A stretch of 64,000 nt of DNA, taken from positions 2,912,501-2,976,500 of the forward strand of contig NZ_CP087952.1 in assembly GCF_028752835.1 (NCBI RefSeq). Reading direction: 5' to 3'. Position 1 is the first letter of the stretch. The number at the start of each line of letters is the position of its first letter. Positions 1 through 64,000 of the stretch are shown piece after piece. Below the pieces are notes generated by a model, which saw nothing but the letters and a program-made list of their open reading frames with translations, had not been told where the DNA came from and did no database searches. Position numbers and translations under genes: made by a program. The stretch comes from Desulfosarcina sp. BuS5. Lineage in GTDB: Bacteria; Desulfobacterota; Desulfobacteria; Desulfobacterales; BuS5.

Positions 1-30
1 TTTATTCTTCCTGCTGGATATTCATCCTTA

Positions 31-1591
<1,561 letters not shown>

Positions 1592-1663
1592 ATTTTTTTG
1601 TCTGAATATAAATCAGACTCTTTGTTAATTGACGTTAACCCAACTTACAAAATGTTACTATTT

Positions 1664-1678
1664 AGTTTTCAAAGATCA
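1664..1678 (-). promoter_or_regulatory. Probable boxA antitermination element in rrn leader
   Basis: In the minus-strand leader, between the promoters and 16S, the sequence GATCTTTGAAAAC resembles the rRNA boxA (TGCTCTTTAACA type) bound by NusB and S10. It lies about 75 bases downstream of the promoter-proximal -10 element and about 75 bases before 16S, a typical position. The match is partial, so this is a motif-based inference. Confidence 0.45.
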
Positions 1679-1750
1679 AATATTCTTAAAAATAAAATTC
1701 TTTTTAGTTACAACATTACTCACAATATTATAACAATTTATTTTTAGAAT

Positions 1751-2010
1751 AGTTTATATTTTTTTGCTTTGCCCGTCAAGTATTTTTTAAAAGAATTTAA
1801 TTTTTTATAAAATTACTCGGCGATCAAAAAAAAATAAATATATATTTTTTTGCTTTGCCCGTCAAGTATTTTTTAAAAGAATTTAATTTTTTATAAAATT
1901 ACTCGGCGATCAAAAAAAAATAAATATATATTTTTTTGCTTTGCCCGTCAAGTATTTTTTAAAAGAATTTAATTTTTTATAAAATTACTCGGCGATCAAA
2001 AAAAAATTTT
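1751..2010 (-). promoter_or_regulatory. Three tandem rRNA promoters in 86-bp repeats
   Basis: An 86-bp unit is repeated three times head to tail (starting points near 1766, 1852 and 1938). Each carries a minus-strand promoter with -35 TTGACG and a 17-base spacer. The -35 boxes lie at 1774-1779, 1860-1865 and 1946-1951. The -10 boxes are TAAACT at 1751-1756, TATATT at 1837-1842 and TATATT at 1923-1928. AT-rich tracts upstream of each -35 could act as UP elements. All three point into the 16S gene, so they are best read as stacked rrn promoters. Confidence 0.8.
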
Positions 2011-2039
2011 TATATCCCCATATCATAATTCTGTCAACA

Positions 2040-3335
2040 CTATTTTACAGGTTTTATTTTTAATATATGAAACCGTTTCTTCCCTGCTCTTAATAATATT
2101 TCCATCTCCTTAATATCATGATAAGATATTAAGTAATCAAAGCTGGTTATGCGTTGTCCATTAATATAAGCGCCACCCTGTTTTATAAGCCTGCGAGATG
2201 CACTCTTGGTGTCTGCCAAGCCCACGTCATGTATTATTTTAAATGCGGGAATGCCATTTTTTATTTGCTCCAGGTCGATAAAAGAATAAGGTACAGAAGT
2301 ATCATCCTCAGCCTCAGTTTGACGTGGTATAGTGCTGCTTCGTAAAATATTTTCCGAAAGAGCTCTGGAGCCGAACATACTTGCCGATGCATTATATGCT
2401 TTAACGGCCTCTTCTCTGCCATGAGCAAGCAAGGTAGCTTCAAATGCAAGCACTGACTTTGAGCTATTCAAATCCGCGCCTTCTAATTTTTCAATTGCTT
2501 TGATTTCATTCATGGGAAGAAAAGTAAACAGGGCAAGAAATCTCGCAACATCTCTATCATCGGTGTTTATCCAATACTGATAATAGTCATAAGGAGTAGT
2601 TTTTGAAGGATTAAGCCATATCGCTCCTTTAACTGTTTTGCCCATTTTAACGCCGCTGCTGGTTGTTATAAGGGGAAAAGTCAACCCGAATACAGTCTCC
2701 TTGCGGATTTTTCGTACCAGCTCAATACCCGCAATTACATTACCCCATTGATCACTGCCGCCCATCTGGAGCTTACAGCCAAATCGTTCATATAACATCA
2801 AAAAATCATATGCTTGTAACAACATATAGTTAAATTCAATAAAATTTAATCCTTCCTCAGATTCCAGGCGCATCCTGTAGCTTTCGGCCTTTAGCATACG
2901 ATTTACTGAGAAATGCAGGCCAATATCTCTTAAAAATGGTATATATTCCAGGCTATTCAACCATTCAGCATTATTTAATAATAAAGCCTTTCCTTCATTA
3001 AAATCTATAAACTTTGATAGTTGTTCTTTTATTTTAACAATATTATCATTTATTTTATCAGGGATAAGTAACTTTCTTGTTTCAGTCTTTCCGCTTGGAT
3101 CGCCCACAAGACCGGTTCCGCCTCCAACAAGCGCTATTGGCCGGCAGCCGTTTCTCTGCATATGCGCCAGCGCCATTATGGGAATAAGACTCCCAACATG
3201 CAGACTGGCTGCAGTGGGATCAAAACCTATGTAGCACGTTACCTCTTTCTGATTGAGGTACTCATCCAGCTCCCCCTCGTGGGTAGTCTGCTCTATAAAT
3301 CCTCTTTCGGAAAGTATTTCTTTAATATTAACCAT
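2040..3335 (-). CDS. tyrS: Tyrosyl-tRNA synthetase
   Basis: Class Ic aminoacyl-tRNA synthetase that charges tRNA-Tyr in the cytoplasm. The HIGH-type motif appears as HVGS near residue 46-49, the KMSKS loop as KMGKT near residue 240, and a C-terminal S4-type RNA-binding domain occupies the last 70 or so residues. Length (431 residues from this ATG) fits the family. A TTG start eight codons upstream (3359) is also open; the ATG was chosen, though its Shine-Dalgarno (AAAGG) is distant, so the start is uncertain. It lies 23 bases downstream of rny on the same strand and could be cotranscribed with it. Confidence 0.95.
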   Translation of the reverse strand: MVNIKEILSERGFIEQTTHEGELDEYLNQKEVTCYIGFDPTAASLHVGSLIPIMALAHMQRNGCRPIALVGGGTGLVGDPSGKTETRKLLIPDKINDNIVKIKEQLSKFIDFNEGKALLLNNAEWLNSLEYIPFLRDIGLHFSVNRMLKAESYRMRLESEEGLNFIEFNYMLLQAYDFLMLYERFGCKLQMGGSDQWGNVIAGIELVRKIRKETVFGLTFPLITTSSGVKMGKTVKGAIWLNPSKTTPYDYYQYWINTDDRDVARFLALFTFLPMNEIKAIEKLEGADLNSSKSVLAFEATLLAHGREEAVKAYNASASMFGSRALSENILRSSTIPRQTEAEDDTSVPYSFIDLEQIKNGIPAFKIIHDVGLADTKSASRRLIKQGGAYINGQRITSFDYLISYHDIKEMEILLRAGKKRFHILKIKPVK

Positions 3336-3382
3336 GTTATATTGTAAAACCTTTGACAAATAGTTATTTAATATTTTTAGCG

Positions 3383-4945
3383 CTATTTATTTGCATATTC
3401 CACAGCCCGAGTTTCACGTATCACTATGACCTTGATCTGGCCGGGAAATGTCAATGACTCCTCAATCTTACGAACGATATCCCTGCTGAGAAGTGTAGCC
3501 TCCTCATCCGAAATAATCTCACTTTCTACCACTACTCTAAGTTCACGACCTGCCTGAATAGCATAAGTATTGGCAACTCCCTTAAAAGATTTTGCTATTT
3601 TTTCAAGCTGCTCAAGTCTTTTAATATAATTCTCCAGCAGTTCTTTACGGGCACCGGGTCTTGCCCCGGAAAGCCCATCTGCAGCCTGTACCAGCAAAGC
3701 ATAAATACTGTTAGGAGTTATATCTTCATGATGGGCGGCTATGGCATGTACAACACTATCGGATTCACCAAACTTTTTAGCAATTTTTGAACCAATAATT
3801 GCGTGAGATCCTTCAACCTCATGGTCAACAGCTTTCCCTATATCATGCAGTAAGCCCATTCGCCTTGCAAGTTTTTGATCAAGCCCCAATTCAGCTGCCA
3901 TGATACCAGATAAAAAAGCGACCTCTACAGAATGCTGCAAAACATTTTGTGCATAGCTTGTACGATATTTTAAGCTTCCTATATATATAATTAGTTCATT
4001 ATGTACGTCGTGTACCCCTAGATCAAATACTGCCTGTTCTCCGGCCTCTTTTATAGTTAAATCAACTTCGCGGCCTATCGTTTTTACAACTTCCTCTATA
4101 CGTCCAGGATGAATTCGACCGTCAGAAATCAAACGCAATAAAGAAAGTCTGGCTATTTCACGTCTGACCGGGTTAAAACCGGACATAATTACAGCCTCCG
4201 GTGTATCGTCAATAATAAGGTCTATCCCGGTAGCGGCCTCAAGGGCTCTTATGTTTCGTCCCTCTCTACCGATAATCCGTCCTTTCATATCGTCACTGGG
4301 CAACTGTATTACAGAGACGGTTCGTTCCGCCACGTAATCCCCTGCATATCTTTGTATGGCAGTCGATATTATCTTTTTGGCTTTTTTATCGGCTTCTTTT
4401 TGTGCCTCGTTCTCTATTCTTTTTATAAGCCTTGCACCTTCATATTTCGCTTCATTTTCCATGGCCCTGATTAAGAGTTCCTTCGCCTGTTCAGCAGTCA
4501 ACGCCGAAATCTTTTCAAGCTGCTTCTTTTGTTCATCAATAAGTTCATTATACTTTCGTTCATCATTATTAATGTTAATCTCGCGTTTTTTTAACAGCTT
4601 TTCTTTTCGAACAAACTCTCTATCCTTACTCTCAAGTTGCCCAGCCTTATGGTCTAATCTTTCCTCTTTCTCTATTAACCTCTTATCCCTTTTTCTTAAC
4701 TCTGCCCTGGCCTCTTTAGATTCAGCATCAAATTCACTCTTACTTCTGAAAAGCTTATCTTTAGCCTCAAACTCGGCTTCTTTTAGAATCATCCCAGACC
4801 GCTGCTTGGCATCCTTCAGCAACCTATGCGCTTCAATCTCAGATGCTTCGATTTTTTTAGATATATTTTTAGTCTTTACGCAATATGCAATTGCTGCCCC
4901 GGCACAAAAGGTGACCAGACCAATTATTATATAATATACTGGCAT
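3383..4945 (-). CDS. rny: Ribonuclease Y
   Basis: Membrane-anchored endoribonuclease that starts mRNA decay. It has one N-terminal transmembrane segment (about residues 4-22), a long charged coiled coil (to about residue 190), a KH RNA-binding domain with the GREGRN loop, and an HD domain with HDIGK giving the metal-binding His-Asp. The length of 520 residues is standard. The ATG at 4945 has a GGGGAG ribosome site 8 bases upstream, which favours it over the upstream in-frame codon at 4981. Gene order zapB-zapA-6S RNA-rny is a familiar arrangement in this phylum. Confidence 0.95.
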
Positions 4946-5167
4946 TAATGTTCTCCCCGATACGCTGTAAATCAAGTTCACTCTAAGTTCAACAAATCGT
5001 CATAGACTATTGCAATAGAGAGGAGTAATAACTACTCGGCAGTAGATGGGACTTTCACGTCATCATCAAGACTGAAAAATTATTTATTTCAATGTTCCTA
5101 ATTTTGTATATAAGGTGTTTTGTTGGAATAGCGGCAAGGAAGAGAAAAAATTGAGGAATAATTAGTA

Positions 5168-5350
5168 AACCCCCGCCATATGCCGTGTTGACCATTCTTT
5201 GAACCGAAACACAAAAAAGTGGGCGCCTTGTAGTCTCTTTAGGCTTTTCTGTACAAGCAGAACATGCTCACCAAAACCAGTGACGGCTCCCTTATGAAAA
5301 GTATTGGATCAAAGCACATCATACAATCACGTACACTGCAGGGGCTAATC
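5168..5350 (-). ncRNA. ssrS: 6S RNA
   Basis: On the minus strand between zapA and rny, a segment of about 180 nt carries hallmarks of 6S RNA, the regulator that mimics an open promoter and sequesters sigma-70 RNA polymerase. The block GGTGAGCATG followed by a short hairpin and AGAAAAGCCT matches the conserved central region of the enterobacterial RNA. The downstream GGTTCAA is also conserved. The 5' GCCCC and 3' GGGGG ends can close a long stem. The position next to zapA matches the usual ssrS neighbourhood. Ends are estimated. Confidence 0.85.
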
Positions 5351-5362
5351 AATATAAAAATT

Positions 5363-5485
5363 TCATATAAATAATTTTACTGCATTATCGGTCGTCGTGG
5401 TAGTGGTTCAAGATTTTGAACCCCTACCACCCCTGGCCTTTTGCCAAATTTTAAAATCGGGTAATTATATGAAAATCTATAGTAA
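5363..5485. repeat. Dispersed hairpin repeat, copy 1, with nested palindrome
   Basis: One copy of an intergenic family whose core reads TTATCGGTCGTCG on the plus strand, flanked by AT-rich arms that are inverted repeats. At the centre (5397-5430) a 34-base near-palindrome of the GTGGTAG...CTACCAC type is inserted. It lies between 6S RNA and zapA. Confidence 0.7.
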
Positions 5486-5536
5486 AAATTGTTAGAAACT
5501 TGTTTACACTTTAATTGTCTATTCGAATATCAGTTA

Positions 5537-5827
5537 TTATAGGACAGAATCTAAATCAGAAATCAACTTTTTATATCCTTTAGAGATATTGTTCAACAAA
5601 TCTAAATTTTCTTTTTGAATTTCAACATTTTTATTCGCAATGTTTAAAGCAACAATAATCATAATCGCAAGTTTATTAATTTGAGGCGATTTAACAGATT
5701 GCTGTTTTTCGGTTCTATGAACATGTTCCAAAAGGAGATCTGCTACCTGTTTTGCGTCCTGTTTATCGATTTTTGTTTTAAATTTATAAGACTGGCCAAA
5801 AAGTTCTATTGTTAAAATCTGTTCCAA
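5537..5827 (-). CDS. zapA: Cell division protein ZapA
   Basis: Small FtsZ-ring-associated protein (96 residues) that promotes bundling of FtsZ filaments at midcell. The N-terminal beta-strand head (ILTIELFGQSYKFK) is followed by a helical coiled-coil tail rich in I, L and K, as in the family. It is preceded by a zapB-like gene and followed by 6S RNA, which is the common context. The call rests on composition and position plus the family-like head; there is no catalytic motif to check. Confidence 0.85.
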   Translation of the reverse strand: MEQILTIELFGQSYKFKTKIDKQDAKQVADLLLEHVHRTEKQQSVKSPQINKLAIMIIVALNIANKNVEIQKENLDLLNNISKGYKKLISDLDSVL

Positions 5828-5867
5828 TTATCTAACAATCCACCTTTCTCCGAATAAACCCTTGCTG

Positions 5868-6113
5868 CTAATATTGGCCTTCCTCTTTTTCCTCAAGCCT
5901 ATTTAATAAACCATCTATTTTTGAGCGAACTAAATCCCTCTCTTCAATATAGTTATTTTCAATATCTACTTTTTCTTGCAATTCTTTTTCCAGATGCTCA
6001 ATACGGTTATTTAAATCTGTGTTTGTTGTTTTAAAAGATTTACACCTGTTTATCAATTCTTCCACTTTCTGCTCAATCTCTTCAAATTGCAACAGTATTA
6101 GTTCATTATCCAA
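5868..6113 (-). CDS. ZapB-like coiled-coil protein
   Basis: An 81-residue, highly charged protein that is almost entirely coiled coil (heptads of I/L with E/K at the flanks). Small coiled-coil proteins of this kind next to zapA usually act with it at the division septum. An AGGTGT-like ribosome site precedes the ATG. It is the first gene of a short minus-strand series zapB-zapA. The functional assignment depends on position and shape only. Confidence 0.65.
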   Translation of the reverse strand: MDNELILLQFEEIEQKVEELINRCKSFKTTNTDLNNRIEHLEKELQEKVDIENNYIEERDLVRSKIDGLLNRLEEKEEGQY

Positions 6114-6251
6114 TTTTTACACCTCTTTTTTTATAGTCTATCAAATCGAGTAAAGTCAAGGAATATTGACTCAAACAGTTAATATATAGGGTACTATGTT
6201 AAGGGGTTGACATGTAAATTAATATCAACACAACTGAAGTTTATTTTAAAA

Positions 6252-7016
6252 TTACCCGGTTTTACATTCCTCACTTGCCAGATATTGCATAAAATTTTCA
6301 GCCATTTTCAAATCCTGCAGACTATTGACACCTATAATCTCCTTTTGGCACTGACCCACAACCGCACCAACACTCTTCTTTTCATTATAAGCAATTGCAA
6401 TTATATCTGTTAGATAATATTCTTCTTGAACATTATCTGCCTTAATTTTATTGATAGTTTTAAGCAAGTATTCCTTCCTGACACAGTATATCCCTGAATT
6501 AATAGTTTTAATACTCTTTTCGTCATCTGTGGCATCCGCCTCTTCGGTTATTCCCGACACATTCCCGGACTCATCCATTATGATTCGTCCATAACCTGTT
6601 GGATCATCAACGTTAACAGCAAGAACTGATATATCACGTTCTGTTTCAATATGATATTCAAAAAGATTTTTTAATGTATTATGAGAAATTAATGGAACAT
6701 CTCCACACAAAATAAGTATATTTTCCATATTTTCAGGAAGATGCGGGATTGCACAGCTGACGGCATGAGCCGTTCCAAGCTGTTCGGCCTGATATGCAAA
6801 TTCAACCTCAAAAACTTCAGATACTTTTTGACGAACAATTTCAGCTTGATATCCGACAACTACGATTAAATTGTTTCCGGCAATCCCCATTGCGGTTTCC
6901 AGAACATACAGAATCATAGGTTTGCCCAAAACCTCATGCAGGACCTTGGCCTTTGCCGATTTCATCCGTTTGCCCAACCCTGCTGCAAGTATAATAACCG
7001 CGGTTTTATTACCCAT
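6252..7016 (-). CDS. UDP-GlcNAc pyrophosphorylase domain protein (GlmU N-terminal domain only)
   Basis: Nucleotidyltransferase with the GlmU-type uridylyltransferase signature LAAGLGKRMKSAKAKVLH near its N-terminus, CGDVPL for metal binding, and EEYYLTD further on. This domain makes UDP-N-acetylglucosamine from GlcNAc-1-phosphate and UTP for the cell wall. Bifunctional GlmU is about 450 residues with a C-terminal left-handed beta-helix acetyltransferase; this protein has 254 and ends after the first domain. The ATG at 7016 has GGAGG 8 bases upstream and is preferred to the upstream frame. It lies just past a terminator at the end of the atp operon. A separate acetyltransferase would be needed elsewhere. 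Confidence 0.85.
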   Translation of the reverse strand: MGNKTAVIILAAGLGKRMKSAKAKVLHEVLGKPMILYVLETAMGIAGNNLIVVVGYQAEIVRQKVSEVFEVEFAYQAEQLGTAHAVSCAIPHLPENMENILILCGDVPLISHNTLKNLFEYHIETERDISVLAVNVDDPTGYGRIIMDESGNVSGITEEADATDDEKSIKTINSGIYCVRKEYLLKTINKIKADNVQEEYYLTDIIAIAYNEKKSVGAVVGQCQKEIIGVNSLQDLKMAENFMQYLASEECKTG

Positions 7017-7027
7017 TGCATTCCTCC

Positions 7028-7067
7028 AATAAAAAAGGACGGACCAAAAACATTCTGATCCGCCCTT
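7028..7067 (-). terminator. Intrinsic terminator after atpC
   Basis: On the minus strand, AAGGGCGGATC pairs with GGTCCGTCCTT around a loop of about 11 bases, followed by a T-rich run. It lies between atpC and the glmU-like gene, so it probably ends the atp transcript. It is only about 12 bases before the glmU-like start codon. Confidence 0.7.
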
Positions 7068-7105
7068 CCCAGTCAAAAAATATGATTTGTTACAATTTCT
7101 TAATA

Positions 7106-7516
7106 TTATGATCTGGTTTCAGCCAAATTAATCCGATGCAATGATCTCGACAATGCTGTTCTTGCTCTTTCCATTACAATATCTTTGCCCGTAGCCGCCA
7201 AACGCTCTTCAGCGCGTTTCTTTGCCGCTTTGGCGCGGTCAATATCAATATCTCGCCTTCTTTCGGCCGATTCCGCTAAAACAGTAACCCGGTCTGGAAG
7301 CGCTTCTGCAAAACCGCCGCTAACAAAAACAAAAGCTTCCTTTCCTTCGGAATTTTTGTAATGAATAGTGCCCAGTTTTAGACTTGTCAAAAAAGGGGTA
7401 TGGCCTGAAAGAACACCAAATTCCCCTTCGGTGCCTGGTGCCATAACAATCTGAGCATCTTCACTGACAACTGACTTTTCAGGAGTAACTACCTCCAGTT
7501 TAATATTCTCCGCCAT
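7106..7516 (-). CDS. atpC: ATP synthase F1 epsilon subunit
   Basis: Epsilon subunit of the F1 central stalk, linking gamma rotation to the c-ring and inhibiting hydrolysis. The N-terminal beta-sandwich has the family signature GTEGEFGVLSGHTPFL near residue 30, and the C-terminal part is two helices rich in R, A and E. The length of 136 residues is usual. Last gene of the operon atpF'-F-H-A-G-D-C; a gap of 156 bases holding a degenerate hairpin repeat separates it from atpD. Confidence 0.95.
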   Translation of the reverse strand: MAENIKLEVVTPEKSVVSEDAQIVMAPGTEGEFGVLSGHTPFLTSLKLGTIHYKNSEGKEAFVFVSGGFAEALPDRVTVLAESAERRRDIDIDRAKAAKKRAEERLAATGKDIVMERARTALSRSLHRINLAETRS

Positions 7517-7544
7517 TATGTTCCCCTATTTAGTACCCATACAT

Positions 7545-7660
7545 AAATATAGGTTTCAGATAATAATTTCAAAAGGCTATAGGAAAAAACCTGAAGAAGG
7601 CTTTCACCGATAAGGCATTAAAATTATATAGGTAGAAAGCTATAGCTATTTCCGAATGGG
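7545..7660. repeat. Dispersed hairpin repeat, copy 2, degenerate
   Basis: Between atpD and atpC. It keeps GAAGGC and CACCGATAAGGC, equivalent to the core of the other copies read in reverse, and AT-rich inverted ends, but lacks the usual centre. Weakest member of the family. Confidence 0.4.
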
Positions 7661-7672
7661 AACTATTTTATA

Positions 7673-9088
<1,416 letters not shown>

Positions 9089-9125
9089 TTATAGACCTCC
9101 AATAAACCATATGCAGTATATTATG

Positions 9126-10022
9126 TTACCCTTTGAGAGCCTCGGCACCGCCGACTATATCCATTAAATCAGCGGTAATGGCAGACTGCCGGGCTTTGTT
9201 GTATGCCAGTGTAAGATTATCTATCATATCATTACAAGCGCTTGTGGCATTATCCATTGCTGTCATCCTTGCAGCATGCTCACTTGTAGATGTTTCCAGC
9301 AACGCACTGTAAAGCTGAACATAAATATTTTTCGGAAGCAGAACGCCAAGGAGTTGTTCTGTTGGCGGTTCGCATATATGTTCTGCAAGAAATGGCGTGC
9401 CCGGCTCCGAGTCATGCGCCTCCTCTGCTGTTTCAAGAGGAGGTATAGGAAGCACCTGTTTTAATACTGGAATCTGTTTTGCCATATTTACAAATTCAGA
9501 ATAGATAAGATAAACTTCATCATAAGCACCGTTTAAAAAGCCTTCAACTAGTTTTGCTCCCGAGATTGAAGCGATATTAAAACCGAACTTTGTACCCACA
9601 ATACCCAAATGTTCATCAACAATTTCAAGCCCGTTTTTACGGGTCCAATGAAGACCTTTTTTCCCAAAATTTGTAAAAGAAAAAGTTATTTCATCACCCT
9701 TTTTTTCTTTTAAAAATTTTTCCGCCCGGGCAATCAGATGAGCATTAAAACCGCCGCACAAACCCCTGTCTGATGTGCAAAGCACAACATGTATCTTTTC
9801 AACCTTTTCACGAACTTCAAGTAAGGGACTCGTCTCATCCCCGGCCTTTTCTGAAAGGCTTCCCAGTACTTCGGCAAATTTGCCGGCATAAGGCCTAAAC
9901 CCGTCTGTGGCCGCCTGAGCTCCGCGTAACCGTGAAGTGGCAACCATATTCATGGCTTTAGTAATCTGCTTAGTCTTTTTTACAGCGCCTATCTTTGTTT
10001 GTACTTCTTTTAATGTTGCCAT
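9126..10022 (-). CDS. atpG: ATP synthase F1 gamma subunit
   Basis: Rotor shaft of F1. Both long terminal helices are recognisable: the N-terminal VQTKIGAVKKTKQITKAMNM and the C-terminal RMTAMDNATSACNDMIDNL stretch. The middle holds the conserved SDRGLCGGFN. At 298 residues it is normal, with a short acidic insertion in the middle third. It sits between atpA and atpD as usual, with a dispersed hairpin repeat in the gap to atpA. Confidence 0.97.
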   Translation of the reverse strand: MATLKEVQTKIGAVKKTKQITKAMNMVATSRLRGAQAATDGFRPYAGKFAEVLGSLSEKAGDETSPLLEVREKVEKIHVVLCTSDRGLCGGFNAHLIARAEKFLKEKKGDEITFSFTNFGKKGLHWTRKNGLEIVDEHLGIVGTKFGFNIASISGAKLVEGFLNGAYDEVYLIYSEFVNMAKQIPVLKQVLPIPPLETAEEAHDSEPGTPFLAEHICEPPTEQLLGVLLPKNIYVQLYSALLETSTSEHAARMTAMDNATSACNDMIDNLTLAYNKARQSAITADLMDIVGGAEALKG

Positions 10023-10039
10023 ACAAACCAGTCCTTATA

Positions 10040-10150
10040 TTTATATAAATTTCCATATAACAATTTTAATGCGTCATCGGTGGTCGGAGTATATAATACG
10101 CCTCCCTCCCTTTGGCCTTGTAAAATTAATTATCTGAAAATTTATAGGTA
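10040..10150. repeat. Dispersed hairpin repeat, copy 3
   Basis: Lies between atpA and atpG inside the operon. The core GCGTCATCGGTGGTCGGAG and the following TATAATACGCCTCCCTCC match the other copies. AT-rich arms ending in TTTATA repeat in inverted orientation. It should fold into a long hairpin in the atp transcript. Confidence 0.65.
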
Positions 10151-10203
10151 AAGTATTTTCCCTAAATTAAATCTATATTTCAAAAAAAATAAATACAGCC
10201 TAA

Positions 10204-11721
10204 TTATTTTATTGTATCCTTGAATTCTTCGGCATAGGCGTTTAATGCTTCCTGCATAACCTTTTCGATATCATCGGTAATCTCTTGTTTTTCATCAAGA
10301 CCGGAAAAAAGCTGCGGGAATCTGTCTTCTATAAATGTATAAAGGCCTGCTTCATATTTTTCAAGCACATCCACCGGGTAATCGTCAAGATAACCCCTGG
10401 TACCGGCATAAAGAATTGTCACCTGCTGCTCCATAGACAAAGGCTTATACTGGGGCTGCTTTAGTATGGCGACAAGTCTTGCACCGCGTGTAAGCTGCTT
10501 CTGGGTGGCAGCGTCAAGATCGCTGCCGAATGCGGCAAATGCCTCCAGCTCGCGAAACTGAGCCATATCCAGCCTCAATGTTCCTGCAACCTGCTTCATG
10601 GCCTTGCATTGCGCAGCTCCTCCGACTCGTGAAACCGACAGCCCGACATTGATTGCGGGACGCACACCAGCAAAAAAGAGATTAGGTTCAAGATATATCT
10701 GCCCGTCTGTAATGGAAATAACATTTGTCGGGATATATGCGGATACGTCGCCGGCCTGGGTTTCGATAATCGGAAGCGCCGTAAGGGAACCTGCGCCAAG
10801 TTCATCGTTTAATTTAGCTGATCTCTCAAGCAGTCTGGAATGGTTATAAAAAATATCACCTGGGTATGCCTCCCGTCCAGGGGGACGTCTTAAGAGAAGA
10901 GAAACCTGGCGATATGCGGCCGCCTGTTTTGAAAGGTCATCGTAAACGATCAAGGAATGCAGTCCCTTATCGCGAAAATATTCAGCCATGGCACACCCTG
11001 CATAGGGTGCAACATATTGCAATGTCGCCGGATCACTGGCGCAAGCCGCAACAACAGTCGTATATTCCATGGCTCCATGCTTTTCAAGAACAGAAACCAC
11101 TTGAGCAACAGTAGATTTTTTCTGCCCGCAAGCCACATAGACGCAGTAAACGTCCTTACCTTTCTGATTGATAATGGAATCTACACAGACGGCTGTTTTG
11201 CCGATCTGCCGGTCACCTATTATCAATTCCCGCTGTCCCCTTCCAACAGGTGTCATGGCATCCACAGCCTTAAGGCCGGTATACATAGGTTCATGCACAC
11301 CTTTTCTGGCAATAACACCGGGGGCAACCATCTCGACCCGGCTGTATTCACTGGAGTCGATAGGCCCTTTGCCGTCAAGAGGTTCCCCAACCGCCGACAC
11401 AACGCGACCAAGCACAGCCTCGCCAACCGGTACCTCTGCAATTTTACCGGTTCGTTTTACAATATCACCCTCTCTAATATGGATGTCCTCACCCATAATG
11501 GCTACACCGACATTATCCTCTTCCAGATTAAGAACAAGTCCGAGTATGCCGCCGGGAAATTCTACCAGCTCAAGCGCCATGGCCTTTTCAAGCCCATATA
11601 TTCTCGCAATACCGTCACCGACAGATAAGACAACTCCTGTTTCACTTAGCTCTACTTTTTTATCATAATCTGTAATCTGCTCTTTAATAATCTGACTTAT
11701 TTCTTCAGCTTTTAATTCCAT
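10204..11721 (-). CDS. atpA: ATP synthase F1 alpha subunit
   Basis: Non-catalytic nucleotide-binding subunit of F1. Walker A appears as GDRQIGKT near residue 170, and the family segments [15 protein letters not shown] and [14 protein letters not shown] are intact. At 505 residues it is standard. Its start codon follows the atpH stop directly on the minus strand, so the genes are translationally close. Confidence 0.98.
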
Positions 11722-12273
11722 TTAGACACTCTCACCCCTTTTTAAGGATTCTCTCATATTGAGTAATTGTGTTTTTATACTTCCGTCTAAAACAAGGTCA
11801 CCAAGCCTGGTAACTACTCCACCAATCAGGCTTGTATCCTGTTCAACCTCCAGAAAAACTTCCTTACCTGTCATTTTTGACAATGTGGATCTTATTTTGT
11901 TTATAGCATCTTCAGAAAGCACAGTTGCCGACACAAGACTGGCCCTTGCTATACCTTTTAGTTCATCGGCCAGCTTCTTGTAGAAATCATTGATACTGCC
12001 GAGGAAACCTATCCGGCCCTTATCAAACAAGAAAATAAGAAACGAACGTATCACCATGGAAAGTTTCAACTTTTCGATAACAGCCTGCAATACCTTCCTG
12101 CGACCTTCCACATCATACAAAGGATTACAAATAGCCTGTTCAAGCTCTTTTTCACGCTCCATTAAATCCGAAAAATCATCTAATTCTTTCCTATAAGCTT
12201 CAGCCTGACCGTCATCCTTCCCAATGAGTAGAAGCGCTTTGGCATAACGCCGTGCCACAGCCATATTTTTCAT
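11722..12273 (-). CDS. atpH: ATP synthase F1 delta subunit
   Basis: Peripheral-stalk subunit joining F1 to the b/b' dimer. The N-terminus MAVARRYAKALL and the C-terminal GGVVTRLGDLVLDGSIKTQL are characteristic. It has 183 residues. The ATG overlaps the atpF stop codon (TAATG), indicating translational coupling; a second in-frame ATG three codons later is possible. Confidence 0.95.
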   Translation of the reverse strand: MKNMAVARRYAKALLLIGKDDGQAEAYRKELDDFSDLMEREKELEQAICNPLYDVEGRRKVLQAVIEKLKLSMVIRSFLIFLFDKGRIGFLGSINDFYKKLADELKGIARASLVSATVLSEDAINKIRSTLSKMTGKEVFLEVEQDTSLIGGVVTRLGDLVLDGSIKTQLLNMRESLKRGESV

Positions 12274-12896
12274 TATGCCACCACCTTTTCCAAATATTCA
12301 TCTACAAGTCTATCCTGATCTTCAGCCGTAATTTTGCTTTTTATCATCTCTTCCGCTTTTACAAGGGCCTTCTCAAGTATTTCTTCTTTGAGCTTAATCC
12401 TGGCCTTTTTAAATTCATTCTCAATATTCCTGCGCGCCTGTTCTTCAAGTTTTACCGCCGCAGATTCAGCCTCCTTCAAAATTCTTTCTTTGGCATCATT
12501 CCCCTGCTTGACATACTCTGCAATAAGCTTCTCTGTCTCCTGATCTAATTTATCCAGCTTATCCTGATAGCGCGACAGCTCCATTTCAGCGGCTTTTTTC
12601 CCGGCTTCCAATTCATTCAGTTCATCTTTTATCCCTTTTATCCTGGAGCTGAGTCCATCAGAAACAGGTTTGCGCAAAAGCAAAAAAAGCGCAATCGCCA
12701 AAACAGCAAAATTCATCACTCTATATGTATCTGTTGCAACCCAGCCTTTGGACCCATGCTCACCGCCTGAGGAGGCTGTCGCAAGGCCGCCCATCCAGAT
12801 AACAAATAAAGAAACGAAAAAAATTATTACGCTCTTTTTATTTAAAAAAAGCTTTTTGCATATTACGCCAGGGCATTTTATAATACTTGAACCCAT
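12273..12896 (-). CDS. atpF: ATP synthase F0 b subunit
   Basis: Membrane-anchored stalk subunit. An N-terminal hydrophobic segment (about residues 22-41) is followed by a Ser/Gly-rich linker, a second hydrophobic segment (about 60-76) and a long charged helix that dimerises with b'. The extra N-terminal hydrophobic stretch resembles a signal peptide, a feature seen in deltaproteobacterial b subunits. Length is 207 residues. It overlaps its upstream and downstream neighbours by one or a few bases. Confidence 0.93.
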   Translation of the reverse strand: MGSSIIKCPGVICKKLFLNKKSVIIFFVSLFVIWMGGLATASSGGEHGSKGWVATDTYRVMNFAVLAIALFLLLRKPVSDGLSSRIKGIKDELNELEAGKKAAEMELSRYQDKLDKLDQETEKLIAEYVKQGNDAKERILKEAESAAVKLEEQARRNIENEFKKARIKLKEEILEKALVKAEEMIKSKITAEDQDRLVDEYLEKVVA

Positions 12897-13321
12897 TAAA
12901 CAGCCCTCCCCAAAATTTTTTTCCCAATAGCATCTGTAAAAGTTGTAAGTTCCTTTTGCAGCGATACTCGTACACTTTCAGCATCCTTGGCAATTCTTTT
13001 ACGAACTTCCGCAAGATTTTCTTGAGCCGTTTTATTTATCTTATCTATAATCTCTTTTTCCTCTTCAGCAGCAACCGAGAGAAAAGCGTCCTTCTCCTTA
13101 AGGCCCTTAGCTCTTGCATCTCTTACCCCTACAGCATAAGCATCCTCTGCATCTCTCGCGCTCCCGTTCAAAGTGTTAATTGCACGCTCTATCCCTGTAA
13201 ATTTGTTCTTCCTTTCAAGCACAATACGTCTAATAGGCTTGTACAACAGGATATTAAGCAACCATATAAGTAAAATAAAATTAACAATCTGAATAATAAG
13301 CGATACATCAAGGCTAACCAT
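12896..13321 (-). CDS. atpF': ATP synthase F0 b' subunit
   Basis: Second, shorter b-type subunit (141 residues): a single N-terminal membrane helix (about residues 7-27), then LLYKPIRRIVLERK and a charged helix. Paired b and b' genes are known from photosynthetic bacteria and many Desulfobacterota. It is the first gene of the operon here. No a (atpB) or c (atpE) gene precedes it; bactofilin does, so the rest of F0 must be encoded elsewhere. Confidence 0.92.
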   Translation of the reverse strand: MVSLDVSLIIQIVNFILLIWLLNILLYKPIRRIVLERKNKFTGIERAINTLNGSARDAEDAYAVGVRDARAKGLKEKDAFLSVAAEEEKEIIDKINKTAQENLAEVRKRIAKDAESVRVSLQKELTTFTDAIGKKILGRAV

Positions 13322-13421
13322 TAATGACCTCCATATTAAATTTTAATGAATAGTACTTGTAAAATTTTAAAATATGTAACATTAAAATCTTTCAAATGTC
13401 AAACATTTTTTGCAGTGCAAT

Positions 13422-13823
13422 TTATCCTTCCATGTCATCCTGTGGATCAATGAAGCTGGCCGGATTCTCTGATAATAATTTACTTTCGTTCATGGAGCAG
13501 TGTCCATTAAATACTACCCCGGTTTCTATTAAAATAACAGGGGCATGAATATCTCCGGTTATCCGGGCCGGGGGGCTGATCTCAATTCTGTCGCGAGCCT
13601 CTAAGGAGCCGTTAATTTCTCCTTTGATTATTGCTACATCTACCTCTATATCGGCATTTATAATTGCCTTTTCACCTATGATAACCGTCCCGCCGGCACT
13701 TATAATCTTTCCTTTTACATTACCGTCAAGTCTTATGGTATCACTGAAATTGATTGTGCCTTCTATGCTTGCGTTTACTCCAATATAAGTAGATACTCTG
13801 CCACTCTTGTTGGTTTTTTTCAT
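13422..13823 (-). CDS. Bactofilin
   Basis: Polymer-forming cytoskeletal protein of the bactofilin (DUF583) family, 133 residues. The core is a series of short beta-helix turns with repeating G/I/V spacing (IEGTINFSDTIRLDGNVKGKI, then GTVIIGEKAIINADI), flanked by short disordered ends. Bactofilins help organise cell-wall synthesis and shape, which fits its place just after rodA in the mre-mrdA-rodA block. It has no catalytic residues to check. Confidence 0.9.
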   Translation of the reverse strand: MKKTNKSGRVSTYIGVNASIEGTINFSDTIRLDGNVKGKIISAGGTVIIGEKAIINADIEVDVAIIKGEINGSLEARDRIEISPPARITGDIHAPVILIETGVVFNGHCSMNESKLLSENPASFIDPQDDMEG

Positions 13824-13842
13824 ATTCTCCCCGTTAACAGTA

Positions 13843-14946
13843 CTATGAATGCATAAACCGCCGCATACTTACATTCATTAAAATACCGATGCTGATCATT
13901 ACAGTTAAAACTGATGAGCCGCCATAGCTGATAAACGGTAAAGGCACCCCTACAACAGGTACTATTCCGGCAACCATCCCGATATTAATAAATATTTCCC
14001 AAGTCAGCATTGTTGTGATTCCCACGGATAAAATCGTTCCGAACGAATCTCTGCAACCATACGCAATATTCAACCCGCAGACAATAAGCATGAAAAGAAT
14101 AAAAAGAAGAACAGCAGAACCTACAAAACCCCATTCCTCGGCCAGCACTGAAAAAATAAAATCCGTATGCTCTTCCGGAAGAAAAGAAAATGCATTCTGA
14201 GTTCCCTTTAAAAACCCCTTGCCGTAGAGCATTCCCGAACCAATAGCAATTTTCGATTGAATAATATGATAGCCCGTTCCCAGGGGATCTCGATCCGGAT
14301 CCAGAAATGTTAAAATTCTCTGCTTCTGATATTCTTTCAAAAAAAAACATATAGACGGGACCGTTATTCCACAAAAAGTAGTAATATAGATAAGTGTCCG
14401 TCTTTCAATCTTAACAAAAAAAGTCATAGAACCGGCAATTAAAAGAATAAGCATCGCCGTTCCAAGATCAGGCTGTTTAACTATTAAAATAAAAGGTACT
14501 GCAACCAGTATAAAAGGTATGAAGAGATCTTTCATCTTCAACCCGGTTGTTTTGGCCAGACTAGAATAATACCTTGCAAGGAGAATGATTGTTGCTATTT
14601 TAACGAGCTCGGAGGGTTGAAGAGAAACCGATAATATTGTCAGCCAGCGTCTTGATCCTCCGACATATCTGCCAAAAAAGAGCACTGAAATCAAAAGAAT
14701 TATGCAAAACACATAAATTACTCCAGCCCAACGTTCCAGGGCCTTATAATGGAACAGGAAAGAGATAATCATGGCTGTCAAACCTATACCATACCATATC
14801 AACTGCTTGACACACAAAACCTTTTGCGGAGCAGATATCCCCGCTGTTACAGCGCTGTAAAGCGTAATCAGCCCAATAAAACCTATAATCACAGTCAAAC
14901 AGAGCAATCCCCAGTCAAAATATTGCACAAGGCGTCTATCGAACAT
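13843..14946 (-). CDS. rodA: Rod-shape-determining peptidoglycan glycosyltransferase RodA
   Basis: SEDS-family polytopic membrane protein (367 residues, about ten hydrophobic segments) that polymerises lipid II during elongation together with the PBP2 encoded just upstream. Family signatures include KQPDLGTA, the acidic loop after FLDPDRDPLGTGYHIIQS, FLPEEHTDFIFSVLAEEWGF and the C-terminal PLPFISYGGSS. It overlaps the 3' end of mrdA by 11 bases, consistent with coupled translation. Confidence 0.96.
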   Translation of the reverse strand: MFDRRLVQYFDWGLLCLTVIIGFIGLITLYSAVTAGISAPQKVLCVKQLIWYGIGLTAMIISFLFHYKALERWAGVIYVFCIILLISVLFFGRYVGGSRRWLTILSVSLQPSELVKIATIILLARYYSSLAKTTGLKMKDLFIPFILVAVPFILIVKQPDLGTAMLILLIAGSMTFFVKIERRTLIYITTFCGITVPSICFFLKEYQKQRILTFLDPDRDPLGTGYHIIQSKIAIGSGMLYGKGFLKGTQNAFSFLPEEHTDFIFSVLAEEWGFVGSAVLLFILFMLIVCGLNIAYGCRDSFGTILSVGITTMLTWEIFINIGMVAGIVPVVGVPLPFISYGGSSVLTVMISIGILMNVSMRRFMHS

Positions 14947-16780
14947 TATTGATAGTCTCCTCCGTCATCCCCTCGAAATACGTCCTGATGACCTCACTGG
15001 CAATTGGAGCAGCAATGCTCGACCCATGTTCACCATGTTCAACGATTACGGCAACAGCTATTTCCGGATCAACCGAGGGTGCATACGCCACAAACCAGGC
15101 ATGGGGCTTCAGAAAAAAAGACCGCTCCTCTTCACTTAAGGAATCATCTTTTTTACGACTGACTACCTGGGCGGTCCCTGTTTTTCCACAAATTTCTATG
15201 CCGTCCAATCTGGACCCCCAGGCCGTTCCTTTTCTATCGTTAACAACTTTCCACAAACCCTTTTTTACCAACTCCATTACTTTGGCTGAAACAGGCAGCT
15301 TTCCGGCGACAAGAGGCGCACTTTTCCTTACGATCTCCCCTTCAGCAGTTTCTATTGCTTTTATAATCAGCGGCTTGTATAGTGTTCCACCATTAGCTAC
15401 AGCCGAAATTAAAATCAGCATTTGTAAAGGTGTAACAAGATTGTACCCCTGTCCTATAGCCACTGAAAGGGTCTCTCCACCCTGCCATGAAACACCGGTA
15501 CGCTGTTTTTTCCAGTTTGCCGTCGGGACAAGCCCATCCGCTTCGTGGTCAAGATTAATACCCGTGTAGGATCCGAGCCCGCATGCTTTTGCATACCAGG
15601 CCAACCTGTCTATCCCGAGCTTCTGGCCTACCTGATAAAAAAACACGTCACAAGACTCGGCAAGAGCCTTTACCACATCTACGGAACCATGTCCCGCTCT
15701 TTTCCAGCACCTGTAAACACGATTACCGTACCGGTAATGACCAGGACAAAAAAAGGTGGTATTCTCATCTATAACACCCTCCTCAAGGCCGGCCATGGCC
15801 GTAATTATCTTATAAGTCGAAGCCGGGGGGTATTCGCCCTGTATGGCCTTGTTCTCCATCGGCCTGAACGGATTTGTAATCAGAGAATCCCATTCCTTGT
15901 GGGACATTCCGCTGACAAAAAAATTCTGGTCAAATGATGGGCTGCTGGCCATGACCAGGATCTCTCCTGAAGAAGGGATCATAGCAAGAACGGCGCCTGC
16001 CCTGTTGTTTAAAAGATCTTCCGTCTTTTTCTGCAGGACATGGTCAATGGTAAGATATATATTATGACCGGGCTTTGAATCGACGGTTTTTAAAACCCTT
16101 ATCACCTGACCTGCAGCATTAACTTCCACCTGGCGGCCGCCGCGCTTACCCCTTAAAAAATCGCCCTGAGTCTTTTCAACACCGAATCTGCCTATAAAAT
16201 CACCACTCTTGCATCCGGTATATTGACCGGCCTTCAACTCATCAGAATTAATTTCTCCCAAATATCCTATAATATGTGTTCCGCTATACCGATAAATATA
16301 ATGCCGCCTCGGTTTTACATCCACAACCACACCGGGGAGATCAAATTTATGCGCTTCTATGCGAGCCAGCAAATCACGCCCTATATCCTTTTGTAAAATA
16401 ATCGGTTTATAAGAGGCGCATTTTGTCCGTGCGATCTTTTCTTTAAGCTCTTTAAAAGGAATAGATGTATAACTTGAGAGCCTGTTTATTGTATTTTCAA
16501 CCGGCTTTGCATCTTTTAATATTATGCCCAAATCAAAAGACGGTCTGTTATTCACCAAAAGGGTCCCATTCCGGTCAAAAATCAGTCCCCGCTGGGGGTC
16601 TATAGTCTGTAAGCGGATACAATTATTTTCAGAAAGACGTCGGAATTCATCCCCGGCTATAATCTGAAGATAAAAAAGGCGGACAAAGAGAATCGCAAAA
16701 GCAGCCATTATACAAAAAAATGCTAAGGATAATCTCTGATGATACCACTCACTATCAGCAGTTTTTAAATAACTACCCAA
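14936..16780 (-). CDS. mrdA: Penicillin-binding protein 2
   Basis: Elongation-specific transpeptidase that crosslinks peptidoglycan in the periplasm. One N-terminal membrane anchor (about residues 20-40), a dimerisation domain with the R-G-IFDRNG motif near residue 64-72, then the transpeptidase domain with S321-T-Y-K324 as nucleophile, SCD near 376 and KTGTAQ near 523. At 614 residues it is normal for PBP2. It partners with RodA (next gene) and the Mre proteins upstream. Confidence 0.97.
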   Translation of the reverse strand: MGSYLKTADSEWYHQRLSLAFFCIMAAFAILFVRLFYLQIIAGDEFRRLSENNCIRLQTIDPQRGLIFDRNGTLLVNNRPSFDLGIILKDAKPVENTINRLSSYTSIPFKELKEKIARTKCASYKPIILQKDIGRDLLARIEAHKFDLPGVVVDVKPRRHYIYRYSGTHIIGYLGEINSDELKAGQYTGCKSGDFIGRFGVEKTQGDFLRGKRGGRQVEVNAAGQVIRVLKTVDSKPGHNIYLTIDHVLQKKTEDLLNNRAGAVLAMIPSSGEILVMASSPSFDQNFFVSGMSHKEWDSLITNPFRPMENKAIQGEYPPASTYKIITAMAGLEEGVIDENTTFFCPGHYRYGNRVYRCWKRAGHGSVDVVKALAESCDVFFYQVGQKLGIDRLAWYAKACGLGSYTGINLDHEADGLVPTANWKKQRTGVSWQGGETLSVAIGQGYNLVTPLQMLILISAVANGGTLYKPLIIKAIETAEGEIVRKSAPLVAGKLPVSAKVMELVKKGLWKVVNDRKGTAWGSRLDGIEICGKTGTAQVVSRKKDDSLSEEERSFFLKPHAWFVAYAPSVDPEIAVAVIVEHGEHGSSIAAPIASEVIRTYFEGMTEETINNVR

Positions 16781-16793
16781 AGTTCCCTCGAAA

Positions 16794-16903
16794 TATAGGC
16801 TTTAAGATAATGATTTTGGGAAGGCCAGAGGAAGAAAGGCGTATTATAATACTCCGACAACCGATAACGCACCCAAAATCTTTATCTTAAAGCCTATAAC
16901 GCA
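16794..16903. repeat. Dispersed hairpin repeat, copy 4
   Basis: Between mreD and mrdA. Its ends are a clean inverted repeat, TATAGGCTTTAAGATAA against TTATCTTAAAGCCTATA, and the centre GGCGTATTATAATACTCCGAC with ACCGATAACGC is the shared core read in reverse. Best example of the family's terminal symmetry. Confidence 0.8.
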
Positions 16904-16905
16904 AA

Positions 16906-17412
16906 CTATGACCGTTCAGAGTATAGTCGCTTATCCAAAATTATAAAGACTTGTTTAAAACCGGCAAGAAGAAAAGGACCTGTAATGAAAGCGCATATAA
17001 CCTGGCTTTGAAAGAAATGAATGATATAAATGTCTTGGCGTCCACCTGGTTCCAGGATAAAAAAAATTCCAAAAAACATTACATTCTGCAATATAACACC
17101 CAATACAACAGCAAAAAACAATATAAATCTGTTTTCAGCGTGAAAAAATCGTATAACACACTTGCAACAGATATATAACCAGATATATGTCGTCGAGTAA
17201 AGGCCGAAACTACCGCCTGAAAGGCCGTCAATGAAAAATCCGCACAACAGAACCACCGGCAGGCTTTCCCGAAGTGAGCGGAAAAGACCGAGGTAAATTA
17301 TAAAGGGGATTAATATATCATAGAATGAATCAAAAAAAGGGATGGACGACATAATAACAGTCTGGGCAATAACAAGACATATTATAGCCACCGCATAAAA
17401 ACAAAATAGCAT
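16906..17412 (-). CDS. mreD: Rod-shape-determining membrane protein MreD
   Basis: Small hydrophobic protein (168 residues, about five membrane segments) of the elongasome. It overlaps the mreC stop by one base and sits in the canonical order mreB-mreC-mreD-mrdA. The family is poorly conserved, but GFFIDGLSGGSFGLYS resembles the MreD G-(x)-D-hydrophobic signature. Confidence 0.9.
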   Translation of the reverse strand: MLFCFYAVAIICLVIAQTVIMSSIPFFDSFYDILIPFIIYLGLFRSLRESLPVVLLCGFFIDGLSGGSFGLYSTTYIWLYICCKCVIRFFHAENRFILFFAVVLGVILQNVMFFGIFFILEPGGRQDIYIIHFFQSQVICAFITGPFLLAGFKQVFIILDKRLYSERS

Positions 17413-18251
17413 CAGTCTTTAACATCCGTTTCTATCCCGGTAAGATTGGTCTTATTTAATATGACCATAACCTCTTCAAGCTTTTCAAAGTCAACATAGG
17501 GTGTAACATCGACCTCCTGAAAAAGACCTGAATTTCGTTTTATAACTTTAGAAACATATCCAATACGAAGCCCTTTTGGAAAAACACCGTCAAGCCCCGA
17601 CGTCACTACAGTATCCCGAGGGACTACATCTTCCTTGCGCAATGCATATTTGAGGATACAGAGACCCGATCGACCACCTTGAAGCAGCCCGCGAGCCCTT
17701 GTTCTTTGCACGAGCGTATCCACAGCACTATTTCCGTCTGTAATCAGAAGAACTTTAGAATAATGTTCCGCTACATCTGTAACCTGTCCTGCAATACCAT
17801 CCGGGACTACCACCGGCAGACCCCTTAAGATTCCATCAGCATTACCTTTGTCGATAATAATGGTTTGGAACCATGCTGATGGGTCTTTTCCGATTACTTC
17901 GGCTGCAATGACCTCATCGGTTAAAGTTTTTTTAAAATTAAGAAGGTGGCGGAGACGTATATTTGAAAGTTCCGCTTCATAACAAAAATTATTTCTTTCT
18001 ATGGCATTGCTTAATTCTTTTTTCAGCATCCTATTCTCGTTAGCCACTGAGATAAGATTAAAGTAATTATTCCAAATGCTTTCGAGAAACTTCAGAGAGT
18101 TTGAAATGGCATCCTGGAAAGGGGCCATGATAAAAATAGAAAGGCGGCCATATTCATGAAAAGGATAACGGCTGGTAATGGAAAGAGCTACGATGTTGGC
18201 GACAATCATAATAATCAAGCCAATAATCACAACCGTTTTTTTTGAGAACAT
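17412..18251 (-). CDS. mreC: Rod-shape-determining protein MreC
   Basis: Periplasmic elongasome scaffold, about 279 residues: one N-terminal membrane helix (about 5-24), a coiled coil (about 60-90), then the beta-barrel MreC domain containing VIGKDPSAWFQTIIIDKG, a typical family stretch. The open frame continues upstream into mreB, but the ATG at 18251 lies just after the mreB stop and gives a normal N-terminus, so that start was chosen. Confidence 0.94.
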   Translation of the reverse strand: MFSKKTVVIIGLIIMIVANIVALSITSRYPFHEYGRLSIFIMAPFQDAISNSLKFLESIWNNYFNLISVANENRMLKKELSNAIERNNFCYEAELSNIRLRHLLNFKKTLTDEVIAAEVIGKDPSAWFQTIIIDKGNADGILRGLPVVVPDGIAGQVTDVAEHYSKVLLITDGNSAVDTLVQRTRARGLLQGGRSGLCILKYALRKEDVVPRDTVVTSGLDGVFPKGLRIGYVSKVIKRNSGLFQEVDVTPYVDFEKLEEVMVILNKTNLTGIETDVKD

Positions 18252-18255
18252 ATAT

Positions 18256-19490
<1,235 letters not shown>

Positions 19491-19532
19491 ACCGCTACCA
19501 GAAATGGATTGCTATTACAAGTAAAAAATCTT

Positions 19533-20624
19533 CTATAAAATTTTTTTCATAACAGCATCATGCAATTCCGGCCGAAACGCCTTGATCTTGTTATTTTGGC
19601 GCAATGGATGCACACGGTTGGTTAAAAGAATAATTATCACTGAACGTTCCGGATCCATCCAAAAGGAGGTGCCTGTAAAACCGAGGTGACCGACACTCTT
19701 TTTCGAAAAAAACAGTCCGCTGCTGGAAGCTGGAGAGGAAGGCGTATCAAAACCAAGCGCCCGGCCCGCATGATCATCTCTCTTTAAAAATTCACTCATT
19801 AAATTTCTATCAAAAAGATTCGGCACAACCAGATGTCCATGAACAATATCCATGATGAATGATAACAGCTTAAAAACAGCTCCCGCGCTGCCAAAAAGCC
19901 CGGCATGTCCGGCAATACCTCCTAATGCATAGGCATTATCATCATGAACTGCACCTTTTAAAAGAATTTTACGCCAGGGGCATACTTCAGTGGCTGCAAA
20001 AATATCATTATCAAGCCCCAACATCTTAAGATCAACAAAAAACAGGCTCTCAGCAGAGCCGTTACCAAGTTTCAAGGGCGCGTAAATCTCTTCAGTCGTG
20101 AACCTGTCAAGACGTCGTCCTGATACATTTTCAACAATCAATCCCAGTATCATAAACCCGAGATCACTATACAAAGTCTTTTTCCCGGCCGGATACAATA
20201 ATGGTTCTTTTACAAGATAAGCCCTTAAAGCCGCGGCCCTCCTGTTTTCAGGAAGTCTGCGTAAATCCTTGTAATATTCCCTGTAATCAGGAAGACCGGA
20301 ATTATGATAGAGCAAATTGCTAATCGTTATCTCTTTTTTATCATTATCTCCGAATCCGGGGAGTATCGAGGCTACGCTTTGACCCAAAAATAATTTTTTC
20401 CGTTCAATCAGCTTCATCACGGCAAGAGTGGTAGCCAGTGGTTTGGTAAGAGATGCCAAATCAAAGATTGTCTCTTCGGTCATGGGAGTTTTGGAAAAAA
20501 TATCCGCGCAACCATATGCCTTGCAAAATAACTGTTTCCTATCTTTTGAAACCAGTAAAACACCGCCGGGGAAGACTCCCTCCGCAACGCCTCTTGCCAT
20601 AAGAGTATCAGCTTGATCCATCAT
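19533..20624 (-). CDS. Beta-lactamase/transpeptidase-fold serine hydrolase
   Basis: Class C beta-lactamase-type hydrolase of 363 residues. The SxxK motif appears as SLTK near residue 59-62 within DLASLTKPLA. A Tyr motif (YSDLGF, where the usual Asn of YxN is Asp) and HLGFTGTSFW as the third motif follow. No signal peptide is evident, so a cytoplasmic or periplasmic role cannot be decided. It overlaps the LD-carboxypeptidase gene by 4 bases, which suggests joint work on cell-wall muropeptides. Esterase activity is an alternative. Confidence 0.82.
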   Translation of the reverse strand: MMDQADTLMARGVAEGVFPGGVLLVSKDRKQLFCKAYGCADIFSKTPMTEETIFDLASLTKPLATTLAVMKLIERKKLFLGQSVASILPGFGDNDKKEITISNLLYHNSGLPDYREYYKDLRRLPENRRAAALRAYLVKEPLLYPAGKKTLYSDLGFMILGLIVENVSGRRLDRFTTEEIYAPLKLGNGSAESLFFVDLKMLGLDNDIFAATEVCPWRKILLKGAVHDDNAYALGGIAGHAGLFGSAGAVFKLLSFIMDIVHGHLVVPNLFDRNLMSEFLKRDDHAGRALGFDTPSSPASSSGLFFSKKSVGHLGFTGTSFWMDPERSVIIILLTNRVHPLRQNNKIKAFRPELHDAVMKKIL

Positions 20625-21541
20625 TCTGCAAAACTTGTTGCAGCTTTGCTAAAAGCGAGCGTTTTTTTATACGTATCGAGCCTGGCGGCAAGTCCCATAG
20701 GAATAGTAATATTTGTTTTGCCGTGCCCTGCTTCAAATCCTGAAATAACAGGAAAATCAAAAGACCTGGTTATATCAGAAAAAATTTTCAACACCTCATT
20801 ATTGTCGCCGCAACCTTCAAATGAACCGATAATAAGGCCTGCAAGGCTCTCAAAACAACCGGCCTGTTTCAGATGGGTCAGCATCCTGTCGATTCTATAG
20901 GGGGCTTCACCCCTCTCTTCAACAAAAAGAATATGGCCATTATACTCCGGTTGAACAGAAGTGCCCAGCATATGACAAAGGATCGAAAGATTACCGCCTG
21001 AAACAGGCCCTGCAGCAACTCCTTTTTTGATTACAACACCATTTTTCGGTTTTACCAAAATTTTCTTGTCAGACATCAAAACAGCTCGCAAAGACTCCCT
21101 GGTAACTCTGTCGGCATCTCCGAAACTTGTTACCAGCGGACCGTGATAGGTAACAAGCCCGCATCTTGTATACAGGGCTGACAATATGGCGGTTATATCA
21201 CTGAACCCCACAAAGATCTTCGGATTTTTCTTGATCGCTTCATAATCCAAATATTGTAAAAGCCTGCTGGAACCGAATCCGCCCCTGGCGCAAATTATCG
21301 CCTTAACCTGCCTGTTTTTGAAAAGTCCGTTCAGCAGCTCCGCCCGCTCGGAATCGGAACCTGCCAGGTAACCACTGCGCCGGTAGATACCCCCGGGAAT
21401 ATAAACACATAACCCCATCGCCTCCAAAACCGCCGCGCCGCTCGCAAATTCATCAGCATCAAAAGGGCTCGCCGGAGCAGCAACTCCGATTAAATCGCCT
21501 TCGGCAAGTCTACGTGGAAGAATAAGAGCTTCTTTTCCCAT
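20621..21541 (-). CDS. ldcA: Muramoyltetrapeptide LD-carboxypeptidase (S66 family)
   Basis: Serine peptidase that removes the terminal D-Ala from muropeptide tetrapeptides during wall recycling. GVAAPASPFD at the N-terminus, RGGFGSSRLL, and GFSDITA with the nucleophilic Ser (near residue 114) are the S66 signatures; a Glu and a His nearer the C-terminus (SFEGCGDN and EAGHGKTN) complete the triad. Length 306 residues. It overlaps the following serine hydrolase and abuts the SPFH gene, so the four genes nfeD-SPFH-ldcA-hydrolase look like one operon. Confidence 0.92.
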   Translation of the reverse strand: MGKEALILPRRLAEGDLIGVAAPASPFDADEFASGAAVLEAMGLCVYIPGGIYRRSGYLAGSDSERAELLNGLFKNRQVKAIICARGGFGSSRLLQYLDYEAIKKNPKIFVGFSDITAILSALYTRCGLVTYHGPLVTSFGDADRVTRESLRAVLMSDKKILVKPKNGVVIKKGVAAGPVSGGNLSILCHMLGTSVQPEYNGHILFVEERGEAPYRIDRMLTHLKQAGCFESLAGLIIGSFEGCGDNNEVLKIFSDITRSFDFPVISGFEAGHGKTNITIPMGLAARLDTYKKTLAFSKAATSFAE

Positions 21542-22479
21542 TAACTTAAAGCGCCAATCTTTTCCTTTTTCTCTTTTACGGTGTCTATCACCTTAACTGC
21601 GGAAGCGACAAACCCGGAAATATCCGAAAGTGTTGTTGGAATTATCATTGTATTATTCTGCTTGGCCAGATTGCCGAATTCCTTGATATACTGTTCAGCG
21701 ATTCTAAGATTAACCGCATCCTTGCCGTTTTCCTTGCCAATCCCCATTGCGATTTTAGCTATACCACGGGCGGTAGCTTCGGCCACCTTCTCAATTTCCG
21801 CGGCTTTCCCTTCTGCCTCGTTGATGCGCTTCTGTTTTTCACCTTCCGATTCTGCAATCATAGCCTGTCTCTTACCCTCTGCCCGGTTTATTTCGGACTG
21901 TTTTTCACCTTCCGATTCTGCAATCACGGCCCTCTTGTCCCGCTCTGCCTTCATCTGTTTTTCCATTGACTCGATAATACTTTGGGGAGGTTCTATATCT
22001 TTGACCTCATACCTGGTCACCTTTACCCCCCAGGGATCGCTGGCCTCATCCACAGCTTGAACCACCTTTAAGTTGATAGTGTCCCGGGCCTTAAAGGTTT
22101 CGTCCAGGTCAAAGGTTCCGAAGATACTCCGCATGGTGGTTTGCGCAATCTGGGAAGTAGCATATTTATAATCTTCAATCCCATAAGCGGATCTTTTCGC
22201 ATCCACCACCTGGATATATAAAATACCGTCCACCCCGATTGAAACATTATCCTTTGTAATGCAGTTCTGCTGAGCCACATCAATGGCCTCCTCCTTTAAA
22301 GAGCGTTTGTATGAAACCTTGTCCAGAAAAGGGATCAGAATATAAAAACCGGCATCCAAAGTCCGGCTGTACTGCCCCAGCCTCTCAATGACATAGGCTG
22401 TTTTCTGCGGAACAATCCGGACTGTTTTAAAAAATGCTATTACAACAAGAATTACTATACCTATTCCTATATATTCCAT
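21541..22479 (-). CDS. SPFH/stomatin-like membrane protein (QmcA type)
   Basis: Stomatin/prohibitin-fold protein of 312 residues: an N-terminal membrane anchor (about 2-20), the SPFH domain beginning RIVPQKTAYVIERLGQYS, and a long helical stretch with the tandem repeat IAESEGEKQ...INRAEGK. Such proteins oligomerise into membrane microdomain scaffolds and often control proteases. Its partner NfeD is encoded immediately upstream, a classic pairing. Confidence 0.93.
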   Translation of the reverse strand: MEYIGIGIVILVVIAFFKTVRIVPQKTAYVIERLGQYSRTLDAGFYILIPFLDKVSYKRSLKEEAIDVAQQNCITKDNVSIGVDGILYIQVVDAKRSAYGIEDYKYATSQIAQTTMRSIFGTFDLDETFKARDTINLKVVQAVDEASDPWGVKVTRYEVKDIEPPQSIIESMEKQMKAERDKRAVIAESEGEKQSEINRAEGKRQAMIAESEGEKQKRINEAEGKAAEIEKVAEATARGIAKIAMGIGKENGKDAVNLRIAEQYIKEFGNLAKQNNTMIIPTTLSDISGFVASAVKVIDTVKEKKEKIGALS

Positions 22480-22528
22480 TAAATCCTCCTGTTTTCAGGT
22501 TTAGGGTTTCGGGTTTGGATGTTTCCTT

Positions 22529-22984
22529 TTATTCCTCAGTCTTTAATGACTCAACAAGCAATGTCAGGCTGTCTTGCCCGGTTATTTTAACATAATCCCC
22601 ATTTTTTATAATGTTTTCAGACAGGGTCTCTGCCTTCCAGGATGTGCCCTTGAAAAATACCTTGCCGAACTCTCCCTTTGTAAAGCTCTCCTGGGCCCTG
22701 GCCCTTTTACCGATAAAATCCTCTGTAGCGTCTTTTGCGTATTCCTTTTTAAACGATACCCTTTTTCTCAAAAAAACAAGCGATAATGTTGAGCATAAAA
22801 TAAAAATTAGTATCTGAAAAAAAATGCTGACATCTAAAACCAGAAGTAACAGCGCAGAACACCAGGCCCCGATACCAAAAAAAATAATAATAAGACCCGG
22901 CAGAATAAATTCAGCCACCGCACATACCAGGCCAATTATAAACCATACCATCGCTGGTTCATTGGATATTTCCGCAAATCCCAT
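22529..22984 (-). CDS. NfeD-family membrane protein
   Basis: Short NfeD (151 residues) with three or four hydrophobic helices followed by an OB-fold domain (residues about 95-148, with GEFGKVFFKGTSWKAE). NfeD proteins partner with SPFH proteins, and the SPFH gene follows by 49 bases. The long-form protease domain is absent, as in other nfeD1b-type genes. Confidence 0.9.
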   Translation of the reverse strand: MGFAEISNEPAMVWFIIGLVCAVAEFILPGLIIIFFGIGAWCSALLLLVLDVSIFFQILIFILCSTLSLVFLRKRVSFKKEYAKDATEDFIGKRARAQESFTKGEFGKVFFKGTSWKAETLSENIIKNGDYVKITGQDSLTLLVESLKTEE

Positions 22985-23027
22985 CTATCCTCCATCATAT
23001 AACATCCAGGAACATTTATAAGCAATA

Positions 23028-23056
23028 AATATACCGCCTTCGATAAGAACAAACAA
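23028..23056 (-). promoter_or_regulatory. Possible promoter for the nfeD-SPFH operon
   Basis: On the minus strand TTGTTT (23051-23056) and TATATT (23028-23033) are separated by 17 bases, a plausible sigma-70 promoter about 45 bases upstream of the nfeD start. Motif match only. Confidence 0.4.
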
Positions 23057-23300
23057 GTTTAAAAAATTCTTACATTTCCTCTTGCATGGTTGGGGAAATT
23101 ATTTCGTCCTAGCTCCTAATGGTTCCGAAATGAAACGCCTTGGCCAACCCAATTTTTTGCCGCTCATTTCAGTCATTGACAAATTGTATGCTGAGAAATA
23201 TATCAATACATGATTTATAGTATATATGCAATTTGTGAGAAATCAGGGCTGGTGTATGATCGGCCGACGTTGACGACAAATACGATGCACTATGATTCTA

Positions 23301-23320
23301 CCGGGGCGAAATCACCCCGG
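23301..23320. repeat. GC-rich stem-loop before the DUF4126 gene
   Basis: CCGGGG and CCCCGG form a 6-bp stem around an 8-base loop, 13 bases before the DUF4126 start codon, so it could mask or mark the translation start region. The remaining intergenic sequence 23057-23300 shows no gene or clear motif. Confidence 0.4.
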
Positions 23321-23332
23321 CCCCGAGTTTAA

Positions 23333-23953
23333 ATGGATAATTTAAATGAAATATCAAAAACAATAGCTCTTTCAATGGGCGCCGGGTGGGCAAGCGGCAT
23401 TAATCTTTATCTTGCTGTTTTGATGCTTGGTCTGCTTGAGATAACCGGCAATATCAGCCTGCCCCCGGATTTGCAGATATTAAGCAATCCTATGGTGATC
23501 GGAGCGGCGGGTCTTATGTACCTTGTTAATTTTTTTGCGGATAAAACACCTGGGGTTGATACAGGATGGGATGTTATTCATACTTTTATCCGCATCCCTG
23601 CCGGTGCTCTACTTGCTGCATCCGCTGTTGGTGATGTTAATCCTGTTGTTGCACTTGCCGCAGCCATTGCAGGAGGGAGTATAGCCGCAGGCACGCATGC
23701 TGTTAAATCCGGAACCAGGGCGCTTATCAACACTTCTCCGGAGCCGTTTTCCAACTGGACAGCTTCAATAACGGAAGATCTTGCGGTTATTGCAGGGATA
23801 TGGACTGCTCTTTCCTATCCATGGCTCTTTATCGCATTACTGGTTATTTTTATTGTGCTGATGATATGGTTGCTGCCAAAAATATGGCAAGGAATAAAAA
23901 AAGTTTTCAGCTTCATTGCGCGTTTCTTTCAAAGAGATAAGGAGCATCAATAG
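23333..23953 (+). CDS. DUF4126 membrane protein
   Basis: Hydrophobic protein of 206 residues with about five membrane segments and the DUF4126 pattern (GWASGINLYLAVLMLGL near the N-terminus, FFADKTPGVDTGWDVIHTFIRIPAGALLAA in the middle). Function is unknown. It starts a plus-strand pair with tatD 46 bases downstream. The Shine-Dalgarno is poor, and the start sits just after a GC-rich stem-loop. Confidence 0.85.
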   Translation: MDNLNEISKTIALSMGAGWASGINLYLAVLMLGLLEITGNISLPPDLQILSNPMVIGAAGLMYLVNFFADKTPGVDTGWDVIHTFIRIPAGALLAASAVGDVNPVVALAAAIAGGSIAAGTHAVKSGTRALINTSPEPFSNWTASITEDLAVIAGIWTALSYPWLFIALLVIFIVLMIWLLPKIWQGIKKVFSFIARFFQRDKEHQ

Positions 23954-23999
23954 ACCTGGGGCGTGGAATAAAACGGGTCTGATACGGAATTAGTGAATT

Positions 24000-24782
24000 A
24001 TGAAATTATTCGATAGTCATTGTCATCTTGATGACCGGATCTTTAAAAAAGATTTTGATAATCTTATGCAGCGTGCTGCTGAGGCAGGTGTTGAGGCCGT
24101 AATGATCGTCGGCATTGACCTGGACAGTTCGAAAAAAGCGGTTGCAATGGCTAAATCAAATGCGTGCTTCTACGCGTCGACTGGTGTTCATCCTCACGAT
24201 GCAAAGAGTTGCAGCGAGAAGACAATAAAAGATCTTGTGAAAATTGCAAATGATGCGAATGTGCGGGCCTGGGGGGAGATCGGGCTCGATTTTAACAGGA
24301 TGTACTCGCCCGGAGATGTTCAGGAAAAATGGTTCATAAGGCAGCTTGAAACAGCAGATAGCCTGGAGCTGCCTGTGATTTTTCATGAAAGGGACAGCAA
24401 TGGCCGATTATTGAAGATTCTGAAGTCTTTTTTCAATCATAAGAGAAGAGGCGTTGTGCACTGCTTCAGCGGCAGCAGGGATGAACTGGGGGAGTATCTT
24501 GATATGGGATTGTATATCGGCATTACAGGTATACTTACCATAAAAAAACGGGGCGCTTATTTAAGGGATATTGTTAAAGATATACCTGTTGAAAGGCTTC
24601 TTGTAGAAACTGATGCCCCTTATTTGACCCCCGCCCCCGAGAAGAACCGCACAAGGAGAAATGAGCCTGCTTTTGTGCGGTCCGTTTTGCTTAAACTTGC
24701 GGAAGTAAGAAAAGATGATCCCGAATCGCTTGCGGAAAAAATTTGGAACAATACGTGCAGACTTTATGGGATTGACGGTTAA
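24000..24782 (+). CDS. tatD: TatD-family metal-dependent DNase
   Basis: TIM-barrel hydrolase of the amidohydrolase superfamily (260 residues). Metal ligands are visible as HCHLD at the N-terminus, GEIGLDF with the bridging Glu, FHERDS, VHCFSG and ETDAPYL. TatD proteins are 3'-5' DNases or RNases involved in DNA fragment processing and quality control. Convergent with the phosphomutase gene downstream. Confidence 0.95.
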   Translation: MKLFDSHCHLDDRIFKKDFDNLMQRAAEAGVEAVMIVGIDLDSSKKAVAMAKSNACFYASTGVHPHDAKSCSEKTIKDLVKIANDANVRAWGEIGLDFNRMYSPGDVQEKWFIRQLETADSLELPVIFHERDSNGRLLKILKSFFNHKRRGVVHCFSGSRDELGEYLDMGLYIGITGILTIKKRGAYLRDIVKDIPVERLLVETDAPYLTPAPEKNRTRRNEPAFVRSVLLKLAEVRKDDPESLAEKIWNNTCRLYGIDG

Positions 24783-24849
24783 TTGTAAAAGAATTTACGG
24801 GGATTGCATAATTCATTAAAAAAAACCGTCAACCGTAAACTGATAAACA

Positions 24850-26205
24850 TCAACCATTGCTTTGTTTCATTTCCTCCAGCACGGTTTCAACAAGATTCTT
24901 TATCTCACCCAGTCTCTCTTTGGTCAGGGCCTCAAAACGAAGCACAAGCGCAGGCTGAGTGTTGGATGCTCTGACCAGGCCCCATCCATCATCAAAGAGG
25001 ACTCGTACTCCGTCAATATCAATAACATTATATTCTTTTCGGAAGTATTCGGTCACCTTATCGACCAGGGCAAATTTTTTATTATCAGGGCATTCCACCC
25101 TTATTTCAGGTGTGGAGTAAGTTTTGGGAATATTAGAAAGAAGTTCTGATATTGTTTTCCCGGTATTCGCCATTATTTCAATAAGTCGGCATGATGCGTA
25201 TACAGCATCGTCAAAGCCCAAATAGCGATCTGAAAAAAATATGTGTCCGCTCATCTCTCCGGCCAAAGCGGCATTCTCCTGTTTCATCTTCTGTTTTATA
25301 AGGGAATGACCGGTTTTCCACATTATAGCTCTTCCGCCATGTTTTTCAATATCGTCATACATAACTTTGGAACATTTAACTTCCGAAATAAATGTAGCTC
25401 CCGGCTTTCGGCTCAGGATTTCCCTGGCAAAAATTATTAACAGTTTATCTCCGAATACAATTTCTCCGTTTTCATCCAGGATACCGATTCTGTCGCCGTC
25501 GCCGTCATAACCTATGCCGATATCCAGACCTTCCGATTTTACGAGATCGCTGAGATCTTTCATATTTTCAGCCACAGTCGGATCAGCCTCATGATTTGGA
25601 AATGTCCCATCCATTTCGCAGTAAATATCGAATACTCGGCAGCCAAGACTCTTGAGCAAAGGCACGGCAATTACACCTGCGGTGCCGTTGCCTGCATCAA
25701 TTCCAATCTTGAGGGGTTTTGAAATTTCAATGTTCTTTTGAATATATGCGTTGTAATCCGGGATAACGTTGCTTTCAGAAACTTTGCCTTGTCCAATAGC
25801 AAACTCGCCTTTATCTATTAATCCGCGTATCTTCTGAATCTCTTCACCATGAATAGAATCAGTCCCCATGCAAAGCTTAAAACCGTTGTATTCTTTAGGG
25901 TTATGACTTGCGGTCACCATGACCCCGCCTTCCTGGTTGAAGTGCTGGATCGAGAAGTAAAGAATCGGCGATGTGCAAACGCCGATATCCGTAACTTCAC
26001 ACCCGGTCGAAACAAGCCCTTCGATTACTTTTTTTGCATAAGATTCGGATGTTACCCGGCAGTCTCTCCCTACTGTAAGTCTGTTGCGCCCATGCTGCCG
26101 CAGGTATGTTCCGGCGGCTTTACCTATTAGTATAACTTCATCCCCGGTTATATCTTTACCGGCTACTCCTCTTATATCGTATTCTCTGAAAATTTCCGGA
26201 TTCAT
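24850..26205 (-). CDS. Phosphomannomutase/phosphoglucomutase (AlgC/ManB type)
   Basis: Alpha-D-phosphohexomutase of 451 residues that interconverts hexose 1- and 6-phosphates for sugar-nucleotide synthesis. The phosphoserine loop is TASHNPKEYNGFK near residue 97-109, the Mg2+ loop DGDGDRIG near 240, the sugar-specificity loop GEMSGHIFF near 320, and the phosphate-binding RASNTQPALVLRFEA near 415. The GEMSGH loop is typical of the bifunctional PMM/PGM subgroup. It lies 30 bases from uppP on the same strand. Confidence 0.94.
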   Translation of the reverse strand: MNPEIFREYDIRGVAGKDITGDEVILIGKAAGTYLRQHGRNRLTVGRDCRVTSESYAKKVIEGLVSTGCEVTDIGVCTSPILYFSIQHFNQEGGVMVTASHNPKEYNGFKLCMGTDSIHGEEIQKIRGLIDKGEFAIGQGKVSESNVIPDYNAYIQKNIEISKPLKIGIDAGNGTAGVIAVPLLKSLGCRVFDIYCEMDGTFPNHEADPTVAENMKDLSDLVKSEGLDIGIGYDGDGDRIGILDENGEIVFGDKLLIIFAREILSRKPGATFISEVKCSKVMYDDIEKHGGRAIMWKTGHSLIKQKMKQENAALAGEMSGHIFFSDRYLGFDDAVYASCRLIEIMANTGKTISELLSNIPKTYSTPEIRVECPDNKKFALVDKVTEYFRKEYNVIDIDGVRVLFDDGWGLVRASNTQPALVLRFEALTKERLGEIKNLVETVLEEMKQSNG

Positions 26206-26235
26206 GGTAATCTCCTTTACAGATTTAAGTCTTGT

Positions 26236-27054
26236 TCAGAAAACCAGCGCTGCAATTCCTGCCATCCAGCAGTAAGGCGCAAAAAAATGCATATTACCTT
26301 TTTTTACTATAAACAAAAGAACTTTAAGAGCAGAGTATCCTGTTATAAATGATGCCAGCATACCGAGCAGCGTTATGTTATCCGGCAGCATAGAGCCCAC
26401 CGGCAATTTTTTTATATTTAATATTTCAGCCCCGATAATGGCTGGAACGGACAAAAGAAATGAATACCTTGCCGCAGTCTCCCTGTTAAGTCCCAGATAT
26501 AATCCCGCCGCAATGGTCGAGCCTGATCTGGATATTCCCGGTATTATCGCAAAACCCTGTATCAACCCTATTACAAGTGAATCCTTGACAACAAAGCCAT
26601 CTATATTTCTCCCGCTTTTTGGTAAATAGCGGGTAAACCATAAAATAAAACCGGTAACAATAAGCATCACCCCAACCATTGCGACGGAAGAGAAGAGAGT
26701 ATCAGCCAGGCTGTGAAACATAAGCCCCAGGATACCTGTGGGCACAGAACCTGCTACTATCAAAAAGGCAAGTTTAAAATCAGGGTCTTTATAAATTTCA
26801 AATATAGATTTCTCTTTTCCGATCAACTGGTTAAGGCAGCGGAAAAGAGATATGATTATAGAAAGGATTTCCTTCCTGAAACATATTAAAACAACAAGAA
26901 GAGTGCCTACATGCACATTTATATCAAATGCCAGGGCACCATCTTTTAAACCAAAAATATTCTGTAAAATTACCAAATGTCCTGAGCTGCTTACAGGGAG
27001 AAATTCGGTAAGCCCCTGTATTATACCGAGTATGATTGCTTGAATTGGTTCCAC
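26236..27054 (-). CDS. uppP: Undecaprenyl-diphosphatase
   Basis: Integral membrane phosphatase (272 residues, about eight hydrophobic segments) that recycles undecaprenyl diphosphate to the monophosphate carrier used for peptidoglycan and other envelope polymers. The catalytic motifs are both present: GLTEFLPVSSSGHL near residue 14-27 and PGISRSGSTI near 172-181. BacA-type bacitracin resistance proteins belong here. Confidence 0.96.
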   Translation of the reverse strand: MEPIQAIILGIIQGLTEFLPVSSSGHLVILQNIFGLKDGALAFDINVHVGTLLVVLICFRKEILSIIISLFRCLNQLIGKEKSIFEIYKDPDFKLAFLIVAGSVPTGILGLMFHSLADTLFSSVAMVGVMLIVTGFILWFTRYLPKSGRNIDGFVVKDSLVIGLIQGFAIIPGISRSGSTIAAGLYLGLNRETAARYSFLLSVPAIIGAEILNIKKLPVGSMLPDNITLLGMLASFITGYSALKVLLFIVKKGNMHFFAPYCWMAGIAALVF

Positions 27055-27087
27055 CGGCAGGTTATATCCTATTCCAAAAAGTTTGCA

Positions 27088-27208
27088 TCAAGGTATATAT
27101 TGTCACATAATTCATTTCACAAGGCCAGAGGGAGGAAGGCGTATTGTAATACTCCGACGACCGATAACGCAGTGAAATTATTTATGTGACAATCTATATA
27201 TATTTTAA
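27088..27208. repeat. Dispersed hairpin repeat, copy 6
   Basis: Upstream of uppP. Arms TATATTGTCACATAA and TTATGTGACAATCTATA are inverted repeats, and the inner pair TTTCAC...GTGAAA and the core ATACTCCGACGACCGATAACGC match the other copies in reverse orientation. Confidence 0.75.
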
Positions 27209-27782
27209 AATGGGAACCCGGACCCATAGTAAAACATGAATCCATCATAGCCGCCGCCCTTGATCCCGGCAGCAGAAATATGCAAATATCGTACCCCACC
27301 CATCATTCGTATATTACTAAAAACTTTCATTGTTCCACCCCCCCGAACAATCGAAAATTAAAATAGCGTCTGCCGAAAAAATTGGTGGACTGTTGCTGAA
27401 AACCACTGCCGGCGTCAAAATAGGCGAACCATATACCATCATTGCTATTGTAGAAATGCTCACGCAATAAAACGTCCAGACCGACAACAGCTCCATTGTC
27501 GTCTATTCCGGAGCGAACATATGTACCCAAAATATCAATGTTGACCGACAAGCGGTCCCGTAAAAAATAGCCATAGCCGACATGCAATGCGGGCATTTCA
27601 CCTTTACCGCTATCGCCTGCGATAACAGAGGCATATGTATGTAATTCTTCAGTTCCTTTGAGGAAGCCGTCTCCCGGCCTTTCAACAGATTTTATATTCC
27701 TCGAACTCCCGTGATTCAGTTCTGACTGTTCCGAAGCTTCAATTTCGGAATAAAGGAAACAAAAAATAACGGTATCCTTCAT
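27209..27782 (-). pseudogene. PagL-like lipid A 3-O-deacylase, disrupted
   Basis: Outer-membrane beta-barrel protein similar to PagL/acyloxyacyl hydrolases. The first frame (27327-27782) has alternating barrel strands and ends FNFRLFGGVEQ. A run of seven G on the minus strand near 27338 precedes the stop; one more G would carry the frame on through VRYLHISAAGI, which resembles the PagL catalytic HisSer region, to a terminal aromatic residue (GFPF), as expected of a barrel end. The 5' end is also abnormal: no signal peptide is seen and the start codon ATGAAGGAT lies within the terminal repeat of a MITE-like element. PagL removes a 3-linked acyl chain from lipid A. Family call is moderate; the disruption is visible. 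Confidence 0.6.
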
Positions 27783-27900
27783 TAATGCTCAAAAGTAGTT
27801 TACACTTTTAAAGGTTCTCATTTTCTCGTTCCCATGCTCCAGCCTGGAAACCAAGCAAGAATCAACATAAAAAAGTGTAAACTGACAAATGAAGGATGCT
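27772..27900. mobile_element. MITE-like element 1
   Basis: About 129 bases bounded by inverted repeats: TATCCTTCATT...AGTAGTTTACACTTTT at the left and AAAAAAGTGTAAACT...AATGAAGGATGC at the right. No coding capacity. The same ends bound element 2 at 29191-29385. Insertion appears to have cut off the 5' end of the PagL-like gene. Confidence 0.7.
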
Positions 27901-27986
27901 ATAATATCGCATATTTCTAATTGTTTGACAATATTAATTATAACGAAATTTATAACCTTCCAGATATAATTTAAAAAAAATAGTTA

Positions 27987-28015
27987 TTGACAATTGTCGA
28001 CAATCATAATATTTT
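27987..28015 (+). promoter_or_regulatory. Promoter and operator of the GntR regulator gene
   Basis: TTGACA (27987-27992) and TATTTT (28010-28015) are 17 bases apart, a strong sigma-70 promoter. The spacer contains the perfect 12-base palindrome ATTGTCGACAAT (27993-28004), whose TGTCGACA core fits the operator consensus of FadR/FCD-type GntR repressors. A dimer bound there would block RNA polymerase, so autoregulation is likely. Confidence 0.7.
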
Positions 28016-28064
28016 TTTTGCATAACGTAACAATCAATCCTTAAGAACATTATAGAGTAAAATA

Positions 28065-28787
28065 ATGAAACAGACTACTTTTTCAAAGCCTAGATCCCTT
28101 GTTGACCAGATCAAACACGACCTTTGTGGTGCTATTGAAAAAGGCGACCTGTTGCCCGGCCAGCAATTAAAAGAGGTTGAACTGCAAAAATGGTTCGGGG
28201 TCAGCAGGGCCCCGATAAGAGAGGCTCTGCGCCTTCTTCAGGGCGATGGTCTAATCATAATGGATGATTATAAAAAACGATGCGTCAGAAGAATCACAAA
28301 AAAGGATATTGAAGAAATTTTCCCTGTCATGGCATGTCTTGAAGGGCTGGCAGCAGGTTGCGCCGCATCAAAAATCACAACGGAACAGATCGGTAAGTTA
28401 AACGAGATAAACTTAAAAATGGTGGCTGCCCATAAAGAAGAAAAATATAAATTATGTACCAGGCTCAATTATGAATTTCACAGCCTGATTATTAAAGTAG
28501 TCGACAACCATGCGATGAACCGGGCGATGAGGTCATTGACAAAAGGCTCAATATGGCTTTGGATCACTAATTGTTATTATGAAAGAGATAATTCAACCCT
28601 TCTGTCAATTTCAGAACATAACAGCATCATAACGGCCCTGAGAGAGAGAAACACCAAAAAAGCGGATCAGGAGGCACGCAACCATATAAATCAAGCTTAT
28701 CAACGATCACTGCAATTTGCTATATTTGATAATGAAGGTGATTATGTTTTGCCAATCCTTTCAAAGGATAAAGAAGTAATCAAATAA
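28065..28787 (+). CDS. GntR-family transcriptional regulator (FCD domain)
   Basis: Regulator of 240 residues: N-terminal winged helix-turn-helix (residues about 10-75, with GQQLKEVELQKWFGVSRAPIREALRLL) and an all-helical FCD effector domain (about 90-225). Such repressors commonly control CoA-thioester or carboxylic-acid catabolism and respond to an acid or acyl-CoA. It heads the catabolic series; its stop overlaps the start of the CoA-transferase remnant (TAATG), so the two were once cotranscribed. A palindromic operator lies in its promoter. Confidence 0.92.
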   Translation: MKQTTFSKPRSLVDQIKHDLCGAIEKGDLLPGQQLKEVELQKWFGVSRAPIREALRLLQGDGLIIMDDYKKRCVRRITKKDIEEIFPVMACLEGLAAGCAASKITTEQIGKLNEINLKMVAAHKEEKYKLCTRLNYEFHSLIIKVVDNHAMNRAMRSLTKGSIWLWITNCYYERDNSTLLSISEHNSIITALRERNTKKADQEARNHINQAYQRSLQFAIFDNEGDYVLPILSKDKEVIK

Positions 28788-29184
28788 TGGGGTATGCATT
28801 TTTGAAGAATGTTAGTGTTTTAGATTGTTCCATACTTATTCCGGGACATTACTGCGCCATGATACTGGCAGAAATAGGGGCGGAAGTAATCAAAGTAGAA
28901 CGGACCGTAACGGGAGATGGGATGAGGGATGTCATACCGGGCTGTTTCGACTATCTCAACGGTAACAAGAGGTTTATAACTCTTAATCTCAAGCATGAAA
29001 AAGGGATAGGGCTATTCACGAAAATTGCGGAGAAAGTCGGAGATTTCCTGTCGATAATTTAATTAACGCTGACAGTAATGAATCGGTAAAACCCGAGCCC
29101 GGCAGGGATAATAGTACAATCTTCTCAAAGTTAGGCTTAAGTCAAAAAGAGATTGATACATTAAAAAAAGAAAAAGCAATATAA
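28787..29184 (+). pseudogene. CaiB/BaiF family III CoA-transferase, internally deleted remnant
   Basis: The first 85 or so codons (28787-29062) match the N-terminus of family III CoA-transferases: VLDCSILIPGHYCAMILAEIGAEVIKVER, then a DY/N-GNKRFITLNLKHEKG stretch. The frame stops at 29062. In another frame just after, the sequence through 29184 encodes a typical CaiB C-terminus ending LGLSQKEIDTLKKEKAI. The middle of the protein, some 200-300 residues in intact members (about 400 in all), is missing. An internal deletion plus frame change is the simplest reading. Intact members would move CoA from one acid to another. Confidence 0.8.
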
Positions 29185-29190
29185 GGATTA

Positions 29191-29385
29191 GGCATCTTTC
29201 ATTAATGCCCAAAAGTAGTTAACACTTTTTTTTAATGTCAGAATCAGTATTTTACCGCAAAGTTCGCTGAAAACGCTGAGATATTACATTAAAAATCAAG
29301 TAGTTTTCTCTGCGTTTTTTGCGTTCTCGGCGGTAAAATTTAATTTTTTATACAAAATAAATGTAAACTGAGAATGAAGGATGCC
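29191..29385. mobile_element. MITE-like element 2 with nested inverted repeat
   Basis: Ends GGCATCTTTCATT and AATGAAGGATGCC are near-perfect inverted repeats shared with element 1, followed inward by AGTAGTTAACACTTTT and ATAAATGTAAACT. Inside is a second inverted repeat, ATTTTACCGC...GCGGTAAAATT with GCGTTTT tracts, that looks like a separate short element inserted into the first. Its right end supplies the sequence just before the acyl-CoA dehydrogenase start. Confidence 0.7.
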
Positions 29386-29401
29386 AAGGATTACAAAAAA
29401 A

Positions 29402-30553
29402 ATGGATTTTAAGCTTACCCAGGAAGAGAGGATATTAAGGGATTCATTAAAAGATTTTCTCAAAAAAGAGATCGCTCCTCTTGCGGAAGAATACGAATTT
29501 GAACAAAAAAATTTTACAAAAAAAATCTTCAAAAAGCTTGATACCTTCGGCTACGCATCTGCGCTGATTCCCGAAGATAATGGCGGTCTCGGGCTCGGAT
29601 TTATCAGCTATTCGATTATGGTGGAACAGCTTGCAAAGGTATGGGGGGCGCTCAGATCAATGGTTACCTCAAGCGGGTTGGCAACAAGACTGATTTCAAG
29701 AATAGGGACTAAAGAGCAGAGAGATAAATTCCTGCCTCGTTTATTAAGCATGGACGAGATCGCCTGTTTTGCATTAACGGAACCGAATGCCGGATCCGAT
29801 GCCGGCGCCATAGAGACGGAAGCAGTACGTGACGGCGATTCCTATATATTGAACGGAACCAAAACCCTTATTACCGGCGGAAGCATAGCGGATCTATTAT
29901 GTGTGTACGCAACAGTGGGCCCCGCAAAAAAAAACAAGGGGGTTACAGCATTTCTTGTAAAAAAAAATGAGTCGGAATTCCGAACCAGCGATATCCGCAA
30001 AATGGGAAACCGTTCATGCCCTCTTTCGGAAATAGTATTAAAAGACTGCCGGGTTCCAGTGAAAAATCGACTTGGTGAGGAAGGCGAAGGCCTCAAAATT
30101 GCTCTCGGCGGACTGAATGTGGGGAGGGTAACGGTAACATTCGGGGTAATAGGCGTTGCCCAGGCCGCTCTTGAAGCAGCAATCAGATATGCCAAAACAC
30201 GGCATCAGTTCGGGAAACCGATCGGGAGTTTTCAACTGGTTCAGGAACTGATCGTGGATATGGCTTTAAAGGTCGATACCGCCAGAATACTCGGCTATCG
30301 TGTGGCAACAATGCTCGATGAAGGGGCCGAGTGCCGACGGGAAGCGTCATTTGCAAAACTTTATGCAACCGAGGCGGCCGTTGACGTAACTTCCAGTGCC
30401 ATCCAGGTACACGGAGGATATGGGTACACGGAAGAATATCCTGTTGAAAGATATTATCGCGATGTCAGACATCTTACAATGGCCGAAGGAACCACCCAGA
30501 TACAGAAATTAATCATCGGACGGGATATTTTGAAGCTGTCAGCCATCAGATAA
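29402..30553 (+). CDS. Acyl-CoA dehydrogenase (first copy)
   Basis: FAD-dependent dehydrogenase of 383 residues that introduces an alpha-beta double bond in an acyl-CoA, passing electrons to ETF. Signatures are CFALTEPNAGSD (substrate/FAD site), the GYGYTEEYPVERYYRD loop and AEGTTQIQ, whose Glu is the likely catalytic base. The frame opens at 29381 within the MITE end, but the ATG at 29402 (MDFKLTQEER) gives the standard N-terminus and is preferred. With the BadI/BadH-like genes downstream, an alicyclic acyl-CoA is a plausible substrate, but sequence alone does not fix this. Confidence 0.92.
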   Translation: MDFKLTQEERILRDSLKDFLKKEIAPLAEEYEFEQKNFTKKIFKKLDTFGYASALIPEDNGGLGLGFISYSIMVEQLAKVWGALRSMVTSSGLATRLISRIGTKEQRDKFLPRLLSMDEIACFALTEPNAGSDAGAIETEAVRDGDSYILNGTKTLITGGSIADLLCVYATVGPAKKNKGVTAFLVKKNESEFRTSDIRKMGNRSCPLSEIVLKDCRVPVKNRLGEEGEGLKIALGGLNVGRVTVTFGVIGVAQAALEAAIRYAKTRHQFGKPIGSFQLVQELIVDMALKVDTARILGYRVATMLDEGAECRREASFAKLYATEAAVDVTSSAIQVHGGYGYTEEYPVERYYRDVRHLTMAEGTTQIQKLIIGRDILKLSAIR

Positions 30554-30655
30554 CATCGTTTTGGAAATAAAAATGTTAAATTTTAAGAAATACACCACCT
30601 ATCACCCAAAACCTAACACCTGAAACTTTATCTTAATCTTTCGGAGGCAGACATA

Positions 30656-31450
30656 ATGGATTTTAGTGAAATCATTTATCAAAAAAAAGACGGGGTAGCA
30701 AAAGTAATTATTAACAGACCTGACAGGTACAATGCCTTTACATCACTGACCCTTGTGGAGATGTTTCACGCTTTTCGGGATGCATGGGCGGATAAAAGCA
30801 TAGGAGTTGTTGTTCTGACCGGGACCGGCAATAAAGCATTCTGCACCGGGGGAGATCAGAAAACCAAAGATGATTCCGGATACGGAAAAGGTGAAGCAAA
30901 ATTCGATCTCCTTGATGCCCACGGGCAGTTAATCGAGGTAATCCGGGCTATCCCAAAACCTGTAATTGCCATGGTAAACGGTTTTGCCATAGGCGGAGGG
31001 AACGTCCTGCAGGTGGTCTGTGATTTAACCATTGCCTCTGATAACGCTAAATTCGGCCAGGCCGGTCCAAAGGTCGGAAGCTTTGACGCAGGTTTCGGAA
31101 CCGTCTTTCTTGCAAGACTGGTAGGGGAAAGAAAAGCCCGTGAAATCTGGTATCTCTGCCGTCAATATACAGCGCAGGAAGCTCTTGAGATGGGTCTGGT
31201 CAACAAGGTTGTACCCCAGGCGGAACTCGAGCAGGAGGTGGAAACCTGGTGCCGGGAAATTCTTCAAAAAGCGCCTACTTCCATATCATATATTAAAGCT
31301 TCGTTTAATGCCGATACCGATCATATCAACGGATTGAATGCAATGTCCAAACACGCGGTAAATCTTTTTTATACAACCGATGAAGCACACGAAGGTGTTC
31401 AGGCTTTCCTGGAAAAGAGACCGCCCGAATTCAGCAAATTTCGGGGATAG
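30656..31450 (+). CDS. Crotonase-family ring hydrolase, BadI/MenB type
   Basis: Enoyl-CoA hydratase/isomerase-fold protein of 264 residues. The segments AFCTGGDQ, IGGGNVLQVVCDLTIASDNAKFGQ and GPKVGSFDAGFG...KAREIWYLCRQY are shared by BadI (2-ketocyclohexanecarboxyl-CoA hydrolase, which opens the ring to pimelyl-CoA) and MenB (dihydroxynaphthoyl-CoA synthase, the reverse-type ring closure). Neighbouring BadH-like and acyl-CoA dehydrogenase genes, and no men genes nearby, favour ring cleavage in alicyclic or reduced-aromatic degradation. A related role in reduced polycyclic acid degradation is possible. Confidence 0.8.
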   Translation: MDFSEIIYQKKDGVAKVIINRPDRYNAFTSLTLVEMFHAFRDAWADKSIGVVVLTGTGNKAFCTGGDQKTKDDSGYGKGEAKFDLLDAHGQLIEVIRAIPKPVIAMVNGFAIGGGNVLQVVCDLTIASDNAKFGQAGPKVGSFDAGFGTVFLARLVGERKAREIWYLCRQYTAQEALEMGLVNKVVPQAELEQEVETWCREILQKAPTSISYIKASFNADTDHINGLNAMSKHAVNLFYTTDEAHEGVQAFLEKRPPEFSKFRG

Positions 31451-31453
31451 TAG

Positions 31454-31473
31454 GGGCACGATGCATCGTGCCC
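31454..31473. repeat. Perfect 20-base palindrome
   Basis: GGGCACGATGCATCGTGCCC lies just after the stop of the BadI-like gene, within GTAG...CTG flanks. It resembles in design the other short palindromes in this cluster. Confidence 0.85.
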
Positions 31474-31503
31474 TGTTAAGAATTTTTAAACAGGAGGAAA
31501 AAA

Positions 31504-32295
31504 ATGGATTTAGGATTAGCAGGCAAAACAGTTATCGTCACAGGCGGCGGTTCCAATATCGGTCGTTCCATTTGTCATAATTTTGCCAAAGAAAAAGTGA
31601 AACTGGTCATTGCAGAACTTGATGATACTCAAGGCGGAAAAGTTGAAGAAGAAATAAAAAATTTAGGAGCAGAAGCACTTTTTGTCAAGACTGATGTTTC
31701 CGACCATCTCCAGGTTGAAGATATGGTCAAAAAGGGAATAGACCAATTCGGCCAAGTTGATATACTTATCAACAATGTTGGCTGGAACGTGGATCAGCTC
31801 TTTCTGGAAGAGACCAGGGAAAAATGGAAAAAAATAGTGGCCATCAACTTCTGGGGGCCATTAAACTGCACCAGGGCGGTTCTTGATCATATGGTGGAAC
31901 GTAAAAAGGGCGTAATTGTAAATATAGGATCCGACGCCGGTAGAATGGGCGAATTCAGGGAAGCTGTCTATGGCGCATGTAAAGGCGGCACAATCGCATT
32001 TACCAAGGCTATAGCCAGGGAAGTCGGCAAATTCGGTATCCGGGTAAATGTAGTCTGCCCGGGACTTACTATTCCGGAAAGTGAAGACCATATCGGCAAG
32101 GATAGTCTCTGGGCCGGCGATATGATGAAAATATTTACACCCGAGGCGCAGGCCAGGGCGGCCAAAGCCTATCCCTTGCGCAAGCTGGGCAAACCCGATG
32201 AAATTGCTCAAACCGTTCTTTTTATGGCATCAAACTGTGCCGGTCATATCACCGGTCAGACACTCAGCGTAAGCGGCGGATATACAATGATGTAG
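31504..32295 (+). CDS. SDR dehydrogenase, BadH-like (2-hydroxycyclohexanecarboxyl-CoA dehydrogenase candidate)
   Basis: Short-chain dehydrogenase/reductase of 263 residues. The cofactor motif TGGGSNIGRS lies near residue 13-22, NNVGWN replaces the usual NNAG, and the catalytic Ser and Y-x3-K are seen as IGSDAGRMGE and YGACKGG. It begins after a strong AGGAGG site. Position between the BadI-like hydrolase and an acyl-CoA dehydrogenase suggests oxidation of a beta-hydroxyacyl-CoA to the beta-keto form used by the hydrolase. The substrate is inferred. Confidence 0.82.
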   Translation: MDLGLAGKTVIVTGGGSNIGRSICHNFAKEKVKLVIAELDDTQGGKVEEEIKNLGAEALFVKTDVSDHLQVEDMVKKGIDQFGQVDILINNVGWNVDQLFLEETREKWKKIVAINFWGPLNCTRAVLDHMVERKKGVIVNIGSDAGRMGEFREAVYGACKGGTIAFTKAIAREVGKFGIRVNVVCPGLTIPESEDHIGKDSLWAGDMMKIFTPEAQARAAKAYPLRKLGKPDEIAQTVLFMASNCAGHITGQTLSVSGGYTMM

Positions 32296-32327
32296 AAAAT
32301 ATTATTACAAAAAGGGAGAGTTTCAGG

Positions 32328-33491
32328 ATGGATTTCAGACTGTCAAAAGAGCTTGAAATGTTAAGAGATGCAGTGCGTGATTTTGCTGATAAAAAGATAG
32401 CCCCCTATGCTGATGAATGGGATAACAATAATTACCTGCCCCATGAGGAAGTACTCAAACCGATGGGAGAGCTTGGTTTTTTCGGCGCCGTTATACCTGA
32501 GGAATACGGTGGTGAGGATATGGGCTGGATGGCGGCCGTTATTATCACCGAAGAGATTGCGCGCGTCTCCGCTTCAATCAGGATCCAGGTAAATATGCAG
32601 TCGATCGGTTCGGCTTACACTATCTGCACCTACGGCACGGAAGAGCTGAAAAAAAAATATGTTCCCAAACTGGTTAAAGCGGAATATCTGGGAGGTTTTG
32701 CCATCACGGAACCTGATGCAGGTTCGGATGTAATGTCGATGCAGTTGACGGCGGATGATTGTGGCGACCATTGGCTGCTGAACGGCTCCAAAACATGGAT
32801 TTCGAATGCAAATTGCGCCGATCTGCTTGTTTGTTATGCCTACACGGATCGTTCAAAAAAGAGTAAAGGCCTTTCCTGTTTCCTGATAGAGCCAAAAAAC
32901 TTTGCCGGAATAACAACTTCATCCCTTGGAAAGCTAGGAGTCCATTCATCACCAACGGGTGAAATATTTTTTAATAATGCAAAGGTGCCTAAAGAGAATA
33001 TACTTGGGCAGCCGGGAGACGGGGCAAAAATTGTATTCAGTTCTCTTAACCAGACCAGGATTTCTGCCGCCGCAGGTTCTATCGGCGCGGCCCGGGGCTG
33101 CTATGAACTGGCCGTAAAATACTGTAAGGAGCGCAAACAGTTCGGCCGGGAAATCGGCAAATTCCAGATGACCCAGGATCTCATTGCCCAAATGTCGGCT
33201 GAAATAGAAGCCGCCCGACTTCTGGTTTACATGGCGGCTGATCGAAAAGATAAGGGCCACCTTAATAATGGCCTGGATGTGGCCCAGGCAAAATATCTGG
33301 CGGCAGAGGTTGCTCTCAAATGTTCCCATACCGCGATGAAGATCATGGGCGCTTATGGCTATTCAACCGAATACCCACTGGCCCGTTTTTACCGGGATAT
33401 TCCCAGTCTCTTCATTGTCGAAGGTTCTGCCAATATATGTAAACAGATTATAGCCATGGATCAATTGGGATACCGTAAGGCCAATAGATAA
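32328..33491 (+). CDS. Acyl-CoA dehydrogenase (second copy), glutaryl-CoA dehydrogenase-like
   Basis: FAD enzyme of 387 residues. Signatures include GGFAITEPDAGSDVMSM, WISNA, GYSTEYPLARFYRD and VEGSANICK, with Glu as probable base. The overall sequence recalls the non-decarboxylating glutaryl-CoA dehydrogenase of Desulfococcus multivorans and the related cyclohex-1-ene carboxyl-CoA dehydrogenases of Syntrophus, as far as memory allows. In the first case the product would be glutaconyl-CoA, which suits the decarboxylase beta subunit encoded at 35982. A GGGAGAG site precedes the start. Confidence 0.85.
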   Translation: MDFRLSKELEMLRDAVRDFADKKIAPYADEWDNNNYLPHEEVLKPMGELGFFGAVIPEEYGGEDMGWMAAVIITEEIARVSASIRIQVNMQSIGSAYTICTYGTEELKKKYVPKLVKAEYLGGFAITEPDAGSDVMSMQLTADDCGDHWLLNGSKTWISNANCADLLVCYAYTDRSKKSKGLSCFLIEPKNFAGITTSSLGKLGVHSSPTGEIFFNNAKVPKENILGQPGDGAKIVFSSLNQTRISAAAGSIGAARGCYELAVKYCKERKQFGREIGKFQMTQDLIAQMSAEIEAARLLVYMAADRKDKGHLNNGLDVAQAKYLAAEVALKCSHTAMKIMGAYGYSTEYPLARFYRDIPSLFIVEGSANICKQIIAMDQLGYRKANR

Positions 33492-33513
33492 AAATTTAGG
33501 GGAGATATTGATA

Positions 33514-33948
33514 ATGGTTTCAACAGATATAACGACTATTCCTCTCAGGAAAGGCTTCTGGACAAACATGCGGGATGGTAATGAGCAGACAAGATTAATA
33601 GGCAGCAGATGTTCTTCCTGCGGAGAAATTTTTTTTCCAAAAAAAGAGAAAAACTGGTGTGTGCACTGTAACAGGCCTACACTCGAAGAGACGACTTTAA
33701 GCAATAAGGGGAAGATTGCCACCTACAGTGTTGTAATGCAGCAACCGGGCGGTGGTTTTTATAAAGGCCCGGTTCCTTACGCTTATGGCTGCGTTGATGT
33801 GGAAGACGGGATAAGGATTGAAACCCTATTATCCGCCGATAATTTTGATCAACTTGAAGTAGATATGGATGTTGAGCTGGTAATTGAAAAATTTTATAAT
33901 GATGACGACGGCAATGAGGTTGTGACATTCAAATTTAAACCTGTTTAA
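33514..33948 (+). CDS. DUF35 / Zn-ribbon OB-fold protein, thiolase partner
   Basis: Acyl-CoA-associated OB-fold protein of 144 residues. The N-terminal zinc ribbon (CSSC near residue 31 and CVHC near 47) precedes an OB-fold with GPVPYAYGCVDVEDG. DUF35 proteins form complexes with SCP2-type thiolases, here encoded 58 bases downstream, as with BbsA and BbsB in anaerobic toluene degradation. The ATG at 33514, preceded by GGGGAG, is preferred over the upstream TTG. Confidence 0.87.
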   Translation: MVSTDITTIPLRKGFWTNMRDGNEQTRLIGSRCSSCGEIFFPKKEKNWCVHCNRPTLEETTLSNKGKIATYSVVMQQPGGGFYKGPVPYAYGCVDVEDGIRIETLLSADNFDQLEVDMDVELVIEKFYNDDDGNEVVTFKFKPV

Positions 33949-33964
33949 AAAAAATTCATTGTAT

Positions 33965-33986
33965 GGGCGAACCCTTGTGGTCGCCC
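33965..33986. repeat. 22-base imperfect palindrome
   Basis: GGGCGAACC and GGTCGCCC form a stem with a CTTGT loop, between the DUF35 and thiolase genes. Same intergenic palindrome style as those at 31454 and 35167. Confidence 0.7.
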
Positions 33987-34005
33987 TCTATTGAAGGATA
34001 TAAAG

Positions 34006-35169
34006 ATGAAAAAAATGAATGAGATGCGGGAAGTTTTTGTCGCCGGTATAGGCCTTGTGCCATGGGGAGTTTACGAAAATAAAGAACATTACGATTTCGG
34101 AAGCGACGCCGTGTTCAACGCCCTGAAAGATGCTGAAATGGAATGGAAGGACATCCAGGCTGCTTTCATCGGAAGTGTTTACCAGGGAACCGGATCCGGC
34201 CATCAGGTAATTAAAGAGGTGGGTCAAACAGGGATACCGATAGTAAATATCGAAAACGCATGTTCCAGCGGCAGTTCGGCCTTCAGGCTTGCCTACCAGA
34301 TGATTGCGGCGGAAATTTATGATATTGTCATTGCTGTGGGTATGGAAAAGATGCCTAAAGGGCCTATTAAGAGCACTGCCTTTCGTCCATGGGAGCTTGC
34401 TTCCGGATTTAACGTGCAGATGGCTAATTATGCCAATGAGGCGGTTGAATATATGCATGAAACCGGTGCCTCGGTCGAAGACTTTGCGCGTGTAACTGTA
34501 AAAAACCGTAAAAACGGGGCGCTGAACCCGAATGCAAGATTCCGGAAACCGGTTACACTGGAAGAAGTAATGGAATCGAGAATGGTGTCAACCCCGTTAA
34601 GGCTTTTCCACTGCTGTCCCCTTGCAGACGGCGCTGCAGCAGCTGTTCTTTGCAGCAAAAACAAATTAAAATCAATAAAAAGAAGCATAATTGTAGCTGC
34701 CTCTACCCTGACCTCAGGTGTTTATGGAGAAGGTATAATGATGTGCGGCACAGTTAACAGCTTAAAATTTCCGGCTAAAAGTGGTATAGTAAAGCTGTCG
34801 GCGGATCAGGCTTATGAAATCGCCGGTTACGGCCCCGAAGATATGGATGTTGTTCAGGCCTATGATACAATGGCTCCGGCTGAACTGTGGGATATTGAAA
34901 AGCTCGGATTCTGCCGGAACGGCGAAGCTCCCGGACTTTTAAAAGAAGGCGCTTTTGATATAGACGGGAATATACCTGTAAACACAGATGGCGGACTAAT
35001 GTCCCGCGGCCATCCCCTGGGCGCAACCGGGCTTGGACAGATTTGTGAAATCATAAACCAGTTGCGCGGCGAAGCAGGTAAAAGGCAGGTAAATAATCCC
35101 AGGATCGGACTCGCACATTCCATGGGAGCAGGACCCAACAGTTCGGTCACTATTTTAAAAAAAAAATAA
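34006..35169 (+). CDS. SCP2-type thiolase
   Basis: Thiolase-superfamily protein of 387 residues. The nucleophilic Cys lies in NIENACSSGSSA (near residue 86), and the GHPLGATG histidine motif near 340; the C-terminus has AHSMGAGPNSS instead of the second Cys motif, as in lipid-transfer or SCP2-type thiolases. Paired with a DUF35 gene, it probably cleaves a beta-ketoacyl-CoA. The ATG at 34006 has AAGGA 8 bases upstream. The stop codon falls inside a 36-base palindrome. Confidence 0.9.
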   Translation: MKKMNEMREVFVAGIGLVPWGVYENKEHYDFGSDAVFNALKDAEMEWKDIQAAFIGSVYQGTGSGHQVIKEVGQTGIPIVNIENACSSGSSAFRLAYQMIAAEIYDIVIAVGMEKMPKGPIKSTAFRPWELASGFNVQMANYANEAVEYMHETGASVEDFARVTVKNRKNGALNPNARFRKPVTLEEVMESRMVSTPLRLFHCCPLADGAAAAVLCSKNKLKSIKRSIIVAASTLTSGVYGEGIMMCGTVNSLKFPAKSGIVKLSADQAYEIAGYGPEDMDVVQAYDTMAPAELWDIEKLGFCRNGEAPGLLKEGAFDIDGNIPVNTDGGLMSRGHPLGATGLGQICEIINQLRGEAGKRQVNNPRIGLAHSMGAGPNSSVTILKKK

Positions 35170-35202
35170 TGTAAGGGTTCAAAATTTTGAACCCTTACAT
35201 TA
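35167..35202. repeat. Perfect 36-base palindrome
   Basis: TAATGTAAGGGTTCAAAA followed by its exact reverse complement. It overlaps the thiolase stop and ends 18 bases before the next start. A hairpin in the mRNA between two genes is expected. Confidence 0.9.
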
Positions 35203-35219
35203 AAACCAAGGAGGTATAA

Positions 35220-35837
35220 ATGAAAGTTCTAGCTGTAAACGGGAGTCACAGGCCGGGCCATAACACAGCCGCAATGCTGAATATGGTGCTTGATGAGGTT
35301 AAGGCGGAAGGCTTTGAAACAGAGCTGATTGAGCTTTACGAACATGAAATCAAACTTTGTAAATCATGCAATAAATGCCTCGTGAAGCCGGAATGCTCAA
35401 TCAAGGATGACGATATGCCCATGATAATAGATAAGCTGCTTGCGGCGGATGCGATCATTCTTGGCTCTCCCGTCTATTTCGGCAATGTAAGCGGCATTAT
35501 GAAAATATTTATCGACCGCTCACGATCCATGCATATGTGCAAAAATGCCCTTGACGGTAAAATAGGAGCAGCGTTGACCCATGCGGGCCTGCGAAACGGG
35601 GGGCAGGAAATGACACAAATGATCCTTGAGAGATTTCTCCAGTGCCACGGTCTGCATGTTGTTGAAGCCCGGGATCCGGAAACAGGGATTTTCAACGGCG
35701 GCCCCCTTGGAACAATGTTCGACTCCATGGCCGGCGAAAATATAAAATGGAAAAAGGATGTATCAGAGGATACTCTAACAGCAAAAACATGCAGCTCTTT
35801 GGGTAAAAATATAGTGCGATTACTGAAACAAAAATAA
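35220..35837 (+). CDS. Flavodoxin-fold iron-sulfur flavoprotein
   Basis: NADPH-dependent FMN reductase-like protein of 205 residues. The FMN phosphate loop is NGSHRPGHNTA at residues 7-17, GSPVYFGNVSG binds the isoalloxazine ring, and a compact cysteine motif CKSCNKCLVKPEC (residues about 47-59) suggests an iron-sulfur cluster as in Isf-type flavoproteins. It may move electrons for the dehydrogenases around it. A GGAGG site precedes the start. Confidence 0.88.
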   Translation: MKVLAVNGSHRPGHNTAAMLNMVLDEVKAEGFETELIELYEHEIKLCKSCNKCLVKPECSIKDDDMPMIIDKLLAADAIILGSPVYFGNVSGIMKIFIDRSRSMHMCKNALDGKIGAALTHAGLRNGGQEMTQMILERFLQCHGLHVVEARDPETGIFNGGPLGTMFDSMAGENIKWKKDVSEDTLTAKTCSSLGKNIVRLLKQK

Positions 35838-35955
35838 ATTTCATATATAGATTTCCACATAATAATTTCACTGCGTTATCGGTCGTCGGAGGTAGAGACG
35901 CAAAATTTTGCGTCTCTACCTCCTCCGGCCTTGTGCCGAATTTTAAAAACCTATA
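35838..35955. repeat. Dispersed hairpin repeat, copy 7, with nested palindrome
   Basis: The core GCGTTATCGGTCGTCGGAGG and CCTCCGGCCTTGTG flank a perfect 36-base palindrome at 35888-35923 of the GTAGAGACGC...GCGTCTCTAC type. This nested unit occupies the same site as the one in copy 1. The whole lies before the decarboxylase gene. Confidence 0.8.
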
Positions 35956-35981
35956 AGCACCGAGACGAGGGAGTTCAGGTT

Positions 35982-37109
35982 ATGTCGGATCTACTAATAA
36001 AGTTTTTGTCCAACACAGGCTATGCGCTGGTAACTTATCGCAACCTTATAATGATTTTTATCGGGTTGTTCTTCATATACCTTGCCATAGCAAAAAAATG
36101 TGAGCCGCTTCTCCTGGTGCCGATAGGATTCGGTATATTATTAGGCAATATACCGGTATTCAAAGGATTTGGACTGGGTCTGTATGAGGATGGCTCGGTA
36201 TTGCATTTTCTTTATTTCGGGGTCACAACCGGCATGTATCCATCACTGGTTTTTCTGGGCCTGGGAGCCATGACCGATTTTTCCTCATTGCTGGCCAGAC
36301 CTGTATTAATGCTTCTGGGAGCTGCCGCCCAAATAGGAATTTTTTTTACTCTTCTTGGAGCTCTTTTTTTTGGCTTTGATCCTAAAGAAGCTGCCTCCAT
36401 AGCGATTATCGGGGGCGCTGACGGGCCGACATCAATTTTTCTTACCGCCAGATTAGCGCCGCACCTCATAGGTTCGGTTGCCATAGCGGCCTATTCCTAC
36501 ATGGCTCTGATACCGGTTATTCAGCCGCCGATTATGAAACTTCTTACCACCCACAAAGAGAGACTTATAAGTATGGGGGTGCTGCGTGAAATTTCACAAA
36601 AAGAAAAAATAATTTTTCCGATAGTCGCTTTTCTGCTCTGCTGTTTTATTGCTCCGGCGGCCTTACCGCTTCTGGGTATGCTCTTTTTCGGCAATCTTTT
36701 AAAGGAGTGTACTGTAACCGAACGTCTGGCCAACACCGCCCGCAATGCAATTATAGATATAGCGACCATATTGCTGGGGGTAATCGTAGGCGCAAGCACC
36801 CAGGGTGACAGATTCCTAACACAACAGTCCCTTGGGATATTTCTATTGGGAGCGATTGCATTCAGCATTGCAACCGCATCGGGCATTATATTCGCCAAAA
36901 TAATGAACCTGTTTATGAAACAAAAGATAAATCCACTTTTGGGGGCCGCAGGGGTTTCAGCAGTGCCTGGTTCCGCCCGCGAGGCCCATTTATTGGCTCT
37001 TAAGGAAGACCACACGAATTTCCTGCTGATGCATGCCATTGCATGCAACTCTTCGGGAGTTATCGGCTCTGCCATCGCGGCGGGAGTTTTATGGAGTTTT
37101 TTTAATTAA
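35982..37109 (+). CDS. Na+-transporting carboxylic/acyl-CoA decarboxylase beta subunit
   Basis: Integral membrane subunit (375 residues, about nine to eleven segments) of the biotin-dependent decarboxylase sodium pumps (OadB/GcdB/MmdB). The central motif GGADGPTSIFLTARLAP carries the Na+-binding Asp, followed by AAYSYMALIPVIQPPIMK; the C-terminus has GVIGSAIAAG. The subfamily substrate cannot be read directly. The neighbourhood (glutaryl-CoA dehydrogenase-like and glutaconate CoA-transferase-like genes) points to glutaconyl-CoA. The alpha, biotin-carrier and small subunits are not in the window. Start ATG at 35982 was chosen for the GAGGGAG upstream. Confidence 0.9.
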   Translation: MSDLLIKFLSNTGYALVTYRNLIMIFIGLFFIYLAIAKKCEPLLLVPIGFGILLGNIPVFKGFGLGLYEDGSVLHFLYFGVTTGMYPSLVFLGLGAMTDFSSLLARPVLMLLGAAAQIGIFFTLLGALFFGFDPKEAASIAIIGGADGPTSIFLTARLAPHLIGSVAIAAYSYMALIPVIQPPIMKLLTTHKERLISMGVLREISQKEKIIFPIVAFLLCCFIAPAALPLLGMLFFGNLLKECTVTERLANTARNAIIDIATILLGVIVGASTQGDRFLTQQSLGIFLLGAIAFSIATASGIIFAKIMNLFMKQKINPLLGAAGVSAVPGSAREAHLLALKEDHTNFLLMHAIACNSSGVIGSAIAAGVLWSFFN

Positions 37110-37114
37110 TTATT

Positions 37115-37519
37115 ATGGAAAAAAAAATTTACGATTATTTGTATCAAAAAGCAGAAGCTATCCCGGTATGGAAATACCTGGGAGCTCGTTTGTCAAAATT
37201 ATCAAAAGGCGCTGCCCGGGTTGAGCTGCCGCATAATACCAAACTGGGCAATTCCATGCAGGCTCTCCAGGGAGGCATAACAACGGCTATAGCCGACGCC
37301 GCAGGCGGGTGGGCCTTGCTTACTCTTGCTAAACCAGGCATCAAGATATCGACGGTTGAGTTAAAAATCAGCTTTCTGCTGCCGATTCGTGAAGATGTGG
37401 TTGCAGAAGGAAAAGTAGAACGTTTGGGATCTGCAATAGGGACATCGAGCATTAAGGTTAAATTCATGGACGGCAGAACAGCCGCAGTCGGCATCGGCAC
37501 CTATTATTTGAAAGATTGA
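37115..37519 (+). CDS. PaaI-type hotdog-fold thioesterase
   Basis: Acyl-CoA thioesterase-like protein of 134 residues with the hotdog central-helix signature NSMQALQGGITTAIADAAGGWA (residues about 45-66), where the usual HGG is QGG. Such enzymes release CoA from stalled thioesters. It follows the decarboxylase gene by 5 bases, so the two are cotranscribed. Confidence 0.83.
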   Translation: MEKKIYDYLYQKAEAIPVWKYLGARLSKLSKGAARVELPHNTKLGNSMQALQGGITTAIADAAGGWALLTLAKPGIKISTVELKISFLLPIREDVVAEGKVERLGSAIGTSSIKVKFMDGRTAAVGIGTYYLKD

Positions 37520-37526
37520 AAAAAAA

Positions 37527-37982
37527 ATGGATCAAAAATACTTTGAAGACCTGCAGTTAGGCGATCAGGATCAGACCGTGGGAAGAACCATAACAGAGGC
37601 GGATATAGTAAATTTTGCGGGATTGTCCGGTGATTTTAATCCTATTCATATGGATCAGGCCTTTGCAGAGAAAACTTTTTTTAAAAAAAGGATAGCACAC
37701 GGGATCCTGGTTTTTTCCGTTGCGTCCGGGCTATTTACCCAAAGCGAAATGAACACTTTTATGAAAAAAAGCGTTATCGCATTAATGGAGATTAAATGGA
37801 AATTCCTGAAACCGGTTTTTATAGGAGACACTATTCATCTTGAAGTAGAAATCATCGAAAAAAAGGAAACAAGCAAGCCCGATCGGGGGATTGTTATATT
37901 AAAAAGAACTGTTGTAAATCAAAAAGGCGATGCCGTTCAGGAAGGTGATATTATCATGATGATCAGGCGCAGGCCTATATAA
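37527..37982 (+). CDS. MaoC-like (R)-hydratase
   Basis: Hotdog-fold enoyl-CoA hydratase of 151 residues. The hydratase motif is visible as FAGLSGDFNPIHMDQAFAEKTFFKKRIAHGILV (Asp and His as catalytic pair, near residues 36-41). It would hydrate a 2-enoyl-CoA to the 3-hydroxy form. The stop overlaps the next frame (TAATG). Confidence 0.9.
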   Translation: MDQKYFEDLQLGDQDQTVGRTITEADIVNFAGLSGDFNPIHMDQAFAEKTFFKKRIAHGILVFSVASGLFTQSEMNTFMKKSVIALMEIKWKFLKPVFIGDTIHLEVEIIEKKETSKPDRGIVILKRTVVNQKGDAVQEGDIIMMIRRRPI

Positions 37983-37996
37983 TGAGGTTTTTAAAA

Positions 37997-38737
37997 ATGG
38001 ATTTAACAGGAAGAGTCGCAGTTGTAACCGGTGCCGGAAGCGGGCTGGGGAGAGCTATATCTTACAGGCTGGCGGAAAACGGCGCTAAAGTTGTAGTAAA
38101 TGACGTTGTTGAAGAGCAGGGCAATCTTACCGTAGAGAATATAAAATCAAAAAATGGTGAAGCGGTTTTTTCACAAACGGATATTTCCAAATGGGACGGG
38201 GCCAAAGATTTAATCAAAAAGGCCAAAGAGACCTTCGGCAAAATTGATATCCTGGTTAATAATGCCGGCATAACCCGCGATATGCTGCTAAGGGATATGG
38301 AGGAAGATGACTGGGACAAGGTCCTTGATATAAATCTTAAAGGAGCCTTTAATTGCTGCAAGTTCGCCACTCCGTATATGGTGGAACAGAAATACGGCAA
38401 AATAGTAAATCTTTCTTCCAGGGCGCATCTGGGCAACCCTGGTCAGGCCAATTATTCTGCTTCCAAGGCCGGCATAATCGGACTTACCCGTTCATTGTCC
38501 CTTGAATTCGGCCGCTATAATATTAATGTCAATGCTGTTGCTCCGGGCATGGTTAATACGGAAGGCATCAAAGCCCTTAAAAAATATGATATGATAGTCG
38601 AAAGAGCTTTAAAGGTTACACCCTTAAAAAGAATAGGAGAACCCGAAGATGTGGCCAACCTGGTTCACTTTCTGGTCAGTGATTATTCAAGCTATATAAC
38701 CGGTGAAATTATTCACATAACAGGCGGAAGATACTAG
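37997..38737 (+). CDS. FabG-like 3-oxoacyl reductase / hydroxyacyl-CoA dehydrogenase
   Basis: Classical SDR of 246 residues: TGAGSGLGRAIS cofactor loop near residue 11-22, NNAGI, a Ser in VNLSSRAHLG, YSASKAG catalytic Tyr-Lys near 151-155, and PGMVNTE. It could act on the 3-hydroxyacyl-CoA made by the MaoC hydratase. The ATG at 37997 has GAGG 9 bases upstream; an ATG at 37982 overlapping the maoC stop is the alternative. Confidence 0.9.
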   Translation: MDLTGRVAVVTGAGSGLGRAISYRLAENGAKVVVNDVVEEQGNLTVENIKSKNGEAVFSQTDISKWDGAKDLIKKAKETFGKIDILVNNAGITRDMLLRDMEEDDWDKVLDINLKGAFNCCKFATPYMVEQKYGKIVNLSSRAHLGNPGQANYSASKAGIIGLTRSLSLEFGRYNINVNAVAPGMVNTEGIKALKKYDMIVERALKVTPLKRIGEPEDVANLVHFLVSDYSSYITGEIIHITGGRY

Positions 38738-38741
38738 CTTT

Positions 38742-40535
38742 ATGGAAAGAATGCAAAAACTGCTGCACGATCCGATCTTTTCCGTTCAGGGATCGGAAAC
38801 AGGCTCAAAAGTTATGCCGCTGAAAGAAGCAGTGAGCAGATATGTAAAGCAGGGCATGATGATACATACCTGCCAGACAAGCATCCGCTGGTGCCATGCA
38901 ATTTTTAATGAGATTGCAAGACAGTTCTGGGGCAAAAGAGGCGATTTTACCCTGGCCGGTATTTCAATGAACTTCCCCCATGCGGTGCTTGTTCACGGCG
39001 GACTGGTCAAAAAAATGATCACCAGTTATTTTGGCGATCCCTACATCGTGCCGAGCCCAAACAGGGTGTTTCAGAAGGCCGTAAAAGAAGGAACCCTTGA
39101 GATTGAGCATTGGTCCATCTATACCATAACCCTCCGTCTGCAGGCCGCAGCCCTTAACCTTCCATTCCTTCCCACCCATTCGCTTTTGGGGAGCACAATG
39201 GAGCAGGATAATAAAAAGGATCTCGTTGTCATGGATGATCCTTTGCGTGAAGGAGAAAAAATAGCCCTGGTAAGCGCCCTGCAACCCGATCTTACCATAG
39301 CTCATGGATGGCTTGCCGATTCTGAAGGGAATGCCGTTTTCCTTGCTCCCCTTGGTGAAAATATAAAGGGAGCGCTCGGCAGCAAAAAAGGTGTAATCCT
39401 TACAGTAGAAAAAATCGTGCCCACGGAAAAACTAAGGAAGTATTCACATATGGTAAAACTGCCTGGCACCTATGTGAAAAGCGTCTCGGAAGTTCCTTTT
39501 GGGGCGCATCCCAGTGGTTTGTCTCGCACAGGTCTGGATGAACTGGATCTCTATAGTGAAGATTACGCTTTTATCGAAGAGGTCCACCAGGCCGGCAAAA
39601 ACAAGGATTCATTTCAGGCCTGGATAGATAAATGGGTCCTTTCATGTTCCGATCATGAAGACTATCTGGCTAAACTGGGTCATGAGAGGATTCAGAGGCT
39701 GACCGGGCAGTCGAATCCTGAATCCTGGCGCGTTAATTTTTCAAGTCTTGAAAAAATAATAGATGATGAAAAGTATACGCCGATTGAAATGGCAATGGTT
39801 GTAATGGCCAGGATACTGGCGCAGAAAGTCAAAAAAGATAAACATAAAACCCTTCTGGCGGGCGCAGGGATTGCCAACCTTGCTTCCTGGCTCTGTTTTT
39901 ACAAACTGAAGCAGGAAGATTATCCCCTGGAATTGATGGCTGAGATAGGGATGTACGGGTATGTGCCCTGCCCCACCGAACCGATTCTTTTCAATACCAG
40001 CAATTTCGCAACCTGCAAGATAACAACCGATATCCCGACCATTATGGGCCTGTTTGTGGGCGGCATAAAAGCGAACTGCATAGGCGCGCTCGGCGCGGCA
40101 CAGATAGATCAACACGGCAGCATAAATACCACAAAAATGGATCAGGATAATGTTATTGTAGGCTCCGGTGGGGCCAATGATGTGTGCAGTGTTGCTAAAG
40201 ATGTTGTAGCAATTCTGCCCCAGTCATCGGACAGGCTCATAGAGGATGTATATTACATCACTTCTCCAGGAAAAAATGTCAGTACAGTGGTATCAACCAT
40301 GGGAATTTTTGAAAAAACAGCTAATGATTCGGGCTTCACCTTAACCGGGTATTTTCCCTCAAACGAAGGAAACCTGGAAAAAATCATAGAAAAATTCCAG
40401 AAAAAATCAAGCTGGTCCTTTAATATTGGGAAAAACTTAAAAGAGATAAAACCTCCTGCGCATGATGAGTTGAAAATGCTCAGGATATTCGATCCAAACC
40501 GCTACTACCTTGGAGCATTGAATAATGAATATTAG
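38742..40535 (+). CDS. Fused family I CoA-transferase, glutaconate CoA-transferase-like
   Basis: Protein of 597 residues that looks like the alpha and beta subunits of a family I CoA-transferase joined. The N-half (to about residue 310) has GctA-like features such as FTLAGISMNFPHAVLVHGG and the C-half GctB-like ones such as ELMAEIGMYGYVPCPTEP with a candidate catalytic Glu, GALGAAQIDQHGSINTT and VVGSGGANDVCS-type loops. The reaction would be exchange of CoA between a dicarboxylate and acetyl-CoA. GctA and GctB are usually separate polypeptides. Substrate is inferred from the neighbours. Confidence 0.82.
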   Translation: MERMQKLLHDPIFSVQGSETGSKVMPLKEAVSRYVKQGMMIHTCQTSIRWCHAIFNEIARQFWGKRGDFTLAGISMNFPHAVLVHGGLVKKMITSYFGDPYIVPSPNRVFQKAVKEGTLEIEHWSIYTITLRLQAAALNLPFLPTHSLLGSTMEQDNKKDLVVMDDPLREGEKIALVSALQPDLTIAHGWLADSEGNAVFLAPLGENIKGALGSKKGVILTVEKIVPTEKLRKYSHMVKLPGTYVKSVSEVPFGAHPSGLSRTGLDELDLYSEDYAFIEEVHQAGKNKDSFQAWIDKWVLSCSDHEDYLAKLGHERIQRLTGQSNPESWRVNFSSLEKIIDDEKYTPIEMAMVVMARILAQKVKKDKHKTLLAGAGIANLASWLCFYKLKQEDYPLELMAEIGMYGYVPCPTEPILFNTSNFATCKITTDIPTIMGLFVGGIKANCIGALGAAQIDQHGSINTTKMDQDNVIVGSGGANDVCSVAKDVVAILPQSSDRLIEDVYYITSPGKNVSTVVSTMGIFEKTANDSGFTLTGYFPSNEGNLEKIIEKFQKKSSWSFNIGKNLKEIKPPAHDELKMLRIFDPNRYYLGALNNEY

Positions 40536-40800
40536 AGTTCATGTAATAATTACCGGAAAAGTCCAGGGCGTCTGTTTCAGGATAACGACAAAACAAGAGG
40601 CTGAAAAACATGGCGTCACAGGCTGGGTCAGGAACAGAATTGACGGCTCTGTAGAAGCCGTTTTTGAGGGTGAAAAAGAAAGAGTGAATTCAGTGCTGGA
40701 ATGGTGCCGGAACGGCCCGTCAATGGCAAGGGTCAACAAGGTTGCAACAAGATCGGAAGATCATAAGAATGAGTTTCACAACTTTCAGGTTTTACCGTAA
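40525..40800 (+). CDS. acyP: Acylphosphatase
   Basis: Small enzyme of 91 residues hydrolysing acyl phosphates. The signature GKVQGVCFR (residues 11-19, with the phosphate-binding Arg) and GWVRNRIDGSVEAVFEG with the catalytic Asn are intact. It overlaps the end of the CoA-transferase gene by 11 bases. It converges on the HU gene. Confidence 0.95.
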   Translation: MNIRVHVIITGKVQGVCFRITTKQEAEKHGVTGWVRNRIDGSVEAVFEGEKERVNSVLEWCRNGPSMARVNKVATRSEDHKNEFHNFQVLP

Positions 40801-40889
40801 TTTGACAAAAGTAAGGCGGCCTTCTTCTGTTTGCAATTATTACAAATAAGCATGCAGAACCTTTCAAAGAAACCGCCTTGAATCATCAC

Positions 40890-41162
40890 TTAAACGGCAT
40901 CTTTGAGTTTTTTACCCGGTTTGAACTTAACAACATTGCACGCTTCTATATTAATCGGCTCGCCCGTTTGAGGGTTACGCCCTGTCCTGGCCTCTCGGCG
41001 TACTTTTGAGAATGTGCCGAATCCCACCAGGGTTACCCTTCCATCATCTTCCTGGAGGGCTTTTGTGACATTAGCTAAAAACGAGTTAAGGGCATCTGAG
41101 GCAACCACTTTGGATATCCCTGCATCCTGTGCCATTTTCTCTATTAATTCCACTTTCTTCAT
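40890..41162 (-). CDS. hup: DNA-binding protein HU
   Basis: HU/IHF-family nucleoid protein of 90 residues that binds and bends DNA as a dimer. The signature GFGTFSKVRREARTGRNPQTGE, with the R-N-P beta-arm tip, is intact near residues 46-68. Whether it is HU or IHF cannot be settled from sequence alone; the short C-terminus is HU-like. A GGAG site precedes the start. Confidence 0.94.
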   Translation of the reverse strand: MKKVELIEKMAQDAGISKVVASDALNSFLANVTKALQEDDGRVTLVGFGTFSKVRREARTGRNPQTGEPINIEACNVVKFKPGKKLKDAV

Positions 41163-41313
41163 TCTTTTTTACTCCTTATTATTTGGGTTTACGAAAATAT
41201 GAGAAGATTAGACCGACTTTTAAAGCTCCCTACAGCAGGTTTTTTTCTATGTCAACAAAAAAACCCGCACGCTGCAACACTTTTATAGATTCCCAGGCAT
41301 CCTTAAGAAAGCC

Positions 41314-41360
41314 AAAAAAGTAGTTTACAATTTTAAAGATAAACCGGGAAATGAAATATA
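41314..41360. repeat. Partial MITE-like sequence
   Basis: AAAAAGTAGTTTACAATTTTAAAG closely follows the inner end sequence of MITE-like elements 1 and 2. No matching right end is seen nearby, so it is a fragment lying between hup and ftsY. Confidence 0.4.
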
Positions 41361-41374
41361 CCGATACAAAACGC

Positions 41375-42535
41375 TTAAAACAAAGCATTTACATAATCTT
41401 TTGGCTTAAAAACGTCAAGGTCATCTATCGTCTCTCCGACTCCTATATACAGCAATGGAATATCAAGCGTGCTGCAAATACTTATAACAACACCACCCTT
41501 GGCAGTGCCGTCAAGTTTTGTTATAACAACTCCGGTTATTCCAAGCGCGTCATTGAACATCTCGGCTTGTGACAATGCATTTTGACCTGTTGTGGCATCG
41601 AGCACAAGAAGAATCTCATGGGGAGCTTCCGGAATTTTTTTTGCAAGAGCGCGTTTAATTTTTTTAAGCTCTTCCATAAGGTTAACTTTGGTGTGCAGCC
41701 TTCCGGCAGTATCCACAAAGACAATATCGGCATCTCTTGCCAGAGCTGCTTCAATACTGTCATATGCCACAGCAGCCGGATCCGAATTATCCTTATGCTT
41801 AATGATATCCGCACCGGCCCTGTTGGCCCAAATCTCAAGTTGCTCTATAGCCGCGGCCCTGAAAGTGTCCGCCGCAGCTATCAGCACTTTCTTTCCGGAG
41901 CCGGCGGATTTAGAGGCAAGCTTTCCGATGGTAGTTGTTTTACCTACTCCATTTACACCTATAACCATTACAACATGGGGTTTGCCTTGAACAATATTCG
42001 CCGTATCTTCCTTCGATTCAAACAAAGCCAGGATTTCTTCATTTAAGATCTCTTTCAACTGATCAGCGCCGGATATTTTAAAAGATTTCTGTGAGATATT
42101 CTCCAAAATATCCATGGAAGCCTGTACTCCGATATCTGAAGTGATCAAAAGTTCTTCAAGTTCTTCAAGCATATCGTCGTCAAGTTTTCTTTTACCTGTA
42201 AAAAGATCGTCTATGTCTGTTGTAAAAATCTCCCTGGTTTTGGCAAGGCCCTTTTTTAACCTCCCGAAAAAACCGGCTCTATTCCGCGTTTTCCCAGATT
42301 CCTGAAGCTCCTCAATCTCCTCAACCTCTTGAATATTTTGTTTTTCTTCGAAGTCTTCAACACCATCAACTGTTTCTTCATCAGGCTGCTCTTCTATTTC
42401 AGTATCTTCTATTTCAGTAATTGCTGAATCAACTTCTTCATTCTCAGAATTATCCTCCTGCCCTGCAACTACCTCCCCAGTTTCAACTTCTTCCCGGGGT
42501 TGCTTTTTCTTCTTTTTAAACCAATTAAAAGCCAT
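41375..42535 (-). CDS. ftsY: Signal recognition particle receptor FtsY
   Basis: SRP receptor GTPase of 386 residues that delivers ribosome-nascent-chain complexes to the membrane. An acidic, Glu-rich N-terminal region (about 1-95) precedes the NG domain with GVNGVGKTTTIGKLA, DTFRAAAIEQL, DTAGRLHTK and TKLDGTAKGG. It begins 12 bases after the smc stop codon, so smc-ftsY are an operon. Confidence 0.96.
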   Translation of the reverse strand: MAFNWFKKKKKQPREEVETGEVVAGQEDNSENEEVDSAITEIEDTEIEEQPDEETVDGVEDFEEKQNIQEVEEIEELQESGKTRNRAGFFGRLKKGLAKTREIFTTDIDDLFTGKRKLDDDMLEELEELLITSDIGVQASMDILENISQKSFKISGADQLKEILNEEILALFESKEDTANIVQGKPHVVMVIGVNGVGKTTTIGKLASKSAGSGKKVLIAAADTFRAAAIEQLEIWANRAGADIIKHKDNSDPAAVAYDSIEAALARDADIVFVDTAGRLHTKVNLMEELKKIKRALAKKIPEAPHEILLVLDATTGQNALSQAEMFNDALGITGVVITKLDGTAKGGVVISICSTLDIPLLYIGVGETIDDLDVFKPKDYVNALF

Positions 42536-42546
42536 AGATCCTTTCC

Positions 42547-45500
42547 TTATTTCATAACAGTTTCCAAATTTACTGAAACAATCTTTGAAACCCCTTTATT
42601 CTCCATTGTAATTCCAAAAAGAGTATCAGCAAATTCCATACTTTTTTTATTGTGTGTTATCATTAAAATTTGGGATTTCTCTCCTATAAGCTGTAACAGG
42701 TTATTAAACTGGAAAATGTTTGCTTCGTCAAGAGGGGCATCGATTTCATCCATAAGGCAGAAGGAGGCGGGCTTTATTAAAAATATGGAGAATATAAATG
42801 CTATGGCGGAAAGTGCTTTTTCACCTCCGGAAAGAAGGCTGAGCCTCCTAAGTTTTTTTCCGGGAGGATGCACCATAAGCTCCACGCCCGTCTCATGCAG
42901 ATTGCCGGGATCCGTCAAAGTCAGCTTTGCGGCCCCTCCATCAAAAAGTCTTGGAAAGACCAGGTTGAATTTTTCATTAATAAGATCAAAAGTCTTAAGG
43001 AACTTCTCCCTGGTAATTCTGTTTATCTTCTTTATAACCTTGTTCAGGTTTTCTATTGCCGCAACAAGGTCGTCACGCTGTTCACAGAGGAAATCATACC
43101 TGGTTTTAAGCTGTTCATATTCCTTTATGGCGCCCATATTCACATCATTGAATTTTTCAAGCTTTTTATTTAAATCCGAAAGCTCTTTTTCCATTTCATC
43201 CCGTGAAATCGCCGATGACGCCATGGAGTCTTTCGAATTTTGGGTGAACTCCTTTTTCAGCTGGAAAATCGATTTGTGATAGCGTTCTCTGAGTCGACTC
43301 TCAATATTTTCAAGTTTTATTATCTTCTGAGTCTGTTCTATTTCAAGGATACGTATTTTCCCGAGAACCTCATCATGCCGGTTATCAATCTCTGCCATAG
43401 CCTTGTCATATTCATTTAGCCTCGATTCAAGTTCTCCGTATTCCGATTCATAATTATTCAGCCTTTCCGAAATTATTTTTATCTTTTTATATTCTTCGGC
43501 AAGATTCTCTTCATATCGCTCTATCATAAGCCTTGATGAAGAAAGTTTGTCCCCTTTTTTTGCAATGTCAATCAAAAGTTCTTTAATGTGCCTGCTCTTA
43601 TCCATTCGGAATTCATCTAATCTTTTTAATGTATTCCTGCTGTTTTCCAATCCGGCATTTAAAGCTGTAAGCTTAAGATTAAGATCTATTACCTTGCGGT
43701 TATATGTATCACTTTCGGTCGAAACTACATTTATATTTTTTTTTATTTCCTCAACGCTCTCCCCGGCAGCCTTAACCTTAGCCACGATCTCATGATACGC
43801 CCTCCGGTTTTCCTCCATCTCGCCATCAAGATCCATCTCGTCACCTGAAAGCTGTTCCTGCTCCAGGCGGATTATATCCAAATGACGTTCAGCATGCTTC
43901 AAATCCTCAGAAACCCTGTATATTTTTTTTCAGCTTCATTTTTCTGCTGTATAATTTCCTGCATCTCTATTTCCACGCTTCGGATATCATGTTCAAGCTT
44001 TTCCCTGTATGAACCTGCAGCTTCAATATCCTTATCTAATTCACTTAACCTGTTTTGCAAGTCTCTCATCTCCTGCTTTTTGGCCAGTATTCCGGCCTGG
44101 ACCTCTTTGTTTCCTCCTATTATTATGCCATTAGCAGTGACAATTATTCCGTCTCCGGTCACAAGTGTATACAAACCTTTGCAATTAATAGCAAAGGCTT
44201 CCGCCTCTTCAAGATTATCAACAACAATAACTTTGCCCAAAAGGATTTCCACAATTTTTTCAAAACCTGGCTTTATACTGACATGGTTTAAGAGTAACTT
44301 ATCCTTATAAGGTTTGATGGCGGAAGTATCTCCTTCTGCCTGTATGGATTCAAAAGGAATGAATCCATTGCGGCCCAGGCTGCTTTTCTGAAGATAATCG
44401 ACAAGATTGACGCATGTTTGTTTCTCCTTAACAAGTATATACTGCAAGGACTCGCCCAGAACACTTTCAACGGCAGCCACAAAAGAAGGTTCAGCTTCAA
44501 TTACATCGGCTACCAGGCAAATAATCCTGTCCGATAATCCTTGCAAATCCGCATTCAACTCATCAGCTTTTTTTTGTTTCTGATGCTTACCCTGCAAATT
44601 TATTTTTTTTGCCTTCATTATGGCTTTAACACCGTCTTGATACCACGAATAATTATCATCCATCTTTTTAATAGTAGTCAGTTCCGACAGAAGCCTGCTT
44701 CTCTCCAGCTCCATGGATTGTACAAGTTTTATCCGGCGGCCCAAAATTTGCCTTTTCTCTTCATGTTCTTTTTCGATCTGTGTGATGCTCTTATCAAGTT
44801 CATCAGCCTCCTTAATCAACCGATTCAGAAGTTCTTCTGCTTTTTGTTTAATCCGCGCCATTTCCTCAATCCGTCTGTTTGCGCCATATTCCTCTTCATC
44901 AGCCTGTTTAAGTCGTCTTTGAATCTTTTCCTTTTTGCCGGCGGCATTCTGGTAAATATTTCTGTATCCGGCTTCCAGGGCAACCGCATCAATCAGACCA
45001 TTTTTTTCCGCCTCCATCTTTCTATTTAATTCAGCCAGCCTGTTCTTTACAGTTTCCGCTGCTTTTTTTTCTGTGCCAAGGGAGATACAAATCTTTTCTA
45101 TCTTATCAAGGAAAAGATCCTCTTCAGATTTTATCTGCTCAATCTCTGCTGTTATTTCAGAGTACTTTTCATCCAGTCCGCCATGGGCAGATTCCTGTTC
45201 CATAATTTCATTTTTCAGTCTTGATACCTCGCTGCGGAGATGTTCCAGATCATTTTCAAGCCGGTCTGTTTTACGCTGAGTCTCAATTTGTTCGGATTGC
45301 TGTTTAGAGATATCCTGTTTTTTTTCCAGACATAGCAGCTTTAATTCTTCAACTGCAGCATCTAACCTCTTTGATTTTGATGTATGCTGGATATCATCAT
45401 CCTTGAGACTCTTTAACAAGTTTCTCGTATCTGCTATTTTGACTGAAAGATCGTTATATAAATCAAGGGCAAGTAAAATATCGATTCTTTTTATACGGCC

Positions 45501-46178
45501 CCGGTAAGTTTGGTAAAGTTCGGCTTTTCCGGCCTGGCGTTTAAGTGCCGCCATGTGCCGTTTTATTTCCAGAATAATATCCTCTATGCGCAGCAGGGTC
45601 TGATTGGTCGCCTCCACCTTGTGCATGGCCTCGGTCTTGTTCTTTTTATACCTTGTAATCCCGGCGGCCTCCTCTATAAAAACCCTCCTTTCGCCCGGTT
45701 CCGCCTCTGTGATTGCTCCGATATTCCCCTGCTGTATTACAGCATACGATTTGGCGCCCATGCCGCTTCCAAGAAATAAATTGTATATATCTTTTAACCT
45801 GCAGGGCCGTTTATTCAGTAAATAGGCCATTTCACCGGATCTAAAAACACGCCTGGTTATCATTATTTCGGCGAAGTCCTTAAATTCTTCCGGCAATTCT
45901 TCCGGAGCTGATCCATTATCATTCACCAAGGTTAAGGAGACCTCCGCCATATTGACAGGTGGGATTCCGCCGGCACCGGCAAAGATTACATCCTCCATCG
46001 ATTTTCCGCGGAGCTGCTTAACGCTCTGTTCTCCCATAACCCAACGTATGGCATCTACGATATTGCTTTTTCCGCATCCATTAGGACCAACAATTGCAGA
46101 AATACCAGGAGGGAATTCTATGCTCGCCTTTTCACAAAAAGACTTAAAACCGGTTATGTCCAATCTTTTAAGTTTCAT
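42547..46178 (-). CDS. smc: Chromosome segregation SMC protein, split by an apparent frameshift
   Basis: The two frames 43899-46178 (759 residues) and 42547-43902 (451 residues) together give a full-length SMC of about 1,210 residues. The first has Walker A GPNGCGKSN near residue 32-40, a coiled coil and the hinge (about 510-680); the second has the return coil, the LSGGEKAL signature and Walker B LMDEIDAPLD. The break is at an A8 run on the minus strand near 43927. One more A joins the frames as EKKIYRVSEDLKHAE. SMC with ScpAB condenses and segregates the chromosome, so loss would be costly; a sequencing error or slippage is likelier than true inactivation. ftsY follows. Confidence 0.9.
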
Positions 46179-46371
46179 GGGAAAGGTTCTCCAGAGTAAG
46201 AAAGTATCCTGAATTAATGGAATTGAAGTAACAGTGTGGTATACTGTTAAAGTTTTTGTGACCCTGGCTTTAAAACGTAAAAGTTTGAAGCGGCTTTCTT
46301 TTTATAACTTCCTTTACACTTTTATTGACAAATACGCCAGGCGATTTGCTTCTGAAGATTCCAAAAATCTA

Positions 46372-47352
46372 TTACAACAAATCCAGTGGGCTTTTAACGG
46401 AATCGATATCTTTTTTCATGACATGGGTATAAATTTCGGTGGTTTTTACATCAGCATGACCCATAAGTTTTTGAACCACCCGGATATTAGTGCCGTTTTC
46501 AAGTAGATGAGTGGCAAAGCTGTGACGAAAAGTATGACAGCCGGCCTTCTTGTCAATTTTGGCCCGGTTTAAACCCTGTTTGATCGCCTTTTGCAGGCCC
46601 GATTCCAGAACATGATGACGCATTATTTTTCCGGATCTGGGGTCCTTCGACAATTTTTTGGCAGGAAAAACATACTCCCATCCGGTCTCTTTGGATAGAT
46701 TCGGGTATTTACGGGAAAGCGCCCCAGGGAGATAAACTTCACCGAAACCTTCCAGGATGTCCTCCTTGTGTAATGCAATAGCATAATCAATTTGCTCTTG
46801 TAATTCATGCTGTATGGAGTCAGGCAAAATTACTGTGCGGTCTTTGCCGCCTTTTGGGTTACGTATAAAAATTCTGCCCTGGCCAAAATCCACATCCTTG
46901 ACCCGCAAACGAACACACTCCAGAAGCCTGAGACCGCCGCCGTATAACAATTTTGCCATCAGAGCGTGCTTTCCCTTCATCTTGCCAAGGAGCCTGGAAA
47001 CCTCTTTTTGTGTCAATACAGTCGGCAGATTCATTCTTCGTTTTGACCGCGTTGGGGCTATACCACCTCCCAAATCAACATCAAGAACCTTTTTGTACAA
47101 AAATATCAATGCGTTCAATGCCTGTTTTTGGGTTGCTGCAGCAACATTCTTCTTTTCTGCAAGGTGGCTCAAGAACCGATCAACTTCGTTTTTGCCCATA
47201 TCTTTCGGATCTGTTTTACCACCATAAAATTTTATATACTGCAATATCCAGGATGAGTAAGACTGTTCAGTCCTGTATGCATAGTGATAATATCGTAAAA
47301 CTTCACGGACTTGATCCATTAAACTATATCCTGGATTCGGTTTAAATTGCAT
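46372..47352 (-). CDS. intI: Integron integrase (tyrosine recombinase)
   Basis: Tyrosine recombinase of 326 residues. The catalytic residues are R142, H273, R276, H299 and Y308. Between the two halves of the active site lies the IntI-specific patch: ALSRKYPNL near 211-219 and WEYVFPAKKLSKDPRSGKIMRHH (about 225-247) strongly resembles the additional domain of IntI1-type enzymes, which sets them apart from XerC/D. It would recombine attI and attC sites. No attI or attC was recognised right next to it, and the cassette array 4 kb away faces it rather than running away from it. It lies between smc and Y1-transposase remnants. Confidence 0.92.
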   Translation of the reverse strand: MQFKPNPGYSLMDQVREVLRYYHYAYRTEQSYSSWILQYIKFYGGKTDPKDMGKNEVDRFLSHLAEKKNVAAATQKQALNALIFLYKKVLDVDLGGGIAPTRSKRRMNLPTVLTQKEVSRLLGKMKGKHALMAKLLYGGGLRLLECVRLRVKDVDFGQGRIFIRNPKGGKDRTVILPDSIQHELQEQIDYAIALHKEDILEGFGEVYLPGALSRKYPNLSKETGWEYVFPAKKLSKDPRSGKIMRHHVLESGLQKAIKQGLNRAKIDKKAGCHTFRHSFATHLLENGTNIRVVQKLMGHADVKTTEIYTHVMKKDIDSVKSPLDLL

Positions 47353-47504
47353 CTTGATTCCATATCTTTGTTATAGTATCTTTATTAAATAGAAAATTTA
47401 ATAATAGATAAAAATGCTACAAATTTCAAGAGAAATATTTACCTAATTTAAATTTAATATATGGATAAATAGAAATATTTTCCATATATATACTCCTATA
47501 TCAT

Positions 47505-47800
47505 GAAAAAAGGGAGAAAAAATTGTCAAGACTACCAATCTTCAAATTATTGAATAATTACTGAATTGCAAATGGACATCCCCAAGTGCCCCGTATAACT
47601 TCTTACGTCGATATTTTGGACACAAAACAATATGATACTTGCATTCATAACGTACATGTGATTGATTCTGATAATCTTTCATTTACACCTCCTTCTTAAG
47701 ACTACCCTTTCCAGGGGGACCCTCAAGAAGGAGGTATATCTCGTCTGACCGGCAAAGCTTATTAGAATCGCACCAGCAGAGCTGGTGGTTTTATGAACCC
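47505..47800. mobile_element. Remnant of IS200/IS605-type element fused to a RAYT tail
   Basis: On the minus strand a frame from 47682 to 47542 begins MKDYQNQSHVRYECKYHIV and continues CPKYRRKKLYG, the N-terminus of an IS200 TnpA (Y1 transposase), then changes to unrelated sequence and stops after 46 residues; intact TnpA has about 140. A hairpin CACCAGC-AGA-GCTGGTG at 47771-47787 resembles the left-end hairpin of such elements. At 47524-47557 on the plus strand lies a short coding tail (VKTTNLQIIE) shared with the RAYT remnant at 50171. Confidence 0.72.
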
Positions 47801-47889
47801 TAAAAATGAAAAATCTCCTTCTCTTTATACTTTAATTTTTAATGTATACCTTTCCCAGGTTAATTGTCTGATACATTCAGGGAGATCTT

Positions 47890-50169
47890 ATGAGTATTGA
47901 GTTGTTTTTTGTGGCCCTCTTATTCCTGCTGCTTTTTGCCGTGCTGGATCTGGTTGTGGGCGTAAGCAACGATGCGGTGAATTTCCTTAATTCCTCAATC
48001 GGCTCCAGGGTGGCCCCCTTTTTCGTTATCATGGCCACAGCAAGCCTGGGCATACTTGTTGGTGTGACTTTTTCAAGCGGAATGATGGAGGTGGCAAGAA
48101 AGGGTATATTTCACCCCCAGTTCTTCACCATGCCAGAGCTAATAATTGTCTTCATGGCGGTCATGCTCACCGATATTCTCCTGCTGGATCTCTTCAATGC
48201 CTATGGATTGCCCACCTCCACAACCGTATCAATAGTCTTCGAGCTTCTTGGAGCGGCAGTGGCCGTGTCTGCCATAAAAATCATGAATGCAACCGACACC
48301 GTTATGGGCATGGGGGACTATATCAATACGGGAAAGGCAATGATGATTGTTTTCGGCATTCTCCTTTCGATTGTCGTGGCCTTTTTCTCCGGTGCCATTG
48401 TTCAATTCATATCCCGCCTGATTTTCACCTTTGACTATCAAAAAAGACTCAAGCGTTACGGAGCGATCTGGGGCGGCGTTGCCATGTCGTCCATCACGTT
48501 CTTCATCCTGGTTAAAGGCTCCAAAGGGTCATCCTTCATGACCCCGGAGGCGGTCGACTGGGTCAGCAATAACAGCCTGTTGCTGATGTTTTTGATTTTC
48601 CTGGTCTCGGCCGTTGTTTTTCAGATCCTGATTTCTTTTTTTCGAATAAACATACTGAAACCCATAGTGCTGGTAGGCACATTTGCGCTGGCCATGGCAT
48701 TCGCGGCAAACGACCTAGTCAATTTCATTGGCGTTCCCCTGGCAGCCTTTAGTGCATACAAGAGCGCCGTAGCCTCGGGCGATCCCTTGAACATCACCAT
48801 GACCGCCCTCAGCAAGCAGGTCCAGTCCCAGACAATTCTGCTGCTCACTGCCGGCGCCATCATGGTTTTGACCCTCTGCCTATCCAGAAAGGCCCGAACA
48901 GTAACCGAGACCGAGATAAGCCTGGGCCAGCAGGAGGAGGGCACGGAGAGATTTGAATCCATATGGCTTTCCAGAAGCATTGTAAGCATGGTGCATTCCC
49001 TGTTCGTCTCCTGTGGTAAATGTGTCCCCCGCGCTTTAAGGGCCTTTGTTTTCAGGCGCATAGACCCCGATGGTCACAAACCGGCCGTTTTGCAGGACAG
49101 TCAGCCTTCTTTTGATCTGATCAGGGCGTCGGTCAACCTCATGGTTGCAAGTGCGGTGGTTTCCTTTGCAACCTCCATGAAACTCCCCCTTTCGACCACG
49201 TATGTGACCTTCATGGTGGCCATGGGATCATCATTCTCTGATCAGGCATGGGGCAGGGAGAGCGCGGTTTACCGTGTAACAGGGGTCCTGACGGTGATCG
49301 GCGGATGGTTCATGACGGCCTTTATAGCCTTTGTAACCGCCTTTGTCTTTGCAAATACCATTCATTATCTCAAGCTGCCTGGCATCGCACTTATAATATT
49401 CGTAGCAGTAGCTGTGATCTGGCAGAATCATCGAACTCACAAGAATCGTGAGAAAGAAAAAAATGAGCTGAATATATTCAATCTCGAAAAAATCCGTGAT
49501 CCGCACATGTCGATCGCAAACACGTTCGAGCACCTGTCATACCTGCTCAAAGGGATCAGGGAATCCCTTGACGTCTCATTTGAAGCGCTGTTCAACCGGG
49601 ATACGGACACATTGAACAAACAGAGAAAAAAGGTGAAACAGATTCAGATAGAGGCCAATATTGTTATGGCCAATGTATTCAAGGTCATGCGCCTGATTCA
49701 AAAAAGGGACTACAATATATCCCACAAGTACGCACAGACCATCAGAAGGATGCAGAAGCTGTCCGACGGCCACAGGGACATTCTCCTGCGCTCCTATATC
49801 CACACCAGCAATAAGCATAAAGGGCTCCTGAACCTCCAGATAGAGGAGCTCAAACAGATAAAAACCTGCATAATGGATGTCCTTCAACAAGTGGAAAACA
49901 TCTTCAAGGAGCGGAAGATTATAGATTATCAGCACATAATCGACCAGTACCAATACATGAGGAACCTGGCGGATCAATTCAACATGGTTCAAACCGAAAG
50001 GATAAGAGACGACACATCCAAGACACGCCTCAGCATCCTTTATTATGCCATTGTGGGAAACTGCCTCATGATGACCAAGCAGAACATAAAGCTTCTCGAG
50101 ATCTTCAATGAATCGTTCGAATTCGACGAAGAGCTTTCCAAATCATATGCCGATGTTGATTCCCAATAG
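47890..50169 (+). CDS. PiT-family phosphate transporter with C-terminal PhoU-like domain
   Basis: Inorganic phosphate transporter of 759 residues. The two PiT repeats are visible as VGVSNDAVNFLNSSIGSRVAP near residue 23-43 and FAANDLVNFIGVPLAAFSAY near 275-295, with about twelve hydrophobic segments up to about residue 530. The last 220 residues are soluble and helical (NTFEHLSYLLKGIRESLD onward), like the PhoU/DUF47 domain usually encoded as a separate gene beside pit. It probably couples transport to phosphate-level control. Y1-transposase fragments flank both ends, so it may have been moved in. Confidence 0.88.
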   Translation: MSIELFFVALLFLLLFAVLDLVVGVSNDAVNFLNSSIGSRVAPFFVIMATASLGILVGVTFSSGMMEVARKGIFHPQFFTMPELIIVFMAVMLTDILLLDLFNAYGLPTSTTVSIVFELLGAAVAVSAIKIMNATDTVMGMGDYINTGKAMMIVFGILLSIVVAFFSGAIVQFISRLIFTFDYQKRLKRYGAIWGGVAMSSITFFILVKGSKGSSFMTPEAVDWVSNNSLLLMFLIFLVSAVVFQILISFFRINILKPIVLVGTFALAMAFAANDLVNFIGVPLAAFSAYKSAVASGDPLNITMTALSKQVQSQTILLLTAGAIMVLTLCLSRKARTVTETEISLGQQEEGTERFESIWLSRSIVSMVHSLFVSCGKCVPRALRAFVFRRIDPDGHKPAVLQDSQPSFDLIRASVNLMVASAVVSFATSMKLPLSTTYVTFMVAMGSSFSDQAWGRESAVYRVTGVLTVIGGWFMTAFIAFVTAFVFANTIHYLKLPGIALIIFVAVAVIWQNHRTHKNREKEKNELNIFNLEKIRDPHMSIANTFEHLSYLLKGIRESLDVSFEALFNRDTDTLNKQRKKVKQIQIEANIVMANVFKVMRLIQKRDYNISHKYAQTIRRMQKLSDGHRDILLRSYIHTSNKHKGLLNLQIEELKQIKTCIMDVLQQVENIFKERKIIDYQHIIDQYQYMRNLADQFNMVQTERIRDDTSKTRLSILYYAIVGNCLMMTKQNIKLLEIFNESFEFDEELSKSYADVDSQ

Positions 50170-50170
50170 A

Positions 50171-50414
50171 TCTGAAAGAATTACGGGGAATAAGAGAGCT
50201 TTACCAGATTGAGAAAGAGGCGTTATACTCAAAAAGCAGACAAAAGGTGTGCGCGGAGGCAAGAAGTGTGTTTGCTATTGGGCGGTACGGGAGTTGGGAT
50301 TAGAAGGGACTCAGCATGGCGAAGCGTTTACACATGAGCCAGCCAGGGGTCGCCTATGCAGTGAAAAAGGGAGAAAAGATTGTCAAGACTAACAATCTTC
50401 AAATTATTGAATAA
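50171..50414 (+). pseudogene. C-terminal remnant of a REP-associated (RAYT-type) Y1 transposase
   Basis: Starting two bases after the phosphate transporter stop, the plus strand encodes in three successive frames LRGIRELYQIEKEAL, then CYWAVRELGLEGTQ and AKRLHMSQPGVAYAVKKGEKI, ending at a stop at 50412-50414. This order, with a helix-turn-helix tail, matches the C-terminus of RAYT-type transposases. The N-terminal HUH domain is absent and the frames are shifted, so it is dead. Its last part and the following 25 bases also occur at 47505-47590. Nothing else is seen between 50415 and 50465. Confidence 0.6.
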
Positions 50415-50465
50415 CTACTGAATTACAAATGGACGTCCCCCACCTGGTTCGGTTTCGTTATAACG

Positions 50466-51257
50466 TTACAGAGCCCAACCAGAGGATAAACTATTAATAT
50501 CCATATCGCCTCTGATTCCGAATCTTGTAAGTGCGAAATCATATTTTACAGGATCTTCCGGGGAAATTTTTCTAAAACCTTCGGTGATTTCCATGGCTGT
50601 TTTCATATTTGCCTGTTTCCGTGACGTAAAGCCCAACATCATCCCGATTTTATGCATATGGGTATCTACTGGATTAATCAGTTTTGATTTGTCAATTTTT
50701 TTCCATCCTCCTGGATCAACTCTGTCCCTTCGCACCATCCATCTAAGAAAAAGGTTCATACGTTTGCAGGCACTCCCTTTTTTCGGGCGGGCGATAAGAT
50801 GACCAGGATTATTGCCCGATGAAGTAAGTTCGTCCACAAAAACAATCATTGCAAAAAAAATGTTTTCATGGTCATGTGACACTCCTGCCGCAAAACATTC
50901 ATTCAGGGAACCATACCGGGCGATAACATTTTTTGCACCATAAAGAAGTGCCGCAAGATTTTTGCCGTCAGCAAACCTGTGTTTGAATTGTTTAAATCTT
51001 TGTAAAAGAAATTTTTTATCAGAATTTTGTAAAAAAAGATAAGGTGATTCATTCATTGTACCCAGCACGGAAGAAACACTTTTTAAAATCTGAGCGACTC
51101 TTCCATATGCAAGGGCAGATGCTATAAGGCCTGCGATTTCCCTGTCCCTGATATCCTGATAAGAATAAAGGAATTCAAGAGGATCAGGATGAACAAAACT
51201 GCGCCTGTTGTATTGGTTGTATATACTGTCAAGTTTTGTTTTTTTTGTACACTTCAT
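50466..51257 (-). CDS. TIGR02757-family (DUF2400) protein
   Basis: Conserved protein of 263 residues. Recognisable segments are FVHPDPLEFLYSYQDIRDREIAGLIASALAYGRV, PKKGSACKRMNLFLRWMVRRD and PVDTHMHKIGMMLGF; the latter resembles the HhH-containing signature of DNA glycosylase-type folds. No enzyme activity has been shown for the family, to my knowledge. It appears chromosomal and marks the left boundary of the integron region. Confidence 0.88.
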   Translation of the reverse strand: MKCTKKTKLDSIYNQYNRRSFVHPDPLEFLYSYQDIRDREIAGLIASALAYGRVAQILKSVSSVLGTMNESPYLFLQNSDKKFLLQRFKQFKHRFADGKNLAALLYGAKNVIARYGSLNECFAAGVSHDHENIFFAMIVFVDELTSSGNNPGHLIARPKKGSACKRMNLFLRWMVRRDRVDPGGWKKIDKSKLINPVDTHMHKIGMMLGFTSRKQANMKTAMEITEGFRKISPEDPVKYDFALTRFGIRGDMDINSLSSGWAL

Positions 51258-51336
51258 AATTTTACGTATTGTTTTTTTATCAGGAAAACAATAATAACAA
51301 AAATCATATTTAGTAAAGTGGACCCAAAGTAGTCTC

Positions 51337-51437
51337 TGATATGATCATAATGTCCTGTCGTAGACTTCCACGGACCAGAAGTCGTGTGCGGGCACGTTCG
51401 CTGGAACGGTGAGTTTGTAGGCTTTCCCGCCATCTAA
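51337..51437 (-). pseudogene. Fragment of a DUF1214/DUF1254-family gene
   Basis: On the minus strand, just beyond the last attC core, about 33 codons read LDGGKAYKLTVPANVPAHDF then WSVEVYDRTL before a stop, similar to the conserved end of DUF1254/DUF1214 proteins. The gene's remainder is missing on both sides. It suggests that the array's distal end was joined to, or inserted in, a broken gene. The rest of 51258-51336 shows nothing recognisable. Confidence 0.55.
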
Positions 51438-51508
51438 CGTACGCATCACCAGCGGCCCACCCAAACTTGCCGCTTCAGCGCCGCTGCGCTTTTTGCGTCG
51501 GCTTCCAG

Positions 51509-53771
51509 GTAGGAGCATCGGTTACCCGACGCCCCCCCTACAGATCCGTACGTGAAGATTTCCCTCATACGGTTCCTCGGTTCAAATCCTTTTTACCGGA
51601 TTATCAACCAAACAGGAGACACCCCGTTTGGCGTATAACTTTGCAGCCCTTACGGCATCAAATATTATGGACTATTCTGGGTAATGGCAGTGGGTATGTT
51701 GTGCGCAAGTCCTCGAACATTACTTCGCCCTTGTGACTTCTTCGGCTTAACCATCGACGCCATGCTTTCTCAGTATATTCAAACACAACTTCCAGCGCTT
51801 TGTAGTTACTTATTACACCAAAGTACTGGTAAAAACCTCGCAGTTTACTGCAAAGAATCTCATACTGCTCGACCATTGGCTTATGACGGTTATCCTTGCA
51901 CCATATCCATATTCTCTTCATAAAACGGCTTGAACGCTTTCTTGCCGTCTTTTTCTTTATTACCATGTACCCTTTTAATGATTTTGACCAGTAAAATGTA
52001 AACCCTAAAAAATCAAACGTCCCGTTTCCCTTTCCGCTAATGCGTTTGGAAAATCGAATCAGTTTTGTCTTTTCCGGGTGAAGTGACAGCTCGAACTGTT
52101 CGAACCGCCTGGGTAATACATCCATGACACGCAATGCGTCTTTTTCATACTCGAACCCGAGGATGAAATCATCCGCCCAGCGTATGATGGAGCATCTCCC
52201 TTTCATCCGGGGGATCACTTCTTTCACGTACCAGTCATCTAAAACATAATGAAGAAAGATATTACTGAGCACAGGGGAAATTACTCCTCCCTGTGGAGTG
52301 CCCGTTTCAGAGTACGTCAGGTTGCCTTCCTCCATTACGCCTGCATTCAACCACTTCCCTATCAGGCGAATCATTCCGCCGTCACTTACTCTCCGACGTA
52401 TCATGTCTTTAAGTAACTCGTGATTAATATTGTCAAATAGTCCTGTAATATCTGCGCTTACTATCCAGCTGATATTCTGCTTCAAGCATTGCTCACGTAA
52501 ATCTTTGATTGCCATGTGTTGGCTCCGACCTTTTCTGAATGCATGGGAAAAATTGTAAAAATTCCTGTCAAATATGACATTCAATATGGCTGCTGCTGCT
52601 TTCTGGACAATTTTATCCTCAAGTACAGGTATGCCAATTGGACGCTTTTTCCCTCCTTCCTTGTCTATCCAGATACGCTTTACAGGAGACGCAACGTACT
52701 GTCCTCTCCGCAGTCGTTCATACAGATTATAGAGGTTTTGATCAAGATTTTCGGCATACTCCTTTGCCGTAACCTTGTCCACTCCTGCAGATTCGCTTTT
52801 CCGAATTTTACGAAAGGATTGTTTCAGTAAATCAAAGTCTATCCGATGGACTACTGATGTAAATACCAGTTCATGATTATTTTGAGCAAGCAGCTCGATT
52901 TTGATAAGGGATGACCCACCTGTTAACACCGGTGGTTGTCCCCATTCTATCGGTCTGGAATTGCAAGCGACCGTTCTTGCAATTTCTCGGCTTTTTGTTG
53001 ATATGGTTTGTGACCTCTGTGTATCTCCCATAATTCCTGCCAAAAAAAACGTTATACCCTGCTTCACCTTCCCTGCAGTGGGTCGCTTGGGCATCACTTC
53101 CCCACCTTTCCGATCAAGATAGTTCAATTCTTAATCATCGGTACTATGATCTGCTAAGACTTCCGAATGTTTATCTCAGGTTCGTTCGCTCTTCGCTATC
53201 CTCCCCTGATACCTTGTATCGCCCATCTTTTAATGTTTGTGTTTCTGCCAATGGCAGACTCGTTGCAAGGCGGGACATTCCTATGCAACGCCGGGATTTC
53301 GCTTGCGCTGGATTTCCTGTTACCGTTCTTTTTACCCAAGGAAACATCCGGGTCTCCCAAGTTCCCGAGCTACCCCTTTGAGTACATGCCCTGGTCTAAG
53401 ACCCCGGTGGTGTCCTGAATACTTGCCTTAGCATATTCAGGACTGCTGCCTTCCGCTGTCTCCAAAGCGTCGGCTTTTTCCTGCAAGCAGGATTATCACA
53501 ATGACCACAACCATACATTTTTCGGGGCTCAATACAGAGCCTGCAATCTTGCTCCGTCCAGCTCCAGACTCCCGTTACCGGGTTTACCTGTGGACTTCGC
53601 TACTGACCTGCTGGTTAGTCTTTAGTCAGGTGGGACTATCTTAACATCAATGCCAAAGCAAGCCCTGCAGAGATGAAGGAAACAATTTGTTTCCCGAGCA
53701 CCCACTTGGTAACAATATCGAGTTTTAAAGACCTTGTGTCTTATCCCAACGATTCGGATTTATCTTGGCAC
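51509..53771 (-). mobile_element. Group IIC intron, copy 1
   Basis: Self-splicing retroelement of about 2,263 bases on the minus strand, from GTGCCAAG (5' end near 53771) to CTAC (3' end near 51509). Near the 3' end, at about 51541-51577, lies a domain V-like hairpin with the GGAACCGTATGAGG stem and a GAAA loop, then a domain VI-like stem with a C-rich run. It carries one reverse transcriptase gene without an endonuclease domain. Class C is assigned on the short domain V, lack of endonuclease and attC location. The exact 3' border is uncertain by about 6 bases because CTGGAA also follows all three copies. Confidence 0.88.
51658..53094 (-). CDS. ltrA: Group II intron reverse transcriptase/maturase, copy 1
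   Basis: Intron-encoded protein of 478 residues. Reverse transcriptase motifs include RPIGIPVLEDKIVQ, SADITGLFDNINHELL, TPQGGVISPVLSNIFLHYVLD and the catalytic centre as WADD in IIRWADDFILGF (near residue 306). The C-terminal maturase domain X holds RGFYQYFGVISNY. No HNH endonuclease follows, as usual in class C. The protein helps splicing and copies the intron into new sites. The ATG at 53094 follows a GGTGGGGAAG stretch and is preferred to the TTG at 53127. Confidence 0.94.
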   Translation of the reverse strand: MPKRPTAGKVKQGITFFLAGIMGDTQRSQTISTKSREIARTVACNSRPIEWGQPPVLTGGSSLIKIELLAQNNHELVFTSVVHRIDFDLLKQSFRKIRKSESAGVDKVTAKEYAENLDQNLYNLYERLRRGQYVASPVKRIWIDKEGGKKRPIGIPVLEDKIVQKAAAAILNVIFDRNFYNFSHAFRKGRSQHMAIKDLREQCLKQNISWIVSADITGLFDNINHELLKDMIRRRVSDGGMIRLIGKWLNAGVMEEGNLTYSETGTPQGGVISPVLSNIFLHYVLDDWYVKEVIPRMKGRCSIIRWADDFILGFEYEKDALRVMDVLPRRFEQFELSLHPEKTKLIRFSKRISGKGNGTFDFLGFTFYWSKSLKGYMVIKKKTARKRSSRFMKRIWIWCKDNRHKPMVEQYEILCSKLRGFYQYFGVISNYKALEVVFEYTEKAWRRWLSRRSHKGEVMFEDLRTTYPLPLPRIVHNI

Positions 53772-54307
53772 GAGAAGTGTTTTGTTGTAAACCCCTGCAT
53801 AGTTGCGACAACCTACTTTTTGTAAAGCAGCCGGATTTGAGAAAGCGTAATTAAACGCTTGCAAATAATACAAAGTTGGCGAACTCACCGTTGTTTGCCG
53901 GCGCTTGCAGCATAACCAGTTAAAACAATAAGCAACGCCTTGAGAAATAGTCACAGAAAACGAGACGAGATCCAACCGGATGCTGGAATAATGACAATAA
54001 AAACAACGATTGCCAAAGCGTAAACCGCTGTTTGCGGCATTCTGCAACAATGATTGTTGATGCGATGCTGACTTTACCAAAAAAGCCGCAAAAAGCAAGG
54101 CGAGATGTCGCCGAGTACCGAAACAGTGAAACCTGTAAAATGCTTGCCGAAGCTGACGTTCAAAAAAGTAACAAGAAACGCCGGCAAAAACGATAACCGG
54201 CAGATACCGGCAACGGTTGTTAGCAAAACAGACAGTGAAAAATAAAAATCAAAATTAAGCCTGCGATAAGGTTTACAACGCCAAGGATGAGCTGACACAA
54301 AAGCCAC
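53760..54307 (-). pseudogene. Repeated cassette ORF of unknown function, copy 1, frameshifted
   Basis: A region closely similar to 57271-57859. In this copy the frame with NVSFGKHFTGFTVSVLGDIS stops at 54074 because of one extra base in the CGGC stretch near 54090; the equivalent frame in copy 2 runs on. An overlapping frame (53760-54098) is also open. Residues are rich in F, L, S and R and show no family I recognise. Whether either frame is translated is unclear; the sequence itself is conserved as a cassette body between attC 2 and attC 1. Confidence 0.35.
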
Positions 54308-54372
54308 CTAATACTTTGAATTTACAAAAATTGGCTCGGCTTTTGTGGTCAGCTCAATCCTTTTGTTCTGGC
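54271..54372 (-). other. attC-like site 2, intact, after the toxin-antitoxin cassette
   Basis: Minus-strand reading starts with GCCAGAAC (54365-54372) and ends with GTTGTAAAC (54271-54279). The arms GGATTGAGCTGACCACAAAA and TTTTGTGTCAGCTCATCC pair almost perfectly; the 5' arm has two extra bases, the asymmetry that defines attC orientation. It begins 8 bases after the toxin stop. Orientation is therefore minus, with the genes. Confidence 0.8.
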
Positions 54373-54379
54373 TATTGCG

Positions 54380-54670
54380 CTATCCAAGTCGCTGCCTTAT
54401 CCACAGTGGATCACGCCTAGCATCTAAAACAGCTATCACGGTGACAACGTCTCCATCGACGCGGTAGTAGATGCAAAACGGAAATCGCTTTGAAAGTGAC
54501 CGGTAGAGGCCGTATTCTATTGCATGAATTCCACCGTAGTATGCCAGTGACTCGATGTCGGCAATCAAGCAACTCCGGAAATAGTCTCCAAGACCGGGGG
54601 ATTGCCGCTCATAAAACCAGTAACCCTCAATGAGGTCTTCCTCGGCATCTGATGAAATATCGACAATCAT
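54380..54670 (-). CDS. ParE/RelE-type toxin
   Basis: Small toxin of 96 residues of the ParE/RelE superfamily. It has the family pattern: MIVDISSDAEEDLIEGYWFYE at the start, RSLSKRFPFCIYYRVDGDVVTVIAVLDARRDP near the end. RelE members cleave ribosomal mRNA and ParE members block gyrase; which applies here cannot be read. The ATG at 54670 overlaps the antitoxin stop (ATGA), which decides this start over an upstream in-frame ATG. The pair forms one integron cassette, a frequent type that stabilises arrays. Confidence 0.9.
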   Translation of the reverse strand: MIVDISSDAEEDLIEGYWFYERQSPGLGDYFRSCLIADIESLAYYGGIHAIEYGLYRSLSKRFPFCIYYRVDGDVVTVIAVLDARRDPLWIRQRLG

Positions 54671-54886
54671 CGACCCACTTCCAGCAGGCGGGTCTTTGCT
54701 TCGCTCCACGGTGACACAGTCGCTCGGCCGTCTTTGAGACGTCGCTTTCGGGTCTCAAGTACCTCGCGATGCCACTCCGGCGACCGTACATCGCCTGATT
54801 TGTCGCAAAGACTGTTCCATACGCTCTCCAGCAAGCGGATTTTTTCGGAAACAGACAGGGTCTCAAGTGGTATTTCGATGGGCATA
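54667..54886 (-). CDS. Antitoxin of the addiction-module (TIGR02574) family
   Basis: Antitoxin of 72 residues: LSVSEKIRLLESVWNSLCD at the N-terminus and SPEWHREVLETRKRRLKDG in the middle match the 'putative addiction module component' family paired with ParE-type toxins. GAAGGAGAG lies just upstream of the ATG at 54886, choosing it over 54903. The TGA stop overlaps the toxin ATG. The cassette core (GTTCTGG) is about 40 bases upstream, so any promoter must lie within that short leader or come from outside. Confidence 0.88.
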
Positions 54887-55037
54887 AAGCTCTCCTTCGT
54901 CAATCATTATAGTTTAGCGGCCAGAACGATGAACTCACCGGCCGCCAACATGCGGGGCAAGACCTTCCGCAAACGACAACATTTATGCGGAAGAGAGCGT
55001 TTAAAAAAAAACACCGCTGTTGGCGGTCGGGTTCCAG

Positions 55038-57301
55038 GTAGGAGCATCGGTTACCCGACGCCCCCCCCTACAGACCCGTACGTGAAGATTTCCCTCATAC
55101 GGTTCCTCGGTTCAAATCCTTTTTACCGGATTATCAACCAAACAGGCGACACCCCGTTTGGCGTATAACTTTGCAGCCCTTACGGCATCAAATATTATGG
55201 ACTATTCTGGGTAATGGCAGTGGGTATGTTGTGCGCAAGTCCTCGAACATTACTTCGCCCTTGTGACTTCTTCGGCTTAACCATCGACGCCATGCTTTCT
55301 CAGTATATTCAAACACAACTTCCAGCACTTTGTAGTTACTTATTACTCCAAAGTACTGGTAAAAACCTCGCAGTTTACTGCAAAGAATCTCATACTGCTC
55401 GGCCATTGGCTTATGACGGTTATCCTTGCACCATATCCATATTCTCTTCATAAAACGGCTTGAACGCTTTCTTGCCGTCTTTTTCTTTATTACCATGTAC
55501 CCTTTTAATGATTTTGACCAGTAAAATGTAAACCCTAAAAAATCAAACGTCCCGTTTCCCTTTCCGCTAATGCGTTTGGAAAATCGAATCAGTTTTGTCT
55601 TTTCCGGGTGAAGTGACAGCTCGAACTGTTCGAACCGCCTGGGTAATACATCCATGACACGCAATGCGTCTTTTTCATACTCGAACCCGAGGATGAAATC
55701 ATCCGCCCAGCGTATGATGGAGCATCTCCCTTTCATCCGGGGGATCACTTCTTTCACGTACCAGTCATCTAAAACATAATGAAGAAAGATATTACTGAGC
55801 ACAGGGGAAATTACTCCTCCCTGTGGAGTGCCCGTTTCAGAGTACGTCAGGTTGCCTTCCTCCATTACGCCTGCATTCAACCACTTCCCTATCAGGCGAA
55901 TCATTCCGCCGTCACTTACTCTCCGACGTATCATGTCTTTAAGTAACTCGTGATTAATATTGTCAAATAGTCCTGTAATATCTGCGCTTACTATCCAGCT
56001 GATATTCTGCTTCAAGCATTGCTCACGTAAATCTTTGATTGCCATGTGTTGGCTCCGACCTTTTCTGAATGCATGGGAAAAATTGTAAAAATTCCTGTCA
56101 AATATGACATTCAATATGGCTGCTGCTGCTTTCTGGACAATTTTATCCTCAAGTACAGGTATGCCAATTGGACGCTTTTCCCCTCCTTCCTTGTCTATCC
56201 AGATACGCTTTACAGGAGACGCAACGTACTGTCCTCTCCGCAGTCGTTCATACAGATTATAGAGGTTTTGATCAAGATTTTCGGCATACTCCTTTGCCGT
56301 AACCTTGTCCACTCCTGCAGATTCGCTTTTCCGAATTTTACGAAAGGATTGTTTCAGTAAATCAAAGTCTATCCGATGGACTACTGATGTAAATACCAGT
56401 TCATGATTATTTTGAGCAAGCAGCTCGATTTTGATAAGGGATGACCCACCTGTTAATACCGGTGGTTGTCCCCATTCTATCGGTCTGGAATTGCAAGCGA
56501 CCGTTCTTGCAATTTCTCGGCTTTTTGTTGATATGGTTTGTGACCTCTGTGTATCTCCCATAATTCCTGCCAAAAAAAACGTTATACCCTGCTTCACCTT
56601 CCCTGCAGTGGGTCGCTTGGGCATCACTTCCCCACCTTTCCGATCAAGATAGTTCAATTCTTAATCATCGGTACTATGATCTGCTAAGACTTCCGAATGT
56701 TTATCTCAGGTTCGTTCGCTCTTCGCTATCCTCCCCTGATACCTTGTATCGCCCGTCTTTTAATGTTTGTGTTTCTGCCAATGGCAGACTCGTTGCAAGG
56801 CGGGACATTCCTATGCAACGCCGGGATTTCGCTTGCGCTGGATTTCCTGTTACCGTTCTTTTTACCCAAGGAAACATCCGGGTCTCCCAAGTTCCCGAGC
56901 TACCCCTTTGAGTACATGCCCTGGTCTAAGACCCCGGTGGTGTCCTGAATACTTGCCTTAGCATATTCAGGACTGCTGCCTTCCGCTGTCTCCAAAGCGT
57001 CGGCTTTTTCCTGCAAGCAGGATTATCACAATGACCACAACCATACATTTTTCGGGGCTCAATACAGAGCCTGCAATCTTGCTCCGTCCAGCTCCAGACT
57101 CCCGTTACCGGGTTTACCTGTGGACTTCGCTACTGACCTGCTGGTTAGTCTTTAGTCAGGTGGGACTATCTTAACATCAATGCCAGAGCAAGCCCTGCAG
57201 AGATGAAGGAAACAAACCGTTTCCCGAGCACCCACTTGGTAACAATATCGAGTTTCAAAGACCTTGTGTCTTATCCCAACGATTCGGATTTATCTTGGCA
57301 C
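55038..57301 (-). mobile_element. Group IIC intron, copy 2
   Basis: Same element as copy 1, about 2,264 bases, with a few dozen substitutions or fewer along its length and one extra C in the domain VI run. Ends are GTGCCAAG near 57301 and CTAC near 55038. It is closer to copy 3 than to copy 1 in the differences noticed (for example ACTCCA versus ACACCA and GCCAGAGC versus GCCAAAGC). The 5' flank is again the repeated cassette; the 3' flank is an attC half shared with copy 3. Confidence 0.88.
55188..56624 (-). CDS. ltrA: Group II intron reverse transcriptase/maturase, copy 2
   Basis: Full-length 478-residue protein, same domains as copy 1: reverse transcriptase motifs with WADD at the active site, maturase domain X, no endonuclease. 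It differs from copy 1 by a handful of residues (for example GGEKRP for GGKKRP, HKPMAEQ for HKPMVEQ, NYKVLE for NYKALE). Intact, so it could supply protein in trans to copy 3. Confidence 0.94.
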   Translation of the reverse strand: MPKRPTAGKVKQGITFFLAGIMGDTQRSQTISTKSREIARTVACNSRPIEWGQPPVLTGGSSLIKIELLAQNNHELVFTSVVHRIDFDLLKQSFRKIRKSESAGVDKVTAKEYAENLDQNLYNLYERLRRGQYVASPVKRIWIDKEGGEKRPIGIPVLEDKIVQKAAAAILNVIFDRNFYNFSHAFRKGRSQHMAIKDLREQCLKQNISWIVSADITGLFDNINHELLKDMIRRRVSDGGMIRLIGKWLNAGVMEEGNLTYSETGTPQGGVISPVLSNIFLHYVLDDWYVKEVIPRMKGRCSIIRWADDFILGFEYEKDALRVMDVLPRRFEQFELSLHPEKTKLIRFSKRISGKGNGTFDFLGFTFYWSKSLKGYMVIKKKTARKRSSRFMKRIWIWCKDNRHKPMAEQYEILCSKLRGFYQYFGVISNYKVLEVVFEYTEKAWRRWLSRRSHKGEVMFEDLRTTYPLPLPRIVHNI

Positions 57302-57859
57302 GAGAAGCGTCTGGTTGTAAACCCCTGCCGGTTGCGACAACCTGCTTTTTGTAAAGCAGCCGGATTTGAGAAAACGTAATTAAACATTTGCAAATAATAC
57401 AAAGTTGGCGAACTCACCGTTGTTTGCCGGCGCTTGCAGCATAACCAATTAAAACAATAAGCAACGCCTTGAGAAATAGTCACAGAAAACGAGACGAGAT
57501 GCAACCGGATGCTGGAATAATGAAAATAAAAAAAACGATTGCCAAAGCGTAAACCGCTGTTTGCGGCATTCTGCAACAATGATTGTTGATGCGATGCTGA
57601 CTTTACCAAAAAATCGCAAAAAACAAGACGAGATGTCGCCGAGTACCGAAACAGTGAAACCTGTAAAATGCTTGCCGAAGCTGACATTCAAAAAAACAAT
57701 AAGAAGCGCCGGCAAAAGCGATAACCGGCAAATGCCGACAACGGCTGTTAGCAAAACAGACAGTGAAAAATAAAACTCAAAATTAAGCCTGAGAGAAGGT
57801 TTACGTTGCAAATCAGCGGCGCGTCTTTTTGCGTCCGCTGCATTTGCCTTGTTATACAT
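57271..57859 (-). CDS. Repeated cassette ORF of unknown function, copy 2
   Basis: Frame 57449-57859 encodes 136 residues including LNVSFGKHFTGFTVSVLGDISSCFLR, FGKVSIASTIIVAECRKQRFTLWQSFF and FSRRCLLF; an overlapping frame (57271-57687) is open too. I do not recognise the family. Its first codons lie within the Fic attC, so the true start may be later. The sequence is about as conserved outside the frame as within it when compared with copy 1, so the coding claim is weak. It is the body of the cassette before attC 3. Confidence 0.35.
57798..57859 (-). other. attC-like site 4, short, after the Fic cassette
   Basis: Minus-strand core ATGTATAAC (57851-57859), arms GCAAATGCAGCGG and CCGCTGATTTGC with one extra G in the 5' arm, then CGTAAACC where GTTRRRY is expected. 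It starts 29 bases after the fic stop. The missing TT at the crossover point suggests it may be inactive. Confidence 0.65.
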
Positions 57860-57887
57860 TTATGACATCCTTCTTTTCCGCAGCTCG

Positions 57888-59360
57888 CTATAGTTCACTT
57901 GCAATTTGAGCCATAGTTAATGTAACTGCATTTCTTATAAAAGCTGCTATGTTTTTTTCTTTCGTTGTTATCTCTCCAGTTAGCGAAATAACATGCGGTT
58001 TGATTTCTAAGGGAAGGGCTTCGTCTATTCGATCATGACTCTCATAAGGTACTAAAAATTCAAGAAATGCCCCAATAGCTAATGTACTATCTTCATAGCC
58101 ATAGTGGTGGATAGTAATACAAAGTTGATATTTTTTATTGTCAGCCAATTCAATTCGAAAAGTCAGCCACCCCTTTGGAAAATTCCTGTTAAAATAGTAC
58201 TCGTGTTTTTTAGCATATTTAATTATTTGACCGTAGTAATAATCTTGTCTCTTATCCTCATTTGGGGAACATTGCTCAATTGTAATGGTAGCATTTCCAT
58301 TGAGCCTGGCACTAAGTTGATCAGAAATCAAATTCAAGTGTTTGAGGCAAAAGTTGAAAACATGGTTTCTGGCTCTATTAAGCTGAGCCTCTCTTTCAAC
58401 AACCTTTCTCTTCTGCCAATTGTCAATTTTGCCTGAAAATATATCTATTACTTCATCAAATGATGAGCTATAAACCTCTTTTATATTTAGAGCCTTTTCA
58501 ATATGTCTTTTTTGAACTTCGGAAAAATAGTCTATCAGAGGTTGAAATTCTTGTTCATCAGCCTTTTCCAAAGCATCAATATATTTAGCTTTAGCCTCTT
58601 CTCTTAGAACAGTAAAAGGAAACAGGCCATGTTTAATCAAAATTAAACTTGCAAGTAGTCTTGCAATACGCCCATTGCCATCCTGAAATGGATGAATTGT
58701 AGTAAATGCATGGTGAAACCAAGTGGCACAAATTAAATAATGGATATTTTTATTCTCGGCATCATTGTAAATAGAAATCAGATTCTCCATTTCAACCTGA
58801 ACATGTTCAGGGGGACAGTACAAAATTTTAGTTCCATCTCCACGAGTTGGATTGTTTTCAAGAATTTTGAAAGCACCTTTTCTTAAATTTACTTTAGTTT
58901 TACTACCAAATTGGTCTCTTCCTTCTGCATATTCCTGGTTGCGAGTTACAAGTGAGTGAAGTTCTTTTATAAAGCCAATTGTTAAATCTCTATTTTCTTT
59001 AACCACATCAAAGACAAAATCAACGGCATCAAGGTGGTCGGATAAATGAGAAATTAATTTTGGAACCGGAACGTTTGTGTCATTATGACTAATATATGAT
59101 TCAACGAAACCTTTTTTTATGAATGTTTCAGTTATACCTTTTTCAAGATCGTACATTCGTTCTACAATCCCGGTCTCAATGGCATGTTCACGTTTGAGTT
59201 CGGTAATAAACTCCTGATATTCTTTTGAATTTTTTTGAAGAATTTCTCTTCTGGCAAACCATGAGGGAGATATATCATCAATCGTAGAAGTATCACATTC
59301 AAGCCATTTTTGATTAAGTTTTATATTTTCCCACAGCCTGTGTATTTTTTGTTCTACCAT
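57888..59360 (-). CDS. Fic-domain protein
   Basis: Protein of 490 residues with a Fic core: HPFQDGNGRIAR (near residue 225-236) carries the catalytic His and the phosphate-binding anion hole. The N-terminal segment HAIETGIVERMYDLEKG lies where inhibitory helices sit in class II Fic proteins. The C-terminal 190 residues are unassigned. Fic enzymes usually transfer AMP to a target protein. The ATG at 59360 with GGAG 6 bases upstream is chosen over one at 59384. It fills a cassette bounded by attC 5 and attC 4, large for a cassette gene. Confidence 0.9.
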   Translation of the reverse strand: MVEQKIHRLWENIKLNQKWLECDTSTIDDISPSWFARREILQKNSKEYQEFITELKREHAIETGIVERMYDLEKGITETFIKKGFVESYISHNDTNVPVPKLISHLSDHLDAVDFVFDVVKENRDLTIGFIKELHSLVTRNQEYAEGRDQFGSKTKVNLRKGAFKILENNPTRGDGTKILYCPPEHVQVEMENLISIYNDAENKNIHYLICATWFHHAFTTIHPFQDGNGRIARLLASLILIKHGLFPFTVLREEAKAKYIDALEKADEQEFQPLIDYFSEVQKRHIEKALNIKEVYSSSFDEVIDIFSGKIDNWQKRKVVEREAQLNRARNHVFNFCLKHLNLISDQLSARLNGNATITIEQCSPNEDKRQDYYYGQIIKYAKKHEYYFNRNFPKGWLTFRIELADNKKYQLCITIHHYGYEDSTLAIGAFLEFLVPYESHDRIDEALPLEIKPHVISLTGEITTKEKNIAAFIRNAVTLTMAQIASEL

Positions 59361-59508
59361 TTTTACTCCAATTTTAATAAACAATCACGATTGTATAACG
59401 ATGAACTCACCGGCCGCCAACATGCGGGGCAAGACCTTACGCAAACGACAACATTTATGCGGAAGAGAGCGTTTAAAAAAAGCGCCGCGGTTGGCGGTCG
59501 GGTTCCAG

Positions 59509-61768
59509 GTAGGAGCATCGGTTACCCGACGCCCCCCCTACAGACCCGTACGTGAAGATTTCCCTCATACGGTTCCTCGGTTCAAATCCTTTTTACCGGA
59601 TTATCAACCAAACAGGCGACACCCCGTTTGGCGTATAACTTTGCAGCCCTTACGGCATCAAATATTATGGACTATTCTGGGTAATGGCAGTGGGTATGTT
59701 GTGCGCAAGTCCTCGAACATTACTTCGCCCTTGTGACTTCTTCGGCTTAACCATCGACGCCATGCTTTCTCAGTATATTCAAACACAACTTCCAGCACTT
59801 TGTAGTTACTTATTACTCCAAAGTACTGGTAAAAACCTCGCAGTTTACTGCAAAGAATCTCATACTGCTCGGCCATTGGCTTATGACGGTTATCCTTGCA
59901 CCATATCCATATTCTCTTCATAAAACGGCTTGAACGCTTTCTTGCCGTCTTTTTCTTTATTACCATGTACCCTTTTAATGATTTTGACCGGTAAAATGTA
60001 AACCCTAAAAATCAAACGTCCCGTTTCCCTTTCCGCTAATGCGTTTGGAAAATCGAATCAGTTTTGTCTTTTCCGGGTGAAGTGACAGCTCGAACTGTTC
60101 GAACCGCCTGGGTAATACATCCATGACACGCAATGCGTCTTTTCATACTCGAACCCGAGGATGAAATCATCCGCCCAGCGTATGATGGAGCATCTCCCTT
60201 TCATCCGGGGGATCACTTCTTTCACGTACCAGTCATCTAAAACATAATGAAGAAAGATATTACTGAGCACAGGGGAAATTACTCCTCCCTGTGGAGTGCC
60301 CGTTTCAGAGTACGTCAGGTTGCCTTCCTCCATTACGCCTGCATTCAACCACTTCCCTATCAGGCGAATCATTCCGCCGTCACTTACTCTCCGACGTATC
60401 ATGTCTTTAAGTAACTCGTGATTAATATTGTCAAATAGTCCTGTAATATCTGCGCTTACTATCCAGCTGATATTCTGCTTCAAGCATTGCTCACGTAAAT
60501 CTTTGATTGCCATGTGTTGGCTCCGACCTTTTCTGAATGCATGGGAAAAATTGTAAAAATTCCTGTCAAATATGACATTCAATATGGCTGCTGCTGCTTT
60601 CTGGACAATTTTATCCTCAAGTACAGGTATGCCAATTGGACGCTTTTCCCCTCCTTCCTTGTCTATCCAGATACGCTTTACAGGAGACGCAACGTACTGT
60701 CCTCTCCGCAGTCGTTCATACAGATTATAGAGGTTTTGATCAAGATTTTCGGCATACTCCTTTGCCGTAACCTTGTCCACTCCTGCAGATTCGCTTTTCC
60801 GAATTTTACGAAAGGATTGTTTCAGTAAATCAAAGTCTATCCGATGGACTACTGATGTAAATACCAGTTCATGATTATTTTGAGCAAGCAGCTCGATTTT
60901 GATAAGGGATGACCCACCTGTTAACACCGGTGGTTGTCCCCATTCTATCGGTCTGGAATTGCAAGCGACCGTTCTTGCAATTTCTCGGCTTTTTGTTGAT
61001 ATGGTTTGTGACCTCTGTGTATCTCCCATAATTCCTGCCAAAAAAACGTTATACCCTGCTTCACCTTCCCTGCAGTGGGTCGCTTGGGCATCACTTCCCC
61101 ACCTTTCCGATCAAGATAGTTCAATTCTTAATCATCGGTACTATGATCTGCTAAGACTTCCGAATGTTTATCTCAGGTTCGTTCGCTCTTCGCTATCCTC
61201 CCCTGATACCTTGTATCGCCCGTCTTTTAATGTTTGTGTTTCTGCCAATGGCAGACTCGTTGCAAGGCGGGACATTCCTATGCAACGCCGGGATTTCGCT
61301 TGCGCTGGATTTCCTGTTACCGTTCTTTTTACCCAAGGAAACATCCGGGTCTCCCAAGTTCCCGAGCTACCCCTTTGAGTACATGCCCTGGTCTAAGACC
61401 CCGGTGGTGTCCTGAATACTTGCCTTAGCATATTCAGGACTGCTGCCTTCCGCTGTCTCCAAAGCGTCGGCTTTTTCCTGCAAGCAGGATTATCACAATG
61501 ACCACAACCATACATTTTTCGGGGCTCAATACAGAGCCTGCAATCTTGCTCCGTCCAGCTCCAGACTCCCGTTACCGGGTTTACCTGTGGACTTCGCTAC
61601 TGACCTGCTGGTTAGTCTTTAGTCAGGTGGGACTATCTTAACATCAATGCCAGAGCAAGCCCTGCAGAGATGAAGGAAACAAACCGTTTCCCGAGCACCC
61701 ACTTGGTAACAATATCGAGTTTCAAAGACCTTGTGTCTTATCCCAACGATTCGGATTTATCTTGGCAC
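59509..61768 (-). mobile_element. Group IIC intron, copy 3
   Basis: About 2,260 bases, the same element as copies 1 and 2 with three single-base losses in homopolymers: an A run near 60007, a T run near 60143 and an A run near 61043. RNA parts outside the gene look intact, including the domain V-like hairpin near 59541-59577. It could still splice if helped by protein from another copy. Confidence 0.88.
59658..61091 (-). pseudogene. ltrA: Group II intron reverse transcriptase/maturase, copy 3, frameshifted
   Basis: The same gene as in copies 1 and 2, broken by three one-base deletions in homopolymers. They shift the frame after the first dozen or so codons, after WADDFILGFEYEK (ending the 60058-61041 frame) and again before the domain X part, which remains as 59658-59966. 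If the deletions are genuine it is inactive; if they are base-calling errors it is a third intact copy. Confidence 0.85.
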
Positions 61769-61794
61769 GAGCAGTGATTTGTTATATGCCGTAA

Positions 61795-62217
61795 TTATTT
61801 TGAAATACCGATTTTTTTCAAAAAACTTCCGATTGATGTAAATCCATTATGATCCTTGAGATTATAAGGATTGATCTTGTATTGTTCTTGATTTTCGGAA
61901 TAGCTTAATGAGCCATCAGATATTTGATTTAAAATTTCTCTTTTAGAAAGAACCCAACCAGATTTTTCTGACAATAGTGCAACGAAAAAATAATTGCCTC
62001 TTTTTTCTGTTAATGTATTGAAAAGATCAAAAAACTTTTTACCAAATCCCCAAAATGGTCGATTGCTACGACTTATTTTAATGATTAGAAATTTATTTTT
62101 GTCTATAAGGAAATAGTTGCGCCGTTTGAACAATCCATGAAATTCTGAATAATCGAAAACAGTTTTTAAATCAGTAGCACCTATCTGGTTTGCAAAATCT
62201 AAAACTTCATTTCCCAT
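61795..62217 (-). CDS. Cassette-encoded protein of unknown function
   Basis: Protein of 140 residues, unrecognised. It begins MGNEVLDFANQIGATDLKTV and has a beta-rich middle (NYFLIDKNKFLIIKISRS, then GNYFFVALLSEKSGWVLSKRE), and a basic end. The alternation of strand-like stretches with FLIIKISR is vaguely reminiscent of nuclease-fold proteins but no motif supports that. GGAGAACTGGTC precedes the start. It is followed 5 bases later by the attC core, so it is a normal cassette gene in the minus orientation. Confidence 0.7.
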   Translation of the reverse strand: MGNEVLDFANQIGATDLKTVFDYSEFHGLFKRRNYFLIDKNKFLIIKISRSNRPFWGFGKKFFDLFNTLTEKRGNYFFVALLSEKSGWVLSKREILNQISDGSLSYSENQEQYKINPYNLKDHNGFTSIGSFLKKIGISK

Positions 62218-62540
62218 GACCAGTTCTCCATTTTATTGTTGCATATACGTAAAGCTGAGTGGCAGGGCAGCGATAACCCAAAAACCATGATAAAGGTAAA
62301 AACTACCGGTCAAATACTGTCTTTCGAAAAGCGGCATGACCTGCCCTGTCCATCTCAAGCGCCTGGTTCTACACTGCATATCCATAACTTCGTTACTGTC
62401 TATCAGCCAATATGTGCATACGTAATATGTTGAGACTACTACATAATCCGCGATTGCTATTTATGGCCAGAACGGAAACTTTTGCTACAGACCTCGGAAA
62501 AAAATAGCATTTTAAGCATAATTTTTTGGACACTTTCCTT

Positions 62541-63998
62541 TTAAATAGGTGACGAACCAACTTCAATCTGTAATATTTTTCCAATCGGAATATAGGCGCT
62601 TAATGCATTCAATCTTTTACAAAATTGTTCCTGCGCTTTTCGGCGGCTTGGTTGTTGAAGAGGCTCCAATCGGACAACCACTCTGTCTGCTTCAGATTTG
62701 ATCCATCCATGAGACTGAGTGATGGCATAAAACAAGTCCACATATTCATTTTCATTCGGGTAATGACACAATAACCAGTCAGTCATATCCTTACGCGCAT
62801 TCCATAATGAAGCTGTAACAAAATCAAAAAGATTTTTTCCTTCATTATCAATCTTCTTAAAGGAATTATAATCCTCAAGAGTAGAAACATCCACCTTTTC
62901 AGGCAGTTGTTTTTTCTCATTGAGGAGCTTTGTGAGCTCTGCCTCTAACTGGCTTATTCCTGATTCTAAACAGGCTTTCAAGCTGTTTTCGCGCCTTGAG
63001 CCATCTTTGTTTAAAACTTCCTTAGTCCTTGAATTTTTTTATGCTTTTTATCAAGCTTTTTACGTACGGTCTTAATTTCTTTCTCAATGGATTTGATAGC
63101 AGGATTTGCTATAAGCTGTTTATCGCTATCTAATGTTTTAAAGCCGGGGTGATAATGAAAAGGGTGCCTGTCATGGAGGTGTTTAAATGTATTTTCAGAG
63201 GCACCCCAGCGGTTCAATATAGCTTGTGCGCATTGAAGAGTAGTTATAGGTCTGCCGTCATCCCATGCAAGACAGCATGTCCGACGGTTGCTGGTCTGAT
63301 TCCAAAGATAAATTTTCCTGAGTTCAAAGGTTTTAGTTTTACCATTTTCCTCCAGGGTGAAGGTCTTTTCACCCTCGAAAATGCGGTATTTTTTGTTGTT
63401 CATCTCAAAGGATTCGTTAAAACAATCATCATCTAACTCCTTGAGTTTTTTTGAATCAACGTGTTTTTCCCAAGTAACAAAGGGAATTTTATCTTCAATA
63501 AGAGAGTTAAAAAATGGAGCGCCATACCCTTCTCTGTCAAAGACCATGATGGGAGGCTCTGTAAGTTCCTTGGCCCATTTTTTTTTTCAGTTCGACAATA
63601 TGAGTTTTAAGATCGCCTTTTCCTTCTTGAATCTGAAAATCAACAATACGACCACTTTCATCGCATGTAACTATATTTGTTTGTCCCGGCATCATCATTT
63701 TGCGCTGTGTATTAAAGGCAAGATGAATTTTTCGTCTGCCTGTGTATGGAAGCAGATGCCCATCTGCAAACCATATACAGGTACTGACCAATCCGCCTAA
63801 AAGCTGTTGCTTAAAAAATAATTTACAAAGAGATGTGGAAAATCGTAAATTACAAGCTGCATAGAACCATTGCCAAACATCTCTTTTTGGAGGCAATTTA
63901 TTGAGGCCCAAAATAAGCCCCGCTTCTTTCTGGTTAATATTTTTCAGTTGTTCTATGGATTTGATATTATTGGCGACCATCAACAAAAAAACTAAAAA
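62541..63998 (-). pseudogene. Transposase, cut into three frames, runs past the window edge
   Basis: Three minus-strand frames, 63537 to the edge, 63011-63547 and 62541-62981, join into one DDE-type transposase-like protein of at least 475 residues (WFADGHLLPY and PPIMVFDREGYG as candidate acidic positions; the later part is a helical region with LEPLQQP). The first break is at an A10 run near 63580: removing one A gives KKKWAKELTEPPIMVFD. The second is at an A7 run near 63040: adding one A gives KKNSRTKEVLNKDGSRREN. The N-terminus is outside the window. Family not assigned. The stretch 62218-62540 holds nothing recognised. Confidence 0.7.
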
Positions 63999-64000
63999 TA

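Follow-up and report, generated by a model that had tools for sequence, protein, structure and literature searches.

A tandem array of predicted promoters upstream of the rRNA operon in Desulfosarcina sp. BuS5

In Desulfosarcina sp. BuS5, the sequence between tyrS and the 16S rRNA gene contains an 86-bp tandem repeat in which each unit carries a predicted promoter pointing toward 16S. The best explanation, which we consider highly probable, is a promoter array that was formed by duplication and whose sites read into the rrn operon. The array was located at 1755–2007 of the window (the whole 64-kb stretch of DNA that was analysed), where Tandem Repeats Finder reported a period of 86 bp, 2.9 copies (2.94 exact copies), 100% matches and 0 indels. 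The only other tandem repeat that the program found in the window was a 15-bp repeat, and the array was present once in the 4.18-Mb, 2-contig genome. The initial annotation had described a repeat before 16S that was exact over most of its length; the repeat was confirmed as a single array, and its exactness extends over the whole length.

The 16S rRNA gene lies at 32–1592 on the minus strand (Rfam RF00177, 1605.6 bits), and searches with a 1650-base query, a 400-base query and RF00177 all agreed on a single detected 16S in this genome. The rRNA leader contains the string TGATCTTTGAAAA at 1666–1678 (minus strand, read directly from the sequence), which we take to be a boxA-like antitermination element; the same string was found upstream of 16S in relatives, and it served as a landmark in linking regions to the operon. 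Three predicted promoters belong to the array, all on the minus strand: P1 (TTGACG-17-TAAACT, 1751–1779, 9/12 match), P2 (TTGACG-17-TATATT, 1837–1865, 10/12 match) and P3 (TTGACG-17-TATATT, 1923–1951, 10/12 match). The -10 of P1 differs because it straddles the edge of the repeat. A fourth minus-strand site, P4 (TTGACA-17-TATAAA, 2009–2037), lies outside the repeat but keeps the same 86-bp register from P3, and its -35 begins 2 bp past the stop codon of the gene directly upstream. This gene, an ORF at 2040–3335 on the minus strand, is presumably tyrS (tyrosyl-tRNA synthetase), judging from its protein sequence; the start at 3335 was our choice, and in the ORF list the frame opens with a TTG at 3359.

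Of the four sites, P4 comes nearest to the consensus, with a better match than P1–P3; it was missed by the first promoter scan because its -10 ends in A. That scan bore out the claim that every unit places a TTGACG box 17 bases from a TA-rich -10 pointing to 16S. The count of three stacked promoters held for the array itself but overlooked P4: if tandem rrn promoters are taken to mean at least two sigma70-type promoters directed into 16S, the locus has four by sequence. A possible extra start, an extended -10 without a -35 (TGTTATAAT, 1727–1735, minus strand), is a weak candidate from sequence reading. Downstream of the -10, in the start region, P2 and P3 both have a run of nine T, on which initiating RNA polymerase could slip; P1, at the array edge, lacks this run. 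A scan of 1500–2200 found one terminator-like site, at 1600–1618 on the plus strand, and none inside the array. The array also matched itself on the minus strand at 73% identity, which we put down to A+T-rich near-palindromy.

Two further features of the window were recorded. Near the rrn operon lies a 6S RNA (5166–5347, minus strand; RF00013, 110.6 bits), flanked by what we take to be an rny-like gene on one side and a glmU-like gene with the ATP synthase cluster on the other. Three group II introns on the minus strand (approximately 51487–53700, 54925–57230 and 59397–61700) fall within ~10 kb and are ~99% identical to one another over ~2.2 kb; two have a 489-aa reverse transcriptase-like frame, and the frame listed for the third is 327 aa.

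The promoter matches were compared with chance expectation. When the unit was dinucleotide-shuffled 20000 times, TTGAC together with a -10 (≥5/6) at 17-base spacing occurred in 12 of the shuffled sequences. Over the whole region, the promoter scan returned 8 sites with both strands counted, where shuffled sequences gave 4.1 ± 2.2; besides P1–P3, one of these read toward 16S and four read the opposite way. Because the region is very A+T-rich and single promoter-like matches are cheap, the whole-region scan alone is weak evidence, and the case for real promoters is made by the comparative data rather than by the scan of the window.

We compared the units with those of the closest relatives. The organism’s own family comprised four genomes, its own included, and tyrS was found in three of them. 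The two relatives with tyrS, G002 and G001, are metagenome-assembled genomes (MAGs) of the same genus, and both had the same layout with units of their own: 83 bp in G002 (L016) and 93 bp in G001 (L017). Their contigs end inside the arrays, each with at least two units. These units agreed with the earlier proposal that the promoters became stacked by duplication of one unit. Measured from -10 to -10, the first two units of BuS5 have the same sequence, from which the third departs at its edge alone (96.5–100%), and the two units of G002 and the two of G001 are 97.2% and 98.8% identical, respectively. Between genomes, identity fell to 84.7–89.0% for BuS5 versus G002 and to 61.9–64.7% for either of these versus G001. 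Over 75 columns, the BuS5 and G002 units had 11 fixed differences, with 0 variable columns within BuS5 and 3 within G002; the tyrS DNA of the same pair was 94.5% identical. A search of genome_contigs for the exact unit stretch returned no matches, and it brought up no second strain of the species.

Units were thus more alike within a genome than between species in all three genomes, two of which have truncated arrays, and this pattern points to concerted evolution, which may proceed through continuing exchange or through recurrent re-duplication. The units of all three species retained the -35 and, where uncut, a TA-rich -10 at 17 bases. P4, which is TTGACA-17-TATATT in G002, held its own sequence in both BuS5 and G002; it appears to have been kept apart from the units, as an array edge would be.

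We then considered the order as a whole. Relatives of the BuS5 tyrS were mostly from MAGs titled Desulfobacterales, Desulfobacteraceae or Deltaproteobacteria. An order-wide search gave at least 150 tyrS places. We fetched the sequence downstream of tyrS at 140 places, which with the window made 141 regions; places in G285, G208, G335, G020, G309, G342, G068 and G016 were left unfetched, three genomes (G040, G064, G249) gave two places each, and for BuS5 and G002 the tyrS-rrn region was taken from other loci. Of these regions, 88 reached 16S (BuS5 included), 20 reached boxA, 21 ran to a contig end and 12 were unlinked. The 12 unlinked regions, which had no 16S, boxA or contig end nearby, were put aside; 5 of them were mostly N, and one, the HSG2 array L109, was later included in the self-similarity test. 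The TTGAC counts also omit the 21 regions that ran to a contig end.

The remaining 108 tyrS-rrn regions (BuS5 and 107 fetched) contained 281 TTGAC boxes toward 16S, whereas 50 shuffles gave 50.5 (sd 7.1) and the other strand had 47. Each region includes up to 60 bases of tyrS, in which 3 boxes fall, and the regions are related, so that the counts are not independent. Two boxes were found in 47 regions, three in 37, four in 12, one in 8 and five in 4. Successive boxes were spaced 70–110 bp apart in 91 of 173 cases. Stacked boxes some 70–110 bp apart are therefore the usual layout, of which the 86 bp in the window is typical. The strand bias and the spacing argue for real promoters and indicate that stacked rrn promoters are normal here. 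The expectation that tandem rRNA promoters would be common was accordingly upheld, with stacking ordinary in both the order and the phylum.

The 107 fetched regions contained 277 boxes, and the 206 with a -10 that passed the filter were aligned at that element; conservation of the -35 and -10 in this alignment is partly by construction. Features outside the box selection were also seen. A-rich tracts lay at about -43 to -38 and -33 to -28 from the first -10 base, with A reaching 0.62 and 0.75 against a background of 0.34, and a T-rich stretch followed at +11 to +15 (T 0.49–0.57 versus 0.30). Both A-rich tracts precede the -35, ~10 bp from each other, as we would expect of UP elements. A T-rich start region after the -10 was common to the rrn promoters of the order, with C at 0.15–0.23 and T at ~0.57 over +12 to +14.

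Near-identical units were rarer than stacked promoters. For a self-similarity test we gathered 191 regions (BuS5, the linked and fetched regions, HSG2, L016 and 60 regions of a wider survey of order and phylum, at least 2 of which, from G133 and G063, repeat places already included), and 185 were tested after 6 under 120 bases were dropped. Scores of at least 22 were obtained in 11 of the 185 regions, from 10 genomes and with periods of 83–265 bp, whereas the ceiling in 555 shuffles was 15.5; four further regions scored 16–22. The genomes with arrays were BuS5, G001, G002, G144 (HSG2), G140, G473, G047, G622, G735 (both operons) and G491, in seven families (f1, f7, f67, f117, f45, f103 and f104). 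The L091 array was counted once, having the same 154-bp period and boxes as that of G140 (L349). A further 53 16S-upstream regions, used in the within-order rrn comparison and lying outside the 185, scored at most 23.0, at a period of 351. The most extreme case was Desulfobacterales bacterium HSG2 (L031), where less than 2 kb of sequence behind tyrS contains 15 TTGAC boxes, in two tandem repeat families with units of 264 bp in 4.6 copies and 128 bp in 2.3 copies; its contig has an internal N run and ends in the array, which is known from the tyrS side alone. Stacking is thus ordinary in this group, and uniform units that differ between species are less so.

Taken together, these data suggest how a promoter array formed by duplication might work. 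P4, just behind tyrS, would form the upstream edge, followed by the 86-bp direct repeats; in each unit, a -35 and a -10 recognised by the primary sigma factor would be preceded by an A-rich tract. Four sites at 86-bp intervals would be open to RNA polymerase, and because no terminator-like site was found in the array, transcripts begun at the upper ones would read across the lower promoters and on into the leader, with its boxA, and 16S. The benefit, if all four sites fire, would be a higher or steadier rate of initiation on one rrn operon. Direct repeats of such size can recombine and are prone to unequal exchange. Slippage or unequal recombination between direct repeats, or else a new round of duplication in each lineage, would make the units and keep them alike, so that they would evolve in concert; recombination would account for their uniformity and also for any change in their number.

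A first alternative, which is possible but which we doubt, is that only one or two sites fire and that the repeats form a neutral minisatellite in which a promoter lies by chance and which changes size without effect. That P4 is the closest to consensus fits this idea, as does the absence of near-identical units from 174 of 185 regions, which would make arrays dispensable. However, the diverged stacked boxes of the 108 regions, with their preferred spacing and strong strand bias, suggest selection for several promoters, and the units of three species have kept their -35 and, where uncut, the TA-rich -10 at 17 bases.

A second alternative adds to the duplicated array the idea that unit number is a heritable dial, with strains gaining or losing units and so shifting rRNA output; we consider this somewhat unlikely. 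It would draw on the tendency of such direct repeats to unequal exchange, on the likeness of units within genomes and on G450, whose three rrn operons (L301, L315, L324) have 4, 4 and 2 TTGAC boxes in diverged units, or 3, 3 and 1 without the boxA-type motif nearest 16S in each. Against it, both operons of G735 have an equal number of boxes (6), and in G002 and G001 the copy number is cut off by contig ends. The initial annotation had proposed such variation in unit number and likened the locus to a contingency locus. We concluded that the observation of a duplicated promoter array is real and that the label is too strong, since the term implies frequent switching. A broader form of the idea is that rrn promoters in Desulfobacterota repeatedly become minisatellites, with unit number as a fast-evolving heritable setting of rRNA transcription, which would make them the bacterial equivalent of the repeated promoters in eukaryotic rDNA spacers; we think this somewhat unlikely. 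The arrays in 10 genomes and seven families, with HSG2, would then perhaps be instances of it, several of them independent.

It is improbable that stacked promoters compensate for few rrn operons. Within the order, the contrast looked favorable to this explanation: multi-rrn genomes of family f36 had one box per operon, whereas BuS5 and four other genomes with a single detected 16S had 3–4. The f36 set comprised 13 genomes with 2–6 16S matches each, and one box at -132 to -209 was present in 49 of 49 matches (L239–L287), with 11 scattered extra boxes in total; this family manages without promoter stacking. Its one-box layout at a narrow distance was unlike that of most relatives surveyed. Compensation as a general rule nevertheless failed outside f36, where genomes with at least two 16S averaged 2.73 boxes (30 regions, 14 genomes) and 30 single-16S genomes averaged 2.2. 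Without boxA-type motifs, which contain TTGAC and were counted in 8 of 60 survey regions (G450, G735, G693, G589), the values were 2.5 for multiple and 2.17 for a single detected 16S, which did not bring the relation back. Moreover, f36 is one family, and the within-order contrast may reflect a single event.

The 16S counts are themselves unsafe. No 16S match was found in 11 of 29 few-contig genomes, and of five inspected, four (G056, G151, G167, G327) had N runs beginning at or near 16S and one (G273) had a contig end there. That is, because N runs and contig ends hide 16S in some genomes, ‘single 16S’ here means one detected. An RF00177 search of 58 genomes found only 8 16S and missed at least that of the single-contig G013, and was not used for copy numbers; the fourth 16S match of G023 had no stretch in the box survey.

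The reading of the repeats as sites for a regulator or a replication initiator (iterons), very improbable in our view, was dropped: the word GATYGCCRAGTAA is common to the BuS5 and G002 units, but the G001 units lack it while having the -35, the TA-rich -10 and the T-tract, and position and spacing fit rrn promoters. Repeats can be inflated by assembly, but an artefact with one unit at the true locus is scarcely credible, as the BuS5 assembly consists of 2 contigs, and two or more units with a sequence of their own are present in G002 and in G001, on contigs that end in the array.

We return to the reading of a promoter array formed by duplication. The supply of rRNA in a cell with one rrn operon is a basic question of growth rate, and if the array grows and shrinks by recombination it would provide a quick genetic handle on that supply. 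The contigs of both close relatives end inside the array, so MAGs may under-report such arrays together with the 16S genes that follow them. In the open-licence papers searched (titles and the starts of abstracts, with few subscription journals), we found nothing on near-identical tandem rrn promoter units in Desulfobacterota.

Stacked rrn promoters as such are textbook knowledge. The P1 and P2 promoters of Escherichia coli rrn operons have A-rich upstream elements and differ from each other in sequence, and thus are not copies of a repeat. What they share with the array is the stacking of promoters before 16S, as described in PMC5179076. Mycobacteria provide a second comparison: passages of PMC10218544 describe the hypervariable multiple promoter region (HMPR) upstream of rrnA and rrnB, with starts P1 and PCL1 at rrnA, and place rrnB downstream of tyrS with a single promoter in the species described; the authors speak of promoter duplication. 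According to those passages, the HMPR resembles the array in that multiple starts precede an rrn operon of low copy number, and in that one operon lies behind tyrS. It belongs to a different phylum and its tyrS-linked rrnB has a single promoter, and near-identical tandem units are not described in the same passages (PMC10218544). The BuS5 locus shares the tyrS context, but the phylum differs and so we did not assign it to the HMPR.

Eukaryotic rDNA is served by another polymerase. The rDNA spacer of Drosophila is a eukaryotic case, unlike the array and without homology to it, and any likeness would be convergence. As reported in PMC1215480, this spacer carries duplicated core promoters in subrepeats before the rRNA genes, promoter activity follows subrepeat number, and spacer length goes with growth. 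On that account, the two systems have in common promoter copies within repeats, concerted evolution and a structure that is kept while its sequence changes. By analogy, the Drosophila rDNA spacer would be the nearest parallel to the promoter copies borne on repeats in BuS5.
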